A DNA stretch of 64,000 nt from Thalassospira sp. TSL5-1 (lineage in GTDB: Bacteria > Pseudomonadota > Alphaproteobacteria > Rhodospirillales > Thalassospiraceae), in NCBI RefSeq assembly GCF_001907695.1, contig NZ_KV880638.1, positions 1,116,882-1,180,881 of the forward strand, read 5' to 3'. Within the stretch, counting starts at the first letter, position 1. The number at the start of each line of letters is the position of its first letter. The notes beneath the pieces are model-generated. The model did no database searches. It was not told the DNA's origin and saw nothing but the letters and a program-made list of their open reading frames with translations. Of this stretch, positions 1 to 64,000 are shown piece by piece. The translations under genes and the position numbers were made by a program.

Positions 1-1716
1 GCCAAGCGTATCGAGGCTGGCCGCGAAATGATGATTGGCGGGATTTGCGAAAGCCCGCTGACCATTCAGGCTATTGTTAACTGGCACGACCAGTTGCAGG
101 AAGGCAAGCTTCTGCTTCGTGACGTGATCGACCTTGAAACCACCTATGGCGGGGGCCCGGATGCGGCCGCGATTGGTGAAGAGGTTGAGGGCGAAGGCGA
201 AGAGGATGATGTCGAAGCCGTATTCTCGCCGCTTGAATCGTCTGATGATGAAGACGAAGAAGACGAGAAGGAAGTTGAATCCCCCGAGCAGCCCTTGTCG
301 GCCACTCCGGCGCGCGAACGTAAGGTTGCCGCCGGTGACGATGATGACGACGAGGAAGATAAGGATAAAGACGGGGAAGACGACGAGGACGGTGAAGGCC
401 GTTCTGGCGACGATGATGATGACGAAGATGACGAGAACGAACAGGTCAACGTTTCTCTTTCCAAAATGGAAGAGGAACTGACCGAGCAGGTTCTTGAAAA
501 ATTCGAGAAAATCGCCAAGACCTATGAGAAGCTGCACAAGGCACAGGAACAGCGCCTGGCCGCGATGAACAAGGGTGAGTCGGTTCCGGCGGCGACTGAA
601 AAGCGCTATGGCAAGCTCAAGCAGGAAATGGTTGATCTGATGGAAGATGTTCATTTGAACAACTTCCGTATTGAAGAACTGCTGGACCATTTGACCGGGT
701 TGAACAACCGTCTTTTGGGCCTGGAAGGCAAGCTTTTGCGCTTTGCCGACCGCTGCAAGATCAAACGTCCGGATTTCATCAAACAGTATCAGGGCAACGA
801 GCTTGATCCGAACTGGATGGAACGTGTTGGTGCGCTTTCCGGCAAGGGCTGGAAGCTGTTTATCGAACGTTACCCCGATGAAATCGCCCAGCTCCGCGAG
901 GGGATTGGCGGCGTTTCCGCTGAAGTCGGTTTGCCGATTGGCGAATTCCGCCGTGTTTATGGTGTCGTCAATAAAGGCGAACGCGAAGCGGCACGCGCGA
1001 AAAAGGAAATGATCGAGGCCAATCTGCGTCTCGTGATTTCGATTGCCAAAAAATATACCAACCGTGGTTTGCAGTTCCTCGATCTTATTCAGGAAGGCAA
1101 TATCGGCCTGATGAAGGCTGTCGATAAGTTTGAATATCGCCGTGGTTACAAATTCTCGACCTATGCGACCTGGTGGATTCGTCAGGCGATAACCCGTTCC
1201 ATCGCCGACCAGGCCCGGACCATTCGTATTCCGGTCCATATGATCGAAACCATCAACAAGCTGGTCCGCACCTCGCGTCAGATGCTTCATGAAATCGGCC
1301 GCGAGCCGACCCCGGAAGAACTGGCCGAAAAACTGCAAATGCCGTTGGAAAAAGTGCGCAAGGTTCTCAAGATCGCCAAGGAACCAATCTCTCTTGAAAC
1401 CCCGATCGGGGACGAGGAAGACAGCCATCTTGGCGACTTTATCGAGGATAAAAACGCCGTTCAGCCACTTGATGCGGCGATTCAGGCTAACCTGCGTGAA
1501 ACCACCACCCGGGTTCTGGCATCGCTCACCCCGCGTGAAGAACGTGTTTTGCGCATGCGTTTTGGTATTGGCATGAATACCGACCATACGCTTGAGGAAG
1601 TCGGTCAGCAGTTCTCGGTGACACGCGAACGTATTCGCCAGATCGAAGCCAAGGCGCTGCGCAAGCTTAAACATCCGTCACGTTCGCGCAAGTTGCGGTC
1701 GTTCCTGGATTATTAA
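1..1716 (+). CDS. rpoD: RNA polymerase primary sigma factor RpoD (5' end outside the window)
   Basis: This is the housekeeping sigma-70, which directs core RNA polymerase to -10/-35 promoters. The frame is open from base 1 and already reads [11 protein letters not shown], the end of conserved region 1.2, so the gene begins upstream and the ATG at 28 is internal. Regions 2 ([19 protein letters not shown] and [14 protein letters not shown]), 3 ([12 protein letters not shown]) and 4 ([18 protein letters not shown]) appear in order near the C-terminus, with the typical RSFLDY ending. Bases about 178-447 encode an unusually long Asp/Glu-rich stretch in the non-conserved region. A strong terminator follows at 1771-1800. 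Confidence 0.97.
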
Positions 1717-1770
1717 AGCAGAAACACGGCGATACAGGCTTGACCTTTGCGCCAAAATCGCTAGTTTTCG

Positions 1771-1800
1771 GGACCGCACCTTAAGGGTGCGGTCCTTTTT
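1771..1800 (+). terminator. Rho-independent terminator of rpoD
   Basis: A perfect 10-bp stem (GGACCGCACC / GGTGCGGTCC) with a 5-nt loop is followed by a T-rich run, 55 bases after the rpoD stop. It separates rpoD from the tRNA gene. Confidence 0.93.
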
Positions 1801-1823
1801 CTTTGCCCGGACTTTTGTCTTGG

Positions 1824-1900
1824 GGGCCCGTAGCTCAATTGGTTAGAGCCGACCGCTCATAACGGTCTGGTTGGGGGTTCAAGTCCCTCCGGGCCTACCA
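1824..1900 (+). tRNA. tRNA with CAT anticodon (elongator Met or Ile2)
   Basis: A 77-nt cloverleaf: acceptor GGGCCCG pairs with CGGGCCT (one G-U pair), D-arm TAGCTCAATTGGTTAGAG, anticodon loop CTCATAA, T-loop GGTTCAAGTCC, discriminator A and an encoded CCA. Elongator Met and lysidine-modified Ile2 both read CAT, and I cannot decide between them by eye. The 3' part serves as the prophage attachment site and the gene stays intact after integration. Confidence 0.93.
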
Positions 1901-1904
1901 TTTT
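1885..1904 (+). other. attL core (tRNA 3' end)
   Basis: CCCTCCGGGCCTACCATTTT, identical to 39610-39629. The repeat breaks on both sides (T versus C). It covers the 3' half of the T-arm, the acceptor strand and CCA plus four T residues. Confidence 0.93.
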
Positions 1905-2026
1905 TCTAAATTATCATTATTTATCAATTTGTTATGGTAAGTTTTCCCCACAAAAATAAGGGCCGTGGGGAAAAGTCCTTTGATTGTGCTGGAAAACTTC
2001 TCTTCGATGCTGTCGATCAAGCCCGT

Positions 2027-2596
2027 TCATTCAGAGTGATATGAACCGCTAAATTGGTGCGGTCCTTTCCAATGCTTAGATAAAAGTTTTGCGATTTCTA
2101 TATAATAGCGATCCATCTGTTGATTGTAGGAAGACCATAACGAGGCTGTAAAGAATCGTGGAACTTTGATCTGTTCCGCGTAAAGAGGGCAGGGATAGCG
2201 AGCCCAGCTATTTAGTCCTTCTTCAAAGACCTCAAGCAGGCCAATTCCTTTTTTTCTCCAAGGTAAAAGGAGAGATTTTTGCGACAATTTTGTCAACGAA
2301 TGGTCTTTGAGTGCTTTGTTCAACTGCCCGTTAGCGATCCAATTTGGATTCTCGTAAACCAGAAATGATTTAATAACGTTTTCAATCGCAAATCCGGCCA
2401 GCAAAAAAGCAGTACGGTTCGCTGTGTCTGTTGCCTGGTGCGTATTACTATCGACATCCGTCTCGACTATGAAAGTGCGTCCCTTTTGACGGAAGATTGT
2501 GTTTGCTTGCAAATGCAGTTCTTGTGACATTAATAACCATGAATGAGGGACAGCCATTTTTTCAAACTCAGTGATTAACTTCTGTGATTTAGTCAT
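2027..2596 (-). CDS. HEPN-like hypothetical protein at the prophage left edge
   Basis: A protein of about 189 residues that I cannot name with certainty. A helical segment (FLLAGFAIENVIKSFL) followed by LKDHSLTKL resembles the RNase-like HEPN fold, where a conserved His follows a helix pair; this is a resemblance only. I chose the ATG at 2596 because GAGG lies 6 nt upstream. A GTG at 2638 would overlap the integrase stop as GTGA and would add 14 residues. It is the last gene of the integrase module and sits 120 bp from attL, a usual place for phage-borne defence or conversion genes. Confidence 0.6.
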   Translation of the reverse strand: MTKSQKLITEFEKMAVPHSWLLMSQELHLQANTIFRQKGRTFIVETDVDSNTHQATDTANRTAFLLAGFAIENVIKSFLVYENPNWIANGQLNKALKDHSLTKLSQKSLLLPWRKKGIGLLEVFEEGLNSWARYPCPLYAEQIKVPRFFTASLWSSYNQQMDRYYIEIAKLLSKHWKGPHQFSGSYHSE

Positions 2597-2634
2597 TGGT
2601 GGCCTCAAGGTTTTTAAAGTTGCTGAATTGTTTT

Positions 2635-3717
2635 TCACCAGTCCATAGACGTCAATTTGCTCATTGCTGACTGCGCCAGCTTTTTGCGGTTGGCGGCCCT
2701 GGTATAAATTTCCGATGTTTTTGCTTCGCTGTGGCCGTGAATGCTCATGATCTCATAGGTCGTGCAGCCTTCCTCGGCCAGCAATGTGCCGGCCGCCTTG
2801 CGGATGCCATGACTGGAAAGATGGCCAAGGCCAGCTTCCTCACACCATTTTTTGAAGCGATTCCTTAACCCCTCGGCAGACCGAAACGGTTTGCCGTATT
2901 CTGTCATCAAATAGGCCTCGTTATCGGCGTTAATAGCCCGGGTGGCTTTGTATAAAGGCGGCAGCATCGGGATTTCGACAAAGGCCGATCCCTTTTTCTT
3001 CGGCTGCCAGCCGATCCATGTTTGCCCCTGAATTTCAATTTCGTTGCCTGGCCCCAGGCGATAGGCATCGCTAATCCGGCAGGCGGTAAACATAAACAGG
3101 GTGAGGCACAAATGCGCCGGCGTACCAGGTAGGTGAACTTTCCGATATTGCTGCAGGTCAGCAACCGTCCAGGGCGTGGCCCCGGTGCTGTTCAGGCGCG
3201 GTGCCGAAACATCCCGGGCCAGGTGATGTTCGGTCAGGCCAATTTCAAATGCCCAGCGGTAAAGGGCGCGGATCGCCTTTACCATGTTGGCCGCTTTTCC
3301 CGGTGTCGCCATCATGCTGTTGCGAATACGGATCATCTGGCTTTGGGGCATGTGCAGGGTAAAGCTGCCAAACCGGTCCCCGTTCTCCGCTGTCATGGCG
3401 GTAAGCTCTTTCAGTAGGCTGCGCCGCTGCATCAATGTCAGGTTTGATGCCTGGCCGTTATCCACCATTTCCGAAAGATGCTCCAGATACCGGGCGACCA
3501 GCCAATCAAGCGATCCCTTGATCGTTCGTTCGACCGCTGTGCTTTCAGGTGGCAACTGGATGCCAGCACGCGCTGCGTGGTAGTGCTCCAGAAATTGCGG
3601 ATGATCCGGCGCGACATGGAGGCGAATTTTCTTGCGCTTGCCCTCGGCCAATACGCGATAGCGCACATTGCCAGAAGGCAGCTTTTCTTTCCAAAGGCCC
3701 GGCAGCTTTAATTTCAT
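2635..3717 (-). CDS. int: Tyrosine recombinase, phage integrase
   Basis: It catalyses site-specific insertion and excision at the tRNA attachment site. The N-terminal third is the arm/core-binding part. The catalytic domain shows the Arg of TACRISD (near residue 214 from this start), the HGIR box (near 303-306), the His of IHGHSE (near 329) and the nucleophile Tyr of TSEIYTRA (near 338). The ATG at 3717 overlaps the preceding stop as ATGA and has GAAGGA upstream, so I prefer it to the ATG at 3735. It lies next to attL, as expected. Confidence 0.95.
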   Translation of the reverse strand: MKLKLPGLWKEKLPSGNVRYRVLAEGKRKKIRLHVAPDHPQFLEHYHAARAGIQLPPESTAVERTIKGSLDWLVARYLEHLSEMVDNGQASNLTLMQRRSLLKELTAMTAENGDRFGSFTLHMPQSQMIRIRNSMMATPGKAANMVKAIRALYRWAFEIGLTEHHLARDVSAPRLNSTGATPWTVADLQQYRKVHLPGTPAHLCLTLFMFTACRISDAYRLGPGNEIEIQGQTWIGWQPKKKGSAFVEIPMLPPLYKATRAINADNEAYLMTEYGKPFRSAEGLRNRFKKWCEEAGLGHLSSHGIRKAAGTLLAEEGCTTYEIMSIHGHSEAKTSEIYTRAANRKKLAQSAMSKLTSMDW

Positions 3718-3902
3718 GGTGCTTCCTTCGGCCATTCTTTCAGGGCCGGTGCATCCTGAATGCGGATTTCTTCAATTTCACCAAACCGAACGCTCACGCT
3801 ATCGCCTGAAACAACAACTTCTGAAACCTGTAGCCCGCATTCCTTGGCCGCCTGTATCGCCCTGCGAACAGCAGCCTGGGTAACGGTTGCTTTTTTACTC
3901 AT
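3714..3902 (-). CDS. Small hypothetical protein upstream of integrase
   Basis: 62 residues, Lys-rich start (MSKKATVTQAAVRRAIQAA), then a beta-rich middle. The stop overlaps the integrase start as ATGA and its own start overlaps the previous stop, so it is translationally coupled. The position fits an excisionase or directionality factor, but no MerR-like helix-turn-helix is clear, so the function stays open. Confidence 0.7.
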   Translation of the reverse strand: MSKKATVTQAAVRRAIQAAKECGLQVSEVVVSGDSVSVRFGEIEEIRIQDAPALKEWPKEAP

Positions 3903-4087
3903 GACTGTGCTCCCTGTTTTTTAATGGCTTCCTCTATGGCGATTTCGAGTGGGGTAGGTGGCAGTGGCGTATTTCCGTTTTGCTGTTTGAAGACCGTGCT
4001 GCAAAGGGGGCATACACCGTGATCAACTTCGATCGCGCTAGGATCAGTTGCTAACGGGCAGGGGGAGAAAATCGGGCAACTTGTCAT
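3899..4087 (-). CDS. Small Cys-rich hypothetical protein
   Basis: 62 residues with CPIFSPC and CPLC pairs about 25 residues apart, a possible zinc knuckle. The ATG at 4087 is preceded by GGAG 7 nt upstream, better than the ATG at 4105. The stop overlaps the next start as ATGA. It heads the four-gene integrase module. Confidence 0.62.
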   Translation of the reverse strand: MTSCPIFSPCPLATDPSAIEVDHGVCPLCSTVFKQQNGNTPLPPTPLEIAIEEAIKKQGAQS

Positions 4088-4149
4088 CTTGTTGCTCCTT
4101 CCCATTTTTTTATGCCTTGGTTAAGCTGGAAATAAATTTGGGGGGCGAC

Positions 4150-4710
4150 ATGAAAAATACGATTTTGGCGTTGGTGATCGCTATCGGGCTTGTTTGTTTG
4201 TTTTTTGTTGGGGCGGCAGCGGGCTTTGATGCTGCACATCAAGATGCTTGGAAATTGTTCAGTGACAGTACATTTCGTATTCAGTGGGAGGTTTTGCTCA
4301 CAGGCATTGTTGCAATTGCTGGTGCGATGTGGGCCTACCGTGGGGCGACTTACGACATTCGCCATAAAACTGCGGTATCGGCAGCGGGATATTTGCAGGA
4401 TTGTTTTGAGGTACACCAGTTGCTTGAAGCTATTGATCCGGCAACGAAAATGGGGCGCGAGATTCAGCGATTGTACGAGAATGGCGATGTTAAACTGGTT
4501 AAGCGGGTGGCAAACGATGCGTTTGAGGCAATGCCAAAGCTCCCAGCAGATCTCGCTACAAAGAAGAATATCGATATGTACAGAAAAGCACGCAGTCAGG
4601 TGCTTTTGCTTTCGACTTTGGATAAGCCCCGAGAGGGGGTGTTGAAAAAGGCTCGAGGTGAAATTCAGCGATTTATTAACGTAATGGAAAATTATGCCGA
4701 TGAAGTTTGA
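4150..4710 (+). CDS. Two-helix membrane protein, QWE family (accessory gene)
   Basis: 186 residues: an N-terminal membrane helix (ILALVIAIGLVCLFFVGAAA), a short loop, IQWEVLLTG leading into a second helix, then a charged helical domain presumably in the cytoplasm. The layout and the QWE-x-L-x-x-G motif match the product of 9783-10442. It points right inside a leftward phage region, between primase and the integrase module, so it is most likely a moron expressed from its own promoter. No known function is recognised. Confidence 0.72.
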   Translation: MKNTILALVIAIGLVCLFFVGAAAGFDAAHQDAWKLFSDSTFRIQWEVLLTGIVAIAGAMWAYRGATYDIRHKTAVSAAGYLQDCFEVHQLLEAIDPATKMGREIQRLYENGDVKLVKRVANDAFEAMPKLPADLATKKNIDMYRKARSQVLLLSTLDKPREGVLKKARGEIQRFINVMENYADEV

Positions 4711-4739
4711 TCGGCTCAGTTGACTACAATCTAAATTCA

Positions 4740-7403
4740 TCACTTCCCCTCCCTGTTGAATATCCAGCATTTGACGGTTTTGTTTGGAAAGGCCTTGTTG
4801 TGGCTGCGCACCGCCTTGATTTCTCGGAAGCTGCGTGAGCGGGATTGGCGCAGCAGCTTTTTTAAGTCTTGCAGAGGCGGGATTTGCTGATTGTTGTGAT
4901 GCGCGACTGACTGCATGTGGTTGAGATTAATCGCGATGGTGTTTTCAAGGTTCATCGCGTGGTTCAGCTTTTCATCGCCCAGGAAGTCATAAGCCTCCCA
5001 AAATTCCTCGATCGCCGGGTGATCGGCGGAAATGGCCCTTTGCCGGTTAACAGCGGCAAGTTTTAATTCGTCTATTGCGTCTTCGTGCCATGCCTTGGGC
5101 ATGTTGGTCAGTTCGGCCAATGCTTCGACCAGGCTGATCAGTTGGGCGTGGTTTTTGGCGATACGGTTTGACCGGATATCGGGGAAACGCATTAATTCGG
5201 TTTCCCAATGAGCGGTGCGATTAAAAACCGCGTCCAATATCTGTTTTTCCCGGGTGACAGCCTTGATCAGGAAAAAGCTGGCATTCTCCACCGGCATGGC
5301 GGCAAGTGCGTCAGCGGCGATTTTAGATGCCGGTGTGTGGCCGCTGGTATCGAAATGGGTGTGAATGATGCGCTGCATGATGGCTTCGGACGCATTTACG
5401 GCGGCGTTCTGGCTGATCACAACTGATCCGCGAAAGGGTGGTTCACTGGTTTCGTTGCCACCATTTTTCACACCACGCGCCCGGCTGGCCCGCCCGTTAT
5501 AGGCGGTTTTCAGTTCGTCCCAATCGAACTGCCTGGCCTTGGCGCTGTCTTCGCGGTCGCTTTCAATCAGGCAGATCGGCAGGTTTGAAACCTGTGAAAA
5601 AATACGTGCCCGGGCGGCAAGGGTGGATTTGTTGGGGTCAAAACCTTCGTAGTCAGACCGCCCGACCAGCTTCCATAAAAATTCGATCAGGGTGGATTTA
5701 CCCGCCCCGGCTTCGCCCACAATTTCAAGGAACGGATAGGATTTTTGCTTTCCTCTGATCTGTTCGGCAAAGAGGCTGCCAAGAAAGAACGCGGTCGCGA
5801 TCAAGCCTTTTGCGCCATAGGCCGAATAGACCATGCCGAGCCATTTATCGTCATAGTCGGTCGCATTGCCTATGTGGAGTTGCAGCGACTGGTTAAGGGA
5901 CTTGATCGAGGTTTTGCCGACTTCAAAAAAGTCTTCGTCGTTGATTTCGATAACCTTGCCGGCCGCAACGGCCCGGTCATTGAAAACATAGATGCCGTGT
6001 TCCTTGGCATAACCAATGAAATCAGTCGTTTCGACGATCTTGATGTTGTCCAGGTAGTGTTTCACCAGCCAGTTAAGCTGCTGCGAATTGCCAGCATAAA
6101 GCGCACCCGGCGCGATCGAGAGAAGTCGCTTTTTAAATTCGCTGGCCGTTGCGACCTGGCCCCCGGAAAAAGTGTTTTTGATCGTATGCCGACCATGCGG
6201 AAATTCCACCCGGGTATAATACCAGCTATCGTCGGTTTGCTTGTCCTGTTGAAAATACAGGAATTTGAAGGTGCAGTTTGCAATCTCTTCCAGGCGTGAT
6301 GCCTTGCGCACGGCTTCCGGTTCGGCTTCCTCGCGGCTCATGCCACGCTCTGCCGCCGATGTCATCTGTGCGTTGTAAACTTCGGCAATGACCGAAAACC
6401 AGTAGGTTCGGGTGTCGAACTCAACCGCGAAACTGCGGCTTTTGTGTCGTTCCCAGACCAGCAGGGCTTTTTCCATTGGGCTTTTGGCAAGGAACAAATC
6501 GCCATGAAACCGGTAGCGTTCAATGTCCCGGTCATTCAGGGCATTGGCAAGATGGGCGTCGTTCCAGTCTGTTTTTTTGCGATCCGCTTGCGGGATCAGC
6601 GCGGCCTTGTTGGTGAAGGTCAGATAGTTCTTATCGACATGAGCAATACATTTGCGAATGTGCCGTTTGCCCGCCGGGTCGTTATCCATCGCCCACACCA
6701 AGGTGAGCGATTTGCCCTTCAGCTTTTCCAGTTCCTTGTCGGGCACATTATAGGCCGACAGGATAGCGGCGGCCTTTTTGCCATGAACGGCAAGGGTGGC
6801 CGCATCGATGCAGCCCTCGACAATCCAAAGCTCGTCGCCATCCTCGATGGTTTGCCCGGGCGGCACCCACCACCGGCCCTTATACGGGGTGCTGCCAAAA
6901 TTGGCGCGGCGGTCATCGACCTTTTTGGTTTTCGGGTCGGTAATACGGACGGTTTCAATCAACCGTTCCATGAAAATGTTTTCGCCGCGGCTGATGTCGA
7001 AAACCACGGTCGCGGTCTTGCGGTCGCCCCATGCGTGGTAAAATTCGCCCTGCCGATACCAGCCCTTTGTTTTGGCCGGGTTAAGCCCGCGCACAAAATC
7101 CATATAGCGGTCGGCGGTACGGTTTGGGTCTTCGGTGGTCGCCGGATAGCGTTCGTTGAATTTGCCAAACGCATCAGGATACAGGTCTTTGACATGGGCG
7201 GTGTGGCCGCATTTGTTTTCACGGCCACATTTAATCACCCACGGGCTGGATATTTTGACAAACATTTCACGCCGGTTACAGGCAGGGCAGCGCCCTTGCC
7301 GCAACCAGTCATGAACCTGTTTGAAGCCGTAATCACTTTTTAGGCGTGAAATGACTTCTTGCCTTACGTCGTCGGTCATTTCACGCATGTTGATCGCGCT
7401 CAT
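4740..7403 (-). CDS. Phage DNA primase-helicase (zinc finger, TOPRIM, P-loop)
   Basis: An 887-residue replication protein. Residues about 35-65 form a CHC2-like zinc finger (CPAC...C). A TOPRIM fold follows with WIVEGCIDAATLAVHG and the acidic WAMDNDPAGK. The C-terminal half is an ATPase with Walker A GEAGAGKST and the acidic LIESDREDS. This is the layout of primase-helicases that replicate P4-like or alphaproteobacterial P2-like phages without a P2-type nicking protein A. It overlaps the preceding small gene by 23 bp, and no start codon here has a good ribosome site. It is the largest gene of the early operon. Confidence 0.88.
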   Translation of the reverse strand: MSAINMREMTDDVRQEVISRLKSDYGFKQVHDWLRQGRCPACNRREMFVKISSPWVIKCGRENKCGHTAHVKDLYPDAFGKFNERYPATTEDPNRTADRYMDFVRGLNPAKTKGWYRQGEFYHAWGDRKTATVVFDISRGENIFMERLIETVRITDPKTKKVDDRRANFGSTPYKGRWWVPPGQTIEDGDELWIVEGCIDAATLAVHGKKAAAILSAYNVPDKELEKLKGKSLTLVWAMDNDPAGKRHIRKCIAHVDKNYLTFTNKAALIPQADRKKTDWNDAHLANALNDRDIERYRFHGDLFLAKSPMEKALLVWERHKSRSFAVEFDTRTYWFSVIAEVYNAQMTSAAERGMSREEAEPEAVRKASRLEEIANCTFKFLYFQQDKQTDDSWYYTRVEFPHGRHTIKNTFSGGQVATASEFKKRLLSIAPGALYAGNSQQLNWLVKHYLDNIKIVETTDFIGYAKEHGIYVFNDRAVAAGKVIEINDEDFFEVGKTSIKSLNQSLQLHIGNATDYDDKWLGMVYSAYGAKGLIATAFFLGSLFAEQIRGKQKSYPFLEIVGEAGAGKSTLIEFLWKLVGRSDYEGFDPNKSTLAARARIFSQVSNLPICLIESDREDSAKARQFDWDELKTAYNGRASRARGVKNGGNETSEPPFRGSVVISQNAAVNASEAIMQRIIHTHFDTSGHTPASKIAADALAAMPVENASFFLIKAVTREKQILDAVFNRTAHWETELMRFPDIRSNRIAKNHAQLISLVEALAELTNMPKAWHEDAIDELKLAAVNRQRAISADHPAIEEFWEAYDFLGDEKLNHAMNLENTIAINLNHMQSVAHHNNQQIPPLQDLKKLLRQSRSRSFREIKAVRSHNKAFPNKTVKCWIFNREGK

Positions 7404-7671
7404 TCTGCAGGGTGGTCAAAAGGCGCAGGGCGCGTTCTTTTTGCGGTGCAAGCCACGGATAAAGATCGACGGTTTTGTCGATGAAATGCCGGGGCGGCAA
7501 AGCAATGCCGCCCTCGATCACAAAATCAAGCAGGTAGCGCGCACATTGCTGCCCGTTATTCGGGTTACGCGCCAAACCGTGCAAAAGGGATTCCGCCGCG
7601 CCAAACGCTGCCCAGGTAAAGGCCGCGTTCGATATGTCTTGCCGGGTCATTCCTGAACTGGTCGGGGTCAT
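7381..7671 (-). CDS. Hypothetical early protein
   Basis: 96 residues, no recognised domain; a helical N-terminus with NPNNGQQCARYLLDFVIEGG in the middle. AAGGGG precedes the ATG by 7-8 nt. The ATG overlaps the upstream stop (ATGA) and the 3' end overlaps the primase start. The tight packing argues for a real gene of the early operon. Confidence 0.7.
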   Translation of the reverse strand: MTPTSSGMTRQDISNAAFTWAAFGAAESLLHGLARNPNNGQQCARYLLDFVIEGGIALPPRHFIDKTVDLYPWLAPQKERALRLLTTLQNERDQHA

Positions 7672-7964
7672 GATTTGTCCCCTTCCAGCAGTTCGCCATA
7701 TTCGTCGATAAAATCCTCGGCCCAGTGCGTGACCTGCACCCGGTATGCCTCGTGCGAAATGTCAGAACGCGGATAGGCGTTGAAGATGGACTGTGCCACT
7801 TCAATGCCTTCGTTCAGGGCGATGGAAAGTTCCGATATGCGATTGTCGCGACGTTCAATTTCTGAAACACAAATCGCGACCAGTGCCCAAGGTTCGGCCT
7901 GTTTCAGGTCCAGGCAAAGAACGCGGTTAACATCCGCCAGGGCCTTTTCGCTGGCTTTGTCCAT
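7668..7964 (-). CDS. Hypothetical early protein
   Basis: 98 residues starting MDKASEKALADVNRVL; acidic and helical, with a Trp-rich tail (THWAEDFIDEYGELL). The ATG at 7964 has GGGAGGG 7 nt upstream, so longer readings to 8000 are rejected. It is coupled to its neighbours by a 1-nt gap upstream and an ATGA overlap downstream. No known family recognised. Confidence 0.72.
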   Translation of the reverse strand: MDKASEKALADVNRVLCLDLKQAEPWALVAICVSEIERRDNRISELSIALNEGIEVAQSIFNAYPRSDISHEAYRVQVTHWAEDFIDEYGELLEGDKS

Positions 7965-7965
7965 A

Positions 7966-8229
7966 TCAGTGCCCTCCCTTGATTTGAGAAAGCACATCAA
8001 GGCAGAAATCCAGACCGTGGCGGTATTTCGGTTCGTAAACCGCCGCCATGTTCAGAAAGGTTTCGGCGTCATTGCCCAACTGACCGATTTCGATGCAGTC
8101 AAGGATCAGTTCGATGGTTTTGCGGCAAGAAACGGCGGCACCGGCATATTCAAGCGCCTGATAGGCATATGTATCGGCGGCAAGGCGGCAGGCCTGGCTT
8201 ACGACAGCCTGTGTGTTGTTAAACAGCAT
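7966..8229 (-). CDS. Hypothetical early protein
   Basis: 87 residues (MLFNNTQAVVSQACRLAADT...), mainly helical. The frame stays open upstream to 8478, but that part is antiphase to the neighbouring gene; the ATG at 8229 directly after that gene's stop is the likely start, with a G-rich ribosome site (GGGGGC). No function recognised. Confidence 0.7.
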   Translation of the reverse strand: MLFNNTQAVVSQACRLAADTYAYQALEYAGAAVSCRKTIELILDCIEIGQLGNDAETFLNMAAVYEPKYRHGLDFCLDVLSQIKGGH

Positions 8230-8230
8230 G

Positions 8231-8500
8231 TCATTTGCCCCCGTTGATTTGCGGCCAGTCGTTGGGGTGGCGCTGGTTTGTATCAACAGGGCCGTCAAGA
8301 TCGGCGATGGTATTTTCAAGCGGGGGAGTGACCATAAGGCAGGCGGTGCAGGCCATGCGGGCAATGCCGGTGGCCTGTTCTTTGTGCCCAGCTTCAAGCA
8401 ACAGCGCGATGCCCTCAAAGCTGTCATAGAACTGATTGAGCAGCATCGCTGCTTGCTCAACCGTTTCAAGCTGGTCAAAGGAGATAGATTTGTCGGTCAT
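8231..8500 (-). CDS. Hypothetical early protein, second gene of the operon
   Basis: 89 residues starting MTDKSISFDQLETVEQAAM; helical, with two Cys in a hydrophobic patch (ARMACTACLMV). GAGGG sits 8 nt before the ATG. That ribosome site lies inside the end of the open frame 8502-8768, whose TGA is one base from this ATG, so the two may be translationally coupled. Confidence 0.72.
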   Translation of the reverse strand: MTDKSISFDQLETVEQAAMLLNQFYDSFEGIALLLEAGHKEQATGIARMACTACLMVTPPLENTIADLDGPVDTNQRHPNDWPQINGGK

Positions 8501-8501
8501 A

Positions 8502-8768
8502 TCAAAAGCCCTCAGGATAGCGTTTCACAACACCACCATTGCGGCTTTCTACGACCGCGCTGGTGGCGGGAGGGTAGAAACCTGTCCTGAGGCAGGCGGG
8601 TTTATTCCCCTTTCGGGTCTTGTATTCACCGCCCTCCCGCCATAAGCGAGAATGTGCACCGGGACTCCGGGCACAAAAATAGCCGTAACTTACGTGACGG
8701 CTGGCCGTCAGGAACAGAGGGTTTCTACTCCCCCACGGCGGATTTATCCCGCCGATAGGATGAACCAT
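8502..8768 (-). CDS. Possible Ash/Icd-like small protein in the 293-bp element
   Basis: An 88-residue open frame (MVHPIGGINPPWGSRNPLF... to KRYPEGF) on the minus strand of the first repeat. It ends one base before the next early gene. The second repeat keeps the same frame: GYFCAR, WREGG, YKTRKGNK and YPPAT are shared, and two 3-base indels keep it open. From memory this kind of sequence is annotated in other phages as Ash or Icd-like protein; I cannot verify that here. It could instead be a by-product of a conserved leader RNA. Confidence 0.4.
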   Translation of the reverse strand: MVHPIGGINPPWGSRNPLFLTASRHVSYGYFCARSPGAHSRLWREGGEYKTRKGNKPACLRTGFYPPATSAVVESRNGGVVKRYPEGF

Positions 8769-8842
8769 ACGCCCGGTGTTTTCCGTCGTCAACCTATCCA
8801 GGTATCCCCATTGTGGATAGGTTGTGGCCGTTTTTCTTGACT
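8550..8842 (-). repeat. 293-bp structured direct repeat, copy 1
   Basis: A copy of the same length lies at 9435-9727, exactly 885 bp away in the same orientation. Several hairpins can be drawn: a long arm joining GGCGGGAGGG with the matching CCCTCCCGCC, CCGG-GACT-CCGG, AGCCG...CGGCT, and a 10-bp stem AACCTATCCA / TGGATAGGTT near the right end. It lies directly upstream of the leftward early operon, so it is best read as its leader (inference), and also upstream of the rightward gene at 8901. Confidence 0.85.
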
Positions 8843-8900
8843 CATCCTGTGCGGGCAAAAAGATTGGATTGGACAGGTTTTTTCTAGGGGAATTTGGGAT

Positions 8901-9419
8901 ATGTCTGATGGTTACAAGGCGTTGATCCGGGAAGCACAGGCTAAGGGGAAGCCTGCTTTGCTCTCGTTCGACGCCGTGCCTAGCGAAATTGAGGGTGTCG
9001 CTTTCGGGATCGACTATGTTGATAGTACGGGCCAAAAGTCCCGTCGTTGGGTAACAGCAAGAGGATTTAAGGAAGGTCTGTTGTGGGCGTATTGCTGGGT
9101 GCGAAGGGATATGCGCAGTTTTAGCCTCCATCGAATAGAGGCGATAATTGATGATGCTGGCGAAGTGCGTGATCCAGCGTCTGTTTTTCCGGAGATAATT
9201 GCTCCCAGGAGGACAATAAATGTCCAGACCACACCTAAACGGAAGCGTGACGTTGATCGGGGAGCATTTAATGCCCGCATTGCCGAACGAAATGCCGAGG
9301 TTGCAAGTGAACGCACTGAAGCTAAACACCGCAAAGAACCCGATCAAAGAACCCTTCTCATTGGTCGGGTTCTTTTGGCGGCTATATTTATGATTATTAT
9401 TTTGTTTGTTCTGCTGTGA
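8901..9419 (+). CDS. WYL-like domain protein with C-terminal membrane anchor
   Basis: 172 residues. Residues about 20-95 read like a WYL domain: a paired beta pattern (GIDYVDSTGQKSRRWVTARG), then LLWAYCWVRRDMRSFSLHRI, matching the usual C-x-x-R...R-x-F-x-x-x-R-I signature. A charged linker follows, and residues about 150-172 form one hydrophobic helix ending the protein (LLAAIFMIIILFVLL), so it is probably tail-anchored. WYL domains sense nucleic acid or nucleotide ligands in phage-defence regulators. It lies between the two repeats and reads right, against the early operon. Confidence 0.68.
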   Translation: MSDGYKALIREAQAKGKPALLSFDAVPSEIEGVAFGIDYVDSTGQKSRRWVTARGFKEGLLWAYCWVRRDMRSFSLHRIEAIIDDAGEVRDPASVFPEIIAPRRTINVQTTPKRKRDVDRGAFNARIAERNAEVASERTEAKHRKEPDQRTLLIGRVLLAAIFMIIILFVLL

Positions 9420-9434
9420 GTTTTTGCTGCTGCT

Positions 9435-9727
9435 TACGACCGCGTTGGTGGCGGGAGGGTAAGAACCTGTCAAGAGGCAGGTGGATTTATTTCCCTTTCG
9501 GGTCTTGTATCCACCGCCCTCCCGCCATATGCGAGATGCACCCGGATTCCGGGCACAAAAATAGCCGCGAGTAACGTGACGGCTAACCACCGTCTTGAAC
9601 AGAGGATTCATACTCTCCCGCGGCGGATTTATCCCACCGATAGGATGAACGATACGCCCGGTGTTTTTCGTCGTTAACCTATTCAGGTATCCCCATTTCG
9701 GATAGTTTGTTGCCGTTTTTCTTGACT
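9435..9727 (-). repeat. 293-bp structured direct repeat, copy 2
   Basis: It fills most of the gene-free stretch 9420-9782. The hairpin stems CCCGG-ATT-CCGGG and AGCCG...CGGCT are kept while loops differ; the AACCTATTC/GGATAGTTT stem is partly degraded. Both copies end in CGTTTTTCTTGACT. The minus-strand frame stays open but has ATC where copy 1 has its first ATG, so this copy may be a decayed duplicate. Confidence 0.85.
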
Positions 9728-9782
9728 TGGACACGCCAAGAAATGAGCCTTTTCGCGGGGTTACGTCTTGGGAGATTGAGCT

Positions 9783-10442
9783 TTGAAACTGATATTGAGC
9801 TACGGCTGGCCGTTGATCCTGGCATTGATCGTGGCGTTGGGACTCGTCATTACCGGCGTGTATGGCGGTGAGTGGGTTGCTGGCTGCACGAGTGCCACTT
9901 GTAACGCGGTTCGTTCCCTTCAATGGGAAACGCTTACTGCCGGGTTTTTGGGGCTGGCCGGTGGTGTCGCTGTCATTGTGATGACCCGGTACCAGCTTCA
10001 TGAAAGTCGAGAAGCTGAGGCTAAAGTGGAGTTGGCGGACGTGGATGCTCTTATTCTGGCTTACGAACATTGCCGGAAAACTGTTGTCGATACAGCTTTT
10101 TGGGCGATTGGTTACGTTAAGGCCGATGACCCGGTTACGGCTGGGATTGCTAATAAACAAATTGAGAACGCAGTGAGCACGGATAGGCCGGAAAAGCTGT
10201 TTAATGCTGTTCAGGCCCAATACCGGTTGCCAATTTGGTTGCGCGGAGCCGCCTGGCAAGTTGAACAAGCAATAGACATTTGCGGTCATGGCAGATTTGG
10301 TGTTCTGCCAGAGAATACGCATTATACGAATGTGGAGAGTACTCGGCAGTTTCTTCAATATAGTTGCCAAGAGCTGGAAAAGGCCGTTGAGAACCTGAAG
10401 GGTCAGCGAGAACGATTTGCCGAGATTTTGTTGAAGCGGTAG
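9783..10442 (+). CDS. Two-helix membrane protein, QWE family (accessory gene)
   Basis: 219 residues starting at a TTG with GGAG 8 nt upstream. An N-terminal helix (WPLILALIVALGLVITGVYG), a loop with two Cys, LQWETLTAGFLGLAGGV entering a second helix, then a long charged alpha-helical cytoplasmic part. It shares its layout and the QWE motif with 4150-4710. It stands downstream of repeat copy 2. Candidate roles are superinfection exclusion or another membrane-based defence; this is inference only. Confidence 0.72.
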   Translation: MKLILSYGWPLILALIVALGLVITGVYGGEWVAGCTSATCNAVRSLQWETLTAGFLGLAGGVAVIVMTRYQLHESREAEAKVELADVDALILAYEHCRKTVVDTAFWAIGYVKADDPVTAGIANKQIENAVSTDRPEKLFNAVQAQYRLPIWLRGAAWQVEQAIDICGHGRFGVLPENTHYTNVESTRQFLQYSCQELEKAVENLKGQRERFAEILLKR

Positions 10443-10506
10443 CGTTCTTACGGAAGGGCTGAGTTCGTTGATCCAGGTCGTGTGATCGCCTTGTTTTCGC
10501 GATGAG

Positions 10507-10562
10507 TGTGCATTTTGCACATTAGTTGTTGACATATGCGTCAGTAGTGTGCATATTACACA
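10507..10562 (+). promoter_or_regulatory. Promoter with two palindromic operators ahead of the HicAB-like pair
   Basis: TGTGCA-TTT-TGCACA at 10507-10521 and the near-copy TGTGCA-TAT-TACACA at 10548-10562 are 41 bp apart. Between them lies TTGACA (10529-10534), and 17 bp later CATATT (10552-10557), which overlaps the second palindrome. This is the expected layout for autorepression by the antitoxin or complex. Confidence 0.75.
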
Positions 10563-10691
10563 TTGTAATTCATTGTGAATGTCTGCCTTAGCATGAAAAC
10601 AAAGACTAAGATTTCGTGGTAGGGCTTTGAGGAGAACATAGGGAAATGAGATACAAAACATTTTTGGGCAATAAAATGAGGGTCTCTGGTC

Positions 10692-10886
10692 ATGGCTGTA
10701 GGCAGCGATACTGTAATTTCGAAACTCTTGCTCAATGGGTTTGAGCTTCGCAAAGAAGACAAAGAATCCTTTTTCTTTGTCAAACCAGGGCATCCCTTTC
10801 CGATTTGTGTGAATCATCCTGTAAGTGAAGTTACTAAAACGGCACTTGCGGAATATGAAAAAGCTGCTGGTATCTCGTTTTCTTGA
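10692..10886 (+). CDS. hicA: HicA-like toxin, degenerate active site
   Basis: 64 residues with the HicA outline: helix, strand (GFELRKEDKESFFFVKPG), strand (ICVNHPVSEV), final helix. HicA toxins are mRNA interferases with a conserved His in a G-S-H-H-x-F motif; here that place reads ESFFF, although the NHP downstream resembles the usual PHP. GAGGG precedes the ATG by 9 nt. It may be inactive or a divergent subfamily. The antitoxin starts 216 bp downstream, further than usual. Confidence 0.55.
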   Translation: MAVGSDTVISKLLLNGFELRKEDKESFFFVKPGHPFPICVNHPVSEVTKTALAEYEKAAGISFS

Positions 10887-11102
10887 AAAAAAAATATATG
10901 CAGCAAGTAGTTCGCTAATTCGCGCACAAAGTTTAATGCTGCATTTCATAACAGGTAAACGGCGGCGTATGGTGTGTGCGCTAGCCTCGGCATCATCCTC
11001 ATATGTTTGACTGATGTTCTTGCTGTGAGGCCCTGCCTGTTCAGATAATTCATTGGATTGATCTTTACAGATAAAGGTCTCTCGAAATGAAGGAAGGTAT
11101 AT

Positions 11103-11498
11103 ATGGAACGCAACTATACGGCGTTCATCTTTAAGGATGAAGGTGGGTACACCGTGTCCTTCCCGGATTTGCCAGGATGCATTTCCGTCGCTTCCACTCT
11201 TGATGGAGCGTACAGTAAAGCTCGTGACGTGCTCCCCGCTTATCTGGATGTGATGCGCGCTGAAAACATGAACATTCCTGAGCCTACGCCATATGAAAAT
11301 GTGGTTTTGAGCGAGGAAAATTCCGAAAATTTTGTAGCCAAGGTTCTGGCACCGGCAAAAATGCCAGGGCAAATGGTTCGTACAAACATCACGATCGATT
11401 CTTATCTTTTGGAGGCGATCGATCGCATTAGCACAAACCGTTCTGCGTTTTTCAACGAGTTGGCAGAGCAGGAAGTTAAGCGGCGAACCGCAGTTTAA
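11103..11498 (+). CDS. hicB: HicB-like antitoxin with ribbon-helix-helix domain
   Basis: 131 residues. The N-terminal part has the partial RNase-H fold of HicB (YTAFIFKDEGGYTVSFPDLPG, then a helix with DGAYSKARD), which blocks HicA. Residues about 92-128 form a ribbon-helix-helix DNA-binding unit (RTNITIDSYLLEAIDRI...NRSAFFNELA), which likely binds the palindromes at 10507-10562. The 10887-11102 gap before it has no convincing gene. A terminator follows at 11621. Confidence 0.85.
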   Translation: MERNYTAFIFKDEGGYTVSFPDLPGCISVASTLDGAYSKARDVLPAYLDVMRAENMNIPEPTPYENVVLSEENSENFVAKVLAPAKMPGQMVRTNITIDSYLLEAIDRISTNRSAFFNELAEQEVKRRTAV

Positions 11499-11620
11499 CG
11501 AATGTTCTCGATACAAATCTGATGTGCTGATATGTGCCGGATCTTCTTCGGTGAACCGAAGAAGAAAACAATGAAGGCCGGAGTTGGTGCTTAACGTTGT
11601 CAGCCCGCGATTTTCAGAGA

Positions 11621-11655
11621 AGCCCGTGCCGGAAATGGCGCGGGCTTTATTTTTG
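11621..11655 (+). terminator. Rho-independent terminator after hicB-like gene
   Basis: AGCCCGTGCC, a 6-nt loop, GGCGCGGGCT (one mismatch), then TTATTTTT. It ends rightward transcription before the convergent ogr-like gene. Confidence 0.8.
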
Positions 11656-11689
11656 TGTGTTTGCATCGTGTCCCCCTGTTGTTGCCGTT

Positions 11690-11929
11690 TTACGCCGGCA
11701 CCGGCGATAAGCTGGTGCTGTAGGCAAGGTTGATGCCCGGTGCCGGTTTCAGGCTTTGCCGTAATGTGCGGATCGCGGTCATATCGGCGATGAAGACGTG
11801 CAGGCAGTCGGGGTTTTTGCAGGACAGGGTTATTTCCCGATACAGGCTGGTGACTTGCCGGGTTTTTACGGTGCCGCATGCAGACCCGCAATGCGGGCAC
11901 TTCATGGAATTGTTGCCAAGGGCTGACAT
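11690..11929 (-). CDS. ogr: Ogr/Delta-like zinc-finger activator of late genes
   Basis: 79 residues with CPHC and CKNPDC about 24 residues apart, the four-Cys zinc finger of P2 Ogr and P4 Delta. These proteins bind a dyad near -55 and recruit RNA polymerase to late promoters. AAGGA precedes the ATG at 11929 by 7 nt. It follows the HTH gene by a few bases, so it is made in the leftward transcript from the switch promoter. Likely targets are the dyads near 27316 and 33024. Confidence 0.85.
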   Translation of the reverse strand: MSALGNNSMKCPHCGSACGTVKTRQVTSLYREITLSCKNPDCLHVFIADMTAIRTLRQSLKPAPGINLAYSTSLSPVPA

Positions 11930-11932
11930 CGT

Positions 11933-12448
11933 TTAATCCTTTGTGATGGTTGCTGATGCGCCCCCCGGCGCTTTGCCCGGGGCCTGTTTCAGGCCCCAGA
12001 CAAACAGGTTCAAAAGGGAAACGAGTTGCTCGAATTCAGGGATTAGCTGGCCGCGTTCGATCCGGTCGATATGCCCGTCGAGCATCGCGGATGAAAGCGA
12101 TGCCATGCGCTGGGCCAGTTCAAACTGCGCGCGGTTGCCATTGATGGTGGTTGCAGCGGAAAACTGTAGCGGGGTGGCATTGCCAAACCCGGCATGGCGC
12201 AAAACGTCGTTGACGTAATGTGGCCCCAAGGCGCTGGCAAGGTGCCGCCAGTCCGACAGATTGGGGCAGGTTGCCCCGTTTTTCCATGACTTCAAAGTAC
12301 GCGGATTGAACGGTGTTTTTTCTGCCAGGTCCGACAATTGAAGGCGCAGGCCATTGTCGTGGCGGCGGCCATCCCCAACATATCTGCGAAGAATAGCCGA
12401 GTGCGCCTCTCCGAAGTTTTCCTGTTCGATAGCATTAGCGACGGCCAC
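11933..12448 (-). CDS. Phage helix-turn-helix regulator, first gene of the leftward switch operon
   Basis: 171 residues. Residues about 35-80 look like a Cro/CI-type helix-turn-helix (LQLSDLAEKTPFNPRTLKSW followed by NGATCPNLSDWRHLASALG). The rest is helical, ending in a Gly/Pro-rich tail. It is transcribed from the promoter at 12469-12497, opposite the repressor gene, and runs into ogr. By position it is a Cro- or CII-like lytic regulator; the exact role is inferred. Confidence 0.75.
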   Translation of the reverse strand: MAVANAIEQENFGEAHSAILRRYVGDGRRHDNGLRLQLSDLAEKTPFNPRTLKSWKNGATCPNLSDWRHLASALGPHYVNDVLRHAGFGNATPLQFSAATTINGNRAQFELAQRMASLSSAMLDGHIDRIERGQLIPEFEQLVSLLNLFVWGLKQAPGKAPGGASATITKD

Positions 12449-12468
12449 GGTAATTCGCCCCCAGGTGG

Positions 12469-12508
12469 TGTATAGGAATAATTCAACTATTATTCAAAAT
12501 GAATAATA
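12469..12508 (-). promoter_or_regulatory. Leftward early promoter and repressor operator of the lysis-lysogeny switch
   Basis: Leftward -35 TTGAAT (12492-12497 read on the minus strand), 17-bp spacer, -10 TATACA (12469-12474). The palindrome TATTATTC-AAAAT-GAATAATA at 12488-12508 overlaps the -35, and GAATAATTC at 12476-12484 gives extra half sites. The rightward repressor gene starts at 12555. Repressor bound here would block the leftward promoter. Confidence 0.82.
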
Positions 12509-12554
12509 AATACAAGCGCGTTTTGTTGGTGGTCGATAAGGGAAAGGTCGGGTT

Positions 12555-13001
12555 ATGTGGGAAAAAACAGAGGAATGCTGCGATTTGCAAGGTGAGCCGA
12601 AAATAGGAAAAAAATTGCGCGAGGCGCGAGAAAGGCTCCGTATGTCTGGTGAGGCTGCGGCAAATGCTGCCGGGCTGTCGAGCGCACAAACCCTGTACGG
12701 TTATGAAAAGGACCGCCGCGAACCGGACTTTTCTGCCTTGATCCGGTTATGCAATACGCTGGGCGAAACCCCGAACTCTTTGTTTTCTTTTCCCGATTTT
12801 AACCGTGCTCTGATGGCTGATGTGATGGTTGCCGTGGACGAGTTTATGGCGGCAAATCGCCGTAAGGTTGATCCGGGTGTGAAAGCGCAATTGTGCTTTG
12901 CCGTCTATGATGCCCTGGAAGCCGAGCCCGATAAGCTGCGGGACCACAATGGCCGTCTTAATCTATCGGAATTGATGGGTTTAATGCGCCTCGCCCTTTG
13001 A
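12555..13001 (+). CDS. XRE-family phage repressor (CI-like)
   Basis: 148 residues. Residues about 16-70 form a Cro/CI helix-turn-helix (IGKKLREARERLRMSGEAAA then LSSAQTLYGYEKDRREPDFS). The C-terminal half is helical and has no visible LexA-type peptidase Ser/Lys pair, so induction may not use RecA self-cleavage (inference). It is divergent from the 12448 gene, with the operator palindrome between. A hairpin terminator follows. Confidence 0.83.
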   Translation: MWEKTEECCDLQGEPKIGKKLREARERLRMSGEAAANAAGLSSAQTLYGYEKDRREPDFSALIRLCNTLGETPNSLFSFPDFNRALMADVMVAVDEFMAANRRKVDPGVKAQLCFAVYDALEAEPDKLRDHNGRLNLSELMGLMRLAL

Positions 13002-13010
13002 GCAGGCGAG

Positions 13011-13035
13011 CTATCCCTATTCGGGATAGGGTTTT
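13011..13035 (+). terminator. Probable terminator after the repressor gene
   Basis: CTATCCC-TATTC-GGGATAG followed by GGTTTTG, 10 bp after the repressor stop. The T run is short, so moderate confidence. Confidence 0.6.
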
Positions 13036-13212
13036 GAAAAATCGCGAATTGCAGCTTGACGTTGCACGGGTATTTCAGTTTTTTAAATAAACGGGCAGCC
13101 GGTGGGCGGGACAACCCACCGACTTCGTGCAAGGGACGTTGCACTACCAGACATGTGGCTTTTTCCCGTAAGCCGTCCAGCCCCGCTCCGTACGGAGACC
13201 GGTGTATCGAAT

Positions 13213-13404
13213 ATGGTAGTTAGAATGCGTCGTGCGAATGTTTTTACAACACAGCGCGGTCGCCAGTCCTGGGATCGCGCAATGTCTCTTATCAGCCAGA
13301 CCAAACCGGTCAAGAAAAGTTACGTGCTTCACGTCCTCCTGTCCGCCGTCTTTTTTTTGGCGATCTTCACTTGGGTTGCGATGGCTAATCCCGGGCTTTT
13401 TTGA
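13213..13404 (+). CDS. Possible small membrane protein
   Basis: 63 residues from the ATG at 13213, or about 40 from an ATG at 13282. The C-terminal half is one hydrophobic helix (YVLHVLLSAVFFLAIFTWVA). Neither start has a good ribosome site. It lies in the stretch 13002-13468, which otherwise holds only the terminator and the operator at 13423. A chance frame is possible. Confidence 0.3.
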   Translation: MVVRMRRANVFTTQRGRQSWDRAMSLISQTKPVKKSYVLHVLLSAVFFLAIFTWVAMANPGLF

Positions 13405-13439
13405 TGGCCGCTCATATGTATTTTATTCGTTTTGAATAA
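13401..13439 (+). promoter_or_regulatory. Third repressor-type operator, ahead of the 13469 moron
   Basis: TTATTC-GTTTT-GAATAA at 13423-13439 has the same half sites and 5-bp spacer as the switch operator. A tentative promoter TTGATG (13401-13406), 17 bp, TATTCG (13424-13429) would place the operator over the -10. Confidence 0.68.
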
Positions 13440-13468
13440 TTTCGTGGTTGTTTTTTAAGGAAATCAGC

Positions 13469-14119
13469 ATGTCGAGAAAACGGTTAGAGAAGCCTTCAAT
13501 GCTATCTGCCTTCAATAAAAGCGACTTCATTGAAATAGGTTTAGAGGGAGCCGAGGGAGGCATCGACGCCCTGTTTAATGATTACGTCTTGGCATTAATT
13601 CCGGGAGCGAGCTTTGCCAAGTTAGTGCTTAAGCTTCCCAAGACTTTGCATAACAGGCTATTCGAGCGGGCTCTTATTGGATTTCTCAGTGCTGGCGATG
13701 ACGTTGACCATGAGGAATGGGCTGCATGGGTACGTAAACTTGAACAGAAAGATGGCGGTTTAGATAGAGCTGGTCAGATCCTATTAAGGACATTGTCAGC
13801 AATCGACGACGCTGAAAAGGCGAGATACTTGGGGATGATTTATGCCGCTGCCGCCAAGCAGCAAATTACCATTGATGATATGTTCAGGATGCAAATGGTT
13901 CTTGATCGGGCTTATCTGCCGGATGTCGCTAACTTGGCGCTGCAAGTACATCATTCAACGGGGGGACTCCCTTCGGCGACGGAAGCTATGATTTTCTTGG
14001 GGCTGGTCAGCAGAGAATTCGGGACCACAATGGATGAACTTGGGTTAGTTTTTTACTCCCCAACAGAACTGGGGTTCAAATTTCTGGCTGTGATTTCAGA
14101 GAATGGCACGCTTAAATAG
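13469..14119 (+). CDS. Hypothetical accessory protein under probable repressor control
   Basis: 216 residues from the ATG at 13469, with AAGG 8 nt upstream. A weakly hydrophobic segment (YVLALIPGASFAKLVLKL, about residues 40-60) is followed by long helices, including RAGQILLRTLSAIDDAEKA. No family recognised. It is convergent with the end of the late operon (D) and out of place with P2 synteny, so it is a moron. The operator upstream suggests expression on induction or tuning by the repressor. Confidence 0.72.
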   Translation: MSRKRLEKPSMLSAFNKSDFIEIGLEGAEGGIDALFNDYVLALIPGASFAKLVLKLPKTLHNRLFERALIGFLSAGDDVDHEEWAAWVRKLEQKDGGLDRAGQILLRTLSAIDDAEKARYLGMIYAAAAKQQITIDDMFRMQMVLDRAYLPDVANLALQVHHSTGGLPSATEAMIFLGLVSREFGTTMDELGLVFYSPTELGFKFLAVISENGTLK

Positions 14120-15092
14120 AGGTGAGTTCTTCGGCCCCGAACGATGTCACAAACCCGCCGTCTGACAGTTCGTGTGTGACTTCCCCTGTTATCCATTTGA
14201 CCGCTGTAATCTCCTGTCGCCAGCCCTGAAGTTGTAGGGGTTGGCCTGCATGAATGGCGGGGTTTCCGTTTGCCAGTTGCAGGTTGATGGATTGCTGGCC
14301 GCGTTGCATCCGTGCCCATTCGGCCCGGGCGGAATGATAAGCCGTGATGGCATTGGGAAAATCGCGTTTCAGGGTTTTCCAGTTTTCGCCTTCGCCCGCT
14401 GTTGAATAACGGGTTTTGTTGGCTGCCTGATCGCGCCATTTGGCCCGCACGCCGGTGTAGGTGCTTTCGCGGTCGCTAATCTCGAAACGATGGCTAACGT
14501 TGTCTGACCGGCTGATTTTGGCGGTTGGCAGGGCGATGCCGCTTATTGTTTTGGTGTAACCGACCGGCGTGAACAGCAAACGGCCTGCCTTGACCGTGGC
14601 AATGGCATCGTAATCCTTGCCAAGCCTGGTGAGGAAATTCAGGTCGCTTTCGTTGGTCTGGTCGATATGGCTGATCACAATCGCGCTTAGGCCATCCTCG
14701 ATCGCGGGGATAAGGTTTTGCCTTTTGGCAATTGTGGTCAGGATTTCGCCCAGGGTCTTATCGCTATAGGATTCCTCGCGCTGGACCTTGAAGGCCCCTT
14801 GGAAATCGGCACTGCAGCCTGAAATCGTGATGCGGTCGGGCGGGCCGCTTTCACCGACCTGGTCAACAATGAAGGTGCCTTTATCGACAAGGTTGCCGTC
14901 ATAGCCGATCAAAACCTGAAGGCGCACGCCGCGCCGGGGCAGGTGAATGGTTTCTTCAGGCGCACACAGTTCGATTTCGCATTCATCGGCCTCGATGCCG
15001 GTTTTGTCGACGATGCGCAGACTGTTTAGATATTTCGCCAGTGTGGCGGTCACATCGATGTTGTCGGCAATGATCTGATAGGCCGGGGTCAT
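14112..15092 (-). CDS. D: Phage late control / baseplate hub protein D
   Basis: 326 residues matching P2 gpD, the tail hub that carries the spike and threads the tape measure (structurally like T4 gp27). Recognisable segments are RRGVRLQVLIGYDGNLVDKG, DRITISGCSADFQG and SDLNFLTRLGKDYDAIATVK. It is the last gene of the FI-to-D late operon and overlaps U by ATGA. Its 3' end overlaps the convergent moron by 8 bp. Confidence 0.93.
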   Translation of the reverse strand: MTPAYQIIADNIDVTATLAKYLNSLRIVDKTGIEADECEIELCAPEETIHLPRRGVRLQVLIGYDGNLVDKGTFIVDQVGESGPPDRITISGCSADFQGAFKVQREESYSDKTLGEILTTIAKRQNLIPAIEDGLSAIVISHIDQTNESDLNFLTRLGKDYDAIATVKAGRLLFTPVGYTKTISGIALPTAKISRSDNVSHRFEISDRESTYTGVRAKWRDQAANKTRYSTAGEGENWKTLKRDFPNAITAYHSARAEWARMQRGQQSINLQLANGNPAIHAGQPLQLQGWRQEITAVKWITGEVTHELSDGGFVTSFGAEELTSI

Positions 15093-15508
15093 GGTTTGCT
15101 GTCCATCAGTTTGCCAAGCTGTTCGTTGTCGTCATTGCCATAGCGTTTAAGAGCGATGGTGAATTCGATTTTGCGGGCCAGACCGTTGGACACGAAGTGC
15201 GACCGGTTGTCATCGATCTTGGCAATAAACCATTTACCCAGCACATCGCCATTGCCGGCCGTTAAAATCCATGCCTTTCCGCCTGCGGCCATTTCGCGCA
15301 ATTTATCGATGTGGGATGGCCCGCCGGTCAATTCCGGCATCAACGTTCCATCGATGGTTAATTCGTCTTCGCCCGGGCCAAGGAATTGATGCGCGGGTGC
15401 CTTGCCAAAACGGTTGCTGGCAGACCACCGATATTCCGTTGTGCGCTTTAATGTTTCATAGGGCACGGTGCGCAAGTGAAAGCTAAACATGCCAAGGGAT
15501 AGCAGCAT
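15089..15508 (-). CDS. U: Phage tail protein U
   Basis: 139 residues, P2 gpU family (tail terminator/completion), with the usual start MLLSLGMFSFHLRTVPYETL and GPGEDELTIDGTLMPEL. Its start follows the tape-measure stop by one base, and its stop overlaps D. Confidence 0.93.
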   Translation of the reverse strand: MLLSLGMFSFHLRTVPYETLKRTTEYRWSASNRFGKAPAHQFLGPGEDELTIDGTLMPELTGGPSHIDKLREMAAGGKAWILTAGNGDVLGKWFIAKIDDNRSHFVSNGLARKIEFTIALKRYGNDDNEQLGKLMDSKP

Positions 15509-15509
15509 A

Positions 15510-17972
15510 TCAGTTGGTCCTGTCGATCATTGCGGTGCGGGCGCGGGCCTGCTTGCGCCGTTCAAATTCTTCAAGCTGGCGGCGGACTTCCTTGGCGATG
15601 GCTTTTTCATCACTGCCAGCGGGGGGATTGATGATGATTTGATAGCTATCCTGTGACGTTGGCACCGGCGTTGTTTGTGCCGAGGCCCCGGCAGGGCCAG
15701 TGGCAATGGCAGCGGCAACCGGGGCAACGGCCATCGTGCGAACCGGGCTGGTTCGCATATTGCGCACGTTCTTGGGGGCCTGTGGTCCGGTGCCTTTTAC
15801 CTCGATCGTCTTTTTGCCATCGCCAAACAGGTCGGATATCCAGCCGATTTTCTCGCCTATCCAGTCAAAGGCGGCTTTGGCTCCGCCCAACACGGAATCC
15901 CAAAGATTAATGAAAAAATCCATGATCGCCCCCCAGTTTGTCGCGATCAGGCCAATGGGGGTGAATGACAGCAAGGTTTTGATCGTTTCCCACGTTCCTG
16001 AAAACTTACTGGTGATGCTGTCCCATAAATTGACAAAGAATGTTTTGATCGGTTCCCAATAAGTGAAAATCAGCGTTGCCGCGATGGCAATGCCGCCAAT
16101 GATGGCAATCAACGGGTTTGCCATTGCCGCGACGGCCATTGCCCGCAAACCGCCGGTTACGATTGGGAAGGCAACCTTTGCGACCGACGCGACAAGGCCG
16201 ATACCTTTGCTCACAATGCCAAAGCCACCCCCTAATAGACCGGACTGAATACCCAGGGCCGTCATGGCAAATCTTGCCATTGCGAACGGGCCGAGTAAGC
16301 CTGCCACTGTTGTTGCCAATATACCGCCGACAAAAATCAGCCCGGCCACACCGGCAGCAACCTTGACCAGCGTACTGGCAAGCACCGGGTTTTCCTGGAC
16401 CCAACTGGTCACGGAGCGGACAACACCGGTGGCAGACTGGATAAGCGAGCGCAAAGGGGCATCATTGGTGTCCGTCAGGGCGATATTCATGCCCTCGACA
16501 GCGGACCAGAATGATTTGATGTCGCCACTGGCGTTGTCGCCCATCTGTTTGGCAACGCGGGTGGTTTCGCCCATTGAATTGTTCAGAATGTCGATGAACT
16601 GGGTGATTGCGCCTGATCCGCCCTGATCAATCAGGGTGGCAAAGGCCGCCCCGGCTTCCTGCCCGGCAATGGCGGTTAATTGTGCCAGGCGCTGGGCGCT
16701 TCCCATACCTTCCGTTGACTTAGCCACATCGGCCAGAATTGCAACCATGTCCCGTGCGTTGCCGTTGGCATCCATTGTGGAAACGCCGAGTTCTTTCATG
16801 GCCGCTGCGGCCTCTTTTGGTGGCTTGGACATACGCGAAAACAGGGATCGCAGGGCCGTGCCAGCCATGCTGCCCTGAATGCCGACATTGCCAAGCATCC
16901 CCGACATAGCGGCAACGTCCTCGACAGACGCGCCGAACTCTTTGGCAATGGGGGCGGTGTATTTCATGGTTTCGCCCAACATGGTCAAATCCACGTTGGA
17001 TCGCGTAAAGGTGGCCGTCATAATGTCGCCTAGCCGCCCCATCTCGCTGGCTTTCATACCAAAGCCAGAAAGCACGTTTGACGCAATGTCCGCAGTCGTT
17101 GCCAAGTCCGTGGCCCCGGCCTTTGCCAGATCAAGCATACCGGGCATTGTTTGCAAAACTTCGTTGGCATCAAATCCGGCCATAGCCAGAAATTGCATAC
17201 CGGATGCAGCTTCGGAGGCGGAAAAGCTGGTGGTCGCGCCCAGTTCCTTTGCTTGCTGGCGCAACGCCGCCATTGCTTCGGATGTTTGATCGAGGCGGGC
17301 AATCGCACCGACAGCGGACATTTGTTCGCCAAAGTCAATCCCGGCACCCGCCATGCGGCTGCCAAGGGCAAGGGCACCGCCGCCGACAGCCATGCCAGCC
17401 GCGCCGCCCATTGCCATGTTCGCTTGCAGTTGCATGGTTCTTTGCATTCTGGATCGGGCAGCGGCCAGTTGGTTCGTTCGCCGTCTTGCCTGTTCCAGTG
17501 CCTGGCTTTGTTGTTCTGCCGCCCGTCGTGCGGCATCAAGGTCGCCCCTAAGTTGGCGCTGTGCCGAGGAGAGGCGCCGGGTATCGATCCCGGCAGATCG
17601 CAGTCTTTCGCGCATTTCGGCGGTTGCGGCGGAAGTGGTTGTTTCGGCCTGTCTTAGGCGTGCGACTTCCTTGCGGGCGGCGTTGAATTCCGCCCGCATC
17701 TTTCGTGTGACCCTATCGGTTGATGCAATCTGTTGGCCCAATTGCTGGGCGCGGTTTTCTGCCGCCGCAAGGGCCGTTGCATTTTGCCGGGCAGCGGCCT
17801 TTAAATCGCGGAAAGACTGGATGTTCCCTGATACCCGTTCAAGGTCTCGCACCCGGCTGGCGGCTTCGCCAAGCTGGTTTCGCAACTGATCGGTCGATTG
17901 GCGCATTCGTCGGAAAGGTGCCGTGATCTTATCCGCTGCCTGCATCAGGATATTGAGTTTTAAATCAGCCAT
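15510..17972 (-). CDS. T: Tail tape measure protein T
   Basis: 820 residues. An N-terminal Arg/Gln/Ala-rich coiled coil (about 20-185), a Gly/Ala hydrophobic patch, then the TP901-core domain (about 215-430, with TTSFSASEAASGMQFLAMAG and GIQGSMAGTALRSLFSRM). Hydrophobic helices follow at about 520-640, and a low-complexity tail ends in a charged segment. It sets tail length and is ejected on infection. The length predicts a tail of roughly P2 size, as P2 gpT is of similar length. AGGA precedes the ATG. Confidence 0.94.
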   Translation of the reverse strand: MADLKLNILMQAADKITAPFRRMRQSTDQLRNQLGEAASRVRDLERVSGNIQSFRDLKAAARQNATALAAAENRAQQLGQQIASTDRVTRKMRAEFNAARKEVARLRQAETTTSAATAEMRERLRSAGIDTRRLSSAQRQLRGDLDAARRAAEQQSQALEQARRRTNQLAAARSRMQRTMQLQANMAMGGAAGMAVGGGALALGSRMAGAGIDFGEQMSAVGAIARLDQTSEAMAALRQQAKELGATTSFSASEAASGMQFLAMAGFDANEVLQTMPGMLDLAKAGATDLATTADIASNVLSGFGMKASEMGRLGDIMTATFTRSNVDLTMLGETMKYTAPIAKEFGASVEDVAAMSGMLGNVGIQGSMAGTALRSLFSRMSKPPKEAAAAMKELGVSTMDANGNARDMVAILADVAKSTEGMGSAQRLAQLTAIAGQEAGAAFATLIDQGGSGAITQFIDILNNSMGETTRVAKQMGDNASGDIKSFWSAVEGMNIALTDTNDAPLRSLIQSATGVVRSVTSWVQENPVLASTLVKVAAGVAGLIFVGGILATTVAGLLGPFAMARFAMTALGIQSGLLGGGFGIVSKGIGLVASVAKVAFPIVTGGLRAMAVAAMANPLIAIIGGIAIAATLIFTYWEPIKTFFVNLWDSITSKFSGTWETIKTLLSFTPIGLIATNWGAIMDFFINLWDSVLGGAKAAFDWIGEKIGWISDLFGDGKKTIEVKGTGPQAPKNVRNMRTSPVRTMAVAPVAAAIATGPAGASAQTTPVPTSQDSYQIIINPPAGSDEKAIAKEVRRQLEEFERRKQARARTAMIDRTN

Positions 17973-17989
17973 GCGATTCCTGTCGGGTA

Positions 17990-18480
17990 TCAGGGACGGT
18001 TATTCTGGCGCAGGGCATCGGCTTCCATCTGAAGGAATTGCACGGCCAATTCATAGGTTTCGACCAGCTCTTCAAGACTTAGCCTGTTAAAGACGTTTGG
18101 CGGAAAGGATCCCGGGAACGCCTTCATGATGATGCCCCACGCCGTGGGAATGTCGTCAGGGACCGCTACTCGGTAAAAAAATTTACGCTGATTTCCTGCA
18201 TGATCGCGAGAGCATCACGGGCATCAAGTTGCTGAACATGGCTTTCATTGATGGCAGGCATGGTAATGCGCGGCAGCAGGATAAACAGGACATTGGTGTC
18301 CAGTTCGGCAAGCTGGGTCAGCTTGACGCCGCGCAGATCGCCACTTAGCGGGCGGCGCACAGTGATTTTATCCAGCGTCTTGTCGGTGCCATAGGGCAGG
18401 GGTGATTTAAGGGCCAGGTCAAAGCTGGCATTGATGGCGCTGTTGCTAATTGCGGCAATATCGTTGGTTTTCTTGGTCAT
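17990..18480 (-). CDS. E': E+E' tail assembly chaperone, -1 frameshift product
   Basis: Continuing gene E in the -1 frame after the slippery site adds about 60 residues (YRVAVPDDIPTAWGIIMKAF, then FPPNVFNRLSLEELVETYEL) and ends at 17990-17992, just before the tape-measure gene. P2 and lambda make the matching chaperone pair by the same kind of slip. The extension has no ribosome site of its own, which supports frameshifting rather than separate initiation. Confidence 0.82.
18166..18480 (-). CDS. E: Tail assembly chaperone E (zero-frame product)
   Basis: 104 residues from the ATG at 18480 (AAGGGA 5 nt upstream). It has the core of the phage tail assembly chaperone family: ITVRRPLSGDLRGVKLTQLA and ITMPAINESHVQQLDARDAL. 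It coats the tape measure during assembly. The zero frame ends EISVNFFTE; the A-AAT-TTT heptamer lies just before the stop. Confidence 0.9.
   Translation of the reverse strand: MTKKTNDIAAISNSAINASFDLALKSPLPYGTDKTLDKITVRRPLSGDLRGVKLTQLAELDTNVLFILLPRITMPAINESHVQQLDARDALAIMQEISVNFFTE
18178..18184 (-). other. Programmed -1 ribosomal frameshift site in E
   Basis: Read on the minus strand the codons are GTA AAT TTT TTT ACC, giving the slippery heptamer A-AAT-TTT (X-XXY-YYZ) followed by more T residues. It lies four codons before the TAG of E. Confidence 0.82.
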
Positions 18481-18549
18481 GTTGGTCCCTTTCAAGAAAA
18501 AAGCAGGAATGCCCCCCGGCGCTGCCTCTTGATCAGGATTGGTCTTGTG

Positions 18550-19065
18550 TTACGCGGTCAGACCCAGCGCCTGGCGCAGTTTCGCTTGCCGGTCTTCACC
18601 ATTAATCTTTTCAATGCCGTTGATCATGTCGATCTCGACAATCACGTCGCCATTGACACTGTATGTCAGATAGGTGATCGGCATTTCGACCTTCATTTTT
18701 GCCATTTCACCGGCTTTCAACGAGCCCATGTCGCTTTTTTTGAAACGGCCCCGGACCGAAATTTCAATCGCGTCCACGGTGCTGTCGGCATCGTCGGCCT
18801 TGGCGGCGGCCAGCAGGCGCACACCAATGCCAGACGCATCGGCAATGCCAAACTGTTTGATAACGTCGGTGCTGAATTCGGCGAGCGTGAATTCGATTTT
18901 CATCGCCTCGATGCCAAGGTCGAGTTCAACTTCACCCAGCATCGCGCCGCCGCGATAGGATTCCGTAACCCGTTCAAGTGCCGGGGTGACGACTTCCTCG
19001 GCTTTACCGGCATAGCCCACGCCATCAATGAAAACGTTAAAGTTCTTGATACTTTTCGGCAGCAT
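18550..19065 (-). CDS. FII: Major tail tube protein FII
   Basis: 171 residues, P2 FII family: MLPKSIKNFNVFIDGVGYAG at the start and INGEDRQAKLRQALGL at the end. It polymerises into the inner tube. AAGGAG precedes the ATG by 8 nt. It follows the sheath gene by 45 bp. Confidence 0.94.
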   Translation of the reverse strand: MLPKSIKNFNVFIDGVGYAGKAEEVVTPALERVTESYRGGAMLGEVELDLGIEAMKIEFTLAEFSTDVIKQFGIADASGIGVRLLAAAKADDADSTVDAIEISVRGRFKKSDMGSLKAGEMAKMKVEMPITYLTYSVNGDVIVEIDMINGIEKINGEDRQAKLRQALGLTA

Positions 19066-19110
19066 TCCGCCATCTCCTTTTGTGCAGGTTGCTGATTATC
19101 GGAAAGGCGA

Positions 19111-20283
19111 TTAAGCCGCCGCCACCATCGTTGCAAAGTCCACCAGGTAATCATCGGTGATCTTTTGTGCAAACATCAGGTTTTCGAGCGGCGGTACCGG
19201 CGTATAGTCGTAGGAAATCATCAGCTTGCCAGCCTTCAGGTTTTCCTTGCTGTTCTTTGCCGGATCAAACCAGGCCGAACCACCAATCAGGTAGCCACGC
19301 GCGACCAGGTCGCGGAATTTGGCATTCACCCCGTCAATGATGTCGCGCACCAGTGTTGGGTTCATGGGTTTATCCACGGCCCAAAAGTGCGCCTCGGCCA
19401 TCGTGTCGGCCAGCACCTGGGCGGTGCGGGTATAGTTTTCAAAGGCAAACAGCGGATCGGCGCTGCAAGTGCGCGAGCCCCAAAAACGATAGCCCTTGTT
19501 GTTGATCAGGGTGGTTACATCTTTGGCATTCAACACACCGGCATCGGTCGCGGGGCTTTGCAGATCCCAGTATACGTCTTTGTTGATGCCGGAAACGCCA
19601 TTAACCGGCACGTTCGATAGTGTTTTGTGCCAGCCGATATCCTCGTCGATCTGGGCACGCAGGCCAAGGGCACGAGCGGTTGCATAAGCGTTGCGTTCGG
19701 CGTTGGCTTGTGTGTCCCAATTGACAAAATCGGGCCAGATCAGCATCAGCTCACGCGCACCGAAACCATCACGATAGGCAATGGCTTCCTCGATGGTTTC
19801 GCAGCCATAGCAGGACGCATACGCAAAGGACCGGGTCAGTTGCGCGATCGAGACCAGTTCGGCAGTGACATTTTGATTATCCAGCCCGGGCACACCAAGA
19901 ATACGGGGCTGCACACCAAGCAGCGGCTTGGCGGCGGTCAGGGCCTGCATGCCGGTCTTTTTGCCGTTTACAACACTGCCAATCAGGTTTGATGTGGTTT
20001 CGGCTTCGTCTGCGCCTTCAGGAACGCGCACGACAACCGTCAGCGGGTTGCCATGATCTTTGATCGCATCAAGCGCATAAGGCAGGGTGCCGGTTGTGCC
20101 GGCCGCACTGATCCCCTTGTTGATATCGGTGATCAAAGCAGGGCGGTTGAGCGGGAATGTATCGGCATCGGCGGTTTCGCCGGTGCAAACAACACCAATA
20201 ACGGCAGTTTCAATTGTGCGGATTGGTCGGGTGCCATCGGATACTTCGATGACGCGCACACCATGATGATAGTCGGTGGCCAT
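19111..20283 (-). CDS. FI: Major tail sheath protein FI
   Basis: 390 residues, contractile sheath. It starts DYHHGVRVIEVSDGTRPIRT, has the sheath-family segment NNKGYRFWGSRTCSADPLFA and ends YDYTPVPPLENLMFAQKIT. GGAG lies 7 nt before the ATG. The contractile sheath shows a myovirus-type tail. Confidence 0.96.
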   Translation of the reverse strand: MATDYHHGVRVIEVSDGTRPIRTIETAVIGVVCTGETADADTFPLNRPALITDINKGISAAGTTGTLPYALDAIKDHGNPLTVVVRVPEGADEAETTSNLIGSVVNGKKTGMQALTAAKPLLGVQPRILGVPGLDNQNVTAELVSIAQLTRSFAYASCYGCETIEEAIAYRDGFGARELMLIWPDFVNWDTQANAERNAYATARALGLRAQIDEDIGWHKTLSNVPVNGVSGINKDVYWDLQSPATDAGVLNAKDVTTLINNKGYRFWGSRTCSADPLFAFENYTRTAQVLADTMAEAHFWAVDKPMNPTLVRDIIDGVNAKFRDLVARGYLIGGSAWFDPAKNSKENLKAGKLMISYDYTPVPPLENLMFAQKITDDYLVDFATMVAAA

Positions 20284-20309
20284 TATAAATCTCCGGGTTA
20301 GGGGCGGGG

Positions 20310-20918
20310 TCAGGAAAACGTGATGACGTAGGCACGCAAACCGGCGGCATCGTTGCTATCGGTCAGGGCGATAATCGCGTCCTTATGGGCGCGGGCCTGT
20401 TTGATGATGTCGTCGGAAAACACGCTGGCCGCATCGTTAAGGGCGATCATCTGGGTCGCATCCAGGGCCACCGGTTGGTTGTCCGCATCGATCCAGTCCA
20501 TTTCAAATGCACCTGCATCGGCCTGCGCTTTCATAGCCTTGATGGCGTTCGTATTGATGCGGGTCATGCTGGCGGCATCCGCCTGATAACGATGGCCATC
20601 ATATGTAAAGCCGTTCGCCAGCATCTGGTCGCGGATGGCATCAATCCGGGTTTTCAGCCGGGCGGCCACGCCACCAATATCACGCGGGGCGGCTTCATAG
20701 CGGCGATGCACACTTTCCGCCTCGATGTCATAGACCCAAGCCAGCGTGTCAAAATCGTCGTCGTAACCCTCGGGAAAGCTCTCATCGACTGTTAGCGGGC
20801 GGCGTAGCAGTGCGCCAGCTTCATCACGGGGCAATTCGTTGATAGGTGTTTCAAAGCCAGCGATTTCCTCGCGGATTACGGCATGGTTGACCACCACGGC
20901 ATAGTGTTTTTTGTTCAT
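20310..20918 (-). CDS. DUF4376-like tail fibre associated protein
   Basis: 202 residues from the ATG at 20918 (GAGG 6 nt upstream). The C-terminal half resembles DUF4376 proteins near phage tail fibres: ARLKTRIDAIRDQMLANGFT, then YDGHRYQADAASMTRI. It may help fibre assembly or attachment; the function is not established. P2 has only the G chaperone between H and FI, so this is part of an enlarged fibre cassette. Confidence 0.7.
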   Translation of the reverse strand: MNKKHYAVVVNHAVIREEIAGFETPINELPRDEAGALLRRPLTVDESFPEGYDDDFDTLAWVYDIEAESVHRRYEAAPRDIGGVAARLKTRIDAIRDQMLANGFTYDGHRYQADAASMTRINTNAIKAMKAQADAGAFEMDWIDADNQPVALDATQMIALNDAASVFSDDIIKQARAHKDAIIALTDSNDAAGLRAYVITFS

Positions 20919-20926
20919 TTCAGCCC

Positions 20927-21577
20927 TCACGTAATAGCGCCACGAATGTCGCCCTGGTTAATCCATGTGATGTTGACGTTTCCGATGATGGCTTTGCCCG
21001 CTAGGCCATAAGCACCCCGGTCGCCGGGTGATCCGTTCTTGCCCAGATCGCCCCCTCGTCCGGCATTGCCAGCGCCAGCGCCACCGGTTGTCAGGGTGCC
21101 AGGCGAACCGGATGTTTGCTCGTTAGCACCGGCCCCAGGCAGGAATCCCGCACCGCCGCCACCACCGACATAAACCGAGTTCCCGCCAACACCGCCGCCG
21201 CCACCGATGACGCCCTGGTTATCGATGGTAATTGCACTTGCAGCCTCAATTGCATGGCCGCCGCTATTGACCACGCCGCTGGATCGTTCAGCGAAATTGC
21301 CGCCAGCCCCAACAACATAGGCTCCGGCTGAAATCAACAGGCTGATCTGGGAGCCAGCCGGGAAAGCCCCGGTTTTCAGGGCTACAGCGGGGTAAGCCGT
21401 TGTTGATCCAACTTTGATGCCCGGCATGACAATGAACCGGCCAAAATAGCGGCTCGTACCATTCCACCCATTGTCCCGCGCAAGATCGGTCAGGATGACA
21501 TTGTATTGATCAACACTGATCAGCACGTCTCTGGCTTGCAGGTTTGCAAGCGTTTGTGGCGAGGCATACAGCATCAC
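20927..21577 (-). CDS. Glycine-rich fibre/adhesin-like protein
   Basis: 216 residues. The second half is dominated by Gly runs (GVIGGGGGVGGNSVYVGGGG), typical of the polyglycine sandwich of fibre tip proteins such as T4 gp38-type adhesins. The C-terminus (NVNITWINQGDIRGAIT) also occurs in glycine-rich fibre ends. It may set host range. It overlaps the preceding gene by ATGA. Confidence 0.68.
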   Translation of the reverse strand: MMLYASPQTLANLQARDVLISVDQYNVILTDLARDNGWNGTSRYFGRFIVMPGIKVGSTTAYPAVALKTGAFPAGSQISLLISAGAYVVGAGGNFAERSSGVVNSGGHAIEAASAITIDNQGVIGGGGGVGGNSVYVGGGGGAGFLPGAGANEQTSGSPGTLTTGGAGAGNAGRGGDLGKNGSPGDRGAYGLAGKAIIGNVNITWINQGDIRGAIT

Positions 21578-22071
21578 GCGGCCCGCCCTTTTAAACCAAC
21601 ACGCAATCCAGCCCCGACAGGATCGATCCCAATGCCGGTAACAACCAGCGACACGGCATCGCCCTGTTTGATCAACGGATTGGCAACCAGTGTCCCGGCC
21701 TTCAAAACGCTGCTATCGGCTGCGAAAGACGGTTTAACAGCGCAAATTGATGCACCATTAACGCGGATGTCAAAGACCACCGGCGCACCCGAAGGTACGG
21801 TTTCAATTCTGGCAACGATGGTTTGCGGGGTAATGTCGCGTGAGGCAATAACGGTGCCGTGCGTTTTGATTTCAAGGTCGGTTGGCTGGATATCGGGATC
21901 AAACCCGGCATTAAACGGAATGTCATAAGGGGAATCCGGGCTTACCCCCAGCTTGTCGCGCAAAGCAGCAACGTCCGCCTGGTCAATATGACGGGGGCGC
22001 AGCCGAAATGATTTTCGGATGAAATTGACAGTGCGCCAGACCTGATCCATTGCCTTGTTCTTATCACTCAT
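21574..22071 (-). CDS. Hypothetical virion protein of the fibre cassette
   Basis: 165 residues. An N-terminal basic helix (AMDQVWRTVNFIRKSFRLRP), then a beta-rich domain (VARIETVPSGAPVVFDIRVN) that looks like a small receptor- or carbohydrate-binding sandwich. The ATG at 22071 overlaps the previous stop as ATGA; a GTG at 22080 is an alternative. No certain family. Confidence 0.65.
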   Translation of the reverse strand: MSDKNKAMDQVWRTVNFIRKSFRLRPRHIDQADVAALRDKLGVSPDSPYDIPFNAGFDPDIQPTDLEIKTHGTVIASRDITPQTIVARIETVPSGAPVVFDIRVNGASICAVKPSFAADSSVLKAGTLVANPLIKQGDAVSLVVTGIGIDPVGAGLRVGLKGRAA

Positions 22072-22451
22072 TTCGCCCACACCACTTTGCGGTTCGTCGG
22101 TTCGATGATCAGGCGTTCGCCCGTTGCCTCAAAATGCGCCTGGTCGAATACCTGCAATGCCGCAAACACCGTGTCGTTGCACAGAATGTTCATGTGAAAG
22201 CGATCATCAAATTCAGCTGGGGCAATTAACTGCCCCTCTGCATCCAGTTCAGGGAAGGTGGTTTGCAGCTTGCCGATTGGAACAAGCTGCCATTCGTGGG
22301 TTGCACTAATCCAGCCTTGGTCATCGTAAAACTGGCTGGTGCTAATGATTTCACCGGTTTGTTCATTGATCGCGCTGTTTGAAAGGGCAGAGATCATGGC
22401 CGATTCCGTGCCAGAAACCAGACACAGGTCATGGTTTAAGGTCTGCATCAT
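22068..22451 (-). CDS. Hypothetical fibre-cassette protein
   Basis: 127 residues with no recognised domain. The ATG follows the fibre gene with an overlap, and the stop overlaps the next start (ATGA). By position it replaces the P2 fibre assembly chaperone G, but its sequence does not clearly match that family. Confidence 0.65.
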   Translation of the reverse strand: MMQTLNHDLCLVSGTESAMISALSNSAINEQTGEIISTSQFYDDQGWISATHEWQLVPIGKLQTTFPELDAEGQLIAPAEFDDRFHMNILCNDTVFAALQVFDQAHFEATGERLIIEPTNRKVVWAK

Positions 22452-24616
22452 TTTTGCACCATTGCGTTGAGGTCTGCTTCGGGGAGGTAGCGGTTATAAA
22501 CCGCAAACCGTTTTAAAATTAGCGGCCAGCCCAGGAGGTAGGTATTGTACCCGAACCGCATTTGACATAGGCCCGCAGGCATTGTTGTTGGTTTTGATGT
22601 GCTTGGATTTGTCGAGCCTGTCTTTGTTAGGCGCAATGTATCTTCGTTAAATTGGGTCACCGAAATCAATTCAGCTAATCCCGCCCCTTCTTTATAAGTT
22701 GCGGAAACATCAGCCCCATTAGCTCGGGGCAAAACAGTGAGCGCTCCTGAATTGGGTGCCTGATACATCCGATACAAGTTGTTGGTAGTACCATCTGATA
22801 ACTCAAAAACAGACGTGACCCCAGCGTACTGACCCGCAAGCGGGTTTTCGGAGTCCAACAGGATCGTGTGGCCATCCGCATCACTGTCCCAGACTTCAAA
22901 CGGGATCAGTTCGGTAATCTTGACGTTATCAACCGTAAATTCCGAACTTGTCGCATTTCGCGAAAATCCGAAGCCGCTGAACTTTGCGGTAAAGTCAAAC
23001 GAATATGTGCCGTTCGCGATATAATTCCACGATATGGATTCCGCGTAGGCGGTAGGATCGTCCGCGATGAACAAGCGCACAGAGCCGGAAAAAACTTCGA
23101 GATCAAATGTAACCCGATAGCGTTTTCCTTTAGTCAGCGGGTTAATCCAAAATGGGCGATAATCGGACGTCGGGGCATGATAGGCTTTTCCTGTTTGCCA
23201 TACCCAGTGATTTTCTGAACTTTGCGACCACAGAGAAAGGTCAGATGCAAAATCACCATTAGGGACCAATGCAGGCTCACTTCTTTCAATAGGCCCGATT
23301 GTCAACACATCCGCTGGAAGAACTACAGAAGCTCCGCCGGTATCAGCGCCAACAAAACGACCGGGGAATACTGATTTTTCGACCTGCGGCTCGGCAAGCC
23401 GAAGCGTTATGTCAATTGGGTTGTTTGACGGCACAAACACTGCAAACCAGCAAAAAAGCGACGGATCAGTTTCAACAATTGTGCGCGTAGCAAAAATCTG
23501 TTGAAAGTTTTCCGCCAGTTCTTTTTGCATGTAGCCATATGTACCGACGTGTGGACCAACAGCCTCCACAATACCGATACCGATTTTGTCGATATTGTTA
23601 AAGCTACCTGCAATTGCTTTCGCCTTTATTTGGCATGTCCATTTCTCGCCTTGCGCGCTTTTGGCAACGTTAGGGTTAGCCAACCTAAAAACAGGAGTAT
23701 TGGGCGTGCCGAAAAAGCGAATATCAAGGTACTTGAAACCTTTATCATACCCAATGCCGACAATTTCTGTCTGTATGTCACCGGTATTTGAAAGATGCCA
23801 CCCCGTGGGCAGAACCCCGCCTTCACCAATAATGCCGGGCGTCGCGCCAGACCACATTTGGCGCGTCAGATAAGTGGTAGTGGTATAAGCGTCGATGCGC
23901 TTGCCACGGTATTCCAGCGTGACCGGATCATAATCGTCAGCCTGGTCATCTGGTTCCGTCCATCTCCGGTTCCCGAGCGCATCAATATAGGGCGCAGATT
24001 TACCGCCCCGCGAAAACACAAACGGTGCAGGAAGGTTTTCACCAGGTTCAGCAAATTCAAGCAGGCAGGGCTCGCAATCGGTGCGAAATGCCGGTTCAAT
24101 CTGGGTCGGGTGCGGGTCTTTGGATGTTATGTGGTTGCTTAGGCGGCCCCACAAATCCGAATAACCAGCATCGCCTGAAAATTCAACCGTGACGGCATTT
24201 TCTGGCAATTGCGTCCAGGCAAGGGCAAAGCGAAACACCCAAGGTACGAGATCACCGCGAAAGCCCAGATTGAGGCTGTCGCTGGACCAGATTGCAAACA
24301 GCGTCCCGTCTTCAAGGAAAAAGCCCACTTCCTTAACCCAGAAATTGGGTTTCCCAGCATCGATGCGTGCTTCGACCACGATTTGTTGCGGGCCGGGAAT
24401 GGCACCCGCATAGACGGTAACGCGTACTTGTTCTGACTGCATGGCGGTGCGGGCCTGGGCTGCGGCCAGCGGTGCATTACTGGCATCGCGGACGGCATAA
24501 CCACCATCGCCAAGAGCAATATGCGTAATTTTCGCCTGCAATCCTTGCCCGTGGGCGGCGGCGACAGCGGCAAGGCCAGCGGATGTTAGAATAGGGGATA
24601 GCGATAGTTCGCTCAT
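22448..24616 (-). CDS. H: Tail fibre protein H
   Basis: 722 residues. Residues 1-160 are the conserved P2 fibre N-terminus that docks to the baseplate (PILTSAGLAAVAAAHGQGLQ, then ITHIALGDGGYAVRD). The remainder is variable and contains beta-sandwich-like segments. Bases about 22.6-23.8 kb are richer in A+T than the neighbours, consistent with exchange of host-range modules. Confidence 0.9.
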   Translation of the reverse strand: MSELSLSPILTSAGLAAVAAAHGQGLQAKITHIALGDGGYAVRDASNAPLAAAQARTAMQSEQVRVTVYAGAIPGPQQIVVEARIDAGKPNFWVKEVGFFLEDGTLFAIWSSDSLNLGFRGDLVPWVFRFALAWTQLPENAVTVEFSGDAGYSDLWGRLSNHITSKDPHPTQIEPAFRTDCEPCLLEFAEPGENLPAPFVFSRGGKSAPYIDALGNRRWTEPDDQADDYDPVTLEYRGKRIDAYTTTTYLTRQMWSGATPGIIGEGGVLPTGWHLSNTGDIQTEIVGIGYDKGFKYLDIRFFGTPNTPVFRLANPNVAKSAQGEKWTCQIKAKAIAGSFNNIDKIGIGIVEAVGPHVGTYGYMQKELAENFQQIFATRTIVETDPSLFCWFAVFVPSNNPIDITLRLAEPQVEKSVFPGRFVGADTGGASVVLPADVLTIGPIERSEPALVPNGDFASDLSLWSQSSENHWVWQTGKAYHAPTSDYRPFWINPLTKGKRYRVTFDLEVFSGSVRLFIADDPTAYAESISWNYIANGTYSFDFTAKFSGFGFSRNATSSEFTVDNVKITELIPFEVWDSDADGHTILLDSENPLAGQYAGVTSVFELSDGTTNNLYRMYQAPNSGALTVLPRANGADVSATYKEGAGLAELISVTQFNEDTLRLTKTGSTNPSTSKPTTMPAGLCQMRFGYNTYLLGWPLILKRFAVYNRYLPEADLNAMVQK

Positions 24617-25231
24617 TTAGTCGATCCTCATATCAATAGTCGCGGCGCGAAAGACACAGGTCACGCCAGAAAGGGCGGCGTGGCTGATTGCCGATGTGCC
24701 CGCACAATCCAGCACCGCGTCGGTGACGGTGTAGGCGCTGGCGGCACAGGTGATTCCCAAGGCGCTGGCTGGTTCGACGACGTGCCGAATGTCGGCCAGA
24801 TGGCTACGCACATTTTTGGTGGCCATCACTGTTTGATAAATTTTGTCCTGGTCATCGGCAGAAAGTCCGCCGCCGGAGCCGAATTCGATTTCAAACGTGT
24901 AGGGCAGGCCTGGTTCGTTTTTCTCGAACCATTCGATGATATTGACCGGGTCAAGGTTCAAAGCCTTCAGGGCGCGTTTAACGGCCCCGCGTGTGCCTTT
25001 GCGGCGATGGACTTCGTAGCTTTCATCGATCACCTGGCGTTTGACCATTTCCGGCCATGCGGGATCCCACGTATCGACTGAAAACGACCAGGCAAGCCAC
25101 GGCAAAAAGGCAGCGGGACACGTCCAGGGATCCCACAGCGTATCAATCAGCACATCGATATCGTCGATATTGCTGGTTGTCTTTTCCAGGGCCCGTTCAA
25201 GGTCGGTCGCGTTTGGGGGCAAAAGGGTCAT
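24617..25231 (-). CDS. I: Baseplate/tail protein I
   Basis: 204 residues, P2 gpI family: LLPPNATDLERALEKTTSNI and VDTWDPAWPEMVKRQVIDES. The ATG at 25231 overlaps the J stop (ATGA). It links baseplate and fibres. Confidence 0.92.
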   Translation of the reverse strand: MTLLPPNATDLERALEKTTSNIDDIDVLIDTLWDPWTCPAAFLPWLAWSFSVDTWDPAWPEMVKRQVIDESYEVHRRKGTRGAVKRALKALNLDPVNIIEWFEKNEPGLPYTFEIEFGSGGGLSADDQDKIYQTVMATKNVRSHLADIRHVVEPASALGITCAASAYTVTDAVLDCAGTSAISHAALSGVTCVFRAATIDMRID

Positions 25232-26157
25232 GCCGCCTCCAGCACGGTGACGGTCAGGCCGATGCAAAAGGCGAATTGATCATGTGCCGGTTCGATGTCG
25301 GTGAATGGTGTGGTGCCATCGCCGTAATAGATGATGGCTTTGCGGACGCCATCGACACGGGCAGCTTTGTGCAAGCCATCGATCGTAACCGGTTCGCCCA
25401 ATTTTCGTTGTGACACGATAAAGGTGTTCAGGTTGGTTTCGGACGCCTTACGCACGACTTCGGCATCAGGCCCTGAATAGACATGAAGAAAAACGCGAAC
25501 GTCATAATTGATGGTGGTAGCGGCTTTGGCCGATACCCTGTCGGTCAGGGGGCGGACGTCTTCTTCGTTCAAAGCGTCATGCACGGCGGCAACAACGTCA
25601 TTCGTTGGGATACCATTACCGCTGTTTGACATGACCGTGACAATGACGGTGCCCGGTTCGGGGCTGGCGATATCGACGTCGTAAACATCTGGATGCGCCG
25701 AAAGCGCGTGATATTTGTATGCACCGATAGGGCCAGCGGTGCTCAGGGCCTCAAAGGCCAGCAGGATACGAATGCGGAAGGCTTCGTCTTTTTCCATGAC
25801 GGCCGGCACAGGGGGCACCGCAGTATCATCGGCGGGGGTAATGACTTGGCGGGCGACGTGATAGCGAGCACCGATGTTGTCAAGATCAGTCCCTGTGGCG
25901 GTTGCGATCATGCAGGCCCGGGCGGCATCATTGATGCGCTGGCGCAAAATCACTTCACGCAGGGCGGATTCCTCAAGCAGCTTGACCACCGGATCGGATT
26001 CCAGTTCGGGATCCCAGTCCGGTAAAATACCTGCAGCGTCAAATAGGGCTTTTGCCCGTGCCTTGCGTTCGGCAAGGATGGTTTCAAAATCGATTGTTTT
26101 GACAACATCGGGGGCGGAAAGTGCGCCCAGATCAATGGCGTCAAAGCGGGTGGTCAT
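25228..26157 (-). CDS. J: Baseplate assembly protein J
   Basis: 309 residues, baseplate wedge J family (T4 gp6-like): FDAIDLGALSAPDVVKTIDF at the start, then ESALREVILRQRINDAARAC and LDNIGARYHVAR. ATGA overlaps on both sides (W and I). Confidence 0.94.
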   Translation of the reverse strand: MTTRFDAIDLGALSAPDVVKTIDFETILAERKARAKALFDAAGILPDWDPELESDPVVKLLEESALREVILRQRINDAARACMIATATGTDLDNIGARYHVARQVITPADDTAVPPVPAVMEKDEAFRIRILLAFEALSTAGPIGAYKYHALSAHPDVYDVDIASPEPGTVIVTVMSNSGNGIPTNDVVAAVHDALNEEDVRPLTDRVSAKAATTINYDVRVFLHVYSGPDAEVVRKASETNLNTFIVSQRKLGEPVTIDGLHKAARVDGVRKAIIYYGDGTTPFTDIEPAHDQFAFCIGLTVTVLEAA

Positions 26158-26501
26158 AATGCTACCCCTACCTTGACTTCATAGGTGACAGCTTCGCCAT
26201 CATCCTTGATATGGCCAGAAAGTGCGACTTCGGCTTTGCCGTCAAATCCCACGGAAACAGAGACCTTTTGCAGGTCAAGGCGCGGTTCCCAACGCTCAAT
26301 TGCATCGGCGGTCGCGGCAATAAGCTGGCTGGCCCCGGTGGCGTTGCCCGGGCTGTCGATCAGATCATAAATATATGACCCATACTCGCGGCGTTTCACA
26401 CGGGTGCCGACAGGTGTGGTCAGAATATCGCGAACCGACTGGCCGATATGATTGCGTTTCGTAAGTGCCGTGCTGGTCAGGTTGCTGATGCCATAGGTCA
26501 T
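26154..26501 (-). CDS. W: Baseplate protein W (gp25-like)
   Basis: 115 residues, T4 gp25/P2 gpW lysozyme-like wedge protein, with HIGQSVRDILTTPVGTRVKR and REYGSYIYDLID. It starts sheath polymerisation. Confidence 0.94.
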   Translation of the reverse strand: MTYGISNLTSTALTKRNHIGQSVRDILTTPVGTRVKRREYGSYIYDLIDSPGNATGASQLIAATADAIERWEPRLDLQKVSVSVGFDGKAEVALSGHIKDDGEAVTYEVKVGVAL

Positions 26502-26504
26502 GTC

Positions 26505-26798
26505 TTAGCCCCCAACCGTGAAACGGGCTTCGCCCTGGGTGACGGTTGAGCCACAGGCAACCGGATCGCCAATACGGCCAATCTGGCGACCCGCAACGGT
26601 AAACCGCGGCGCACCAGCGGCCAGAATAGAAGCGTGTGTTTCGGGGATCGACGGGCAGGTATGTGCCCCCCAGGCATGGCCCTGACAATGAACCGGGATA
26701 CCGCGCACCGTGAAACGGCTTTCGCCCTCGACATTTGGGCGTGGTGGCCAACAACCGTGGCCTGATCCCATGTGGCCTTTCAGTGTCACTGCGGGCAT
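26505..26798 (-). CDS. PAAR-domain spike tip protein
   Basis: 97 residues with Gly/His/Pro repeats typical of PAAR (GHGCWPPRPNVEGESRFTVRG, trimmed: GHGCWPPRPN...; IPVHCQGHAWGAHTCPSIPE). It forms the sharp tip on the spike trimer, usually metal-bound through His and Cys. It lies between V and W and overlaps V by TGATG. P2 itself lacks a separate PAAR gene. Confidence 0.88.
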   Translation of the reverse strand: MPAVTLKGHMGSGHGCWPPRPNVEGESRFTVRGIPVHCQGHAWGAHTCPSIPETHASILAAGAPRFTVAGRQIGRIGDPVACGSTVTQGEARFTVGG

Positions 26799-27259
26799 CA
26801 GGAATCCTCCAGTGCACTGATATGGGCGGCATCCAGCGAGAGCTTACCGCCTGCCTTGATGCGGATGGCACCAGCCGCCGTTAATACGAGATCACCCACG
26901 CTGTTCAGGGTCATGGTTTTGCTGTTGGTGTCGTATTTGGCAACTGTGCCATCCTCCCACTGAACGATATCGACCGCGCCGTCGGTCGATACGCTGGGGA
27001 GAGAGTCTGAATAAAGAACCTGAAGGATGACGCCGTTAGATGGGTCGCCGCTGGGAGATGCGACAACGACTTGCGTGCCTTTGCGCAAATGATTGGTGCC
27101 ACGATGGTTTTGACCAATCACGCCGGGCACCGGTAGCCACTGGCTTTTTCTGCCATTTACGTCCAGCTTGACCAATGCGCGTGCGTGATCGGCATCGGTA
27201 ATGGTTCCGATAGCGATCAAATTCTGGATCATGCGCAGGATTTCGGCGTTTTCTGTCAT
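26798..27259 (-). CDS. V: Baseplate spike assembly protein V
   Basis: 153 residues, P2 gpV: an OB-fold N-terminal half (IGTITDADHARALVKLDVNG, then WLPVPGVIGQNHRGTNHL) and a beta-helix C-terminus (LNSVGDLVLTAAGAIRIKAG). It forms the membrane-piercing spike. The ATG has no clear ribosome site and lies 57 bp from the centre of a dyad that probably binds Ogr. Confidence 0.93.
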   Translation of the reverse strand: MTENAEILRMIQNLIAIGTITDADHARALVKLDVNGRKSQWLPVPGVIGQNHRGTNHLRKGTQVVVASPSGDPSNGVILQVLYSDSLPSVSTDGAVDIVQWEDGTVAKYDTNSKTMTLNSVGDLVLTAAGAIRIKAGGKLSLDAAHISALEDS

Positions 27260-27303
27260 GCGCCGATGATGACCACAGCTTCAAAGGGTGGTCATGGTGC
27301 GAC

Positions 27304-27328
27304 TGGTTGAATGATTATGAAACAACCA
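27304..27328 (-). promoter_or_regulatory. Probable Ogr-binding dyad of the V late promoter
   Basis: TGGTTG-N13-CAACCA, centre near 27316, upstream of V. The same half sites and spacing occur at 33012-33036. P2 Ogr sites are dyads near -55, so transcription would start around 27261, almost at the V start codon. Confidence 0.68.
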
Positions 27329-27335
27329 CTGGCGA

Positions 27336-27800
27336 TTAGTGCCCGCTGGCAATCTCGTTAATCAGCCGGTCGCGGATCATCGCCATATCTTCCTTTGATA
27401 TGCCAAGTAACGGGCGTTCGGGATATTTGATGCGGGGGCCGCCTGCCTCGACATAATCAACCGCGCCAAAGTGATGAACCGCTGCGATTGCAGCGGTTTT
27501 GCCGGTAAAGCCTACCGATGCGCCTTGCGGTGTGGCCGTCATTTGCATGCGACGCGCCTTGCGAAAGCCCAGCATCATTTTTTTCGCCCCGCGTATTTTA
27601 CCTTCGCTGTCGCGTTTGCGCGGCTCCCAGGGCTTTCCTTCGGGATCCTGTTGTTTGGTAATGCGTTGCTGGTTGCGCTTGCGGATTTCCCGGGCGATAT
27701 CGCGTAACAGGCGTTTCCGCCCTGCCGGGGACAGGGATGCGATGGCCTGTTCTATCCAGGCATCAAACCTTTCAAAGCCATTGAATTCGCTTTGCGCCAT
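27336..27800 (-). CDS. S: Tail completion protein S
   Basis: 154 residues, phage virion morphogenesis (gpS) family: FERFDAWIEQAIASLSPAGR, then WEPRKRDSEGKIRG and YPERPLLGIS. It completes the tail for head joining. TAATG overlap with R. Confidence 0.9.
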   Translation of the reverse strand: MAQSEFNGFERFDAWIEQAIASLSPAGRKRLLRDIAREIRKRNQQRITKQQDPEGKPWEPRKRDSEGKIRGAKKMMLGFRKARRMQMTATPQGASVGFTGKTAAIAAVHHFGAVDYVEAGGPRIKYPERPLLGISKEDMAMIRDRLINEIASGH

Positions 27801-28225
27801 TACGTCAGACCGGGAAAATAGGTGGCCATATCAATATCGCGCACATCGGCATCGCGCTGGTAATCAAGGCGGGTGCCGTTGTCTTCCGACACAACAACAG
27901 TTGTTTCGCTTAGATTGACCTTGATCGACACATCTGCGGCCTTGGTGTTGATGATATCGACATGAAATTCAAGGGCGTCCTGGTCACGGTCCGGGCAGTT
28001 TTCATCGACCCATTTGGTCATCAGAAAAAGCAGGTCTTCGGGGTTTCCGGCAAAGTCGGTCAGGATCAGGTGAGCGACATAGTTGATCTGAAAATTTGTG
28101 TTTGTCGTGCTATCGCCCTGTAGGCATCGAACCGTGCCTTTTTCCGCAAAGGTCAAAAGTTCCTTTGCCTTAATGCCGAGACCCGATTTCAGCAGGAAGT
28201 TGCGGGCATCAGTCAGTTTTTTCAT
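27800..28225 (-). CDS. R: Tail completion protein R
   Basis: 141 residues, P2 gpR family: KLTDARNFLLKSGLGIKAKE and NFQINYVAHLILTDFAGNPE. GGAAGG lies 5 nt before the ATG. The start overlaps the end of the o-spanin gene. Confidence 0.88.
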   Translation of the reverse strand: MKKLTDARNFLLKSGLGIKAKELLTFAEKGTVRCLQGDSTTNTNFQINYVAHLILTDFAGNPEDLLFLMTKWVDENCPDRDQDALEFHVDIINTKAADVSIKVNLSETTVVVSEDNGTRLDYQRDADVRDIDMATYFPGLT

Positions 28226-28508
28226 GTCTGCCTTCCTGTAATGCGCGAATGCGCCGGTTTTTGCCGTAACAGTCGTCGTGGGCTTCGATCAGATCGACGA
28301 TCAGATTTGCCACCTTGGCATCGGTAATAGGCGGGGCCGGCATTGCTGGCCGGTGCGCACATGCTGTCAGTTCAACGGGGATATTCTGCTTAACGTACGT
28401 GATCTTTGTGATCGGCATCGGCGTTGCGCAGGCTGTTAATAAGCCCGTGAACAGCAGGACCAACACACCCGTTGCGCGGCGCACTGGCAATTTCCCTGCG
28501 TAATTCAT
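28209..28508 (-). CDS. Rz1-like outer-membrane lipoprotein (o-spanin), nested
   Basis: 99 residues in another frame than the Rz gene. A basic start, a hydrophobic helix and the lipobox LTAC (Cys27) give a secreted lipoprotein, followed by a Pro-containing periplasmic part (HRPAMPAPPITDAK). It pairs with the i-spanin to fuse inner and outer membranes at lysis. It overlaps Rz by about 119 bp, an arrangement typical of spanin pairs. Confidence 0.82.
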   Translation of the reverse strand: MNYAGKLPVRRATGVLVLLFTGLLTACATPMPITKITYVKQNIPVELTACAHRPAMPAPPITDAKVANLIVDLIEAHDDCYGKNRRIRALQEGRHEKTD

Positions 28509-28776
28509 CAAGCTGGGATGTGACCTTTTGGCGGCGCGTCTGTTCGGCGATGATCGCCGCGTCATTACGGCGTTTGTCCGCTTCGTACCGGCTGATTTCG
28601 GCCATGTTTGACCGGTTGATGTTTTGAAGTTCGCGCACATCGGCTTGTCTCGCTTCAAGCTGGGCATTGACTGTTTGAAGGCGCAACCACAGGAAACCGA
28701 TGGTGGTTGCCAGTATGATACCGGCAAGCAGTTTCCAGTTTGCACCGGCTAATCGCAAAATTGCGAGCCCCGGCAT
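28390..28776 (-). CDS. Rz-like inner-membrane spanin (i-spanin, LysB type)
   Basis: 128 residues from the ATG at 28776. An N-terminal membrane helix (LLAGIILATTIGFLWLRL) is followed by a long coiled coil (NAQLEARQADVRELQNINRS onward), the standard i-spanin form. It starts two bases after the endolysin stop and contains the start of the o-spanin gene. Confidence 0.85.
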   Translation of the reverse strand: MPGLAILRLAGANWKLLAGIILATTIGFLWLRLQTVNAQLEARQADVRELQNINRSNMAEISRYEADKRRNDAAIIAEQTRRQKVTSQLDELRREIASAPRNGCVGPAVHGLINSLRNADADHKDHVR

Positions 28777-28778
28777 GG

Positions 28779-29345
28779 TCAGTCCCCCAGCAACATGATT
28801 TTGAAGTAGCGCCAGACGTGATCGACATAATTGATGGTTTCGCGACTGTGTGCGCCGGTGACTTGCGGCAGGCAATGAATGATTTGTTCATAGCCATTTG
28901 CGCCCTGGCATTTGGCCTGGGCTGCCAAAATGTTGCCAAGGCCACCATTGTAACTGGCCAGCGCCAGGCTGTGCCTGTCGGTTTCGGGGCGCGGCGCAGA
29001 CCATTGTGCGCGGAGCCGCCCCATGTAGTAGGCCGCCGCCTCGATCGACAATTCAGGGGCGAAGGCAGACGCATTTGCCGGAAAATCCAATTCGCCCGCA
29101 ATCTGGTCCCAAGTACCGGGCATGAATTGGCAAAGGCCCATAGCGCCAACGGGCGAAATGGCCCCGGTTTTAAATCGTGATTCCTGAAAACATTGCGATT
29201 TCAGCAGCCGCCAATCTACGCCGGGCATAAAACGGCCAGCAGCACTGCGAAAATCCGTGTCGTATTTGTCAGGAAAGGATGAGGCCAAACATGATGCAGA
29301 CGCCCAAATGAAAACGGCCATAGTAATCAGAAACAGCCTGATCAT
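28779..29345 (-). CDS. Secreted lytic transglycosylase endolysin
   Basis: 188 residues. An N-terminal signal sequence or signal-anchor (FLITMAVFIWASASCLASS), then an SLT-type domain: catalytic Glu55 in CFQESRF, GAMGLCQFMPGTW, AAAYYMGRLRAQW and ALASYNGGLGN. It cuts the glycan strands of peptidoglycan. The export signal suggests Sec-dependent delivery, so the holin may only time or depolarise (inference). P2 itself uses a cytoplasmic endolysin. Confidence 0.88.
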   Translation of the reverse strand: MIRLFLITMAVFIWASASCLASSFPDKYDTDFRSAAGRFMPGVDWRLLKSQCFQESRFKTGAISPVGAMGLCQFMPGTWDQIAGELDFPANASAFAPELSIEAAAYYMGRLRAQWSAPRPETDRHSLALASYNGGLGNILAAQAKCQGANGYEQIIHCLPQVTGAHSRETINYVDHVWRYFKIMLLGD

Positions 29346-29481
29346 TTGCTTTCTCCAGCCAGTTGGAAAGGTCGAAACCGATAGCGCGGTTATGAAGCCA
29401 AAGGGCTATGCGCATACAAATGAACGCGATGGTGGCAAGCAGCAATTTCATGCCAAATGACGTGGCAATAATGTTTTCCAT
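29269..29481 (-). CDS. Small lysis-cassette membrane protein
   Basis: 70 residues, one clear hydrophobic helix (LLLATIAFICMRIALWL) and a second near the C-terminus (LGVCIMFGLIL). AAGGA lies 7 nt before the ATG at 29481. It overlaps the holin stop and the endolysin start. It may be an antiholin or second holin; this is inferred from position. Confidence 0.65.
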   Translation of the reverse strand: MENIIATSFGMKLLLATIAFICMRIALWLHNRAIGFDLSNWLEKANDQAVSDYYGRFHLGVCIMFGLILS

Positions 29482-29675
29482 CACGTTTTCCTTTCTGCTT
29501 TCAGGTTCGCGGCTTTGAGAGCCAGGCGGTAATGCAGGTGCTTGTAAATCCAGTTGACGATAAAGGTGCCGATGGCGACCACGGCAGAAAGCATTGCGAG
29601 TTTTTCGTTTGTCGATAGCCCCACCAGAAAGCCGGACCCCGATGCCGCGTAGGCGGTGATCGTCGTTTTATCCAT
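29481..29675 (-). CDS. Holin-like protein
   Basis: About 64 residues from the ATG at 29675. TTITAYAASGSGFLVGLS and EKLAMLSAVVAIGTFIVNWI form the helices, then a basic tail (YKHLHYRLALKAANLKAERK). This is the pattern of class II/III phage holins of P2-like phages. It lies between X and the endolysin. Confidence 0.78.
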   Translation of the reverse strand: MDKTTITAYAASGSGFLVGLSTNEKLAMLSAVVAIGTFIVNWIYKHLHYRLALKAANLKAERKT

Positions 29676-29677
29676 CT

Positions 29678-29878
29678 TCAATCCCATAGGTTGACGCCAC
29701 GCGACGGTGTGACTTTGCGGTCTGGCAGGTTGATTTCGGTGCCGTGGGGCAAATGAATGCCCAAACGGGCCAAGCCCGGGTTTGCCTCAAGAATGGCTTC
29801 AACCATTGTGCTGTCGCCGAAATGGCGAAAGGCAATCAGATCAACAGTATCGTTTTGCTGTGCCCGAACGGTTTTCAT
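29678..29878 (-). CDS. X: Tail protein X
   Basis: 66 residues, P2 gpX/LysM-like: DTVDLIAFRHFGDSTMVEAI, ANPGLARLGIHLPHGTEINL. It sits in its P2 position between L and the lysis genes. The start overlaps the L stop. Confidence 0.92.
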   Translation of the reverse strand: MKTVRAQQNDTVDLIAFRHFGDSTMVEAILEANPGLARLGIHLPHGTEINLPDRKVTPSRGVNLWD

Positions 29879-30336
29879 CAGATCAATTCCACGACAGTCC
29901 GCTTTCTGGCCATAAGACGCGACAAGGCCTCATTCCATGCCTGAAGCCAGCGATCAGACGTTGCCTCCAGGGCATCGGCGCGATCATGGCCGGATTTTGT
30001 GCTGTCATAGTCGCGTGTCGTATCGACCATAAAAGATCGTACACGGGCAGAAATCGCAGTCAGATACAGGTGAACCTTTTCAGGTGTGTTGCCGTATGTT
30101 GCGCCTGGCACATCGGCAAGGCTTTCGGCCACTTGGCTTGTGCGCCACTGTGACAGAACCGAATTCGTTTCGATCATGGCGTCCCGCGTAGCTGTCGCGA
30201 TTTGCATGTCGGTAAAAATATCGGTCAGGCCTGTGCGGTTGCGGATGTCATCAAGATCGATGTCGGGAAAAAATCCGTCATTCTCGATCGTGCTGTTGTT
30301 CGTATTCGGGTTGCCCGATGGGATGAAGCTGGTCAT
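29878..30336 (-). CDS. L: Head completion protein L
   Basis: 152 residues, P2 gpL family: FFPDIDLDDIRNRTGLTDIF, then VHLYLTAISARVRSFMVDTT and a terminal RKRTVVELI. It stabilises filled heads. About 100 bp without a gene separates it from M. Confidence 0.9.
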   Translation of the reverse strand: MTSFIPSGNPNTNNSTIENDGFFPDIDLDDIRNRTGLTDIFTDMQIATATRDAMIETNSVLSQWRTSQVAESLADVPGATYGNTPEKVHLYLTAISARVRSFMVDTTRDYDSTKSGHDRADALEATSDRWLQAWNEALSRLMARKRTVVELI

Positions 30337-30437
30337 GGCGCTGCCCGCTCAAAGGGGAGGCGGGCGACGGCCAAATAAGGGGCAACAGATAAATCTGTGA
30401 CCGATATTCGCGCCGCCGCCGCGCCGGGGGGACCTGG

Positions 30438-31097
30438 TCAGGCGTCAGCCGGTTTTGTGTCGGCGTCAGCAATCAGTTTTTCGAGTTTCGTGATCAGGGT
30501 TTTAACCCCGCATTTCGGATTGAATTGCAGGGCGGTTTTAAGGTGGTTCACCGCACTGGTCGGTTCGGTATCTGCCAGCAGGGTGCCCGCCGCCTTATGG
30601 GCTTTAGCGCGGACTTCGTCGGGCATATCAAACCCGTTCGTCAGTTCGATCGCATTAAGCAGGGCAGGCAATTGCTCGATCGCGGGTTCGTTGTCCGCGA
30701 TTTCATCAAGGATGGTGGTCGCGATATTGCGATTAAAGCCCTCTGGCATTGTCATGCCGGAATCCAGGGCATAGGCGGCAATTTCAAGCGCACCATTGAT
30801 GTCGCCAGTATCAAGCCGCCACAACATGATCGTGACGAGAATATCATCCTGTGCGCCAGATTGTGCGGTCATCACCCCGTCAATATAGCTGTCATATTCC
30901 GGCAGTAGTTCCGCCTTGACGTTTGCCTTTTCGACCCTGCTTTGGATGGCTTTCAGGATTGCCTTATGGCTGGCGAGAAGGGCGCGGAATTTTGCCGCAA
31001 TACCAGCCTCTGCCGGGACGGCGGCGGCCCCGCTCGGGGCGGCTGCCTGCTTTGCGGCAAGGGTTGTTTCAAAATGTTTGCGTGCAGGGGATTTCAT
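30438..31097 (-). CDS. M: Terminase small subunit / endonuclease M
   Basis: 219 residues from the ATG at 31097, which overlaps the capsid stop as TAATG. It starts KSPARKHFETTLAAKQAAA and contains LPEYDSYIDGVMTAQSGAQD and VTIMLWRLDTGDINGALEIA, as in P2 gpM. It recognises and cuts phage DNA with P. Confidence 0.92.
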   Translation of the reverse strand: MKSPARKHFETTLAAKQAAAPSGAAAVPAEAGIAAKFRALLASHKAILKAIQSRVEKANVKAELLPEYDSYIDGVMTAQSGAQDDILVTIMLWRLDTGDINGALEIAAYALDSGMTMPEGFNRNIATTILDEIADNEPAIEQLPALLNAIELTNGFDMPDEVRAKAHKAAGTLLADTEPTSAVNHLKTALQFNPKCGVKTLITKLEKLIADADTKPADA

Positions 31098-32104
31098 TAT
31101 TTCCAACCCCCGGCACCATCTGGCAACAGGATGTTGTCGAGAAGGGCGCACGCGCCAAAATCTTCGACGACATAGGCCTCGTTGACCGAATTGAAATCTT
31201 CAATGCGGTCACGTTTCGGGTTGTCGGCAATCTGGCGACGGCGCGAACCGGTCTGCCAGTAAATCGACAGGTTCGACATTTTGGTAATCAGGATTCCCCG
31301 TGACGGGAAGAACGGCACCCCCATACCCGGCAGATTGCCGAGTGTTTTATTTGACATCAGGGTGCGTAGCGCGATTTTTTCCGTCGGCTTGTCGTTAGCA
31401 TTGACCAGGCCAAGATATTTATCGGAAAGCAGGGCGCGACCCGTGATGGCAACCAGACCGCTATCGTCGCGGTACCAGGGATCAAGCAGTTCGTTTACTG
31501 CATCGAACACAAAGGCATCCATGTTGTTATAGTCACCACCATCGCCAACTTTGATGCCGTCAAGGACACGCTCTCCCGCATCGTTGCGAATGTGCTGAAG
31601 CCAGCCGGTATTAACATCCTGAAGCAACGGGTTCGACGCAAGATCAGTTTCAGGCTCTGCCGTTAGGCCGTTAAAGCCAATCATCATGCGGTCACGCGCA
31701 ATCTGTTCAATGACCTTGTTGCGCAGGCGCGGCTGAAAGTCCGGGAATTTTGCCCAGGTATCCAACTGCTTATAGGTGATATAGGTATCGAAATCGGTTT
31801 TCTTGGCGGTGTAGGTGCGCCGCGCCATGCTGCCTACCGGGCGCGGACTGCGATCCTTGTTCGTGGTATCGGTGCGGCTCGCGACCGGGTTGTCGATACC
31901 AAGACCAATGACTTCCCCGGACATTTCATCAACAGGAACAATGTTGATTTCCTGCAGGAAGTCCGCCTGTTCCTGAATGCGGTCTTCCATTTTCTGTTCA
32001 ATGGTCGGTTCAACAGAAAATTTGGTGGTGGCATCGTCAATACCGTTCAGTTGCGCGATATGCGCGGCATAGGCATTGAACATGTTACGGGTATTGTTTT
32101 TCAT
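31097..32104 (-). CDS. N: Major capsid protein N
   Basis: 335 residues, P2 gpN family: NNTRNMFNAYAAHIAQLNGI, then KTDFDTYITYKQLDTWAKFP and IGFNGLTAEPETDLASNPLL. It forms the icosahedral head after O-dependent processing. Confidence 0.95.
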   Translation of the reverse strand: MKNNTRNMFNAYAAHIAQLNGIDDATTKFSVEPTIEQKMEDRIQEQADFLQEINIVPVDEMSGEVIGLGIDNPVASRTDTTNKDRSPRPVGSMARRTYTAKKTDFDTYITYKQLDTWAKFPDFQPRLRNKVIEQIARDRMMIGFNGLTAEPETDLASNPLLQDVNTGWLQHIRNDAGERVLDGIKVGDGGDYNNMDAFVFDAVNELLDPWYRDDSGLVAITGRALLSDKYLGLVNANDKPTEKIALRTLMSNKTLGNLPGMGVPFFPSRGILITKMSNLSIYWQTGSRRRQIADNPKRDRIEDFNSVNEAYVVEDFGACALLDNILLPDGAGGWK

Positions 32105-32144
32105 CTGAATTCCGTTCTGTGACAGAAGATTGGAAGGCTGCGGA

Positions 32145-32930
32145 TCAGCAGTCGGTCATATTTTCGGATGCGGCACCGGTGCTTTTGGCGCGACCCGGGC
32201 TGGCGGGTTCTTGCGCTAGCTTTTCCGTCAGATCGGTAATGACCTGGTTCAACTTGGTGACTTCCGCCTGAAGGGCTTCATGATCCTTTGCGTTGGCCTT
32301 GCCGGTTAGCTCGGTGCCCAGTGCTGTGACCTGTTCGGCAATCGCAAGGGTGGATTGTTCGATCTGGCTGAAATTGGCGTCGTCGGCTTTTGCCTTGCCT
32401 GCAAGGATCTGCTTTACCCGGGCAAACAGGTCGAGGCCTTTGGCTTTGGGTTCATCATCTGCCTCGATCGCGTTGCCCTCGATGGCTTGCGATTTGAGGT
32501 TTTCGGGCAGCTTGCCGGAGTTTTCGGTCGTGAACTTGATGATTTCCGTACCCAGCGAGGCCGGGTTATCGGTAATGGCAAGTCCCTGGCAATAGGCTTC
32601 GCCAGTGCCCGCAAAGTTCGGGTTCATCTCGATCGACCAGTAAACTTTCTGGCGGGCCTTGTTGAGTTTGACCAGAGCATCAGTCGCATCGATTTGCGCC
32701 AGCAAAACGCGGTTGCCGTCTTTGTCATCTTCGGCTTTTAGGGCCAAAACATCGCCATATGCGGGGAATTCACCCTGGGGGCGCAGGCTCATGATGTGTT
32801 CGCAATTAATCCGTGCCCCGTATTTGTCCGGGTCATAGTTTGCGGCCATCTGGTTGATCTGTTCGGGAGAGATTTCGCGGCCATCAATCGTTTTGCCGGA
32901 AGTCGCGACACGGAAAAATTTGGTTTTCAT
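32145..32930 (-). CDS. O: Capsid scaffolding protease O
   Basis: 261 residues, P2 gpO. The N-terminal half is a serine protease: KFFRVATSGKTIDGREIS (Asp16), INCEHI (His45) and VYWSIEMNPNFAGTG (Ser99 is the likely nucleophile). The C-terminal third is a helical scaffold (LTGKANAKDHEALQAEVTKL, NQVITDLTEKL). It faces P across the late promoter region. Confidence 0.93.
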   Translation of the reverse strand: MKTKFFRVATSGKTIDGREISPEQINQMAANYDPDKYGARINCEHIMSLRPQGEFPAYGDVLALKAEDDKDGNRVLLAQIDATDALVKLNKARQKVYWSIEMNPNFAGTGEAYCQGLAITDNPASLGTEIIKFTTENSGKLPENLKSQAIEGNAIEADDEPKAKGLDLFARVKQILAGKAKADDANFSQIEQSTLAIAEQVTALGTELTGKANAKDHEALQAEVTKLNQVITDLTEKLAQEPASPGRAKSTGAASENMTDC

Positions 32931-33009
32931 CGCTTCAGCTTCTGTTGTCAGGGAACGGCATCAAAGTTCGCCAATGCTGCTGACAAGTGGGGGGAAACAT
33001 CAAATCCCC

Positions 33010-33038
33010 GGTGGTTGTTAACGGACAAAACAACCACC
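33010..33038. promoter_or_regulatory. Divergent late promoter region with Ogr-type dyad (O / P)
   Basis: A perfect 10-bp inverted repeat GGTGGTTGTT-N9-AACAACCACC, centre 33024. Its core GGTTG-N13-CAACC is shared with the V promoter dyad. It lies 55 bp from the P start codon and 94 bp from the O start, so one dyad may serve both directions. Confidence 0.72.
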
Positions 33039-33078
33039 CTGCAAATGCTGTAAGGCGCGGTGTCTGTAACCTGCGGGC

Positions 33079-34863
33079 ATGACACACACCGACGCAAGCA
33101 GGCGCCTAGAAGCGCGTAATCTTTACCATCAGGCATACAGCGTGGCCGAAATTGCCAAACGGCTGGGCGTGCCCTATGGCACCGTTGATGCGTGGAAACG
33201 GCGCGACAAGTGGGATGAAACATCGCTTGTCGTGAAAATGGAAAGTGCCGTTGATGTCCGCCTGTTGCGCCTGATTGCGAAGGAAGAAAAAACAGAAACC
33301 GACCTGAAGGAAATTGACCAGCTCGGAATCCTGTTGGAACGCGCATCGCGCATTCAGAAATACGAACGCACAGGCAAAGAGGTCGACTTAAACCCCAAGA
33401 TCGAAAACCGGAACGAGGCCAAAAAACAAAAGGCCAAGGGCAAACAGAAAAACTTCCTGTCAGAAGAACAGGTTCAAAAGCTGGTTAATGCCTTTGAAGA
33501 TGGTTTGTATGACTACCAGATCGAATGGGGAGCAGCGAGAAAATACCGCGAACGCAATATCCTGAAATCGCGCCAGATCGGGGCGACCTGGTACTTTGCC
33601 CGCGAGGCGTTAATTGATGCGATAACGACCGGCGATAATCAGATTTTCCTGTCGGCCTCCAAGGCCCAGGCACACGTTTTCAAGCAGTATATCCTTGATT
33701 TTGTGCGCGAAGTGACCGACGTCGAACTGAAGGGCGACCCGATTGTCCTTTGGAACGGCGCGACGCTGTATTTCCTTGGTACTAACAGCAAAACCGCGCA
33801 GTCCTATCATGGTCATGTGTATCTGGATGAATATGCGTGGATCAGTAAATTTCTGGAATTCCGCAAGGTCGCCTCGGCAATGGCGACGCACAAGAAATGG
33901 CGGAAAACCTACTTTTCAACACCATCCACCATTAATCACGATGCCAATGCTTTCTGGTCCGGCGAAGCCTTTAACAAGGGCAGGACCAAGGCAGATCGCG
34001 CCACGTTCGATGTTTCGCATGAAGCCCTGAAACACGGGGCAGTCGGGCCAGACGGGCAGTTCCGTCAAATGGTTACGATCATGGATGCCGTGGCATCCGG
34101 CTGCGATCTGTTCGATATTGATCAGCTAAAGCGCGAATACAACGATCAGGATTTTCGCAACCTGTTCATGTGTGAATGGGTGGACGATACCGCCAGTTAC
34201 TTCCTGTTTGACGAATTGCGCAAGTGCATGGTCGATGCGTGGGAAGTCTGGGAAAAGGACTTTGCCCCATTTGCCGACCGCCCGCTGGGTAATTTGCCCG
34301 TCTGGATCGGTTATGATCCATCCGAAGGCGGCGACCAGGCATCGATTGTGGTGGTGGCCCCGCCGCAACACAGCAAAGGCAAATATCGCGTTGTTGAAAA
34401 GATCAATGCCACCGGTTCGGACTGGGCCGCGCAGGCCGAAATCATTCGCCGGTTAACCCAGCGGTATAACGTTCAGCATATCGGCATCGATGCCACGCAA
34501 ATCGGCAGTGGTGTTTTCCAGCTTGTCCAAGCGTTTTTCCCGGCGGCAGTGCCAATCAAATATTCCGCCGAGGTTAAAACCCGCCTGGTCCTGAAGGCAA
34601 AGCATCTGATCAGCAAGGGAATGCTGCAATTCGATCTTGGCTGGTCCGATGTGTGTATGGCTTTCATGTCGATCCGCAAAACCAGCACCGCATCTGGCGG
34701 GCAAATGACCTTTGCCGCGTCCCGTTCCAAAGAAACCGGCCACGCCGATGTGGCCTGGTCAATTATGCACGCGATTGACCGTATCGATTTCCTTGATTTT
34801 AACGAAACCGGGGTTTCCGTTGGCGCAGATAGCCAGCGGCGATCCATTGTGGAGATTTGCTAA
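33079..34863 (+). CDS. P: Terminase large subunit P
   Basis: 594 residues. An N-terminal helix-turn-helix (SVAEIAKRLGVPYGTVDAWK, about 21-40), a P-loop ATPase with the unusual Walker A KSRQIGAT (about 163-170) and Walker B VYLDEYAW (about 248-254), then an RNase-H-like nuclease part (WIGYDPSEGGDQASIVVVAP and HIGIDATQIGSGVFQ). It packages DNA. The ATG has no visible ribosome site. Confidence 0.95.
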   Translation: MTHTDASRRLEARNLYHQAYSVAEIAKRLGVPYGTVDAWKRRDKWDETSLVVKMESAVDVRLLRLIAKEEKTETDLKEIDQLGILLERASRIQKYERTGKEVDLNPKIENRNEAKKQKAKGKQKNFLSEEQVQKLVNAFEDGLYDYQIEWGAARKYRERNILKSRQIGATWYFAREALIDAITTGDNQIFLSASKAQAHVFKQYILDFVREVTDVELKGDPIVLWNGATLYFLGTNSKTAQSYHGHVYLDEYAWISKFLEFRKVASAMATHKKWRKTYFSTPSTINHDANAFWSGEAFNKGRTKADRATFDVSHEALKHGAVGPDGQFRQMVTIMDAVASGCDLFDIDQLKREYNDQDFRNLFMCEWVDDTASYFLFDELRKCMVDAWEVWEKDFAPFADRPLGNLPVWIGYDPSEGGDQASIVVVAPPQHSKGKYRVVEKINATGSDWAAQAEIIRRLTQRYNVQHIGIDATQIGSGVFQLVQAFFPAAVPIKYSAEVKTRLVLKAKHLISKGMLQFDLGWSDVCMAFMSIRKTSTASGGQMTFAASRSKETGHADVAWSIMHAIDRIDFLDFNETGVSVGADSQRRSIVEIC

Positions 34864-35865
34864 ATGGCGCAGGCAAAAAAGCGCACCGAGAAACCGGCCC
34901 CCAAAGTCCAGGCGTTCACCTTTGGTGATCCTGAACCGGTGCTGAACAAACGCGATATAATGTCCTATTTCCATTCGGCGTTTAACGGTTCGTATTACGA
35001 ACCGCCAATTAGCTTCGACGGCCTGGCAAGGTCGCTGCCCTCCAACCCGCATCATGAAAGTGCGATCCGGTTCAAGGTCAATCAGTTGGCCGCGCATTTC
35101 ATCCCGTCAAAATACCTGAAACGTCACGAATTCACCCGCATGGCGACCGACTATCTGGTGTTTGGCAATTTGTTTGCCGAATTGCACTGGTCGCGTATGG
35201 GCACACTCCTGGACGTAACGACCGCCCTTGCCCGCTGGACCCGTGTCAAAAAAGACAATCGCTATGTGATGCTGATCGATGGCAAGGAACACGAATTTGA
35301 ACAGGGCACCATTGCGCACTTGCAAGAGCCCGATATCAATCAGGAAATCTATGGTTTGCCCACCTATACATCGGCCCTGCAATCGGCCTGGTTAAATGAG
35401 GCGGCAACGCTGTTTCGCCGCAAATATTACCTGAATGGCAGTCACGCGGGTTTTATCCTGTATGTGAATGATGCGGCGGCCAATGCCGAGGATATTGACG
35501 CCCTGCGCGATGCGATGAAAAACGCCAAAGGTCCGGGCAATTTCCGTAACCTGTTCTATTACGCGCCAAACGGCAAAAAGGAAGGCATTCAGGTCATCCC
35601 GATGTCGGAAGTCACGGCAAAGGACGACTTTTCATCGATGAAAAACGTCACCCGCGACGATATTCTGGCGGCACATCGGGTGCCACCACAGTTATTGGGT
35701 GTTGTTCCAGTCAATGCCGGGGGCTTTGGCAGCATTCAGGACGCGGCAGAGGTTTTTCACAATAACGAAATCCGGCCTGTGATGGCTGCGCTGGAGGGGT
35801 TGAATGACCTGTTGGGGTTACAGGTTATCTCGTTTTCTAGTTATGCCGGACGTCTAGAGCCATGA
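34864..35865 (+). CDS. Q: Portal protein Q
   Basis: 333 residues, P2 gpQ: EPPISFDGLARSLPSNPHHE, then YLVFGNLFAELHWSRMG and AHRVPPQLLGVVPVNAGGFG. It starts directly after the terminase stop and forms the head vertex for DNA entry. It ends the rightward two-gene operon, 12 bp into the convergent gene. Confidence 0.95.
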   Translation: MAQAKKRTEKPAPKVQAFTFGDPEPVLNKRDIMSYFHSAFNGSYYEPPISFDGLARSLPSNPHHESAIRFKVNQLAAHFIPSKYLKRHEFTRMATDYLVFGNLFAELHWSRMGTLLDVTTALARWTRVKKDNRYVMLIDGKEHEFEQGTIAHLQEPDINQEIYGLPTYTSALQSAWLNEAATLFRRKYYLNGSHAGFILYVNDAAANAEDIDALRDAMKNAKGPGNFRNLFYYAPNGKKEGIQVIPMSEVTAKDDFSSMKNVTRDDILAAHRVPPQLLGVVPVNAGGFGSIQDAAEVFHNNEIRPVMAALEGLNDLLGLQVISFSSYAGRLEP

Positions 35866-36060
35866 CCAAACTTCATAGATTCCCCAGCCTAATAAGGCTA
35901 CTATACAAGCCGCAATTGACATTTTGAAATATAATTTCTCCAAGTATGCTTTGACATTGAACTCGCAAATCATGCCGCCAAATGGATTGGGGCATGATTT
36001 GGATGCCTTGGAGACCAGGTTTCCGCATTTCGGGCAATTCATTACTTCAACATTTGACAT
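35854..36060 (-). CDS. Zinc-ribbon membrane protein, hypothetical
   Basis: 68 residues: CPKCGNLVSKASKSCPN zinc ribbon (Cys pairs) at the N-terminus and one membrane helix at the end (MSIAACIVALLGWGIYEVW). It is convergent with Q with a 12-bp overlap. No function known; it is probably a lysogenic accessory gene. Confidence 0.65.
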   Translation of the reverse strand: MSNVEVMNCPKCGNLVSKASKSCPNPFGGMICEFNVKAYLEKLYFKMSIAACIVALLGWGIYEVWSWL

Positions 36061-36148
36061 CTAGGTTGGCTCTTTTGAATTAGGTGAGGGGCAAATTAAA
36101 TTGAGATATTTTCTGCTTTTTGGCGTTGATATGTCAAATGATATTGGA

Positions 36149-36646
36149 TCATCTTGGATAAAAAACGAGTAGTCCGAAGTAACCGCCTGCAATAAATAAT
36201 AACAGAGAGAATATCGAGAATATGACAGCTAGATATTCAGTGATGTTGGTTCGCAGAGCGTATTTCTTAACTTTACATTCATGATGTATGCGTTGCTTCT
36301 CGATTTCTTGTATGTCGTCAGGAAATTGATATTTTTGCCAAACACATTCCCATGCCTGCCCTTGGTGTAGATGCTGATAGCTGGAAAATGAAATAGAGAA
36401 ATATGAGCACATCTGCGCAAGCACAGCACATACTAATCCAACAATGAAGCACAGTATTGCGGGAAATAGTTTCTCAATATCGATGTTTTTTGCAAGCCCT
36501 TGCAATGCTGAAAGTGCAACAAAAGTCCCACCATTTAAAATTATCAGGGACTTCATTCCGTCATTTGCAACCATAATTGCCGATTGGAAAGTATGACGGC
36601 GCCAATTTTCTGAAGCCTCAACACGACTGCGGATATCTTCTTGCAT
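36149..36646 (-). CDS. Membrane protein, hypothetical accessory gene
   Basis: 165 residues with three hydrophobic helices (GMKSLIILNGGTFVALSALQ, PAILCFIVGLVCAVLAQMCS and AVIFSIFSLLLFIAGGYFGL) and a charged loop between the last two. LNGG in the first helix recurs in many uncharacterised bacterial membrane proteins. The gene is clearly A+T richer than the phage core, so it was likely acquired. Function unknown. Confidence 0.7.
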   Translation of the reverse strand: MQEDIRSRVEASENWRRHTFQSAIMVANDGMKSLIILNGGTFVALSALQGLAKNIDIEKLFPAILCFIVGLVCAVLAQMCSYFSISFSSYQHLHQGQAWECVWQKYQFPDDIQEIEKQRIHHECKVKKYALRTNITEYLAVIFSIFSLLLFIAGGYFGLLVFYPR

Positions 36647-36702
36647 GCCCTTCCTCCATTAATGAATTTTGTGCAGCGCCTAATATGCTCATTAAATACG
36701 CA

Positions 36703-36743
36703 TAAAGAAAAGGCCCGTGCCTTGGGGATGGATGGCACGGGCC
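36703..36743 (-). terminator. Terminator after the Dam-type methylase gene
   Basis: 10-bp stem GGCCCGTGCC / GGCACGGGCC with a 12-nt loop. On the minus strand a T-rich run follows (AAAGAAAA on the plus strand), so it ends leftward transcription. Confidence 0.82.
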
Positions 36744-36810
36744 TGGGCGCAACAGGGAGGGGTTCACCAGTCGAGACGGAAATATTCCCGCGATATGGCT
36801 GGTACGTCAA

Positions 36811-37644
36811 TTATCTTATGGTTGCGTCGAAATTGGTGATGATCACCTCACTCGCGGTATTCTGTTTCTTGCCATACAGGCTATAGCGGGTACTAACATT
36901 AAGAATGTTAAAAGCCGCAAAGGTTTCGCGAACGCCAGCGGTGTTATTAAGCGAAAGAATGAAGCGGCCGTCTATGTCCGACAGGATCCCGGACAAGCGT
37001 TCAAAATCCTCCCGGATGAAAATTTCCTTGCCGTAATAATCCTCCGCCCCCCAATAGGGCGGGTCCAGGTAAAACAGGGTTTCCTCGCGGTCGTAACGGG
37101 TGATGAAATCCGCATAGGGCAGGCATTCAATCACCACGCCGTTAAGGCGTTCATGCAGGTCATCAAGCATGGGCACCAGGCGCGATAGATTGAAGCGTGC
37201 GGGGCCGTCGGTTTGTATGCCAAAGTTCCGGTTGCATACTTTACCCCCGAAGGCCAGGCGTTGCAGGTAAACGAAACGCGCAGCGCGCTGGATGTCCGTC
37301 AGTGTTTCAGGTGGGATCGAACGGAGGCGTTCAAATTCCGCCCGGCTGGCGATCTGGTATTTCAGGTAATCAACAAAATAGCTGTAATGTTCCTGAAGCA
37401 CACGGAATAGGCAGAAAACGTCGCGTGAAATGTCGTTAATGACTTCAGCAGCTGGGGCGGATTTGCGCCGCAGGAAAATGCCGCCCATGCCGACAAAGGG
37501 TTCGGCGTACAAGGAATGTGGAACAGTGCTGATCATTTCAGTAATCAGTTTGGAAAGCAGGCGTTTCCCGCCGACATAAGGGGCGACAGGGCTTACAGCC
37601 TTTACAGGCTGCAGTTTAATAGCATTGCGGGACAGGGCGGTCAT
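36811..37644 (-). CDS. dam: DNA adenine methyltransferase (Dam family)
   Basis: 277 residues from the ATG at 37644. Motif X APYVGGKR (about 21-28), motif I EPFVGMGG (about 48-55) and motif IV DPPYWG (about 194-199) are in Dam order. It would methylate adenine, perhaps in GATC. There is no partner endonuclease nearby, so it is an orphan that may protect phage DNA or alter host expression. The frame is open to 37692, but that part overlaps a terminator, so the shorter start is used. Confidence 0.92.
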   Translation of the reverse strand: MTALSRNAIKLQPVKAVSPVAPYVGGKRLLSKLITEMISTVPHSLYAEPFVGMGGIFLRRKSAPAAEVINDISRDVFCLFRVLQEHYSYFVDYLKYQIASRAEFERLRSIPPETLTDIQRAARFVYLQRLAFGGKVCNRNFGIQTDGPARFNLSRLVPMLDDLHERLNGVVIECLPYADFITRYDREETLFYLDPPYWGAEDYYGKEIFIREDFERLSGILSDIDGRFILSLNNTAGVRETFAAFNILNVSTRYSLYGKKQNTASEVIITNFDATIR

Positions 37645-37662
37645 GTCAGGGGCCTCGTTGAA

Positions 37663-37690
37663 TAAAAAAAGACCGGGAGGTTTCCCGGTC
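37663..37690 (-). terminator. Terminator upstream of the methylase gene
   Basis: GACCGGGA-GGTT-TCCCGGTC with a run of seven A on the left, so it acts on leftward transcripts from the secreted-protein gene and insulates the methylase gene. Confidence 0.85.
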
Positions 37691-37761
37691 AATACAACTT
37701 AAAAGAGAAATATTTTTACATAACCGTTAAATGGTTGCGTGTCCCCTGCGCAACCAACCGA

Positions 37762-38151
37762 TTAAAAATGTTGCCCGTTGAATGATCCGCCTGTCACTGT
37801 GAACAGATCCTCGCGACTATCGTCAAGTCTGGCGGGATCACCACAGAAATCAAAATTTGTCGTAAGCGTTGCCGTGCTGATATCGCCGCTACGCCCCTTA
37901 TTGGTCAGTACCACGACATACCCCAGCCCGTTTTGATAGACGACTTCACTGGTCGCAAAAATATAGGTCGCTTTGGGATTATGCGAGGCGGCATAACTGT
38001 CTGCCGTTCGGGCGGCGTTGTTTTCAATATATTGCCAGCCAGGATAATCGGTTGCGGCATTACCTTCCTCGCATTGCGCGGCATATGCCCCCAGGGGCAA
38101 CCCGCATACCATCATCAAAGCCAGTGCAATCGCTCCCTTGCGTACCGTCAT
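37762..38151 (-). CDS. Small secreted protein, hypothetical
   Basis: 129 residues from the ATG at 38151 with GAGGGGG upstream. Signal peptide MTVRKGAIALALMMVCGLPL ending AYA-AQ. The mature part has two Cys (AQC, DFCGDP) that could form a disulfide and a beta-rich middle (GLGYVVVLTNKGRSG). No family recognised. A periplasmic moron of this kind may change the lysogen's surface or interfere with other phages (inference). Confidence 0.68.
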   Translation of the reverse strand: MTVRKGAIALALMMVCGLPLGAYAAQCEEGNAATDYPGWQYIENNAARTADSYAASHNPKATYIFATSEVVYQNGLGYVVVLTNKGRSGDISTATLTTNFDFCGDPARLDDSREDLFTVTGGSFNGQHF

Positions 38152-38306
38152 TATAGCTGTCCCCCTCATGGCAATCAAAAGATGATTTATATTACAGTAA
38201 GCAACTTTAAATAGCAATTCGTAAATAGAGGTGCCCAAGGATAAAAGCCCAAAAAATCGCAGTCATCCCCCGCCGCGCCTTCGCTCTTTATGTATTGAAA
38301 ATTCTG

Positions 38307-38392
38307 CAGTGCCGAACATGGTGCAAAGCAAGCGGCTGTCTGCGGTTCTTAGAGATTTTCAAACAGGCAAAGTTCTGCATTTTTCGGCACTG
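38307..38392. repeat. Inverted repeat in the right accessory region
   Basis: CAGTGCCGAA (38307-38316) and its complement TTCGGCACTG (38383-38392) bracket about 66 bases. It lies in the gene-free stretch 38152-38805. Confidence 0.6.
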
Positions 38393-38462
38393 TTTTGCAC
38401 CGGTGGCTAGTCTGGTTGAATTGATCCGACGTTCAGTCAGGGGGGCTTTTTGGTTTTTGTGT

Positions 38463-38753
38463 CGGAAAAGGGTAACAAGCGTTACGCGCTGCGAAAAATG
38501 GAATTAAGTATCTGATTTTATTTGAATTATTTTGTTACCTTGCATGGTAACTTCAGGTAACGGATTGGGCGGAAAAAGGTTACATCATTGAATTGAAAAG
38601 ATTTTCTTTATTCATTTTGTAACTGTGTTGAAGGGTAACAACATTACCTTTTGCAACTTAATTGCAACCATTTCATGATACTGAATTTTTCTTTATTTAA
38701 TAGATAGTTATATGGATAATTATCTGTTTGTAACTTGTGTTACCTTTTTCCGA
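38463..38753. repeat. Cluster of GGTAAC/GTTACC repeats, AT-rich
   Basis: TCGGAAAAGGGTAACA at 38463 and CGGAAAAAGGTTACA near 38570 point right. Near 38730-38753 the same unit points left, and the outer pair matches over 24 bases with 4 mismatches. Further GGTAAC or GTTACC cores lie near 38535, 38546, 38556, 38634 and 38644, with GTAAC variants. The layout resembles iterons or a multi-site operator. No gene is visible here. Confidence 0.72.
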
Positions 38754-38805
38754 TGGCCTCGGATTTTGACGAGACTTAAAGTCTTTCTGTAGGGGAGTGC
38801 TAAAC

Positions 38806-39501
38806 ATGCACAGTAGATCAATGTGGTTGTTTTCAAAGGTAGGTCAGCGGGCGCATATTGGTGCATTGCGTCGCCGAGGGATCATTTATTGTAATACGAT
38901 TGAGTATTTCCGAGGACTCCGCGATGGGAATCTTCGTGGAGATCCATTGGAGAACTGCACTGCCTTCTATCATCCAGGCAAATCAGAATTGAGGATCAAT
39001 GGTACTAAGCTGAATAATATTGTAGGGCCAATCGTAGTTTATAATGGGCCTGATGACGTGTATCAGACTACACACCTCTTCTGTGTAACATCGATCTACA
39101 GCGGTATGGAGATCAGAGAGGATGGTAAGATTTTTGACCCGAGAGTGAGCGGTTTTGGGGACACAATGTTGATTATAAAACCAGCTCCGTTCATGGCACG
39201 TGTTGAAAAGGCCGTAGAAAAACTCAAGCAGCAAGGTACGGATATTGAACTTTTCAAAGGCTTGGTTGAATACGTTCCGGCAGGAGAAAACCAGCATCAG
39301 ATGAGTGTTTTGCGCAAGGCAGACATTTACGCATGGCAGGAAGAATTTAGATTGGCTCTGAGGGTTAGAAATTGGCATGGCAGCGCATTCTTGCTTGAGA
39401 TTGGAAGCATCGCCGACATCTCCCACGTAGTTCCGATTAAGAAGTTCATTAATAAAGTTGAGGAACTCTCGGATGGTCAGGTATGTCTCAACTTCAGTTG
39501 A
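38806..39501 (+). CDS. Hypothetical accessory protein next to attR
   Basis: 231 residues from the ATG at 38806 (GGGGAG 8 nt upstream). It has an ordered set of conserved-looking blocks: IIYCNTIEYFRGLRDGNLRG-D, HLFCVTSIYSG, FGDTMLIIKPAPFMARVEKA and a C-terminal KADIYAWQEEFRLALRV. I have seen proteins of this outline as uncharacterised genes near defence islands, but I cannot name the family. It lies 109 bp inside attR, a hotspot for cargo. Confidence 0.72.
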   Translation: MHSRSMWLFSKVGQRAHIGALRRRGIIYCNTIEYFRGLRDGNLRGDPLENCTAFYHPGKSELRINGTKLNNIVGPIVVYNGPDDVYQTTHLFCVTSIYSGMEIREDGKIFDPRVSGFGDTMLIIKPAPFMARVEKAVEKLKQQGTDIELFKGLVEYVPAGENQHQMSVLRKADIYAWQEEFRLALRVRNWHGSAFLLEIGSIADISHVVPIKKFINKVEELSDGQVCLNFS

Positions 39502-39609
39502 TTTGTGTGGGACACCGAGTATCTAACTCATTGATTTATTTTGAACAAATTGTGATCGATGTGGGTGGTTAAGCATTGATTTTATTCTGTTTTTTGGGTT
39601 TTTAATAGC

Positions 39610-39629
39610 CCCTCCGGGCCTACCATTTT
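39610..39629 (+). other. attR core
   Basis: Exact copy of the tRNA 3' end (1885-1904). It is preceded by phage DNA, so the tRNA fragment here is not a gene. The stretch 39630-40256 beyond it is host DNA with no convincing gene. Confidence 0.93.
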
Positions 39630-40068
39630 CCTCAGTTATTGCCCGACGGTGGCCTGTGGCGATGGCGGTATCGATTACGGTATATTCGATATTCGGGCTA
39701 CTGACCGGCAGATCAAATGTCTGGCGGCAGCTGGGCGCATCATCCTGAATATAGTTTCCCGGAAATGGCGTGAATCACCGCCCATATGTTTTTGCACCTG
39801 TGCGTCCGAGTGAGTTCTTGCTGTTTGGGCAGATCGGGGCAATTTTCCGCGATTGACGACTTTCAGAGAACAAATTCTCCGGTTTTCCTTTGAACCAGGC
39901 CGACCGGAAGTTTGAGGCGTAATTCCTGCGCGACAAGACCCCTGAATTGTGCCCGGATCCATTCCAAACGGCGACCTTTGACCGTCCGACACCCAGTCCG
40001 ATTTCAGGTTGGCTGGTTGTGAAAACATGCGTTCATCCAATCTCCATACAACCTGCACCTAACTTTCA

Positions 40069-40257
40069 TTGCCGCGTGAAATGGTGCTGGAAAGAAACAA
40101 TCATGTCGCAAGAGAATTTCCTCAAAACCCGTTACCCCCCCCCCTGCTGGCGGCGGTTGATTTATTTGATGTTGCCATGCGGGATCGCGACCAGTCGTTC
40201 CGGCAGGGGCGAGGAGAATCTTCCCTATTCATAAAACGTCGGTTGGTAAAACAATAA
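40069..40257 (+). CDS. Doubtful small frame upstream of macA with a C10 tract
   Basis: Its end (AAVDLFDVAMRDRDQSFRQG... to RRLVKQ) overlaps the macA start as TAATG. A better start (MSQENFLKTRYPP at 40103) lies in another frame, and the two frames meet at a run of ten C residues (40135-40144). One base more or less would join them into a protein of about 50 residues. It could be a slipped or phase-variable gene, a sequencing error or no gene. Confidence 0.25.
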   Translation: MPREMVLERNNHVAREFPQNPLPPPLLAAVDLFDVAMRDRDQSFRQGRGESSLFIKRRLVKQ

Positions 40258-41447
40258 TGAAACTGTCGTCGAAGAACATTGGCCGCACTGTGATCATCGC
40301 CGGCATGATCGTTGCAGCGTTCGCCGCACTTGCATCCGTCGCGGGTGTTCTGGATGAAACGCCACAGGCGGCTGTGCTTACCGATTTTGTTGCGCTTGGC
40401 ACTGTCGAGGAAACGGTTCTTGCCAACGGCGAGCTTGAACCCGCCCGGATTGTTAGTGTTGGCGCGCAGGTTTCTGGTCAGTTGAAGGCCTTGCACGTTG
40501 AACTGGGGCAGAAAATTCATGCTGGAGATCTGATTGCAGAGATCGACCCGACGGCACAGTCCTATGCTCTTCGTATCGCAGAGGCAGCACTTGCCAATAT
40601 CAAGGCGCAGCGCAAGGCGCGCGGTTTTGAGCTCAAACGCGCTAAACAAACTTATTACAGACAGAAGAGCATGGCGCGACAGCATGCTGCTTCAGTTGCC
40701 GAGCTTGAGACGGCGGAGGCGGCATTCAAAGTCCTGACGGCGGATATCGAGGCATTGGATGCGCAGATCGCCCAAGCCACGGTGGAGGTGGAGAGCGCGA
40801 AAGCCAATCTTGGCTATACGAAAGTTGTCGCACCCATGGATGGTGTTGTGGTTGCGGTCGTGACCAAGGCTGGGCAAACACTAAATTCCAACCTGGCTGT
40901 GCCGACAATTGTCGTGCTGGCCCAGCTTGACGTTATGCAGGTTAAGGTGAAGATATCGGAAGCCGATATTAGCCGTGTAAAACCAGGCCAGATCGTACGT
41001 TTTACGATCATGGGGAGTACCCGTCTTCCGACGGTTGGCAGACTGGAGCTGATAGAGCCCGCCCCGGCATCAATTGCAACGGAAGCGACAACGACCGCTA
41101 CAGCCGGAAAACAGGCGGCACAGGCGGTTTATTTTAATGGCATATTTACAACCCAAAATGCCGAAGGGCGCTTGCGGCCCATGATGACCGCCCTTGTAAC
41201 CATTGTGGTGGGGCGCGCCGAAAATGTACCGCTTATGCCGTGGTCTGCGTTGACTAAGCGCGATCAGGATGGTCGCTATCGCGTCAATGTTCGCTCTCCT
41301 TCGGATGAAATTTCAGAGCGCCTTGTCACAATAGGACTGACTGACCGGGTCAAAGCGCAGGTGATTGATGGTTTGAAGGTTGGCGATGAAGTTGTCATTC
41401 CGGTCGATGGCCAGGCATCGGGCTCTAACGATATGGGGATGATGTGA
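40257..41447 (+). CDS. macA: MacA-like periplasmic adaptor (HlyD family)
   Basis: 396 residues. An N-terminal membrane anchor (TVIIAGMIVAAFAALASVAG), a lipoyl-like half (SVGAQVSGQLKALHVELGQK), a helical hairpin (about 105-185, Lys/Ala/Glu-rich) and a barrel domain. It bridges the MacB ABC transporter and an outer membrane channel to export macrolides, peptides or other substrates. The stop overlaps the macB GTG. Confidence 0.9.
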   Translation: MKLSSKNIGRTVIIAGMIVAAFAALASVAGVLDETPQAAVLTDFVALGTVEETVLANGELEPARIVSVGAQVSGQLKALHVELGQKIHAGDLIAEIDPTAQSYALRIAEAALANIKAQRKARGFELKRAKQTYYRQKSMARQHAASVAELETAEAAFKVLTADIEALDAQIAQATVEVESAKANLGYTKVVAPMDGVVVAVVTKAGQTLNSNLAVPTIVVLAQLDVMQVKVKISEADISRVKPGQIVRFTIMGSTRLPTVGRLELIEPAPASIATEATTTATAGKQAAQAVYFNGIFTTQNAEGRLRPMMTALVTIVVGRAENVPLMPWSALTKRDQDGRYRVNVRSPSDEISERLVTIGLTDRVKAQVIDGLKVGDEVVIPVDGQASGSNDMGMM

Positions 41448-43390
41448 GCGCTTTACTGGAAATAGAGAACGTCTCGCGGCTGTTTCAAACCGGTGAAGAG
41501 ATGATTGCCGCACTTGAGGGGATAAACCTTCATATCGACAGTGGTGAATTTGTTGCAATTGTAGGGGCAAGTGGGTCGGGCAAGTCGACGCTTATGAACA
41601 TTTTGGGATGCCTTGATCAGCCAACTTCGGGTGATTATCGTGTCGGAGGGCGTAGCGTTGCCGGATTGAGTGCAGATGAACTGGCGGCGCTGAGAAGGGA
41701 ACATTTCGGGTTTATCTTTCAGCGTTATCATTTGCTGGGCACGCTCAATTCGGCTGACAATGTGGCGATGCCCGCCGTGTATGCGGGCCTTGATGCGGCT
41801 TCCCGGCGCGAAAGGGCGAGATCACTGCTAGAGAGCCTGGGCCTTGGTGATCGCATGGATCACCGTCCGGGCCAGCTTTCCGGTGGTCAGCAGCAGCGCG
41901 TTTCGATTGCTCGTGCGCTTATGAATGGTGGGCGTATCATCCTTGCCGACGAGCCGACCGGTGCGCTTGACAGTAAAAGTGGTGAAACCGTTCTCGATAT
42001 CCTTAAGGAGCTTCATCGGGATGGTCATACGGTCATTATCGTTACCCACGATATGGAGGTTGCTGCTCATGCTGATCGCATCATCGAAATACGTGACGGG
42101 CAGGTTCTGACGGACAGACGGTGCCGTGAATCTGTGTGTGATGCTGCTTCATATTCTTTTGCAAGCTTGGGGTCCGTGGGCCTGCTGTCCGGTTTTCATC
42201 GACGTTTTGCTGAAGCCTTTCCGATGGCGTTGCGTTCAATGGCGGCTCATCGGGTTCGTACATTCCTTACCATGCTCGGGATCATCATTGGTATTGCTGC
42301 CGTTGTTGCGGTTGTTGGTCTGGGGGAAGGAACGCGCCAGAAGGTACTTGCCGAAATCAGTGAATTTGGGGCCAGTACATTATCCATTTATCCTGGGCGG
42401 GGGTGGGATGACGAGCGCGCCGACAGCATCACAACGCTGGTTGTTTCCGATGCCGAGGCGTTGGCAGCGCAAAATTATATCGACAGTGTTACGCCACTGG
42501 TCTCGACGAGTACGCGTATTCGTTTCGGTCGTACTTCCATGTCGGCCAATATTGACGGTGTGGGTCAGGATTATTTTCGGGTAAACGGCCTGCGTATCGT
42601 GCGAGGAGCCGGCTTCTCGGCTGACAGCATAGCAGGGCGCCGTCAGGAGGCAGTGATAGACGATAGAGCTGCCTCCAGGCTTTTTCCTGGCGGTGAGTCT
42701 CCGATTGGCAAGGTCATTATGGTTGATCTGGTTCCTGTGGTCATTATTGGCACAGTCGCCCAGCGTTCAGGCATGTCGGGTAAAACCCTTCAGATATATC
42801 TTCCTTATACTGCTGTGACAGGAAGGCTCCTTGGCGCGGCAACAAGCCTTGCCGGACTGATTGTTCGGATTTCGGATAATGTTGATACGGTTGTTGCCGA
42901 ACGTGCGATCGTCGGTTTTATGAGCCGTCGGCATGGGACGCAGGATTTCTTTGTTTTCAACAGTGATCAGTTGCGTCGAATCATGCAGAAAACATCGGGA
43001 ACGATGACGCTGTTGATCTCTTCGGTTGCAGTTATTTCGCTGGTTGTTGGCGGCATCGGGGTCATGAACATCATGCTGGTTTCTGTCACCGAGCGTACCC
43101 GCGAGATCGGCCTTCGCATGGCTGTCGGGGCGCGTCGTATGGACATCATGCTTCAGTTCCTGATCGAAGCCGTCACGATCTGCATTGCCGGGTCATTACT
43201 TGGCATTGGACTGGCTCTTGTCGCGGCAACTGCTTTTGGTGGGCAGGATAGCCAATTTCCGATGATCATTTCGATCAATGCCATCTTTTTCGCCTGTCTG
43301 TCCGCACTCGCCATTGGTGTGGTATTTGGTTTCCTGCCAGCCCGCAATGCCTCGCGCCTTGACCCGGTTGATGCGCTTTCAAGAGAATAA
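41444..43390 (+). CDS. macB: MacB-like ABC transporter (ATPase fused to permease)
   Basis: 648 residues. The N-terminal ATPase has Walker A GASGSGKST, signature LSGGQQQRVSIARAL and Walker B IILADEPTGALD. A membrane helix at about 280 (MLGIIIGIAAVVAVVGLGEG) precedes the large periplasmic domain, and three C-terminal helices form the FtsX-like part. This is the mechanotransmission type of transporter. It starts at a GTG inside the macA stop and is followed by its outer membrane factor. Confidence 0.94.
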   Translation: MSALLEIENVSRLFQTGEEMIAALEGINLHIDSGEFVAIVGASGSGKSTLMNILGCLDQPTSGDYRVGGRSVAGLSADELAALRREHFGFIFQRYHLLGTLNSADNVAMPAVYAGLDAASRRERARSLLESLGLGDRMDHRPGQLSGGQQQRVSIARALMNGGRIILADEPTGALDSKSGETVLDILKELHRDGHTVIIVTHDMEVAAHADRIIEIRDGQVLTDRRCRESVCDAASYSFASLGSVGLLSGFHRRFAEAFPMALRSMAAHRVRTFLTMLGIIIGIAAVVAVVGLGEGTRQKVLAEISEFGASTLSIYPGRGWDDERADSITTLVVSDAEALAAQNYIDSVTPLVSTSTRIRFGRTSMSANIDGVGQDYFRVNGLRIVRGAGFSADSIAGRRQEAVIDDRAASRLFPGGESPIGKVIMVDLVPVVIIGTVAQRSGMSGKTLQIYLPYTAVTGRLLGAATSLAGLIVRISDNVDTVVAERAIVGFMSRRHGTQDFFVFNSDQLRRIMQKTSGTMTLLISSVAVISLVVGGIGVMNIMLVSVTERTREIGLRMAVGARRMDIMLQFLIEAVTICIAGSLLGIGLALVAATAFGGQDSQFPMIISINAIFFACLSALAIGVVFGFLPARNASRLDPVDALSRE

Positions 43391-43392
43391 TC

Positions 43393-44766
43393 ATGATTTT
43401 CCCCAGATTGATTGCCCCGTATCTGTTTGTCGTTCTTGCCGGTTGCGCCAGCCAGTCGACAAATTATCAGCGTCCGGATTTGCCGGCAGGACCGGCATGG
43501 TCGACTTCGGTTTCTGCTGCCCCAACAAAAGGCAGTATAGATCAGTGGTGGGTTGCATTCGGAGACCCCGGGTTGACCAAACTGATTAATGAAGTGGTAA
43601 AACGGAACAACGACATTTTTGCTGCCACCCTTCGTGCTCATCGGGCGCGACTGCAAGCGGACCTTGCCGGGAATGCCCTGTTTCCGAAATTAAGCGGAAA
43701 CCTTAACACTTCGAGGAGCCGGTCTCTCGAAGGCAGCGCTAATTTGAGGTCCTCTTCGTCTGCGACAATTGGCGTTTCCTATGAAGTGGACCTGTGGGGT
43801 AAACTGGCAACGCAGCGCGACAGTGCTAGCTTTGAGGCAGAGGCAACAGCCCAAGATTACGAAGCGGCGCGTCTGGCTATCATTGGCATGACGATCGAAA
43901 CCTATTTCCGTATTGCCCATGTAAATGAATCAATCGCAGCCGCAGAAAGCAGCCTTGATTATGTCGAACAAATTCAGGTTCTCGTCCGAAAGCAGGCGGA
44001 AATCGGCGATGTTTCCGATCTTGAGCTTAGAGAAAGCGAGCAAACTGTCGAAACTCAGGCCGCGAGAGTAGCGGAGTTGCATCAGGCACGTCTTGTTCTG
44101 CGTAATGTGCTTACGGTCCTTTTGAATGGTGACGCAAGCCCAGTTCCCGAACCGCAGAGCTTGCCGCAAAAGAAGTTTCCGCAGCTTGGCGCAGGTTTGC
44201 CCGCTGATCTGCTTGCCCGTCGTCCCGATCTTCGTGCGGCTGAAGCACGGTTGCAGGCTGCCTTGAAGAATGTTGATGCGGCACGTACCAGCTTCTATCC
44301 GGCAATTTCGCTGACGAGCGGGGTCGGGACCAGCAGCGATAAACTGGTTTCTTTCGTTTCCAACCCGGTCGCAACCTTGGGGGCAGGTGCAGTTCTTTCG
44401 TTCCTTAACTGGAAGGATATGAATGTGACGATTGCGGTTTCACAGACCCAATATGAAGAGGCCGTTACCTCGTTTCGCAACACTTTACTAAATGCGTTTT
44501 CGGATGTCGCGAATGCGCTCGGTGCTCGTGCCAGTTATGCAGAGCAGTCGCGGCGACGGCATAATGCGTATGTGGCAGCGCAGGAAGTAGAGCGACTGAC
44601 CGAGGCGCGATATCGGGCTGGTGCCATTACTTTGCGTATCTGGCTTGAAGCGCAGGAACGTCGACGCTCTGCCGAAGCGGCTCTTGCTGATGTCAGGCTG
44701 GCGCAATTCGTTAACGAATCCGTTCTTTATCGGGCACTTGGCGGAGACGCTGCGATTAAGGGTTAG
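43393..44766 (+). CDS. Outer membrane efflux lipoprotein (NodT/TolC family)
   Basis: 457 residues. The lipobox LAGC (Cys18) marks an acylated outer membrane factor. Two repeats of the TolC-type barrel/helix unit follow, with YEVDLWGKLATQRDSA and LLARRPDLRAAEARLQAALK. It completes the MacAB tripartite pump and may also serve the RND pump downstream, which lacks its own channel. It starts two bases after macB. Confidence 0.93.
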   Translation: MIFPRLIAPYLFVVLAGCASQSTNYQRPDLPAGPAWSTSVSAAPTKGSIDQWWVAFGDPGLTKLINEVVKRNNDIFAATLRAHRARLQADLAGNALFPKLSGNLNTSRSRSLEGSANLRSSSSATIGVSYEVDLWGKLATQRDSASFEAEATAQDYEAARLAIIGMTIETYFRIAHVNESIAAAESSLDYVEQIQVLVRKQAEIGDVSDLELRESEQTVETQAARVAELHQARLVLRNVLTVLLNGDASPVPEPQSLPQKKFPQLGAGLPADLLARRPDLRAAEARLQAALKNVDAARTSFYPAISLTSGVGTSSDKLVSFVSNPVATLGAGAVLSFLNWKDMNVTIAVSQTQYEEAVTSFRNTLLNAFSDVANALGARASYAEQSRRRHNAYVAAQEVERLTEARYRAGAITLRIWLEAQERRRSAEAALADVRLAQFVNESVLYRALGGDAAIKG

Positions 44767-44981
44767 CCTGCTTCCGCAGCGTGTAGGGGCAGGCATTTCT
44801 TGATATTCAACCGCGCCGAGCCGAACTGTTGAACTGCAGATCCACAATCGAACCTCAAGCATCGGTAAGCATCCAATCATTTATGACAGAAAGAACCCGG
44901 TTCGTGTTGATTGCGGTTCCGTCTCCACCAAATCTCCATGAATTCTCGACCCGATATTGAGGGGCGCGTGTCACTAAGAGG

Positions 44982-46169
44982 ATGAAACCTCTAATACGGA
45001 CACGTTTTATGCAATATCGCTTTTCGATTATTACCTTTGTCATTTGTGTCGCTTCCCTTTCGTTATTTTTGATATTTCGGGATGGCGAGGATATGGAAAC
45101 AAACGGGGTTTCCCTTGACCAACAAGGTGCCATCCAGGTCACTACCAGCACGCTTGTGCCTGAGCGCGTCGTTCTGATTGATGAGCTGCCAGGGCGTGTC
45201 ACGGCATATCGAAGGGTAGAAATACGACCGCAGGTCGGCGGTATCATCAAGAAGCGGCTGGTAGAAGGTGGAACCCAGGTTGAGGCCGGTCAAATTCTTT
45301 TTGAAATAGACCCGGCCGTGCTTTTGGCCGATCTTGATACGGCCCAGGCAGGTTTGACGCGGGCCAAGGCGGCGCTGGAGCATGCACAGAAAGGGTTTGA
45401 GCGTTCTCAAACCCTGATTTTGTCCAAAGCGACGAGCCGTAAGAGTTACGAAGACGCAAGTAATGAGCTTAAATTGGCACAGGCTAATCTTGCGGAAGCC
45501 CGTGCAGTTTTTCGTCGACGTCAGCTTGATCTCGATTTTGCGTCCATAAGTTCGCCGATTAAAGGGTATGTCGGACGCGCACTGGCAGACGAGGGGGCTC
45601 TGGCATCCACGTCAAGTCAGACAGAGCTTGCTGTCGTGCAGGAACTGGACCGCGTGTATGTCGATCTGCGCTTGCGTGCGACCAGACTTGAAGGATTGCA
45701 GTCCGCTGCCGAGCAAGGATTAGGCCCGGTTGAGATCATTGATGCAGAGGGCAAACTTCATCCTCGCCCCGGCCGGCTGGTGCTGTCTGACGTTACCGTG
45801 GATACAGGCACTGGTAATGCAACTGTGCGAATTGAGGTCGAAAACCCCGGCTTGCGCTTGCTGCCCGGAATGTATGTTCGGGCAAGAATACCGCGCGGCC
45901 TCCTTCCCGATGCTCTTCTGGTTCCGGAAGATGCCGTCATTCGCAAAGGTGCCAACGGAGCACAGATTGTCGTTGTGGCTGCTGACGGGCGAGCCGAACG
46001 ACGTGATGTGGTTTTGGGGGACGCCATAGGAGGACGCCTTGTTGTGAAGTCGGGGTTAAAGGCGGGCGAGATCATCGTTATTCGCGGACAGGACCGCGTA
46101 CAGGATGGGGCGACCGTTAACCTGGCTTCTGCATCACAAGATGCAGCGCCTGCGACCAATAATTTTTAA
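44982..46169 (+). CDS. RND efflux periplasmic adaptor (AcrA/MexA family)
   Basis: 395 residues. An N-terminal hydrophobic helix (FSIITFVICVASLSLFLIF), the lipoyl motif RVEIRPQVGGIIKKRLVEGG, a coiled-coil hairpin (about 115-170) and a beta-barrel/proximal domain (GRLVLSDVTVDTGTGNATVR). No lipobox. It joins the RND pump to the outer channel. The 215-bp gap after the outer membrane factor may hold its promoter; I see no clear boxes. The ATG at 45009 is an alternative start. Confidence 0.92.
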   Translation: MKPLIRTRFMQYRFSIITFVICVASLSLFLIFRDGEDMETNGVSLDQQGAIQVTTSTLVPERVVLIDELPGRVTAYRRVEIRPQVGGIIKKRLVEGGTQVEAGQILFEIDPAVLLADLDTAQAGLTRAKAALEHAQKGFERSQTLILSKATSRKSYEDASNELKLAQANLAEARAVFRRRQLDLDFASISSPIKGYVGRALADEGALASTSSQTELAVVQELDRVYVDLRLRATRLEGLQSAAEQGLGPVEIIDAEGKLHPRPGRLVLSDVTVDTGTGNATVRIEVENPGLRLLPGMYVRARIPRGLLPDALLVPEDAVIRKGANGAQIVVVAADGRAERRDVVLGDAIGGRLVVKSGLKAGEIIVIRGQDRVQDGATVNLASASQDAAPATNNF

Positions 46170-46182
46170 AGGTCAGATTCTA

Positions 46183-49100
46183 ATGCCGCAATTTTTTATT
46201 GATCGCCCGGTCTTTGCCTGGGTTATAGCAATTTTCATAGCGTTGGCAGGAATCGTGGCTATTCCCCGGCTTCCTGTAGAACGCTTTCCAGTTATTGCAC
46301 CGCCGAGCATTGGTATTTACGCCACCTATACCGGTGCGACGGTTCAAACCGTTAATGATAGTGTCGTTACTCCTATCGAGAAGGAACTCTCGAGTGTCAA
46401 GAACGTGCTGTATTACGAATCCACGGTTGATTCGGTTGGTTCGGCTAGTATCACTGTAACGTTTAAGCCGGGTACCAACCCGGAGTTGGCGCAGGTCGAT
46501 GTGCAAAATCGCCTTAAAAACGCCGAACCGCGTCTCCCGGAGGCCGTTCGGCGTGGAGGGATCAATGTCGAAGCCGCTGAGTCGGGTTTCTTGATGGTCA
46601 TAACGCTAAAGTCGCTTGGTGGCGGGACTGAAGAACTGGCCCTTGGTGACTATTTGACCCGTAACATCAGCGAAGAATTGAAACGTGTGCCAGGTGTTGG
46701 TCGTGTTCAGCAGTTCGGCTCGGAACGCGCAATGCGTGTCTGGGTGGATCCCGCAAAGCTTGCCGGTTATAACCTAACTATGGCGGATGTAACTGCCGCT
46801 ATCACACGAGAAAACGCGCAGGTTTCGCCGGGACGGGTGGGTGATGAACCGACTGTACCTGGGACGAAAATATCGACACCTTTGACTGTGCAAGGCCAGT
46901 TGAACACGCCAGAGGAATTTGAAGCAATACCATTGCGCGCACAGCCTGACGGTGCAAGGTTGCTGCTATCGGATGTTGCACGGGTTGAACTCGGTGCTCA
47001 AACACTTGCCTTTAGCGTCAGCAGTAATGGAAAGCCTGCTGCTGCTGCTGCGATCCAGATGACGCCTGGTGCCAATGCCGTTAGCACTGCCGCCGCAATC
47101 GAAAAGCGTTTGGCTGAACTGCAGACCGGAATGCCAAAAGATATGGCGGTTTCGATTTCTTATAATACCGCACCATTCGTCAAAGTGTCGATCATCAAGG
47201 TGGTTCAGACACTGGCCGAAGCGATGGTTCTGGTCTTTCTGGTTATTTTGCTTTTCTTGCAGAATATACGCTACACGTTGATCCCGACAATTGTTGCGCC
47301 AATCGCGCTTTTGGGAACCTTCGCCGTGATGATGGCGGCGGGGTACTCGATCAATGTGCTAACCATGTTCGGCATGGTACTGGCGATTGGTATCATCGTT
47401 GATGATGCCATTGTCGTTGTGGAAAATGTTGAGCGCATCATGTCCCGTCAGGGCCTGTCGCCAAGGGATGCGACCCGCCAGGCCATGCGCGAGATTTCGG
47501 GAGCCATTGTTGGTATCACACTGGTTTTGGCCGCTGTTCTTATTCCGATGGCGATGGTCGATGGTTCTGTGGGGGCGATTTATCGCCAGTTCACATTGTC
47601 GATGTCGGTTTCCATCATGTTCTCGGCTTTTCTTGCGCTGACATTGACACCTGCACTTTGTGCCACAATTTTGAAGCCTGGGAACAATCATAGCAAAGGG
47701 AAGGGTTTCTTTGCCTGGTTTAACCGGAAATTTGATGCCCTAACCACGCGCTATACCGGTGCTGTGGGCTGGATGTTGCGGCGCGGTGGGCGGATGTTGC
47801 TTATTTATGGGGTGCTGTTGGTTGTTCTTGGGCTTGGCTATTCCAGGATCGCAACGTCGTTTGTGCCCGAGGAAGATCAGGGAAGCTTTATGGCGATGTT
47901 TGAGCTGCCGGCGGGTGCTACCGCCGAACGTACGCGCGAGATTGTTGCAAAATATGAAGCGCATACGGCATCCCGTCCCGATATTGTCGATAACACCGTG
48001 ATTTTGGGTTTTGGTTTCTCGGGCTCCGGTCCGAATGCGGCCCAAGCATTTACCAGCCTGAAGGACTGGAGTGAACGCAAGACCAGTCTGAACGAAGAGA
48101 TTGCTGCAGCGGAGGCGGCAATGGCCGATATTCCCGAAGGCATTGCAATGATCATGAAGCCGCCTGCGATTGAATCGCTTGGGACGACGTCAGGATTTGC
48201 GTTGCGGTTGGAAGATCGCGGCAATTTGGGGCAACAAGCACTTAAAGCGGCAGAGAACAAGCTGATTGCACTGGCATCAGAAAGCAACTTGCTGACGGGC
48301 GTGATGTCGGAGGGCCTGCCGGACGGGCAGAGCATCGCCCTTAAAATTGATCGCCAGAAGGCGCTGGCGCTTGGCGTCTCTTTTGCGGAAATAAGTGATA
48401 TGATCTCGACGGCGATCGGATCAAGCTACGTCAACGACTTTCCCAACAAGGGGCGTCTCCAGCAAGTGGTTGTGCAGGCCGATGCGCCCGCCCGGATGCA
48501 TGTCGAGGATGTTTTGCGTCTGCAGGTGCGCAATATTCAGGGCGGCATGGTTACATTGTCCGAAGTTGTTCGGCCCGTTTGGGAAACCACGCCTTTGCAA
48601 TTGGAGCGTTATAACGGCTATCTGGCTGCTCGTATCACAGGTTCGGCTGCGTCAGGCGTATCGAGCGGGGTGGCGATGGAAGAGATGGAACGTTTGGCAA
48701 AACAGCTGCCCGAGGGATTTGCATTGGAGTGGACCGGTCAATCCTTGCAGGAAAAACACTCTGCGTCACAGGCTCCGATGCTTTTGGCCGCTTCAATGTT
48801 GATTGTATTCCTCGTGCTTGCGGCCCTTTACGAAAGTTGGTCAATCCCGCTGGCTGTCATGCTGGTGGTGCCGCTGGGTGTGTTCGGGGCAGTTGTTGCG
48901 GTACTGGCACGCGGGATGGAGAATGATGTGTTCTTTAACGTTGGCCTTATTACCATTATCGGGCTTTCGGCAAAAAACGCCATTCTGTTGGTGGAATATG
49001 CCCGTCACCTGCGCGATCAGGGAATGAGCCTTTATCGTGCCGTGCTCCAGGCCTCTAAATTGCGGCTTCGGCCAATCCTGATGACCTCGCTTGCCTTTAT

Positions 49101-49314
49101 TCTGGGGGTGGTGCCGCTCATGGTTGCGCACGGTGCCGGTTCCGAAATTCAGAATGCGATCGGGACGGGTGTGTTTGGCGGTATGCTGTCCGCCACTGTG
49201 CTGGCAGTTTTCTTTGTGCCGGTTCTTTATGTTGCAGTTAGTCGATTGACGCGCCCGACGTCATGGGGAAAAGCCCTGCAAAAAAGTAGTCCCGCGCAAG
49301 CACAAGATGAATAA
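46183..49314 (+). CDS. RND multidrug efflux pump (AcrB/MexB, HAE1 family)
   Basis: 1043 residues, the usual length. Start MPQFFIDRPVFAWVIAIFIA. The proton-relay pair Asp407/Asp408 sits in IGIIVDDAIVVVENVERI, and the matching Lys is in LSAKNAILLVEYARH. Twelve helices and two large periplasmic loops are evident. It uses the proton gradient to export drugs, bile-like compounds or solvents. I chose the ATG at 46183 because the upstream frame has no homology to the family. Confidence 0.97.
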   Translation: MPQFFIDRPVFAWVIAIFIALAGIVAIPRLPVERFPVIAPPSIGIYATYTGATVQTVNDSVVTPIEKELSSVKNVLYYESTVDSVGSASITVTFKPGTNPELAQVDVQNRLKNAEPRLPEAVRRGGINVEAAESGFLMVITLKSLGGGTEELALGDYLTRNISEELKRVPGVGRVQQFGSERAMRVWVDPAKLAGYNLTMADVTAAITRENAQVSPGRVGDEPTVPGTKISTPLTVQGQLNTPEEFEAIPLRAQPDGARLLLSDVARVELGAQTLAFSVSSNGKPAAAAAIQMTPGANAVSTAAAIEKRLAELQTGMPKDMAVSISYNTAPFVKVSIIKVVQTLAEAMVLVFLVILLFLQNIRYTLIPTIVAPIALLGTFAVMMAAGYSINVLTMFGMVLAIGIIVDDAIVVVENVERIMSRQGLSPRDATRQAMREISGAIVGITLVLAAVLIPMAMVDGSVGAIYRQFTLSMSVSIMFSAFLALTLTPALCATILKPGNNHSKGKGFFAWFNRKFDALTTRYTGAVGWMLRRGGRMLLIYGVLLVVLGLGYSRIATSFVPEEDQGSFMAMFELPAGATAERTREIVAKYEAHTASRPDIVDNTVILGFGFSGSGPNAAQAFTSLKDWSERKTSLNEEIAAAEAAMADIPEGIAMIMKPPAIESLGTTSGFALRLEDRGNLGQQALKAAENKLIALASESNLLTGVMSEGLPDGQSIALKIDRQKALALGVSFAEISDMISTAIGSSYVNDFPNKGRLQQVVVQADAPARMHVEDVLRLQVRNIQGGMVTLSEVVRPVWETTPLQLERYNGYLAARITGSAASGVSSGVAMEEMERLAKQLPEGFALEWTGQSLQEKHSASQAPMLLAASMLIVFLVLAALYESWSIPLAVMLVVPLGVFGAVVAVLARGMENDVFFNVGLITIIGLSAKNAILLVEYARHLRDQGMSLYRAVLQASKLRLRPILMTSLAFILGVVPLMVAHGAGSEIQNAIGTGVFGGMLSATVLAVFFVPVLYVAVSRLTRPTSWGKALQKSSPAQAQDE

Positions 49315-49335
49315 ATTGTATCAAAGAGCGAGACC

Positions 49336-50040
49336 ATGACGACGAACAATGCTTTGATCCTTATTATTGAAGACGAGCCCGAGATTGCCGAAATCATCGC
49401 GGCTTATCTGTCTCGTGAAGGTTTTCGGATTGTTACCGCAGGAGATGGAGCCGTCGGGCTTGCCCATCATCAGCGCTTGCGGCCCGACCTTGTGGTGTTG
49501 GACATCAAGCTGCCGGGAAAAGACGGTTACGAGGTGTTAACGACGATACGTCACCGGGGTGATACACCGGTCATCATGGTCACGGCCCTGGCGGAAGATC
49601 TCGACAAGTTGCAGGCGCTACGCATCGGGGCGGACGATTATGTTGTTAAACCGTTTAATCCGCTTGAGGTTGTTGCGCGTGTAAAGGCGGTATTGCGGCG
49701 AACCATTGCCCGCGATAGCGATCAGATGTTGCGCGTCGGGCCACTGACCATCGATCCACAGGCATATCGGGTGGAAGTCGAAAGTGCCAAAGGCAAGGTT
49801 GCACTGGGTCTGACCAGAACCGAATTTCGTATTTTGGCTTACATGGCTTTGAGGATCGGCAGAGTGTTCGAGCGTTCGGAACTGGTCGACGCCTGTTTGC
49901 CCGAAGGGGAGGCGCTGGACCGTACAGTGGACAGCCATGTGAGTAATTTACGTCGTAAACTGGCTGCTGCCGGGGCTGATGGCGTACTCGTCGGTGTCCG
50001 GGGTGTCGGGTATCGATTGGATAACACATATGGCAAATAA
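49336..50040 (+). CDS. OmpR-family response regulator
   Basis: 234 residues. Receiver domain with the acidic pair Glu12/Asp13 and phospho-acceptor Asp56 (LVVLDIKLPGKDGYEV), and KPFNPLEVVARV at its end. The C-terminal winged helix (LTRTEFRILAYMALRIGRVF, then VDSHVSNLRRKL) binds DNA. It resembles BaeR-type regulators. It starts 21 bp after the pump gene and overlaps the kinase by 11 bp, so it likely regulates this efflux block. Confidence 0.95.
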   Translation: MTTNNALILIIEDEPEIAEIIAAYLSREGFRIVTAGDGAVGLAHHQRLRPDLVVLDIKLPGKDGYEVLTTIRHRGDTPVIMVTALAEDLDKLQALRIGADDYVVKPFNPLEVVARVKAVLRRTIARDSDQMLRVGPLTIDPQAYRVEVESAKGKVALGLTRTEFRILAYMALRIGRVFERSELVDACLPEGEALDRTVDSHVSNLRRKLAAAGADGVLVGVRGVGYRLDNTYGK

Positions 50041-51097
50041 TCTGAATTCCCGCATCGTTCGCGCCATGATTGCGCTTACCCTGCTTGCTTTCGCCATCGT
50101 TTATTTCGGACTAATCGCGTATTTTTTCTTCATTTACGATTGGCTCTATCCGGAATTTACCGACGACGAATTCCTGCGAACCGGTGATATCGTAACATTG
50201 AGCCTTTTATTGGGGACCGGTATATTAACCGCTTCATTTTTGGGCTGGATTCTTGCGCGGCGAATTGCTGACCCTTTGAAATCTGTTGCGGCGGCGGCCC
50301 GCAAGGTTGCCAAGGGGGATTTTTCGGCACGCGCGTCATTAACTCGGGGCAGTTTTGGCGAAGCGACCGATCTTGTGGATGATTTCAATCAGATGGCAGG
50401 GCGATTGCAGCGTGCCGAGGCTGAGTTGAAATATTCGAATTCGGCCATTGCCCATGAATTGCGAACGCCTTTGACCATCCTGCGCGGGCGATTGCAGGGG
50501 TTGCTGGACGGTGCCTTTACTCCCAGTCCGGAACTGTACGGTCGATTGATCAATCATGTGGATGATCTGTCGGCGATTGTAGAGGAATTGCGCACCCTGG
50601 CGCTGAGCAATGCCGGGCAGTTGGATCTGGAATATTCCCATTTTGATCTTGCGATGGAAGCAGAGGCCGCATTGGCCTCGCTTGAGGGGCATTTGAACGG
50701 GGCCGGAATTACGATAACGCGGCAGTTATCCAGTGCGGTCGTGAATGCTGATCGCTCGCGATTGCGGCAGGCTTTTGTCGCGGTTCTTGAAAACTGTTGT
50801 CGATACGCGCCGCAAAGCACGGTGCATATCGAGACTGGGATGGTCGAACAGTATGTCTTCTTTCGTTGTGCCGATACCGGACCCGGCCTTCCCGAAGAAA
50901 GCCGTGCGCGCGCCTTTGAGCGGTTTTGGCGTGCGGAAGATTCACGGGGACGTAGCGGAGGCGGCTCTGGTTTGGGCCTGCCGATTGTCAAGGCAATCGC
51001 GCAGGCGCATGGCGGTGATGCGTTAATATTCCCTTCCACAAATGCTGGCCTCGCCGTTGAAATACGTTTGCCGCACGAGCCGTCACATTTAGTCTGA
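50030..51097 (+). CDS. Sensor histidine kinase with minimal periplasmic loop
   Basis: 355 residues. Two membrane helices (MIALTLLAFAIVYFGLIAYF and LSLLLGTGILTASFLGWILA) are separated by only about 25 residues, so it probably senses within the membrane. HAMP follows (RRIADPLKSVAAAARKVAKG), then the H-box AIAHELRTPL (His142), N-box ENCCRYAP and G-boxes DTGPGLP and GSGLGLPI. It is the partner of the preceding regulator. Confidence 0.94.
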   Translation: MANNLNSRIVRAMIALTLLAFAIVYFGLIAYFFFIYDWLYPEFTDDEFLRTGDIVTLSLLLGTGILTASFLGWILARRIADPLKSVAAAARKVAKGDFSARASLTRGSFGEATDLVDDFNQMAGRLQRAEAELKYSNSAIAHELRTPLTILRGRLQGLLDGAFTPSPELYGRLINHVDDLSAIVEELRTLALSNAGQLDLEYSHFDLAMEAEAALASLEGHLNGAGITITRQLSSAVVNADRSRLRQAFVAVLENCCRYAPQSTVHIETGMVEQYVFFRCADTGPGLPEESRARAFERFWRAEDSRGRSGGGSGLGLPIVKAIAQAHGGDALIFPSTNAGLAVEIRLPHEPSHLV

Positions 51098-51105
51098 TCG
51101 TACCA

Positions 51106-52887
51106 ATGCCCAAACATCTTGATTATTCTGACGATTATGTCGGTCTTGCCGAGAAGCATGTTTCCGCGCGGCGGATAATGTCGCTATTTACGCCTTACCG
51201 GAATGGGATTGCTGCCGTCATCATTTTGATGATTACGGCGTCAGCGGTTGGTCTGGTAGGGCCGTTTCTGTTGCGTGCGGTTATTGACGAAGCATTGCCC
51301 GCACATGATCTTAAACTGCTTGTCGGCCTGGTAGGGGGCATGGTTCTCGTCGCTTTGCTTTCGGCGGCGGCTGGTGCCTATCAGGTAATCCTTATGTCAC
51401 GCATCGGGCAGGCGGTTCTGCATGCCTTGCGGGTGCGGCTTTATACCCATCTCCAAAGTCTTTCGTTACGGTTTTTTATCGGAACACGAGTGGGCGAAGT
51501 GCAGTCGCGCATGGCCAGTGATATTGATGGATTACAATCCTTGGTGACTGAAACCGCGAGCGAACTTGGTCGTTCACTCAGTGCAGTTGTCATGACGGCT
51601 ATTGCCATCGTGATTCTTGACTGGCGGTTGGCACTTTTTGTGTTGTTTGTGGTGCCGGGAACGATCCTGATCAGCAACCGGGTGGCTCGAATGCGTGAGG
51701 CACTGACTTATCAGCAGCAGGCTCGTGCCGCCGATATGTCTGCGGCAGTGCAGGAAACACTGTCGGCCTCTGGGGTTATTCTTGCCCGTACGATGGGAAG
51801 AGGGCCTCATTTTGTCCGGCGGTTTGTCCGTATTTCAGGCGATCTGGCGAAACTTGAAGTGAAATCACATACTGCCGGTGAATGGCAGTGGACATTGATC
51901 AGTTTTGCACTGGCCGTCCTGCCAGCGATGACATTATTGGCAGGTGGGCTTTTGATGCAGACCGATAATCCGTCAACTATCGGAACGTTGGTTGCGATGA
52001 TCGCATTGCAGGAACAGTTATTGTGGCCATTCGAGCAACTGTTGGAAATAGCCCGTGATACCCGAAAAACACGCGCATTGTTTGCACGGGTTTTCGAATA
52101 TCTGGACCTGCCTGTAGAAATCAGCGAATGCGCAGATCCGGTTGTAATCAGACGCAGTGATATGCGGGGTGATGTGGAACTGGACCGTGTCAGCTTTTCC
52201 TATCATGAGGATGGGCCCGCTGCCCTGTATGACATAAGTTTGAAAATCCCGGCAGGGAGCAACATTGCGATTGTGGGGCCGACGGGGTCGGGTAAGACGA
52301 CACTGGGATATCTGCTGGCGCGGCTTTATGATGTGGATGACGGAGCCATTCGCTTCGACGGGGTGGACCTGCGTGATCTCAGCTTTCAATCCCTGTCTGA
52401 AATGTTGGGCGTTGTGTCGCAAGAGCCCCATTTATTGCATGCCACGGTTTCAGAGAATCTACGTTTTGCAAAACCGGATGCGAGCGATGAAGAGTTATTC
52501 GCAGCCGCAAGGATTGCTCAAATCCACGACTATATTGTTTCGTTGCCCAACGGTTACGAGACGATTGTTGGAGAAAGTGGATACCGTTTTTCCGGAGGCG
52601 AGAAACAACGTTTGGTATTGGCAAGAACCATCTTGCGCGATCCACCCGTACTGCTGCTTGACGAGGCGACCAGTGCCCTGGATACGCGCACTGAACGTGC
52701 GATGACCTTGGCGTTGGAAAGCATGTCGAAAGGTCGGACAACCATTACCATCGCACATCGGTTGTCAACCATACGTCATGCGGACCAGATTATTGTCATG
52801 AAGGCAGGCCGCATTGTGGAAAACGGAAACCATGAACAGTTGGTGGCTTTGAACGGTGTTTATGCGGATCTATTGCAGGGCGCTTGA
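51106..52887 (+). CDS. ABC exporter, type IV/MsbA-like half transporter
   Basis: 593 residues. Six membrane helices (about 35-310), with VQSRMASDIDGLQSLVTETA as in this family, then the ATPase: Walker A GPTGSGKTT, Q-loop VVSQEPHLL, signature FSGGEKQRLVLARTIL, Walker B LLLDEATSALD and H-loop TIAHRLS. It works as a dimer to export lipids or drugs. It follows the kinase by 8 bp and ends the efflux operon. The stretch 52888-53268 after it holds no gene or clear terminator that I can support. Confidence 0.93.
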   Translation: MPKHLDYSDDYVGLAEKHVSARRIMSLFTPYRNGIAAVIILMITASAVGLVGPFLLRAVIDEALPAHDLKLLVGLVGGMVLVALLSAAAGAYQVILMSRIGQAVLHALRVRLYTHLQSLSLRFFIGTRVGEVQSRMASDIDGLQSLVTETASELGRSLSAVVMTAIAIVILDWRLALFVLFVVPGTILISNRVARMREALTYQQQARAADMSAAVQETLSASGVILARTMGRGPHFVRRFVRISGDLAKLEVKSHTAGEWQWTLISFALAVLPAMTLLAGGLLMQTDNPSTIGTLVAMIALQEQLLWPFEQLLEIARDTRKTRALFARVFEYLDLPVEISECADPVVIRRSDMRGDVELDRVSFSYHEDGPAALYDISLKIPAGSNIAIVGPTGSGKTTLGYLLARLYDVDDGAIRFDGVDLRDLSFQSLSEMLGVVSQEPHLLHATVSENLRFAKPDASDEELFAAARIAQIHDYIVSLPNGYETIVGESGYRFSGGEKQRLVLARTILRDPPVLLLDEATSALDTRTERAMTLALESMSKGRTTITIAHRLSTIRHADQIIVMKAGRIVENGNHEQLVALNGVYADLLQGA

Positions 52888-53268
52888 TATTTATGTCGAA
52901 GGAACATGTATTTGATGATTTTTCTGAAAAAAATCGCAGTTCGATATCGCCGTTCTGATTATGGCGTTTCCATAAGCTGATTGATGCCCAGGCAAAAAAG
53001 AGGGCCAGAAACAAAAGCTGGGATATTTGGGGTGTTTATTTGGTTGGGAAATGTCGGAACGTACGCCGTATTGAAGTTTAGGTGATATAGCACGAGGTGT
53101 CGTCCAATAAATTTGTCGGCGCTATCGGAGAACGTTGCAGAGAACCCGGAGAAACTGCTGCTGCATTCCTCCGGCGCGCGATTGGTATGCTTCTGTGTGA
53201 CAGCAATTTCTAAGACAACATCCACGTTCGTTTATCAATGCAATGACCCAAGCACACCTGTCGCGTCT

Positions 53269-55707
53269 TCAGCCATTAGGCGTACTCGGATCAGGGGCAG
53301 AGATATCTTGCCATGCGCAAGCGCCGAGATAACGGTGTGCAAGTTTACCCCTGCTATTGAAGGCAAGAAGGTGCAGCCAGCCATTGTCAAACAGGGCGCG
53401 GACAGCGGGATGTTTTTCCAGTACTGTGTTGATGGCATCGATGGGGGCATCAATGCACACCGTCAGCCTTGCCGGATCGTGCATGAATGTGTTGCCGTTA
53501 TGCACGGACTGGATCGGCAGGCCGGTTCTGAGCTGGCCGCCATTGCCCTCGTAAACGCCGATGCCGCCAACCACGTTGTGCAACAGCTTGTTGCCTGCAC
53601 CATAAAGCTCCGGGGCGACCGTTGAGGCATAATATTGCAGGCTGATCCAGCTTGCCACGACAACTGGCGCCGTCAGGATCAATTCCAGAACGGTAAAGCC
53701 ATTTTGTGCGTCGGCCCTGTAATCGTAATCATGCAGGAAGCTCTCGCCTTTAAGGTTGGCGCTTGCACTGATCGACCGGGGGGCGGCGATAAAATATTTA
53801 CACCCCGCCAGTCCCCATTCCGGCCGTGTTTCCGACCAGTTGGTGGCACGGGCCATAACGTCTTTTGCATTATCGGCACCGGGCAAACGTGCGGCCCGTT
53901 CGCTGCGGGCCAGGGAACCAGCCTGGGCGAGCAGGTCGCGCAGTTTTGCCAGGGCGGCATTGTCTGTGGGCCGGTCAATGTCCTGATCAAACAGGGTCAT
54001 GGCATCGGTTGTTGTATCATGCAGACCGGCGATAAAAACGGTATTGCCCGGAATGGAAATGCCGCGCTGTTCAAGCCCGTCACGCACCCCTTGTTCATTG
54101 AGCAAACCTGCCAGCAAACGGGCATTGACGTCGCCCGCATGGCCGCCACACGCGCCACAATGCAGGGCACTTTTGTGCGGGTTATTGGTGACATTCGCCC
54201 CATGCCCGGCAAGCAGAACAATCCGGGCAAAATTCTTGGTAAAGGACATTGCACGAAGGACTTTCTCGGCAATGTCACATTTGCTGTTTTCATCGAGCGA
54301 CGTTTTAAAGGCCGGTTTCAGTGATTTGGCGGATGTCTTTTTACCGCTGCCAAAGCCAAGCGTCTGTTTTGCCAGTTTCCACAAATAAGCCGGGCCGATG
54401 GCATCAACATAGGCAAACGAGGTGAGGGCCGCTGTTTTGAACTGATGACGGGGCCGGATGGTTTTGTCGGTCAGCTCGTTCATCACGGCATCGGATTTTG
54501 CAGCCTTACCTGTTGTCGCCTCAAGACCTGGGGCCAGCAAAACCGGCAGGCGGTGTTCACACAGGGCGGAGTGCACCCCCTGATGGGCGACGGGCAGGCC
54601 AAAGAAACCGGCAAAGCCCAGGGTTTGAATATCCGGCGAGAGGGATTCAAAGGCGCGCCGGAATACTTCGGAACGCACATCAATGCAAAATGCCGCCTGA
54701 ATGAAGGGCGCTTGTTGTGCCGGTTTGGCGGACGCATTTGTTGCGATATGTTCCGCCAGACTGTGCTGAAGGCTGTTTTCATAGGCGGTTTGCGCAATTT
54801 CCCGCACAATATTCAACATCGAAGGAGAGGCCGGCTGCGCAAGTGCATCCAGGGTTTCCTGCCACACTGTATCGAGGTGGGATTGAAACGCCTGATGCAG
54901 GGCCAGATCCCAGCTTAACCGCATGGCAAGCAAATCCACAATCGTGTCGTCGGAACGTCCGTCAAGCTCTGCCGTCCAGCGCAGATGCCGGGCATGCTGT
55001 GCCCAGCCATTGATCGATAGTAGCGCCTGATGGAACTGGTTTGCCAACCCCGCGTGCGATGGATTGAGGATGCCAACGATCAGGTCAATGGCTGCGCGCC
55101 CGTCTTCGGGCAGGTCGCCGATGGTGGCACAAAAGTCGATCAGGCCCAGAATTTCGGCTGTTTTGTCATTGCTGGCCCAGGCCTGCCACGATTTCCAGGC
55201 AGATTGCGTGGTGAACCCGCCTTTCCATAACGCACCCCCCTGATCAAAATGGCAGGCGGCCCAGCGGCCAATGCAGTCATTGATAATGGTCGGCCAGTCT
55301 GTCCGGGTTGCCAGGGCGGCACTTTCGGCCAGGGTTTTGATTTTGGTCGGTGCGGCCTGTGTGTTGGCAAGGCTGTCGATAAGGTTGGCGACAGATGCCG
55401 GTTTGTCCGGATAGGGCGCTGCCTTCAGGGCCTGTTGCAGGGCTTCGGTTGTGATCTCGCCCGTGCTGATTTTGGTTTGATACCAATTGACTGGCATCAA
55501 AATGTCGGTTCCGGCAAGCCGTTGATGCAGATTTGCAACCTGTGCCAGGCGCATATTGGCCTGGCCAACAAACGGATTGACGGCCACCGTGTTTTCCAGT
55601 GGCCAGGCCGGGGCGATTTGTGACACGGCATGGTCAATGGCGTTCTGGATTGCGACAGGCATGATTGTGTCCGGTGCAAAGGTTTGGGGGGTAACGGTTA
55701 TATTCAT
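53269..55707 (-). CDS. dabA: DabA, inorganic carbon accumulation subunit (DUF2309)
   Basis: 812 residues. The beta-carbonic-anhydrase-like zinc site is intact: Cys341 and Asp343 (AFCIDVRSE), His502 (AGHGANVTNNP) and Cys517 (ALHCGACGGHAGD). The 15-residue spacing of the last pair matches known DabA. With DabB it hydrates CO2 one way, driven by the cation gradient, and supplies bicarbonate. The ATG overlaps the DabB stop (ATGA). Confidence 0.95.
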   Translation of the reverse strand: MNITVTPQTFAPDTIMPVAIQNAIDHAVSQIAPAWPLENTVAVNPFVGQANMRLAQVANLHQRLAGTDILMPVNWYQTKISTGEITTEALQQALKAAPYPDKPASVANLIDSLANTQAAPTKIKTLAESAALATRTDWPTIINDCIGRWAACHFDQGGALWKGGFTTQSAWKSWQAWASNDKTAEILGLIDFCATIGDLPEDGRAAIDLIVGILNPSHAGLANQFHQALLSINGWAQHARHLRWTAELDGRSDDTIVDLLAMRLSWDLALHQAFQSHLDTVWQETLDALAQPASPSMLNIVREIAQTAYENSLQHSLAEHIATNASAKPAQQAPFIQAAFCIDVRSEVFRRAFESLSPDIQTLGFAGFFGLPVAHQGVHSALCEHRLPVLLAPGLEATTGKAAKSDAVMNELTDKTIRPRHQFKTAALTSFAYVDAIGPAYLWKLAKQTLGFGSGKKTSAKSLKPAFKTSLDENSKCDIAEKVLRAMSFTKNFARIVLLAGHGANVTNNPHKSALHCGACGGHAGDVNARLLAGLLNEQGVRDGLEQRGISIPGNTVFIAGLHDTTTDAMTLFDQDIDRPTDNAALAKLRDLLAQAGSLARSERAARLPGADNAKDVMARATNWSETRPEWGLAGCKYFIAAPRSISASANLKGESFLHDYDYRADAQNGFTVLELILTAPVVVASWISLQYYASTVAPELYGAGNKLLHNVVGGIGVYEGNGGQLRTGLPIQSVHNGNTFMHDPARLTVCIDAPIDAINTVLEKHPAVRALFDNGWLHLLAFNSRGKLAHRYLGACAWQDISAPDPSTPNG

Positions 55708-57290
55708 GCTTTTTCTCCGCTCTGCGGTGCGCTTGTGCCCTGGCTGCGCCAGGTGCCTGCAATCCGGTCGATATAGGCGTTAATGTAAAAACCGTTGCTG
55801 ATATGGATATAGAGGCGGGCTGATCGGCCAGCCCGATGACGGGCCGTGAGCAGCCAGGTTTGCATCAAACCAAGCAGGACAAAGCTGATGATAACCGTGA
55901 TGCTTAGCGCCCAGATGGCGGCAGGGCTGCCTTGCCAGACCGGGAACATTGCGGCGGTGCCATAAGTTGCCGCCGTGTGAAAACCGAAATAGGTGACGCA
56001 CACGCCCAGCGCACCAAGAACAGCCACCACAAATTTGCGCGAAATGCCATTTTCACCCAGCACCGATATCACAAACTGCGAAATGGCAAAGACAACCACC
56101 ACACTTAGCGCGATGACAGCCGGGTCGTGGGCTGCCCCAAAAATCACACTGGCAACGGCGCAGATTAGAAGGCTTGCGGCAAATGCGGTAACAAGCTGAC
56201 GCTTGCTGGCGGTTCTTTGTGGCCCGCACTGGCGGATTTTATGCAGCTTTTCGATCATGCTGCCGGAAGAAAGAAAGGCATTGGCCTTATAAAGCGAATG
56301 CGCAACGATATGCAGCAGCGCCAGCGCAAACAGACCCAGTCCGCATTGCAGGATCATGAAACCCATTTGCGAGATGGTGGACCATGCCAGCCGGGTTTTG
56401 ACGGCCGGTTGCGTGATCATGACGATGCTGCCAAAGATGGCGGTGAATAAACCCAGCAGGGCGATCCACACCATCATGGATGGCGCCATCACCACCACGT
56501 CCGACAGGCGGATCAAAAGAAAACCACCTGCATTGACAATACCGGCATGCAGCAGGGCCGATACCGGGGTTGGGGTTTCCATCACCTCGATAATCCAGCC
56601 GTGGGTCGGGAATTGTGCCGATTTCATCATGGCGGCAATGGCAAGCAGCCCGACAATCCAGCCTGCCTTTCCATTCAGCGCAAGGGTATGGGCGTTTGCG
56701 GCGATGGTTGAAATATCGAGGGTGCCAAAATGCTGATAGATCAGCCAGAACGCCCCCAGAAGGGCGGCATCCCCCAGCCGGGCGATGACAAATTTTTTGC
56801 GCTGCGCCCGTTTTGCGGCAGGCCGATTGCCATAAAACAGCAGCAAGCGGTGCAGCATTAAACTGGTAAATATCCAGAAAAAGGCGAACTGGGCCAGATT
56901 GGCGGACTGAACCAGTGCTGATACACTGGCAAGGGTCAGCCCGAGATAGCCGATGAAAATGCCCTGGCGGGCTTCGCTGCGCAAATAGGACAGGGCGTAG
57001 CTCAAAATCACCCAGGCCAGGAACGCGACCAGACACAGCATGGTGATGCTGACCGGGTCGATCAGACCGTGAAACGCCAGTACGCCGTATATTGGCAGGG
57101 CAAAATGGGCCTGTCCGTTCACACCTAGAACAAGTGCACTGCCAACGGCAAAGACCAGAGCGGCCAAAGCCAGGCATTTGATCAGCCGTTCAGTGCGCTT
57201 GGTCAAATGATGGCCGCCAAGGAAACCAGCCAGCCCTGCAAGTGCCAGGCTGATGACGGTTAAAATTGGCAGGTATGATACTGCAATCAC
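55704..57290 (-). CDS. dabB: DabB, proton-channel-like membrane subunit (NuoL family)
   Basis: 528 residues with about 13 or more hydrophobic helices and the antiporter core: SAQFPTHGWIIEVMETPTPV, SALLHAGIVNAGGFLLIRLS and VAHSLYKANAFLSSGS, the Lys/His/Glu elements of the NuoL/Mrp family. It passes ions to power DabA. It is the first gene of the dab operon and divergent from the LysR gene 92 bp away. Confidence 0.94.
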   Translation of the reverse strand: MIAVSYLPILTVISLALAGLAGFLGGHHLTKRTERLIKCLALAALVFAVGSALVLGVNGQAHFALPIYGVLAFHGLIDPVSITMLCLVAFLAWVILSYALSYLRSEARQGIFIGYLGLTLASVSALVQSANLAQFAFFWIFTSLMLHRLLLFYGNRPAAKRAQRKKFVIARLGDAALLGAFWLIYQHFGTLDISTIAANAHTLALNGKAGWIVGLLAIAAMMKSAQFPTHGWIIEVMETPTPVSALLHAGIVNAGGFLLIRLSDVVVMAPSMMVWIALLGLFTAIFGSIVMITQPAVKTRLAWSTISQMGFMILQCGLGLFALALLHIVAHSLYKANAFLSSGSMIEKLHKIRQCGPQRTASKRQLVTAFAASLLICAVASVIFGAAHDPAVIALSVVVVFAISQFVISVLGENGISRKFVVAVLGALGVCVTYFGFHTAATYGTAAMFPVWQGSPAAIWALSITVIISFVLLGLMQTWLLTARHRAGRSARLYIHISNGFYINAYIDRIAGTWRSQGTSAPQSGEKA

Positions 57291-57391
57291 GGAAGACCCC
57301 TTTCTGCTCGAATTGCGCAGACAATAGGGGCAAAGGCGTGCTAACTTAAAATATATAGTTCTTATCTTTTTGTTCTGTTTAAGTGAACGAT

Positions 57392-58267
57392 ATGGCCGAG
57401 TTCAATTACCATCATTTGCGTTATTTCCATGTGGTGGCCCATGAAGGGCATTTAACGCGCGCCGCTGAAAAGCTGCATGTGTCGCAATCGGCGTTATCAA
57501 GCCAGATCAAACAATTGGAAGAACGCCTGGGGCAAAACCTGTTCGAGCGCCGGGGCCGGTCCCTTGTTTTGACCGAGGCAGGCCGGATCGCGCTGGATCA
57601 TGCGGACGCGATTTTTGCCACCGGGCGGGAACTGGTCAACACGCTAAAACAGGCTGGTGTGGCGCGTCGTCCCCTGCGAATTGGGGCCATTGCAACATTA
57701 TCACGCAACTTTCAGCTGTCATTCTTGCGGCCCGTGATGGGCAACCCGGATATTGAATTAATTTTGCGTTCGGGAAGCTCGGCTGAATTGCTCAGTGCCT
57801 TAAAGGCGTTACAGCTTGACGTGGTTTTAACCAATCAGCCCCCCGATGCCGATGCCCTGTCTGGCTTTGTGGTGAAAACCGTGGATACACAGCCTGTCGG
57901 GTTGATCGGGGTGCCCGAACTGTGTGCAGAGGGGGATGACCTTCAGCAATTGTTGCAAGCTGCCCCGTTGATTTTGCCGTCCTTTTCCAGCGGAATGCGC
58001 ATGGGGTTCGACGCGCTGTGTGACCGTCTGGGGGTGATTCCGCAAATTGCCGCAGAGGTCGATGATATGGCGATGATGCGCCTTTTGGCGCGTGAAGGGG
58101 CGGGTATCGCCGTTATTCCCCCCATTGTTGTGAAAGACGAAATTGAAACGGGCGACCTGGTTGAAGCCCAGGTCCTGCCCGAAATTGTCGAAACATTTTA
58201 CGCCGTCACAATGCGCCGCCGCTTCCCCAACCCGGTGATGTCGCAGTTGTTTGCATCGGGTTTTTGA
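57392..58267 (+). CDS. LysR-family regulator, divergent from dabBA
   Basis: About 291 residues from the ATG at 57392 (a GTG at 57383 is possible). The helix-turn-helix is residues about 15-40 (HLTRAAEKLHVSQSALSSQI). The C-terminal effector domain is of the NhaR-like class (LRIGAIATLSRNFQLSFLRP). The divergent, 92-bp-spaced arrangement suggests it controls dabBA, perhaps sensing CO2 or ionic state (inference). AT-rich spacer bases TTAAAATATATAGTTCTTAT are a plausible site. Confidence 0.92.
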   Translation: MAEFNYHHLRYFHVVAHEGHLTRAAEKLHVSQSALSSQIKQLEERLGQNLFERRGRSLVLTEAGRIALDHADAIFATGRELVNTLKQAGVARRPLRIGAIATLSRNFQLSFLRPVMGNPDIELILRSGSSAELLSALKALQLDVVLTNQPPDADALSGFVVKTVDTQPVGLIGVPELCAEGDDLQQLLQAAPLILPSFSSGMRMGFDALCDRLGVIPQIAAEVDDMAMMRLLAREGAGIAVIPPIVVKDEIETGDLVEAQVLPEIVETFYAVTMRRRFPNPVMSQLFASGF

Positions 58268-58298
58268 TAAATTGGCAGCGGATATGTGAAATGTGGAT

Positions 58299-58337
58299 GG
58301 GCTTACCTGAGGGCACCAGGCCCCTACAGGTAAGCCC
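58299..58337. terminator. Bidirectional hairpin terminator
   Basis: 11-bp perfect stem GGGCTTACCTG / CAGGTAAGCCC between the convergent LysR and GntR genes. T runs are weak on both sides. Confidence 0.72.
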
Positions 58338-58352
58338 TGTTTAGGGGTGGGT

Positions 58353-59021
58353 TTAGGGTTGTGTTTTCCAGCGATTGATATGGAGGGTGATGATGTTGCT
58401 CAGACGCTCGCCGTCGCGGGCGCGCAAGGCGTCAACCATGTCAAGATGCTGTTGCGACGAGGCCTTAAGCCCGCTGGCACCGGCCCAGCCGGTCCAGCTA
58501 CCAGGCAGATCACGTTCACGCAGGTCATTGAGCAGATTTGCCATAATGGTATTGGGCAGCGGCCTGTTCATGGCGCGGTGAAAATGATGGTTGAGCTGGC
58601 GCAACGTGGCATATGAGCCCCCCTCGATGGCACGATCAAATGCCTCGGCGGCATTAGAAATCAGGGTGATATCGGCATCCCTGACGTTTTCAACCAGGCT
58701 TAGGGCGGCTTCACGTTCAAGAATGACCCTGACTTCCGTCATTTGATGACGTTCTTCGGTGCTGGGGGACACAAGCCGGATACCGCGATTGGGAACATGT
58801 TCAGCCAGTCCCATCAGCACAAGGTCATCCAGCGCACGCCGAATTTGAAACCGTGTTGCCTGATAGGTTTCCTGAAGGTCCATTTGCCGCAGCCATTCCC
58901 CCGGTCGATAGGCGCCGATCAGAATGTCGGCGCGGATGCGTTCGGTCAGGTTTTGTGGCGTACTGCTATGTGGATCGGGCTGATCCGGTTTTGTCATGGT
59001 CATGTTGTTGGTCATGTGCAT
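58353..59021 (-). CDS. GntR-family regulator (FadR/FCD type)
   Basis: 222 residues. Winged helix at about 25-90 (GEWLRQMDLQETYQATRFQI, then LVLMGLAEHVPNRGIRLV) and an all-helical FCD ligand domain (EREAALSLVENVRDADITLI, HHFHRAM). It overlaps the ATPase stop as TAATG, so it is the last gene of the transporter operon and probably its regulator. Confidence 0.92.
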   Translation of the reverse strand: MHMTNNMTMTKPDQPDPHSSTPQNLTERIRADILIGAYRPGEWLRQMDLQETYQATRFQIRRALDDLVLMGLAEHVPNRGIRLVSPSTEERHQMTEVRVILEREAALSLVENVRDADITLISNAAEAFDRAIEGGSYATLRQLNHHFHRAMNRPLPNTIMANLLNDLRERDLPGSWTGWAGASGLKASSQQHLDMVDALRARDGERLSNIITLHINRWKTQP

Positions 59022-60112
59022 TACGTTTTGGCCCCTGCATGGATATCTTCTGCAAAGACAAGCACATCTTCAGGGGCAATCCAGAGCGCTCCGGGGCCTG
59101 CTTCAGCCTTTTTCGGGGCCTGAATGCGCAATCTTTCATGGCCGATAAAGGCTTCTTGTTCGTAACGGTCGCCAAGATAACTGGCCGCACCAAAACGGAT
59201 TGACAGGCGGCACGCACCGGGCTGTTCATCGAGATGCAGATTTTGCGGACGAATGGCCAGCAAAATGTCACTGCCTGCCGGTAATGGGCGCGGGGCCACA
59301 CCTGTTATTGTATCGCCATTGGCGGTGGTGACGACGGGCCTGTCGGTTGTCCCACCAGAAAGTGTCGCACCGGCAAGTAGGTTGGCGCTGCCAATGAAGC
59401 TGGCGGCAAAGGGGTGTACCGGTCGTTCATATATGTCTTCCGGTGTGCCCATTTGAATGACATGTCCGCCGCGCATGACCACGATACGGTCGCTCATTGC
59501 CAGGGCTTCTTCCTGGTCGTGGGTGACGTAAATGGCGGTAAGGCCCAGTTCACGCTGGATTTCCTTTAGCCAGACACGGGCTTCCTGGCGCAATTGGGCA
59601 TCCAGGTTGGACAGCGGTTCATCAAGCAATAAAAGCGGCGGGCGAAAGACGATGGCACGGGCCAGTGCCACACGCTGCTGCTGTCCACCGGATAATTCGC
59701 CAGGATAGCGTTTTGCATAAGCGGTCAGGCCGACAAGATCCAGGGCCTCTGCCACCCGGCGTTTGCGTTCGGTTTTTTCAACTTTGCGCAATGTCAGCGA
59801 CAGGGCCACATTGCGTTCCACCGTCATATGCGGCCAAAGGGCATATGACTGAAACACAACGCCAAAGCCGCGTTGCTCTGGCGAAAGATAAACGCCTGAT
59901 GTTTTGTCAAAAAGCTGTTTGTCGCCAAAGCGAATGCTGCCTTCGGTCGGCTGATCCAGCCCGGCGATTGTGGCAAGAGTGGTTGATTTACCACAGCCTG
60001 ACGGGCCCAGCAGGGTCAGGAATTCTCCGGCGGCAACCGTTAGGTTAATGTGGTCGATGGCATTGAACTCGCCATAGCGGCGGGTGACGTCGGTCAGAAC
60101 AAGATCAGTCAT
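59021..60112 (-). CDS. ABC transporter ATPase (PotA/FbpC type)
   Basis: 363 residues. Walker A LGPSGCGKST, signature LSGGQQQRVALARAI, Walker B LLLLDEPLSNLDAQ and H-loop VTHDQEEALAMSDRI, then a C-terminal TOBE-like regulatory part (DILLAIRPQNLHLDEQPG). It overlaps the permease gene by 8 bp. It powers import. Confidence 0.94.
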   Translation of the reverse strand: MTDLVLTDVTRRYGEFNAIDHINLTVAAGEFLTLLGPSGCGKSTTLATIAGLDQPTEGSIRFGDKQLFDKTSGVYLSPEQRGFGVVFQSYALWPHMTVERNVALSLTLRKVEKTERKRRVAEALDLVGLTAYAKRYPGELSGGQQQRVALARAIVFRPPLLLLDEPLSNLDAQLRQEARVWLKEIQRELGLTAIYVTHDQEEALAMSDRIVVMRGGHVIQMGTPEDIYERPVHPFAASFIGSANLLAGATLSGGTTDRPVVTTANGDTITGVAPRPLPAGSDILLAIRPQNLHLDEQPGACRLSIRFGAASYLGDRYEQEAFIGHERLRIQAPKKAEAGPGALWIAPEDVLVFAEDIHAGAKT

Positions 60113-61838
60113 AGAGTTTTACCCGAAAAAACAGCCGTGTGGCGATAAGGAAAAGCGCGATGAGAACCATCTGGAGGGTCGCGAAGGCGGCTGTCATTCC
60201 GACATCGCCATTGGTCCACAGGCCCAGCATGGAAACGCCCATCACCTCCAGCCCCGGCGCAATCAGAAAAATGGCAATGATGTAGGATTTCAGATGGAAG
60301 ATGAATAACAGCGTGAAGGCCCCGATCATTGACGAGCGCAGCAAGGGCAGGACAATGATCCGCATTGAGGTAAACCAGTTCGCCCCGACGGTGCGGGCAG
60401 CCTTGTCCAGGTCGGCGCTGATTTGCACAACGGCGGGCTGAATGGCCCCAAGGGCCAGCGGAAGTGTCGCCATGACATAGGCCACAACAATGATCCAGAT
60501 ATTGCCGCGTAATAATGCCATCGGCGGAAAGACAATCGCGGCATAAAAAATGCCAAGGCCCGTGATCATGCCGGGTATAACGCGCGGCAGATAGGCAAAG
60601 ACTTCCAGTGTTTTGGCAAACCGGAAATTGGACCGCTGGATTGTAAGCGCGACCAAGGCAGCAAGAATGGTGCCGATGGTGGCCGAAAAGAACGAAATGA
60701 CAAAGGTGTTTTCAATCGCGCGCACGTAAACGTCTGACGAAAACAGGGACATGAAGTTCTTGAGGGTCAGCATCTTCCAGGGGGCGACAAGCGGTGAGAG
60801 GAAAGTTGTAAAAGCCCGCAAGACAACACCAAGAATCGGCACCACGATCAGAAAAAACAGGGCCAGACCGATAAGGATGCTCAGGGGCCAGCGTAGTGCG
60901 CCAAGACGCAATTGTGATGTGCGCGCGCCTTTGCCCTTAACTGTTTCATAGCGATGACCCTGTTTTAACAGCAGGCGCTGGATCATCAGCGTTGAGCCAA
61001 CCAGGACGACGAGCAACAATGATGATGCTGCAATCAGCCCGTGGTCAGGGCTGCTGGCGGCAATACCCTGGTGATAAAGATAGGTCGATAATGTTTCGAT
61101 CCGCGAAGGTCCACCCAGGAAAAGCGGAATGGACAGCGTTTCAACCGCGATCACAAGGTTAAGTGCAGTTGAGGCAATAATAGACGGGATCATCAGGGGC
61201 AGGGTGATGCGCAAAAGCACGCTGATCGGTTTTGCCCCCACGGTGCGCGCGGCATTTTCAAGGGCCGGGTCAACCGAGCGAACGGCACCATACAGGCAAT
61301 ATAAATAGGCCAGCGGAATTTGCGAGATGCCGGCAACGATGCTCATGCCAAGAACGGAATAAAGGTTCCAGGGCATACCACCAAACTGTTGGGTCACCCA
61401 TTGGGTAAAGAAACCCGATGGGCCATAAATGATGACAAAGCCCATCGCGAAGATTAAATGCGACAGATAAAGCGGCCACATCAAAACCCCGCCAATGGCC
61501 TGGCGTCCCGGAAGGTCTGTCCGCCCAATCAGCAAAGCCGCCGCAATCCCGCCGATCTGGGCAATGAGGACGGTTAGGAGGGCGAAAATGGCGGTGGTTT
61601 TAAGCACTGAATAGGTTTCGGCTGCGCCAAACAGTTTGGCAAGGTTCGCCAGGGTTAAATGCCAGCCGTCGGCATAGAGCGGACGATCAACAAAAACCTG
61701 CAAGGCGATCGGCAGAGTGGGTGCCAGCATCAGCACCGCCGTCATGGTAAAAATCAGATATTGAATAAGACGCGAATGGTCTTTGGAAATGGCCGTGCTC
61801 TCTGGCGGTGAGGCCTGAAGTGTCTGGCTGTTGTTCAT
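60105..61838 (-). CDS. ABC transporter permease, two fused domains (FbpB type)
   Basis: 577 residues, about 12 helices. Two EAA loops mark the duplicated permease: ENAARTVGAKPISVLLRITL and DKAARTVGANWFTSMRIIVL. This fused form is typical of iron, thiamine or phosphonate importers. It lies between the binding protein and ATPase genes. Confidence 0.93.
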   Translation of the reverse strand: MNNSQTLQASPPESTAISKDHSRLIQYLIFTMTAVLMLAPTLPIALQVFVDRPLYADGWHLTLANLAKLFGAAETYSVLKTTAIFALLTVLIAQIGGIAAALLIGRTDLPGRQAIGGVLMWPLYLSHLIFAMGFVIIYGPSGFFTQWVTQQFGGMPWNLYSVLGMSIVAGISQIPLAYLYCLYGAVRSVDPALENAARTVGAKPISVLLRITLPLMIPSIIASTALNLVIAVETLSIPLFLGGPSRIETLSTYLYHQGIAASSPDHGLIAASSLLLVVLVGSTLMIQRLLLKQGHRYETVKGKGARTSQLRLGALRWPLSILIGLALFFLIVVPILGVVLRAFTTFLSPLVAPWKMLTLKNFMSLFSSDVYVRAIENTFVISFFSATIGTILAALVALTIQRSNFRFAKTLEVFAYLPRVIPGMITGLGIFYAAIVFPPMALLRGNIWIIVVAYVMATLPLALGAIQPAVVQISADLDKAARTVGANWFTSMRIIVLPLLRSSMIGAFTLLFIFHLKSYIIAIFLIAPGLEVMGVSMLGLWTNGDVGMTAAFATLQMVLIALFLIATRLFFRVKLYD

Positions 61839-61915
61839 GGCTGTTCACCGTATGATGATGGGGTGCCCTGTTTTTAAAGAAGGCTGCTGTCGGACCGGGG
61901 CAGCCTTTGTGCTTT

Positions 61916-61942
61916 CCGGGCAGCATTATTTTTGCTGCCCGG
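61916..61942 (-). terminator. Intercistronic hairpin between binding protein and permease genes
   Basis: 9-bp stem CCGGGCAGC / GCTGCCCGG without a T run on the minus strand. It likely stabilises the binding-protein mRNA or partly attenuates downstream genes, as is common in ABC operons. Confidence 0.62.
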
Positions 61943-61952
61943 ATGGCGTTAC

Positions 61953-63044
61953 TTACATGTTGAAGGCTTTGCTCCAGCGCGCGGTGAAGGCGGCGTTGTC
62001 ATCAATCATTTTGTGGTCGTAATTGATGATGATCAGGTTTTCTTCACCGCCCACGGCCTTGGCAACTTCGTCAAGGGAATAGGAAAGCTCGCGTTTGACT
62101 TCGAGACCCGGACGATAGGGCGTCAGGTTGCCTTCACCAACGGCTTCCTGTCCTTTTTGCGACAGGATAAAATCAAGAAACACTTTGGCTGCTGCCGGGT
62201 GGTTGGCCTTGCCCGTGATGCCGATGCCACGCGGGAAAACAACAGTGCCGTCTTTGGGGAAGTTCCAGTCAATGATCGCATCAAGGCCATCGCCCATTTT
62301 GCTCCAGACGACAGGGGCCGAAACAAAGTAGGAGGCGGAAAGTTCACCGCTGAGTGTGCGTTCGATCATGGCACCAGCACCGCCGCCCGGTTTGATCGAC
62401 GGGCCTGCCGCGTCAAACCATTTCCACGCCTGGTCGCCGTGTTTTTGAATAAAGGCATAGTTCAGTGCACCGCCAAAGGCATAGCGCCCGTCATAGGTGC
62501 CAACTTTTCCGGCAAAAACATCGGCGTGTGTGGTGATGTTGGTTAACAGGCCTTCCATTGTGTCGGCCCGCAGGTCTTCTGGAACGGTCATTTTGTTATA
62601 AATTGTGACCATCGGGTCGGTTGAAAATGTGTACAGACCGGGGAAGGGATGGCTCCAATCAGGCAAATTTGCTTTTTCCGGCGACTGATAATCCATGACC
62701 AGTCCCTGCTTGAGCGCGCTTGTCCAGTCAACAATCGTGTTGGCAATCAGAATATCGGCAGACGAAACATTGGTGCCTTCTTCGGCGCGATATCGGGTGA
62801 AGGCTTCGGACGGGCCCATTTCAAGGCTTTCAACCTTGATATCGGGGTAGGTTTCGTTGAAAGCCTTTACCACCGGACGAATGTTGTCTTCGCTGAGATT
62901 GGTGTAAATCAGCAGGCTGCCTTCGGCATTTGCCTTGTCAATCAGGGATGAATAGTCAGCGGGGTAGCCTGCGGGCAGGTCCTGCGCGCTTGCCGCACCT
63001 GCCGAGATGATCAGGCCGACAGTCAGAAGAGTTTGAAATTTCAT
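61953..63044 (-). CDS. Periplasmic substrate-binding protein of the ABC importer
   Basis: 363 residues. Signal peptide MKFQTLLTVGLIISAGAASA-Q. Family 1/FbpA-like fold: GSLLIYTNLSEDNIRPVVKA, DILIANTIVDW and FPRGIGITGKANHPAAAKVF. The C-terminal Tyr-Tyr pair of ferric-binding proteins is not seen, so iron may not be the substrate; phosphonates or sugars phosphates are options. Substrate unknown. Confidence 0.92.
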   Translation of the reverse strand: MKFQTLLTVGLIISAGAASAQDLPAGYPADYSSLIDKANAEGSLLIYTNLSEDNIRPVVKAFNETYPDIKVESLEMGPSEAFTRYRAEEGTNVSSADILIANTIVDWTSALKQGLVMDYQSPEKANLPDWSHPFPGLYTFSTDPMVTIYNKMTVPEDLRADTMEGLLTNITTHADVFAGKVGTYDGRYAFGGALNYAFIQKHGDQAWKWFDAAGPSIKPGGGAGAMIERTLSGELSASYFVSAPVVWSKMGDGLDAIIDWNFPKDGTVVFPRGIGITGKANHPAAAKVFLDFILSQKGQEAVGEGNLTPYRPGLEVKRELSYSLDEVAKAVGGEENLIIINYDHKMIDDNAAFTARWSKAFNM

Positions 63045-63048
63045 AGTG

Positions 63049-63873
63049 TCATTCCCCGTTTGTTGATGATGTTATGGATGTGTCTGGTGCATCGATCCAT
63101 TGCGCGATCTGGTTGGCAGCATTCAGCGTCATGGGACGAAGATCATGTGCGACATCGGCAATTTCCCGAAGCGAGCTTGAAATTCCGGCATTTTGAAAAC
63201 TGCGATGCAGGGTGTGTGCCCGTGCCAGTCGGCTGTCGCCTGCGACGGCCTCATAGGCAGAGCCATGCGGTGTTCCCGCCGGGCGGGCCACCAGCCCCTT
63301 GTTGCAATCCTGTGCACCAACCATGATGGCAACCGGAATTTGCCGGAGTGACTGAAGGTCGGGTGTCCGGTGGGTTTGGGCTTTGGCCCCGTCAAGGCCG
63401 GGCCACCATTCCAGGGTGTCGTCGATCAGGGTGACATTGCCCGGTGCGGCAATGACCAGGCCCGAAAGGTTGGCGGCACAAAACAGACCATACCGTTCGG
63501 CAAATTGGGCCCCGCCGGAAAAACCATAAAGATAGGCCGTGTCAAAATCGCCCTGAAGGTTTTGGCATTCCGCAATCATGCTTTCGAGGATGGCGGCATA
63601 GTCGAACCCGGCAGAAACCAGAAATTTATACCCGTCCGAATGGTCGGCATTGTCGATCTGGTAGGGAAAGAACGGTGCCAGAATGGCAATATCCCGGTCG
63701 CCAAATCCTTCGCGCAAAGCTGCGATCATGCCGTCTACGTCGCGGTCAGACCCGTGAATTGCAATGACCAGCGTCTTGCAGGTGGTTGCGCCAGGGGCTT
63801 GTGAAAAGACAAAGCCAAAGCGCGGGTCCGCCTGTAGCGATTGGTAGTTTGACGGAGGAAAGGTGGATGACAC
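63049..63873 (-). CDS. Alpha/beta hydrolase, first gene of the transporter operon
   Basis: About 274 residues from the GTG at 63873 (AGGAG 10 nt upstream; a TTG at 63903 is possible). Oxyanion region VIAIHGSDRDVDG, nucleophile elbow GFSGGAQ, acid near VAIMVGAQDCN and His in ADVAHDLRPM give a full triad. There is no signal peptide, so it is cytoplasmic. It ends 4 bp before the binding-protein gene and may process the imported compound. The rest of the window to 64000 holds no gene I can support. Confidence 0.85.
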   Translation of the reverse strand: MSSTFPPSNYQSLQADPRFGFVFSQAPGATTCKTLVIAIHGSDRDVDGMIAALREGFGDRDIAILAPFFPYQIDNADHSDGYKFLVSAGFDYAAILESMIAECQNLQGDFDTAYLYGFSGGAQFAERYGLFCAANLSGLVIAAPGNVTLIDDTLEWWPGLDGAKAQTHRTPDLQSLRQIPVAIMVGAQDCNKGLVARPAGTPHGSAYEAVAGDSRLARAHTLHRSFQNAGISSSLREIADVAHDLRPMTLNAANQIAQWIDAPDTSITSSTNGE

Positions 63874-64000
63874 GGTCGATATGCTCCTGCAATTTTCGGG
63901 CAACTGAGTTTGGTAAAAATGCTGATGACAAAATTGGCGCCAATTTTGTCAGTTAAAAAAGACAGCTGATGGCTGTTTCGTCTCGAATGATGGAAAGACC

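Follow-up and report, generated by a model that had tools for sequence, protein, structure and literature searches.

Organization of the locus

The window analysed here, a stretch of 64,000 nucleotides from Thalassospira sp. TSL5-1, contains a prophage with a phage integrase gene (2635–3735), a primase operon that runs on the minus strand from 8500 down to 4740, and P2-like tail genes (GPD, GpU, tape measure, tube and sheath). Two repeats, copy 1 (8550–8842) and copy 2 (9435–9727), are found in this prophage. The preliminary description of two equal repeats of 293 bp, 885 bp apart and differing by two 3-nt indels, was confirmed by re-measurement, with identity at 256 of 290 aligned positions (88.3%). 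The hairpins noted in both copies also proved real, since the folding z-scores of the two leaders and the two sRNAs against shuffles were −2.80, −2.97, −2.46 and −5.83. In contrast, copy 1 does not stop one base short of the first early gene, as had been thought: the ATG of this gene (minus strand, 8500) lies about 50 nt past position 8550. The features of the locus are listed in Table 1.

Table 1. Features of the two repeat copies and of the adjacent genes (positions in the window)
Feature	Position	Strand	Remarks
DNA primase, 887 aa, downstream operon	4740..7403	-	PHROG 1139, E=2.4e-296; Toprim_2
First early-operon gene, 89 aa, function unknown	8231..8500	-	ORF; predicted direct target of copy 1 RNA
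Copy 1 second target b2 (UCCUGAGG)	8510..8517	-	8-nt perfect complement of b' CCUCAGGA; precedes ATG at 8500
Copy 1 second target a2 (GUAGAAA)	8546..8552	-	7-nt complement of sRNA linker, 4 nt past sRNA end
Copy 1 sRNA-Xcc1 (RF02221)	8557..8641	-	71.8 bits, gathering 53
Copy 1 terminator-like hairpin (8681–8702) and U-tract	8675..8702	-	−9.9 kcal/mol
Copy 1 leader target b1 (UUCCUGA)	8708..8714	-	complement of sRNA loop b'
Copy 1 leader target a1 (GUAGAAACC)	8720..8728	-	complement of sRNA linker GGUUUCUAC; covaries in alignment A2
Copy 1 promoter-like site TTGACG-17-TATGGT	8764..8792	-	hexamers common to L001 and L003–L006
WYL-like gene, 172 aa, lying between copy 1 and copy 2 and divergent from the former	8901..9419	+	PHROG 6785, E=1.9e-10
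Copy 2 sRNA-Xcc1 (RF02221)	9442..9526	-	66.4 bits; fold z=−5.83
Copy 2 terminator-like hairpin and U-tract	9557..9585	-	−8.1 kcal/mol
Copy 2 leader target b1 (UUCAAGA)	9593..9599	-	complement of copy 2 loop UCUUGA; G025 letters identical
Copy 2 leader target a1	9604..9613	-	imperfect complement of copy 2 linker
Copy 2 promoter-like site TTAACG-17-TATCGT	9649..9677	-	from alignment with copy 1; G025 equivalent TTAACC-17-TATGGT

The first early gene could not be assigned to any credible family (best PHROG match E=0.4; YTH at 14.5 bits, under the cut-off of that family) and is not a recognised antirepressor. The gene between the copies is referred to as WYL-like, as it scored 17.0 bits with Pfam WYL, below the gathering cut-off of 21.8; its product has a hydrophobic stretch at the C-terminal end (by eye). 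Two predicted plus-strand proteins of 219–220 aa with hydrophobic N-terminal segments (by eye) are encoded within the same prophage (4048–4710 and 9783–10442); at a guess, these might be exclusion genes.

Assignment to the sRNA-Xcc1 family

Both copies exceed the gathering score of RF02221 across the entire 87-position model, and they are the only matches in the whole genome at E<=0.1. Matches at E<=0.001 were detected in 11 of 100 relatives, 47 of 385 genomes of the class and 58 of 398 genomes of the phylum, while scores exceeding the RF02221 cut-off were reached in 7, 8 and 40 genomes, respectively (the three sets share a few genomes). The idea that the element is a new alphaproteobacterial version is therefore not supported.

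The suggested membership of the C4 family was not borne out either. A search of positions 8400–9900, i.e. of both copies, with the C4 covariance model (RF01695) gave no match at E<=5, while a comparable search on P4 recovered C4 at 74.9 bits. The leader part of copy 1 scored 21.4 bits with isrK (RF01394), far from the gathering score of 50, and c4-a1b1 (RF03163) had no match at E<=5 here. Conversely, a search of P4 8000–9100 with RF02221 gave nothing at E<=5.

Three of the genomes carry many sRNA-Xcc1 matches (11 in G192, 10 in G387 and 9 in G736), two of them being merely 1.4–1.6 Mb in size. One sRNA-Xcc1 element, in genome G836, is preceded on its strand by a CRISPR-DR4 repeat array (L085:3420-5401) that ends about 300 nt upstream, and in G008 a Proteo-phage-1 RNA (L079:4559-4642) occurs in the same stretch as such an element.

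Pairing with the leader target

Complementarity between the sRNA (linker a' and loop b') and the upstream leader, which characterizes C4-type RNAs, was found in both window copies and, on average, across loci of the family. The comparison was based on the 74 of 75 loci with at least 200 nt upstream, 58 of which were kept after dropping sRNAs at least 85% alike. The b'/a' part of the sRNA bound its own leader with a mean of −28.1 kcal/mol, versus −20.9 for the leaders of other loci (0 of 100,000 permutations), and the longest Watson-Crick run was 8.67 versus 5.81. For 23 of the 58 loci the own leader ranked first; for 35 it was one of the three best, and for 13 it fell below fifth place. The same was observed for viral elements (at least 120 loci in the scan; 119 usable elements, 43 of them non-redundant and 36 with an ORF no more than 150 nt away): among the matches listed, the 43 non-redundant elements gave −25.3 for the own and −18.6 for other leaders (0 of 20,000), the own leader coming first in 12 cases and no lower than third in 18.

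In alignment A2, composed of 40 of the 75 loci picked by eye for a clear module, 81.3% of the cells of nine leader-sRNA pairs were paired, versus 56.9±1.8 after shuffling (0 of 500), covariation was 0.615 versus 0.221 (0 of 500), and shifting the register reduced pairing to 29–59%. Two of five measures were not extreme, namely both-side changes (9 versus 7.8; 64 of 500) and further pair types (28 versus 25.1; 34 of 500). The A2 test is partly circular, because the loci were selected by eye and the nine pairs after a scan of the columns; the tests of the 58 loci, of the 43 viral elements and of the second target are independent of this choice. In both window copies the b' loop matches its leader with a bulge (by eye).

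Second target ahead of the next gene

An earlier test of the sRNA against 160–220 nt of downstream sequence looked null, and it was the separate testing of the shorter b' and a' segments that revealed a second target. Downstream runs of at least 7 nt complementary to b' were present in 23 of the 58 loci (4.4 expected) and, among the matches listed, in 29 of 39 viral elements drawn from the 43 non-redundant ones (4.2 expected), with 0 of 20,000 permutations in each case; a control stretch 400 nt further downstream showed no excess of b' matching. The b' site was followed within about 20 nt by an ATG in 20 of the 23 loci, compared with 0.33 of all such windows, and in 27 of the 29 viral elements among the matches listed, compared with 0.31. 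For a', tested against the same 130 nt downstream, native combinations surpassed swapped ones in both locus sets (0 of 20,000 each).

The b2 site of copy 1 overlaps the Shine-Dalgarno-like sequence (assigned by eye) of the first gene ahead of the primase. Complementarity of b' to the ribosome-binding region downstream, also typical of C4, is a property of copy 1 and not of copy 2, downstream of which no b2 was found. The b1/b'/b2 letters of the Thalassospira elements are UCCUGA / CCUCAGGA / UCCUGAGG in copy 1, UCCAGA / CCUCUGGA / UCCAGAGG in G013, UCGAGA / CCUCUCGA / UCGAGAGG in G026, CACAGA / CCUCUGUGA / UCACAGAGG in G008, and UCAAGA / CCUCUUGA with no b2 in copy 2. In four of the five elements, therefore, the leader, b' and b2 positions change together.

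Putative promoter, terminator and processing signals

Of the 40 loci in A2, 20 have the motif TTGAC 36–62 nt ahead of the target (other letter orders: mean 1.6, maximum 14). At loci L001 and L003–L006 the spacer sequence of the promoter-like site varies, and L006 has TTGACT. A promoter scan by itself gave a result near chance (2 found versus 1.1 expected).

Terminator-like hairpins were detected in 17 of 58 leaders, as against a mean of 2.8 and a maximum of 6 in 20 shuffles; a hairpin loop CCG(A/U)(C/A)AG recurs in many of the 40 loci (A2 columns 90–100, by eye). When the target was forced to be unpaired, the terminator probability rose from 0.64 to 0.93 (29 of the 40 aligned leaders). An antiterminator switch operated by target pairing was considered and rejected: we do not claim it, because leaders with shuffled targets equalled the native ones (0.69 versus 0.64, p=0.52; 29 leaders).

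The sRNA of copy 1 is preceded by U at −1, begins with G at +1 and has ACCA immediately 3' of the closing stem. These marks resemble those of RNase P substrates and are common in the family: of 75 loci, 50 have U at −1, 67 have G at +1 and 46 have RCC following the closing stem (RCC in 32 of the 58 non-redundant ones).

Genes downstream of the element

The gene following the element was identified in 41 viral and named-phage elements. Among the matches listed, its families included Bro-N (11), KilA-N (10), P22_AR_N (6), pRha (4) and AntA (3), where one protein may count twice, and the anti-repressor PHROG 245 matched the next gene in 24 of the 41. Records of six of the nine phage matches were viewed (H1, H2, H3, H5, H7 and H8, of which H3 is without annotation), and in four of the five annotated ones ant, KilA-N or antirepressor genes come next. 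Rac-SA53 and Aaphi23 have ant immediately after the element; in Acinetobacter phage 4316 this place is taken by a KilA-N gene, in Bordetella phage vB_BaM-IFTN1 by an antirepressor gene and in Moraxella phage Mcat15 by a hypothetical gene. Of the plasmid matches, two of six were viewed (H10 and H11). The closest parallel to the window is plasmid p2 of Azospirillum sp. TSH100, in which the element is followed by hypothetical, Bro-N and toprim genes; hypothetical genes follow it in A. thermophilum.

The cellular genomes presented a more mixed picture than the viral set. The first downstream ORFs of 66 of the 75 loci were collected (set A1; L001, L002, L004, L007, L009, L013, L016, L018 and L072 were omitted by eye and, as no strict rule was applied, some ORFs starting far from the RNA were retained, i.e. 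those of L030, L042 and L045). They included Bro-N (6), pRha (5), KilA-N (3), HTH_3 (3), SymE (2) and P22_AR_N (1), the rest comprising other families found once or twice and many genes without a family. At L048 and L067, in two genomes, sRNA-Xcc1 lies directly ahead of SymE and its b' is complementary to the region before the start codon. At L042 and L030, which are weak RF02221 matches, the nearest long downstream ORFs, 214 and 525 nt further on and assigned to these loci by eye, resemble IMPDH and photolyase; the matches are possibly due to chance or to a different use of the fold.

Proposed function of the two copies

Taken together, these data make it likely that each copy is an antisense immunity module like C4 and the P4 CI RNA, built from a different RNA family, and that copy 1 controls the replication operon. 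The family assignment, the leader pairing, the second target and the antirepressor context all fit the original suggestion that the early (replication) leader harbours an antisense RNA conferring immunity. By analogy with C4, we infer that the module is transcribed, cut by RNase P and active in trans, and that it represses its target and confers immunity. A sigma-70-like promoter would start a minus-strand leader with the target a1/b1, the terminator-like hairpin and the three-stem sRNA-Xcc1 of about 85 nt, which RNase P would probably release by cutting where the closing stem begins on its 5' side. The linker a' and the loop b' of the second hairpin may then act in trans, pairing with a1/b1 and, for copy 1, additionally with a2/b2. 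The latter pairing, with b2 covering the ribosome-binding region, would keep the first early gene from being translated; in a lysogen the early (replication) operon would be held silent in the resident and likewise in any superinfecting phage that shares its specificity. Of the two halves of this scheme, the translation block is better supported than a leader pairing that promotes termination. Copy 2 would be a second module of other specificity, separately acquired and missing its downstream target.

Origin of copy 2 and alternative explanations

The pairing partners of the sRNA all lie on one transcript, and complementarity alone cannot tell cis from trans; the element might thus be a cis-only riboregulator whose sRNA segment pairs back onto the leader and the ribosome-binding region of the same transcript, with no RNA set free. 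We regard this as unlikely, given the RNase P-like marks that flank the sRNA, the free RNA of about 88 nt with RACE-mapped ends that the accessible text of PMC2996969 reports for Xanthomonas, and the release of the P1/P7 C4 RNA by RNase P (stated in the available part of PMC5320573 and, likewise, in the title of a reference cited in PMC4919922). Another alternative, proposed initially, is that one immunity element was duplicated in tandem and trapped the WYL gene; the similarity of the copies and the location of the WYL-like gene between them speak for it. In a same-genus relative (G023), however, a single copy 1 adjoins the WYL-like gene, and the site occupied by copy 2 in the window holds a different gene, a 246-aa ORF, which argues against such an event. 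Moreover, in another Thalassospira (G025) a truncated element adjoining hicAB carries the b1 letters of copy 2 and is flanked by DNA 76% identical to the HicB-like antitoxin gene of the window (11103–11498), which is separated from copy 2 by a 219-aa ORF. The copies also differ in specificity: copy 1 RNA bound its own leader at −29.6 and that of copy 2 at −20.5, and copy 2 RNA its own at −23.1 and that of copy 1 at −16.7. Among five Thalassospira elements, all five RNAs bound their own leader best and four of the five leaders were bound best by their own RNA; the G013 RNA (−23.2) binds the copy 2 leader as well as the latter's own RNA does, hence the isolation of specificities is incomplete. 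Duplication is, in our opinion, quite improbable. We read copy 2, which resembles the remnant beside hicAB in G025, as a heteroimmune module that was probably brought in with the HicB-side block; this reading is based on single genomes.

The function of the repeats might instead reside in a small Ash/Icd-like protein, with the hairpins being incidental. One minus-strand frame is indeed open in both copies, as noted from the outset, with 77 of 102 residues identical (75%), and it is also open at L003–L005, but it is broken at L006 and in G025. No coding signature accompanies it: the differences between the copies are spread evenly over the codon positions (10, 12 and 12), and after 34 random substitutions the frame of copy 1 was still open in 535 of 2000 trials. 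In the family as a whole, no frame was preferred (14, 10 and 11 open; 36 of 58 loci scorable). A Pfam search gave no family at E<=5 for the frame of either copy, so that the suspected kinship with Ash was not upheld, tblastn against phages gave no match, and there was no similarity to the P4 cI ORF. The residue identity is explained by conservation of the RNA, and a protein-coding role is highly improbable. The antisense module remains our preferred interpretation.

Comparison with known systems

RF02221 and C4 are both known families. What is new is the evidence, drawn from sequence comparison, that RF02221 resembles C4 in its behaviour, having two targets and an association with antirepressors; our literature search found no paper joining Xcc1 with an antirepressor, and an earlier description is possible. 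In Xanthomonas, sRNA-Xcc1 has been described as a trans-acting, virulence-linked and integron-borne RNA (PMC2996969, PMC12444791), and the accessible portions of these accounts mention neither a target in a leader or ribosome-binding region nor a connection with antirepressors. The sRNA-Xcc1–symE integron cassettes of Xanthomonas have the same type of RNA before SymE as L048 and L067, with a toxin downstream and not a replication operon, and no pairing is proposed for them in the available sections of PMC12444791. The pairing observed at L048 and L067 predicts that the RNA is the antitoxin of the SymE cassettes at these two loci. A role as an antisense silencer of the early or toxic gene that follows would provide a concrete, testable function for a widespread RNA family reported in virulence and as vesicle cargo.

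IsrK of Gifsy-1 and seqA of P4 share with the leader part of copy 1 the order of hairpins and the U-tract, the match being weak; unlike the repression proposed here, IsrK activates its operon, according to the accessible text of PMC4825925. The table available from PMC12189769 places C4, isrK and sRNA-Xcc1 side by side on one strand in Xylella fastidiosa De Donno; C4-type and sRNA-Xcc1 RNAs can therefore share a locus.

A broader interpretation, offered tentatively as a possibility, is that the whole sRNA-Xcc1 family constitutes a mobile, reprogrammable two-target antisense module that silences antirepressors, phage replication operons and SymE toxins in diverse Pseudomonadota, and that copy 2 is a captured immunity RNA used for defence. 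If so, a foreign module without a downstream target of its own, kept in a prophage, would make the lysogen immune to a different phage. As specificity can be read from about 8 nt, it may be possible to predict heteroimmunity groups from sequence.

The C4 RNA of P1 controls an antirepressor. In P4, isrK/c4-a1b1 and then C4 are located upstream of the primase, in an order paralleled by the window. Two features set sRNA-Xcc1 apart from C4: (i) C4 is included in Rfam clan CL00128 and RF02221 in no clan, and (ii) stem 2 of sRNA-Xcc1 carries a conserved AAUACAA...GGGGAAUA motif. The proposed module nevertheless shares with C4 of P1/P7 and the P4 CI RNA (i) a leader target upstream, (ii) a three-stem RNA with a'/b' loops, (iii) a covered ribosome-binding site, (iv) an antirepressor gene or replication operon downstream and (v) an RNase P-like 5' end (for C4, as far as the available part of PMC5320573 describes it). 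C4-type phage immunity would thus extend to a separate RNA family, in the alphaproteobacteria as well as in other parts of the phylum.
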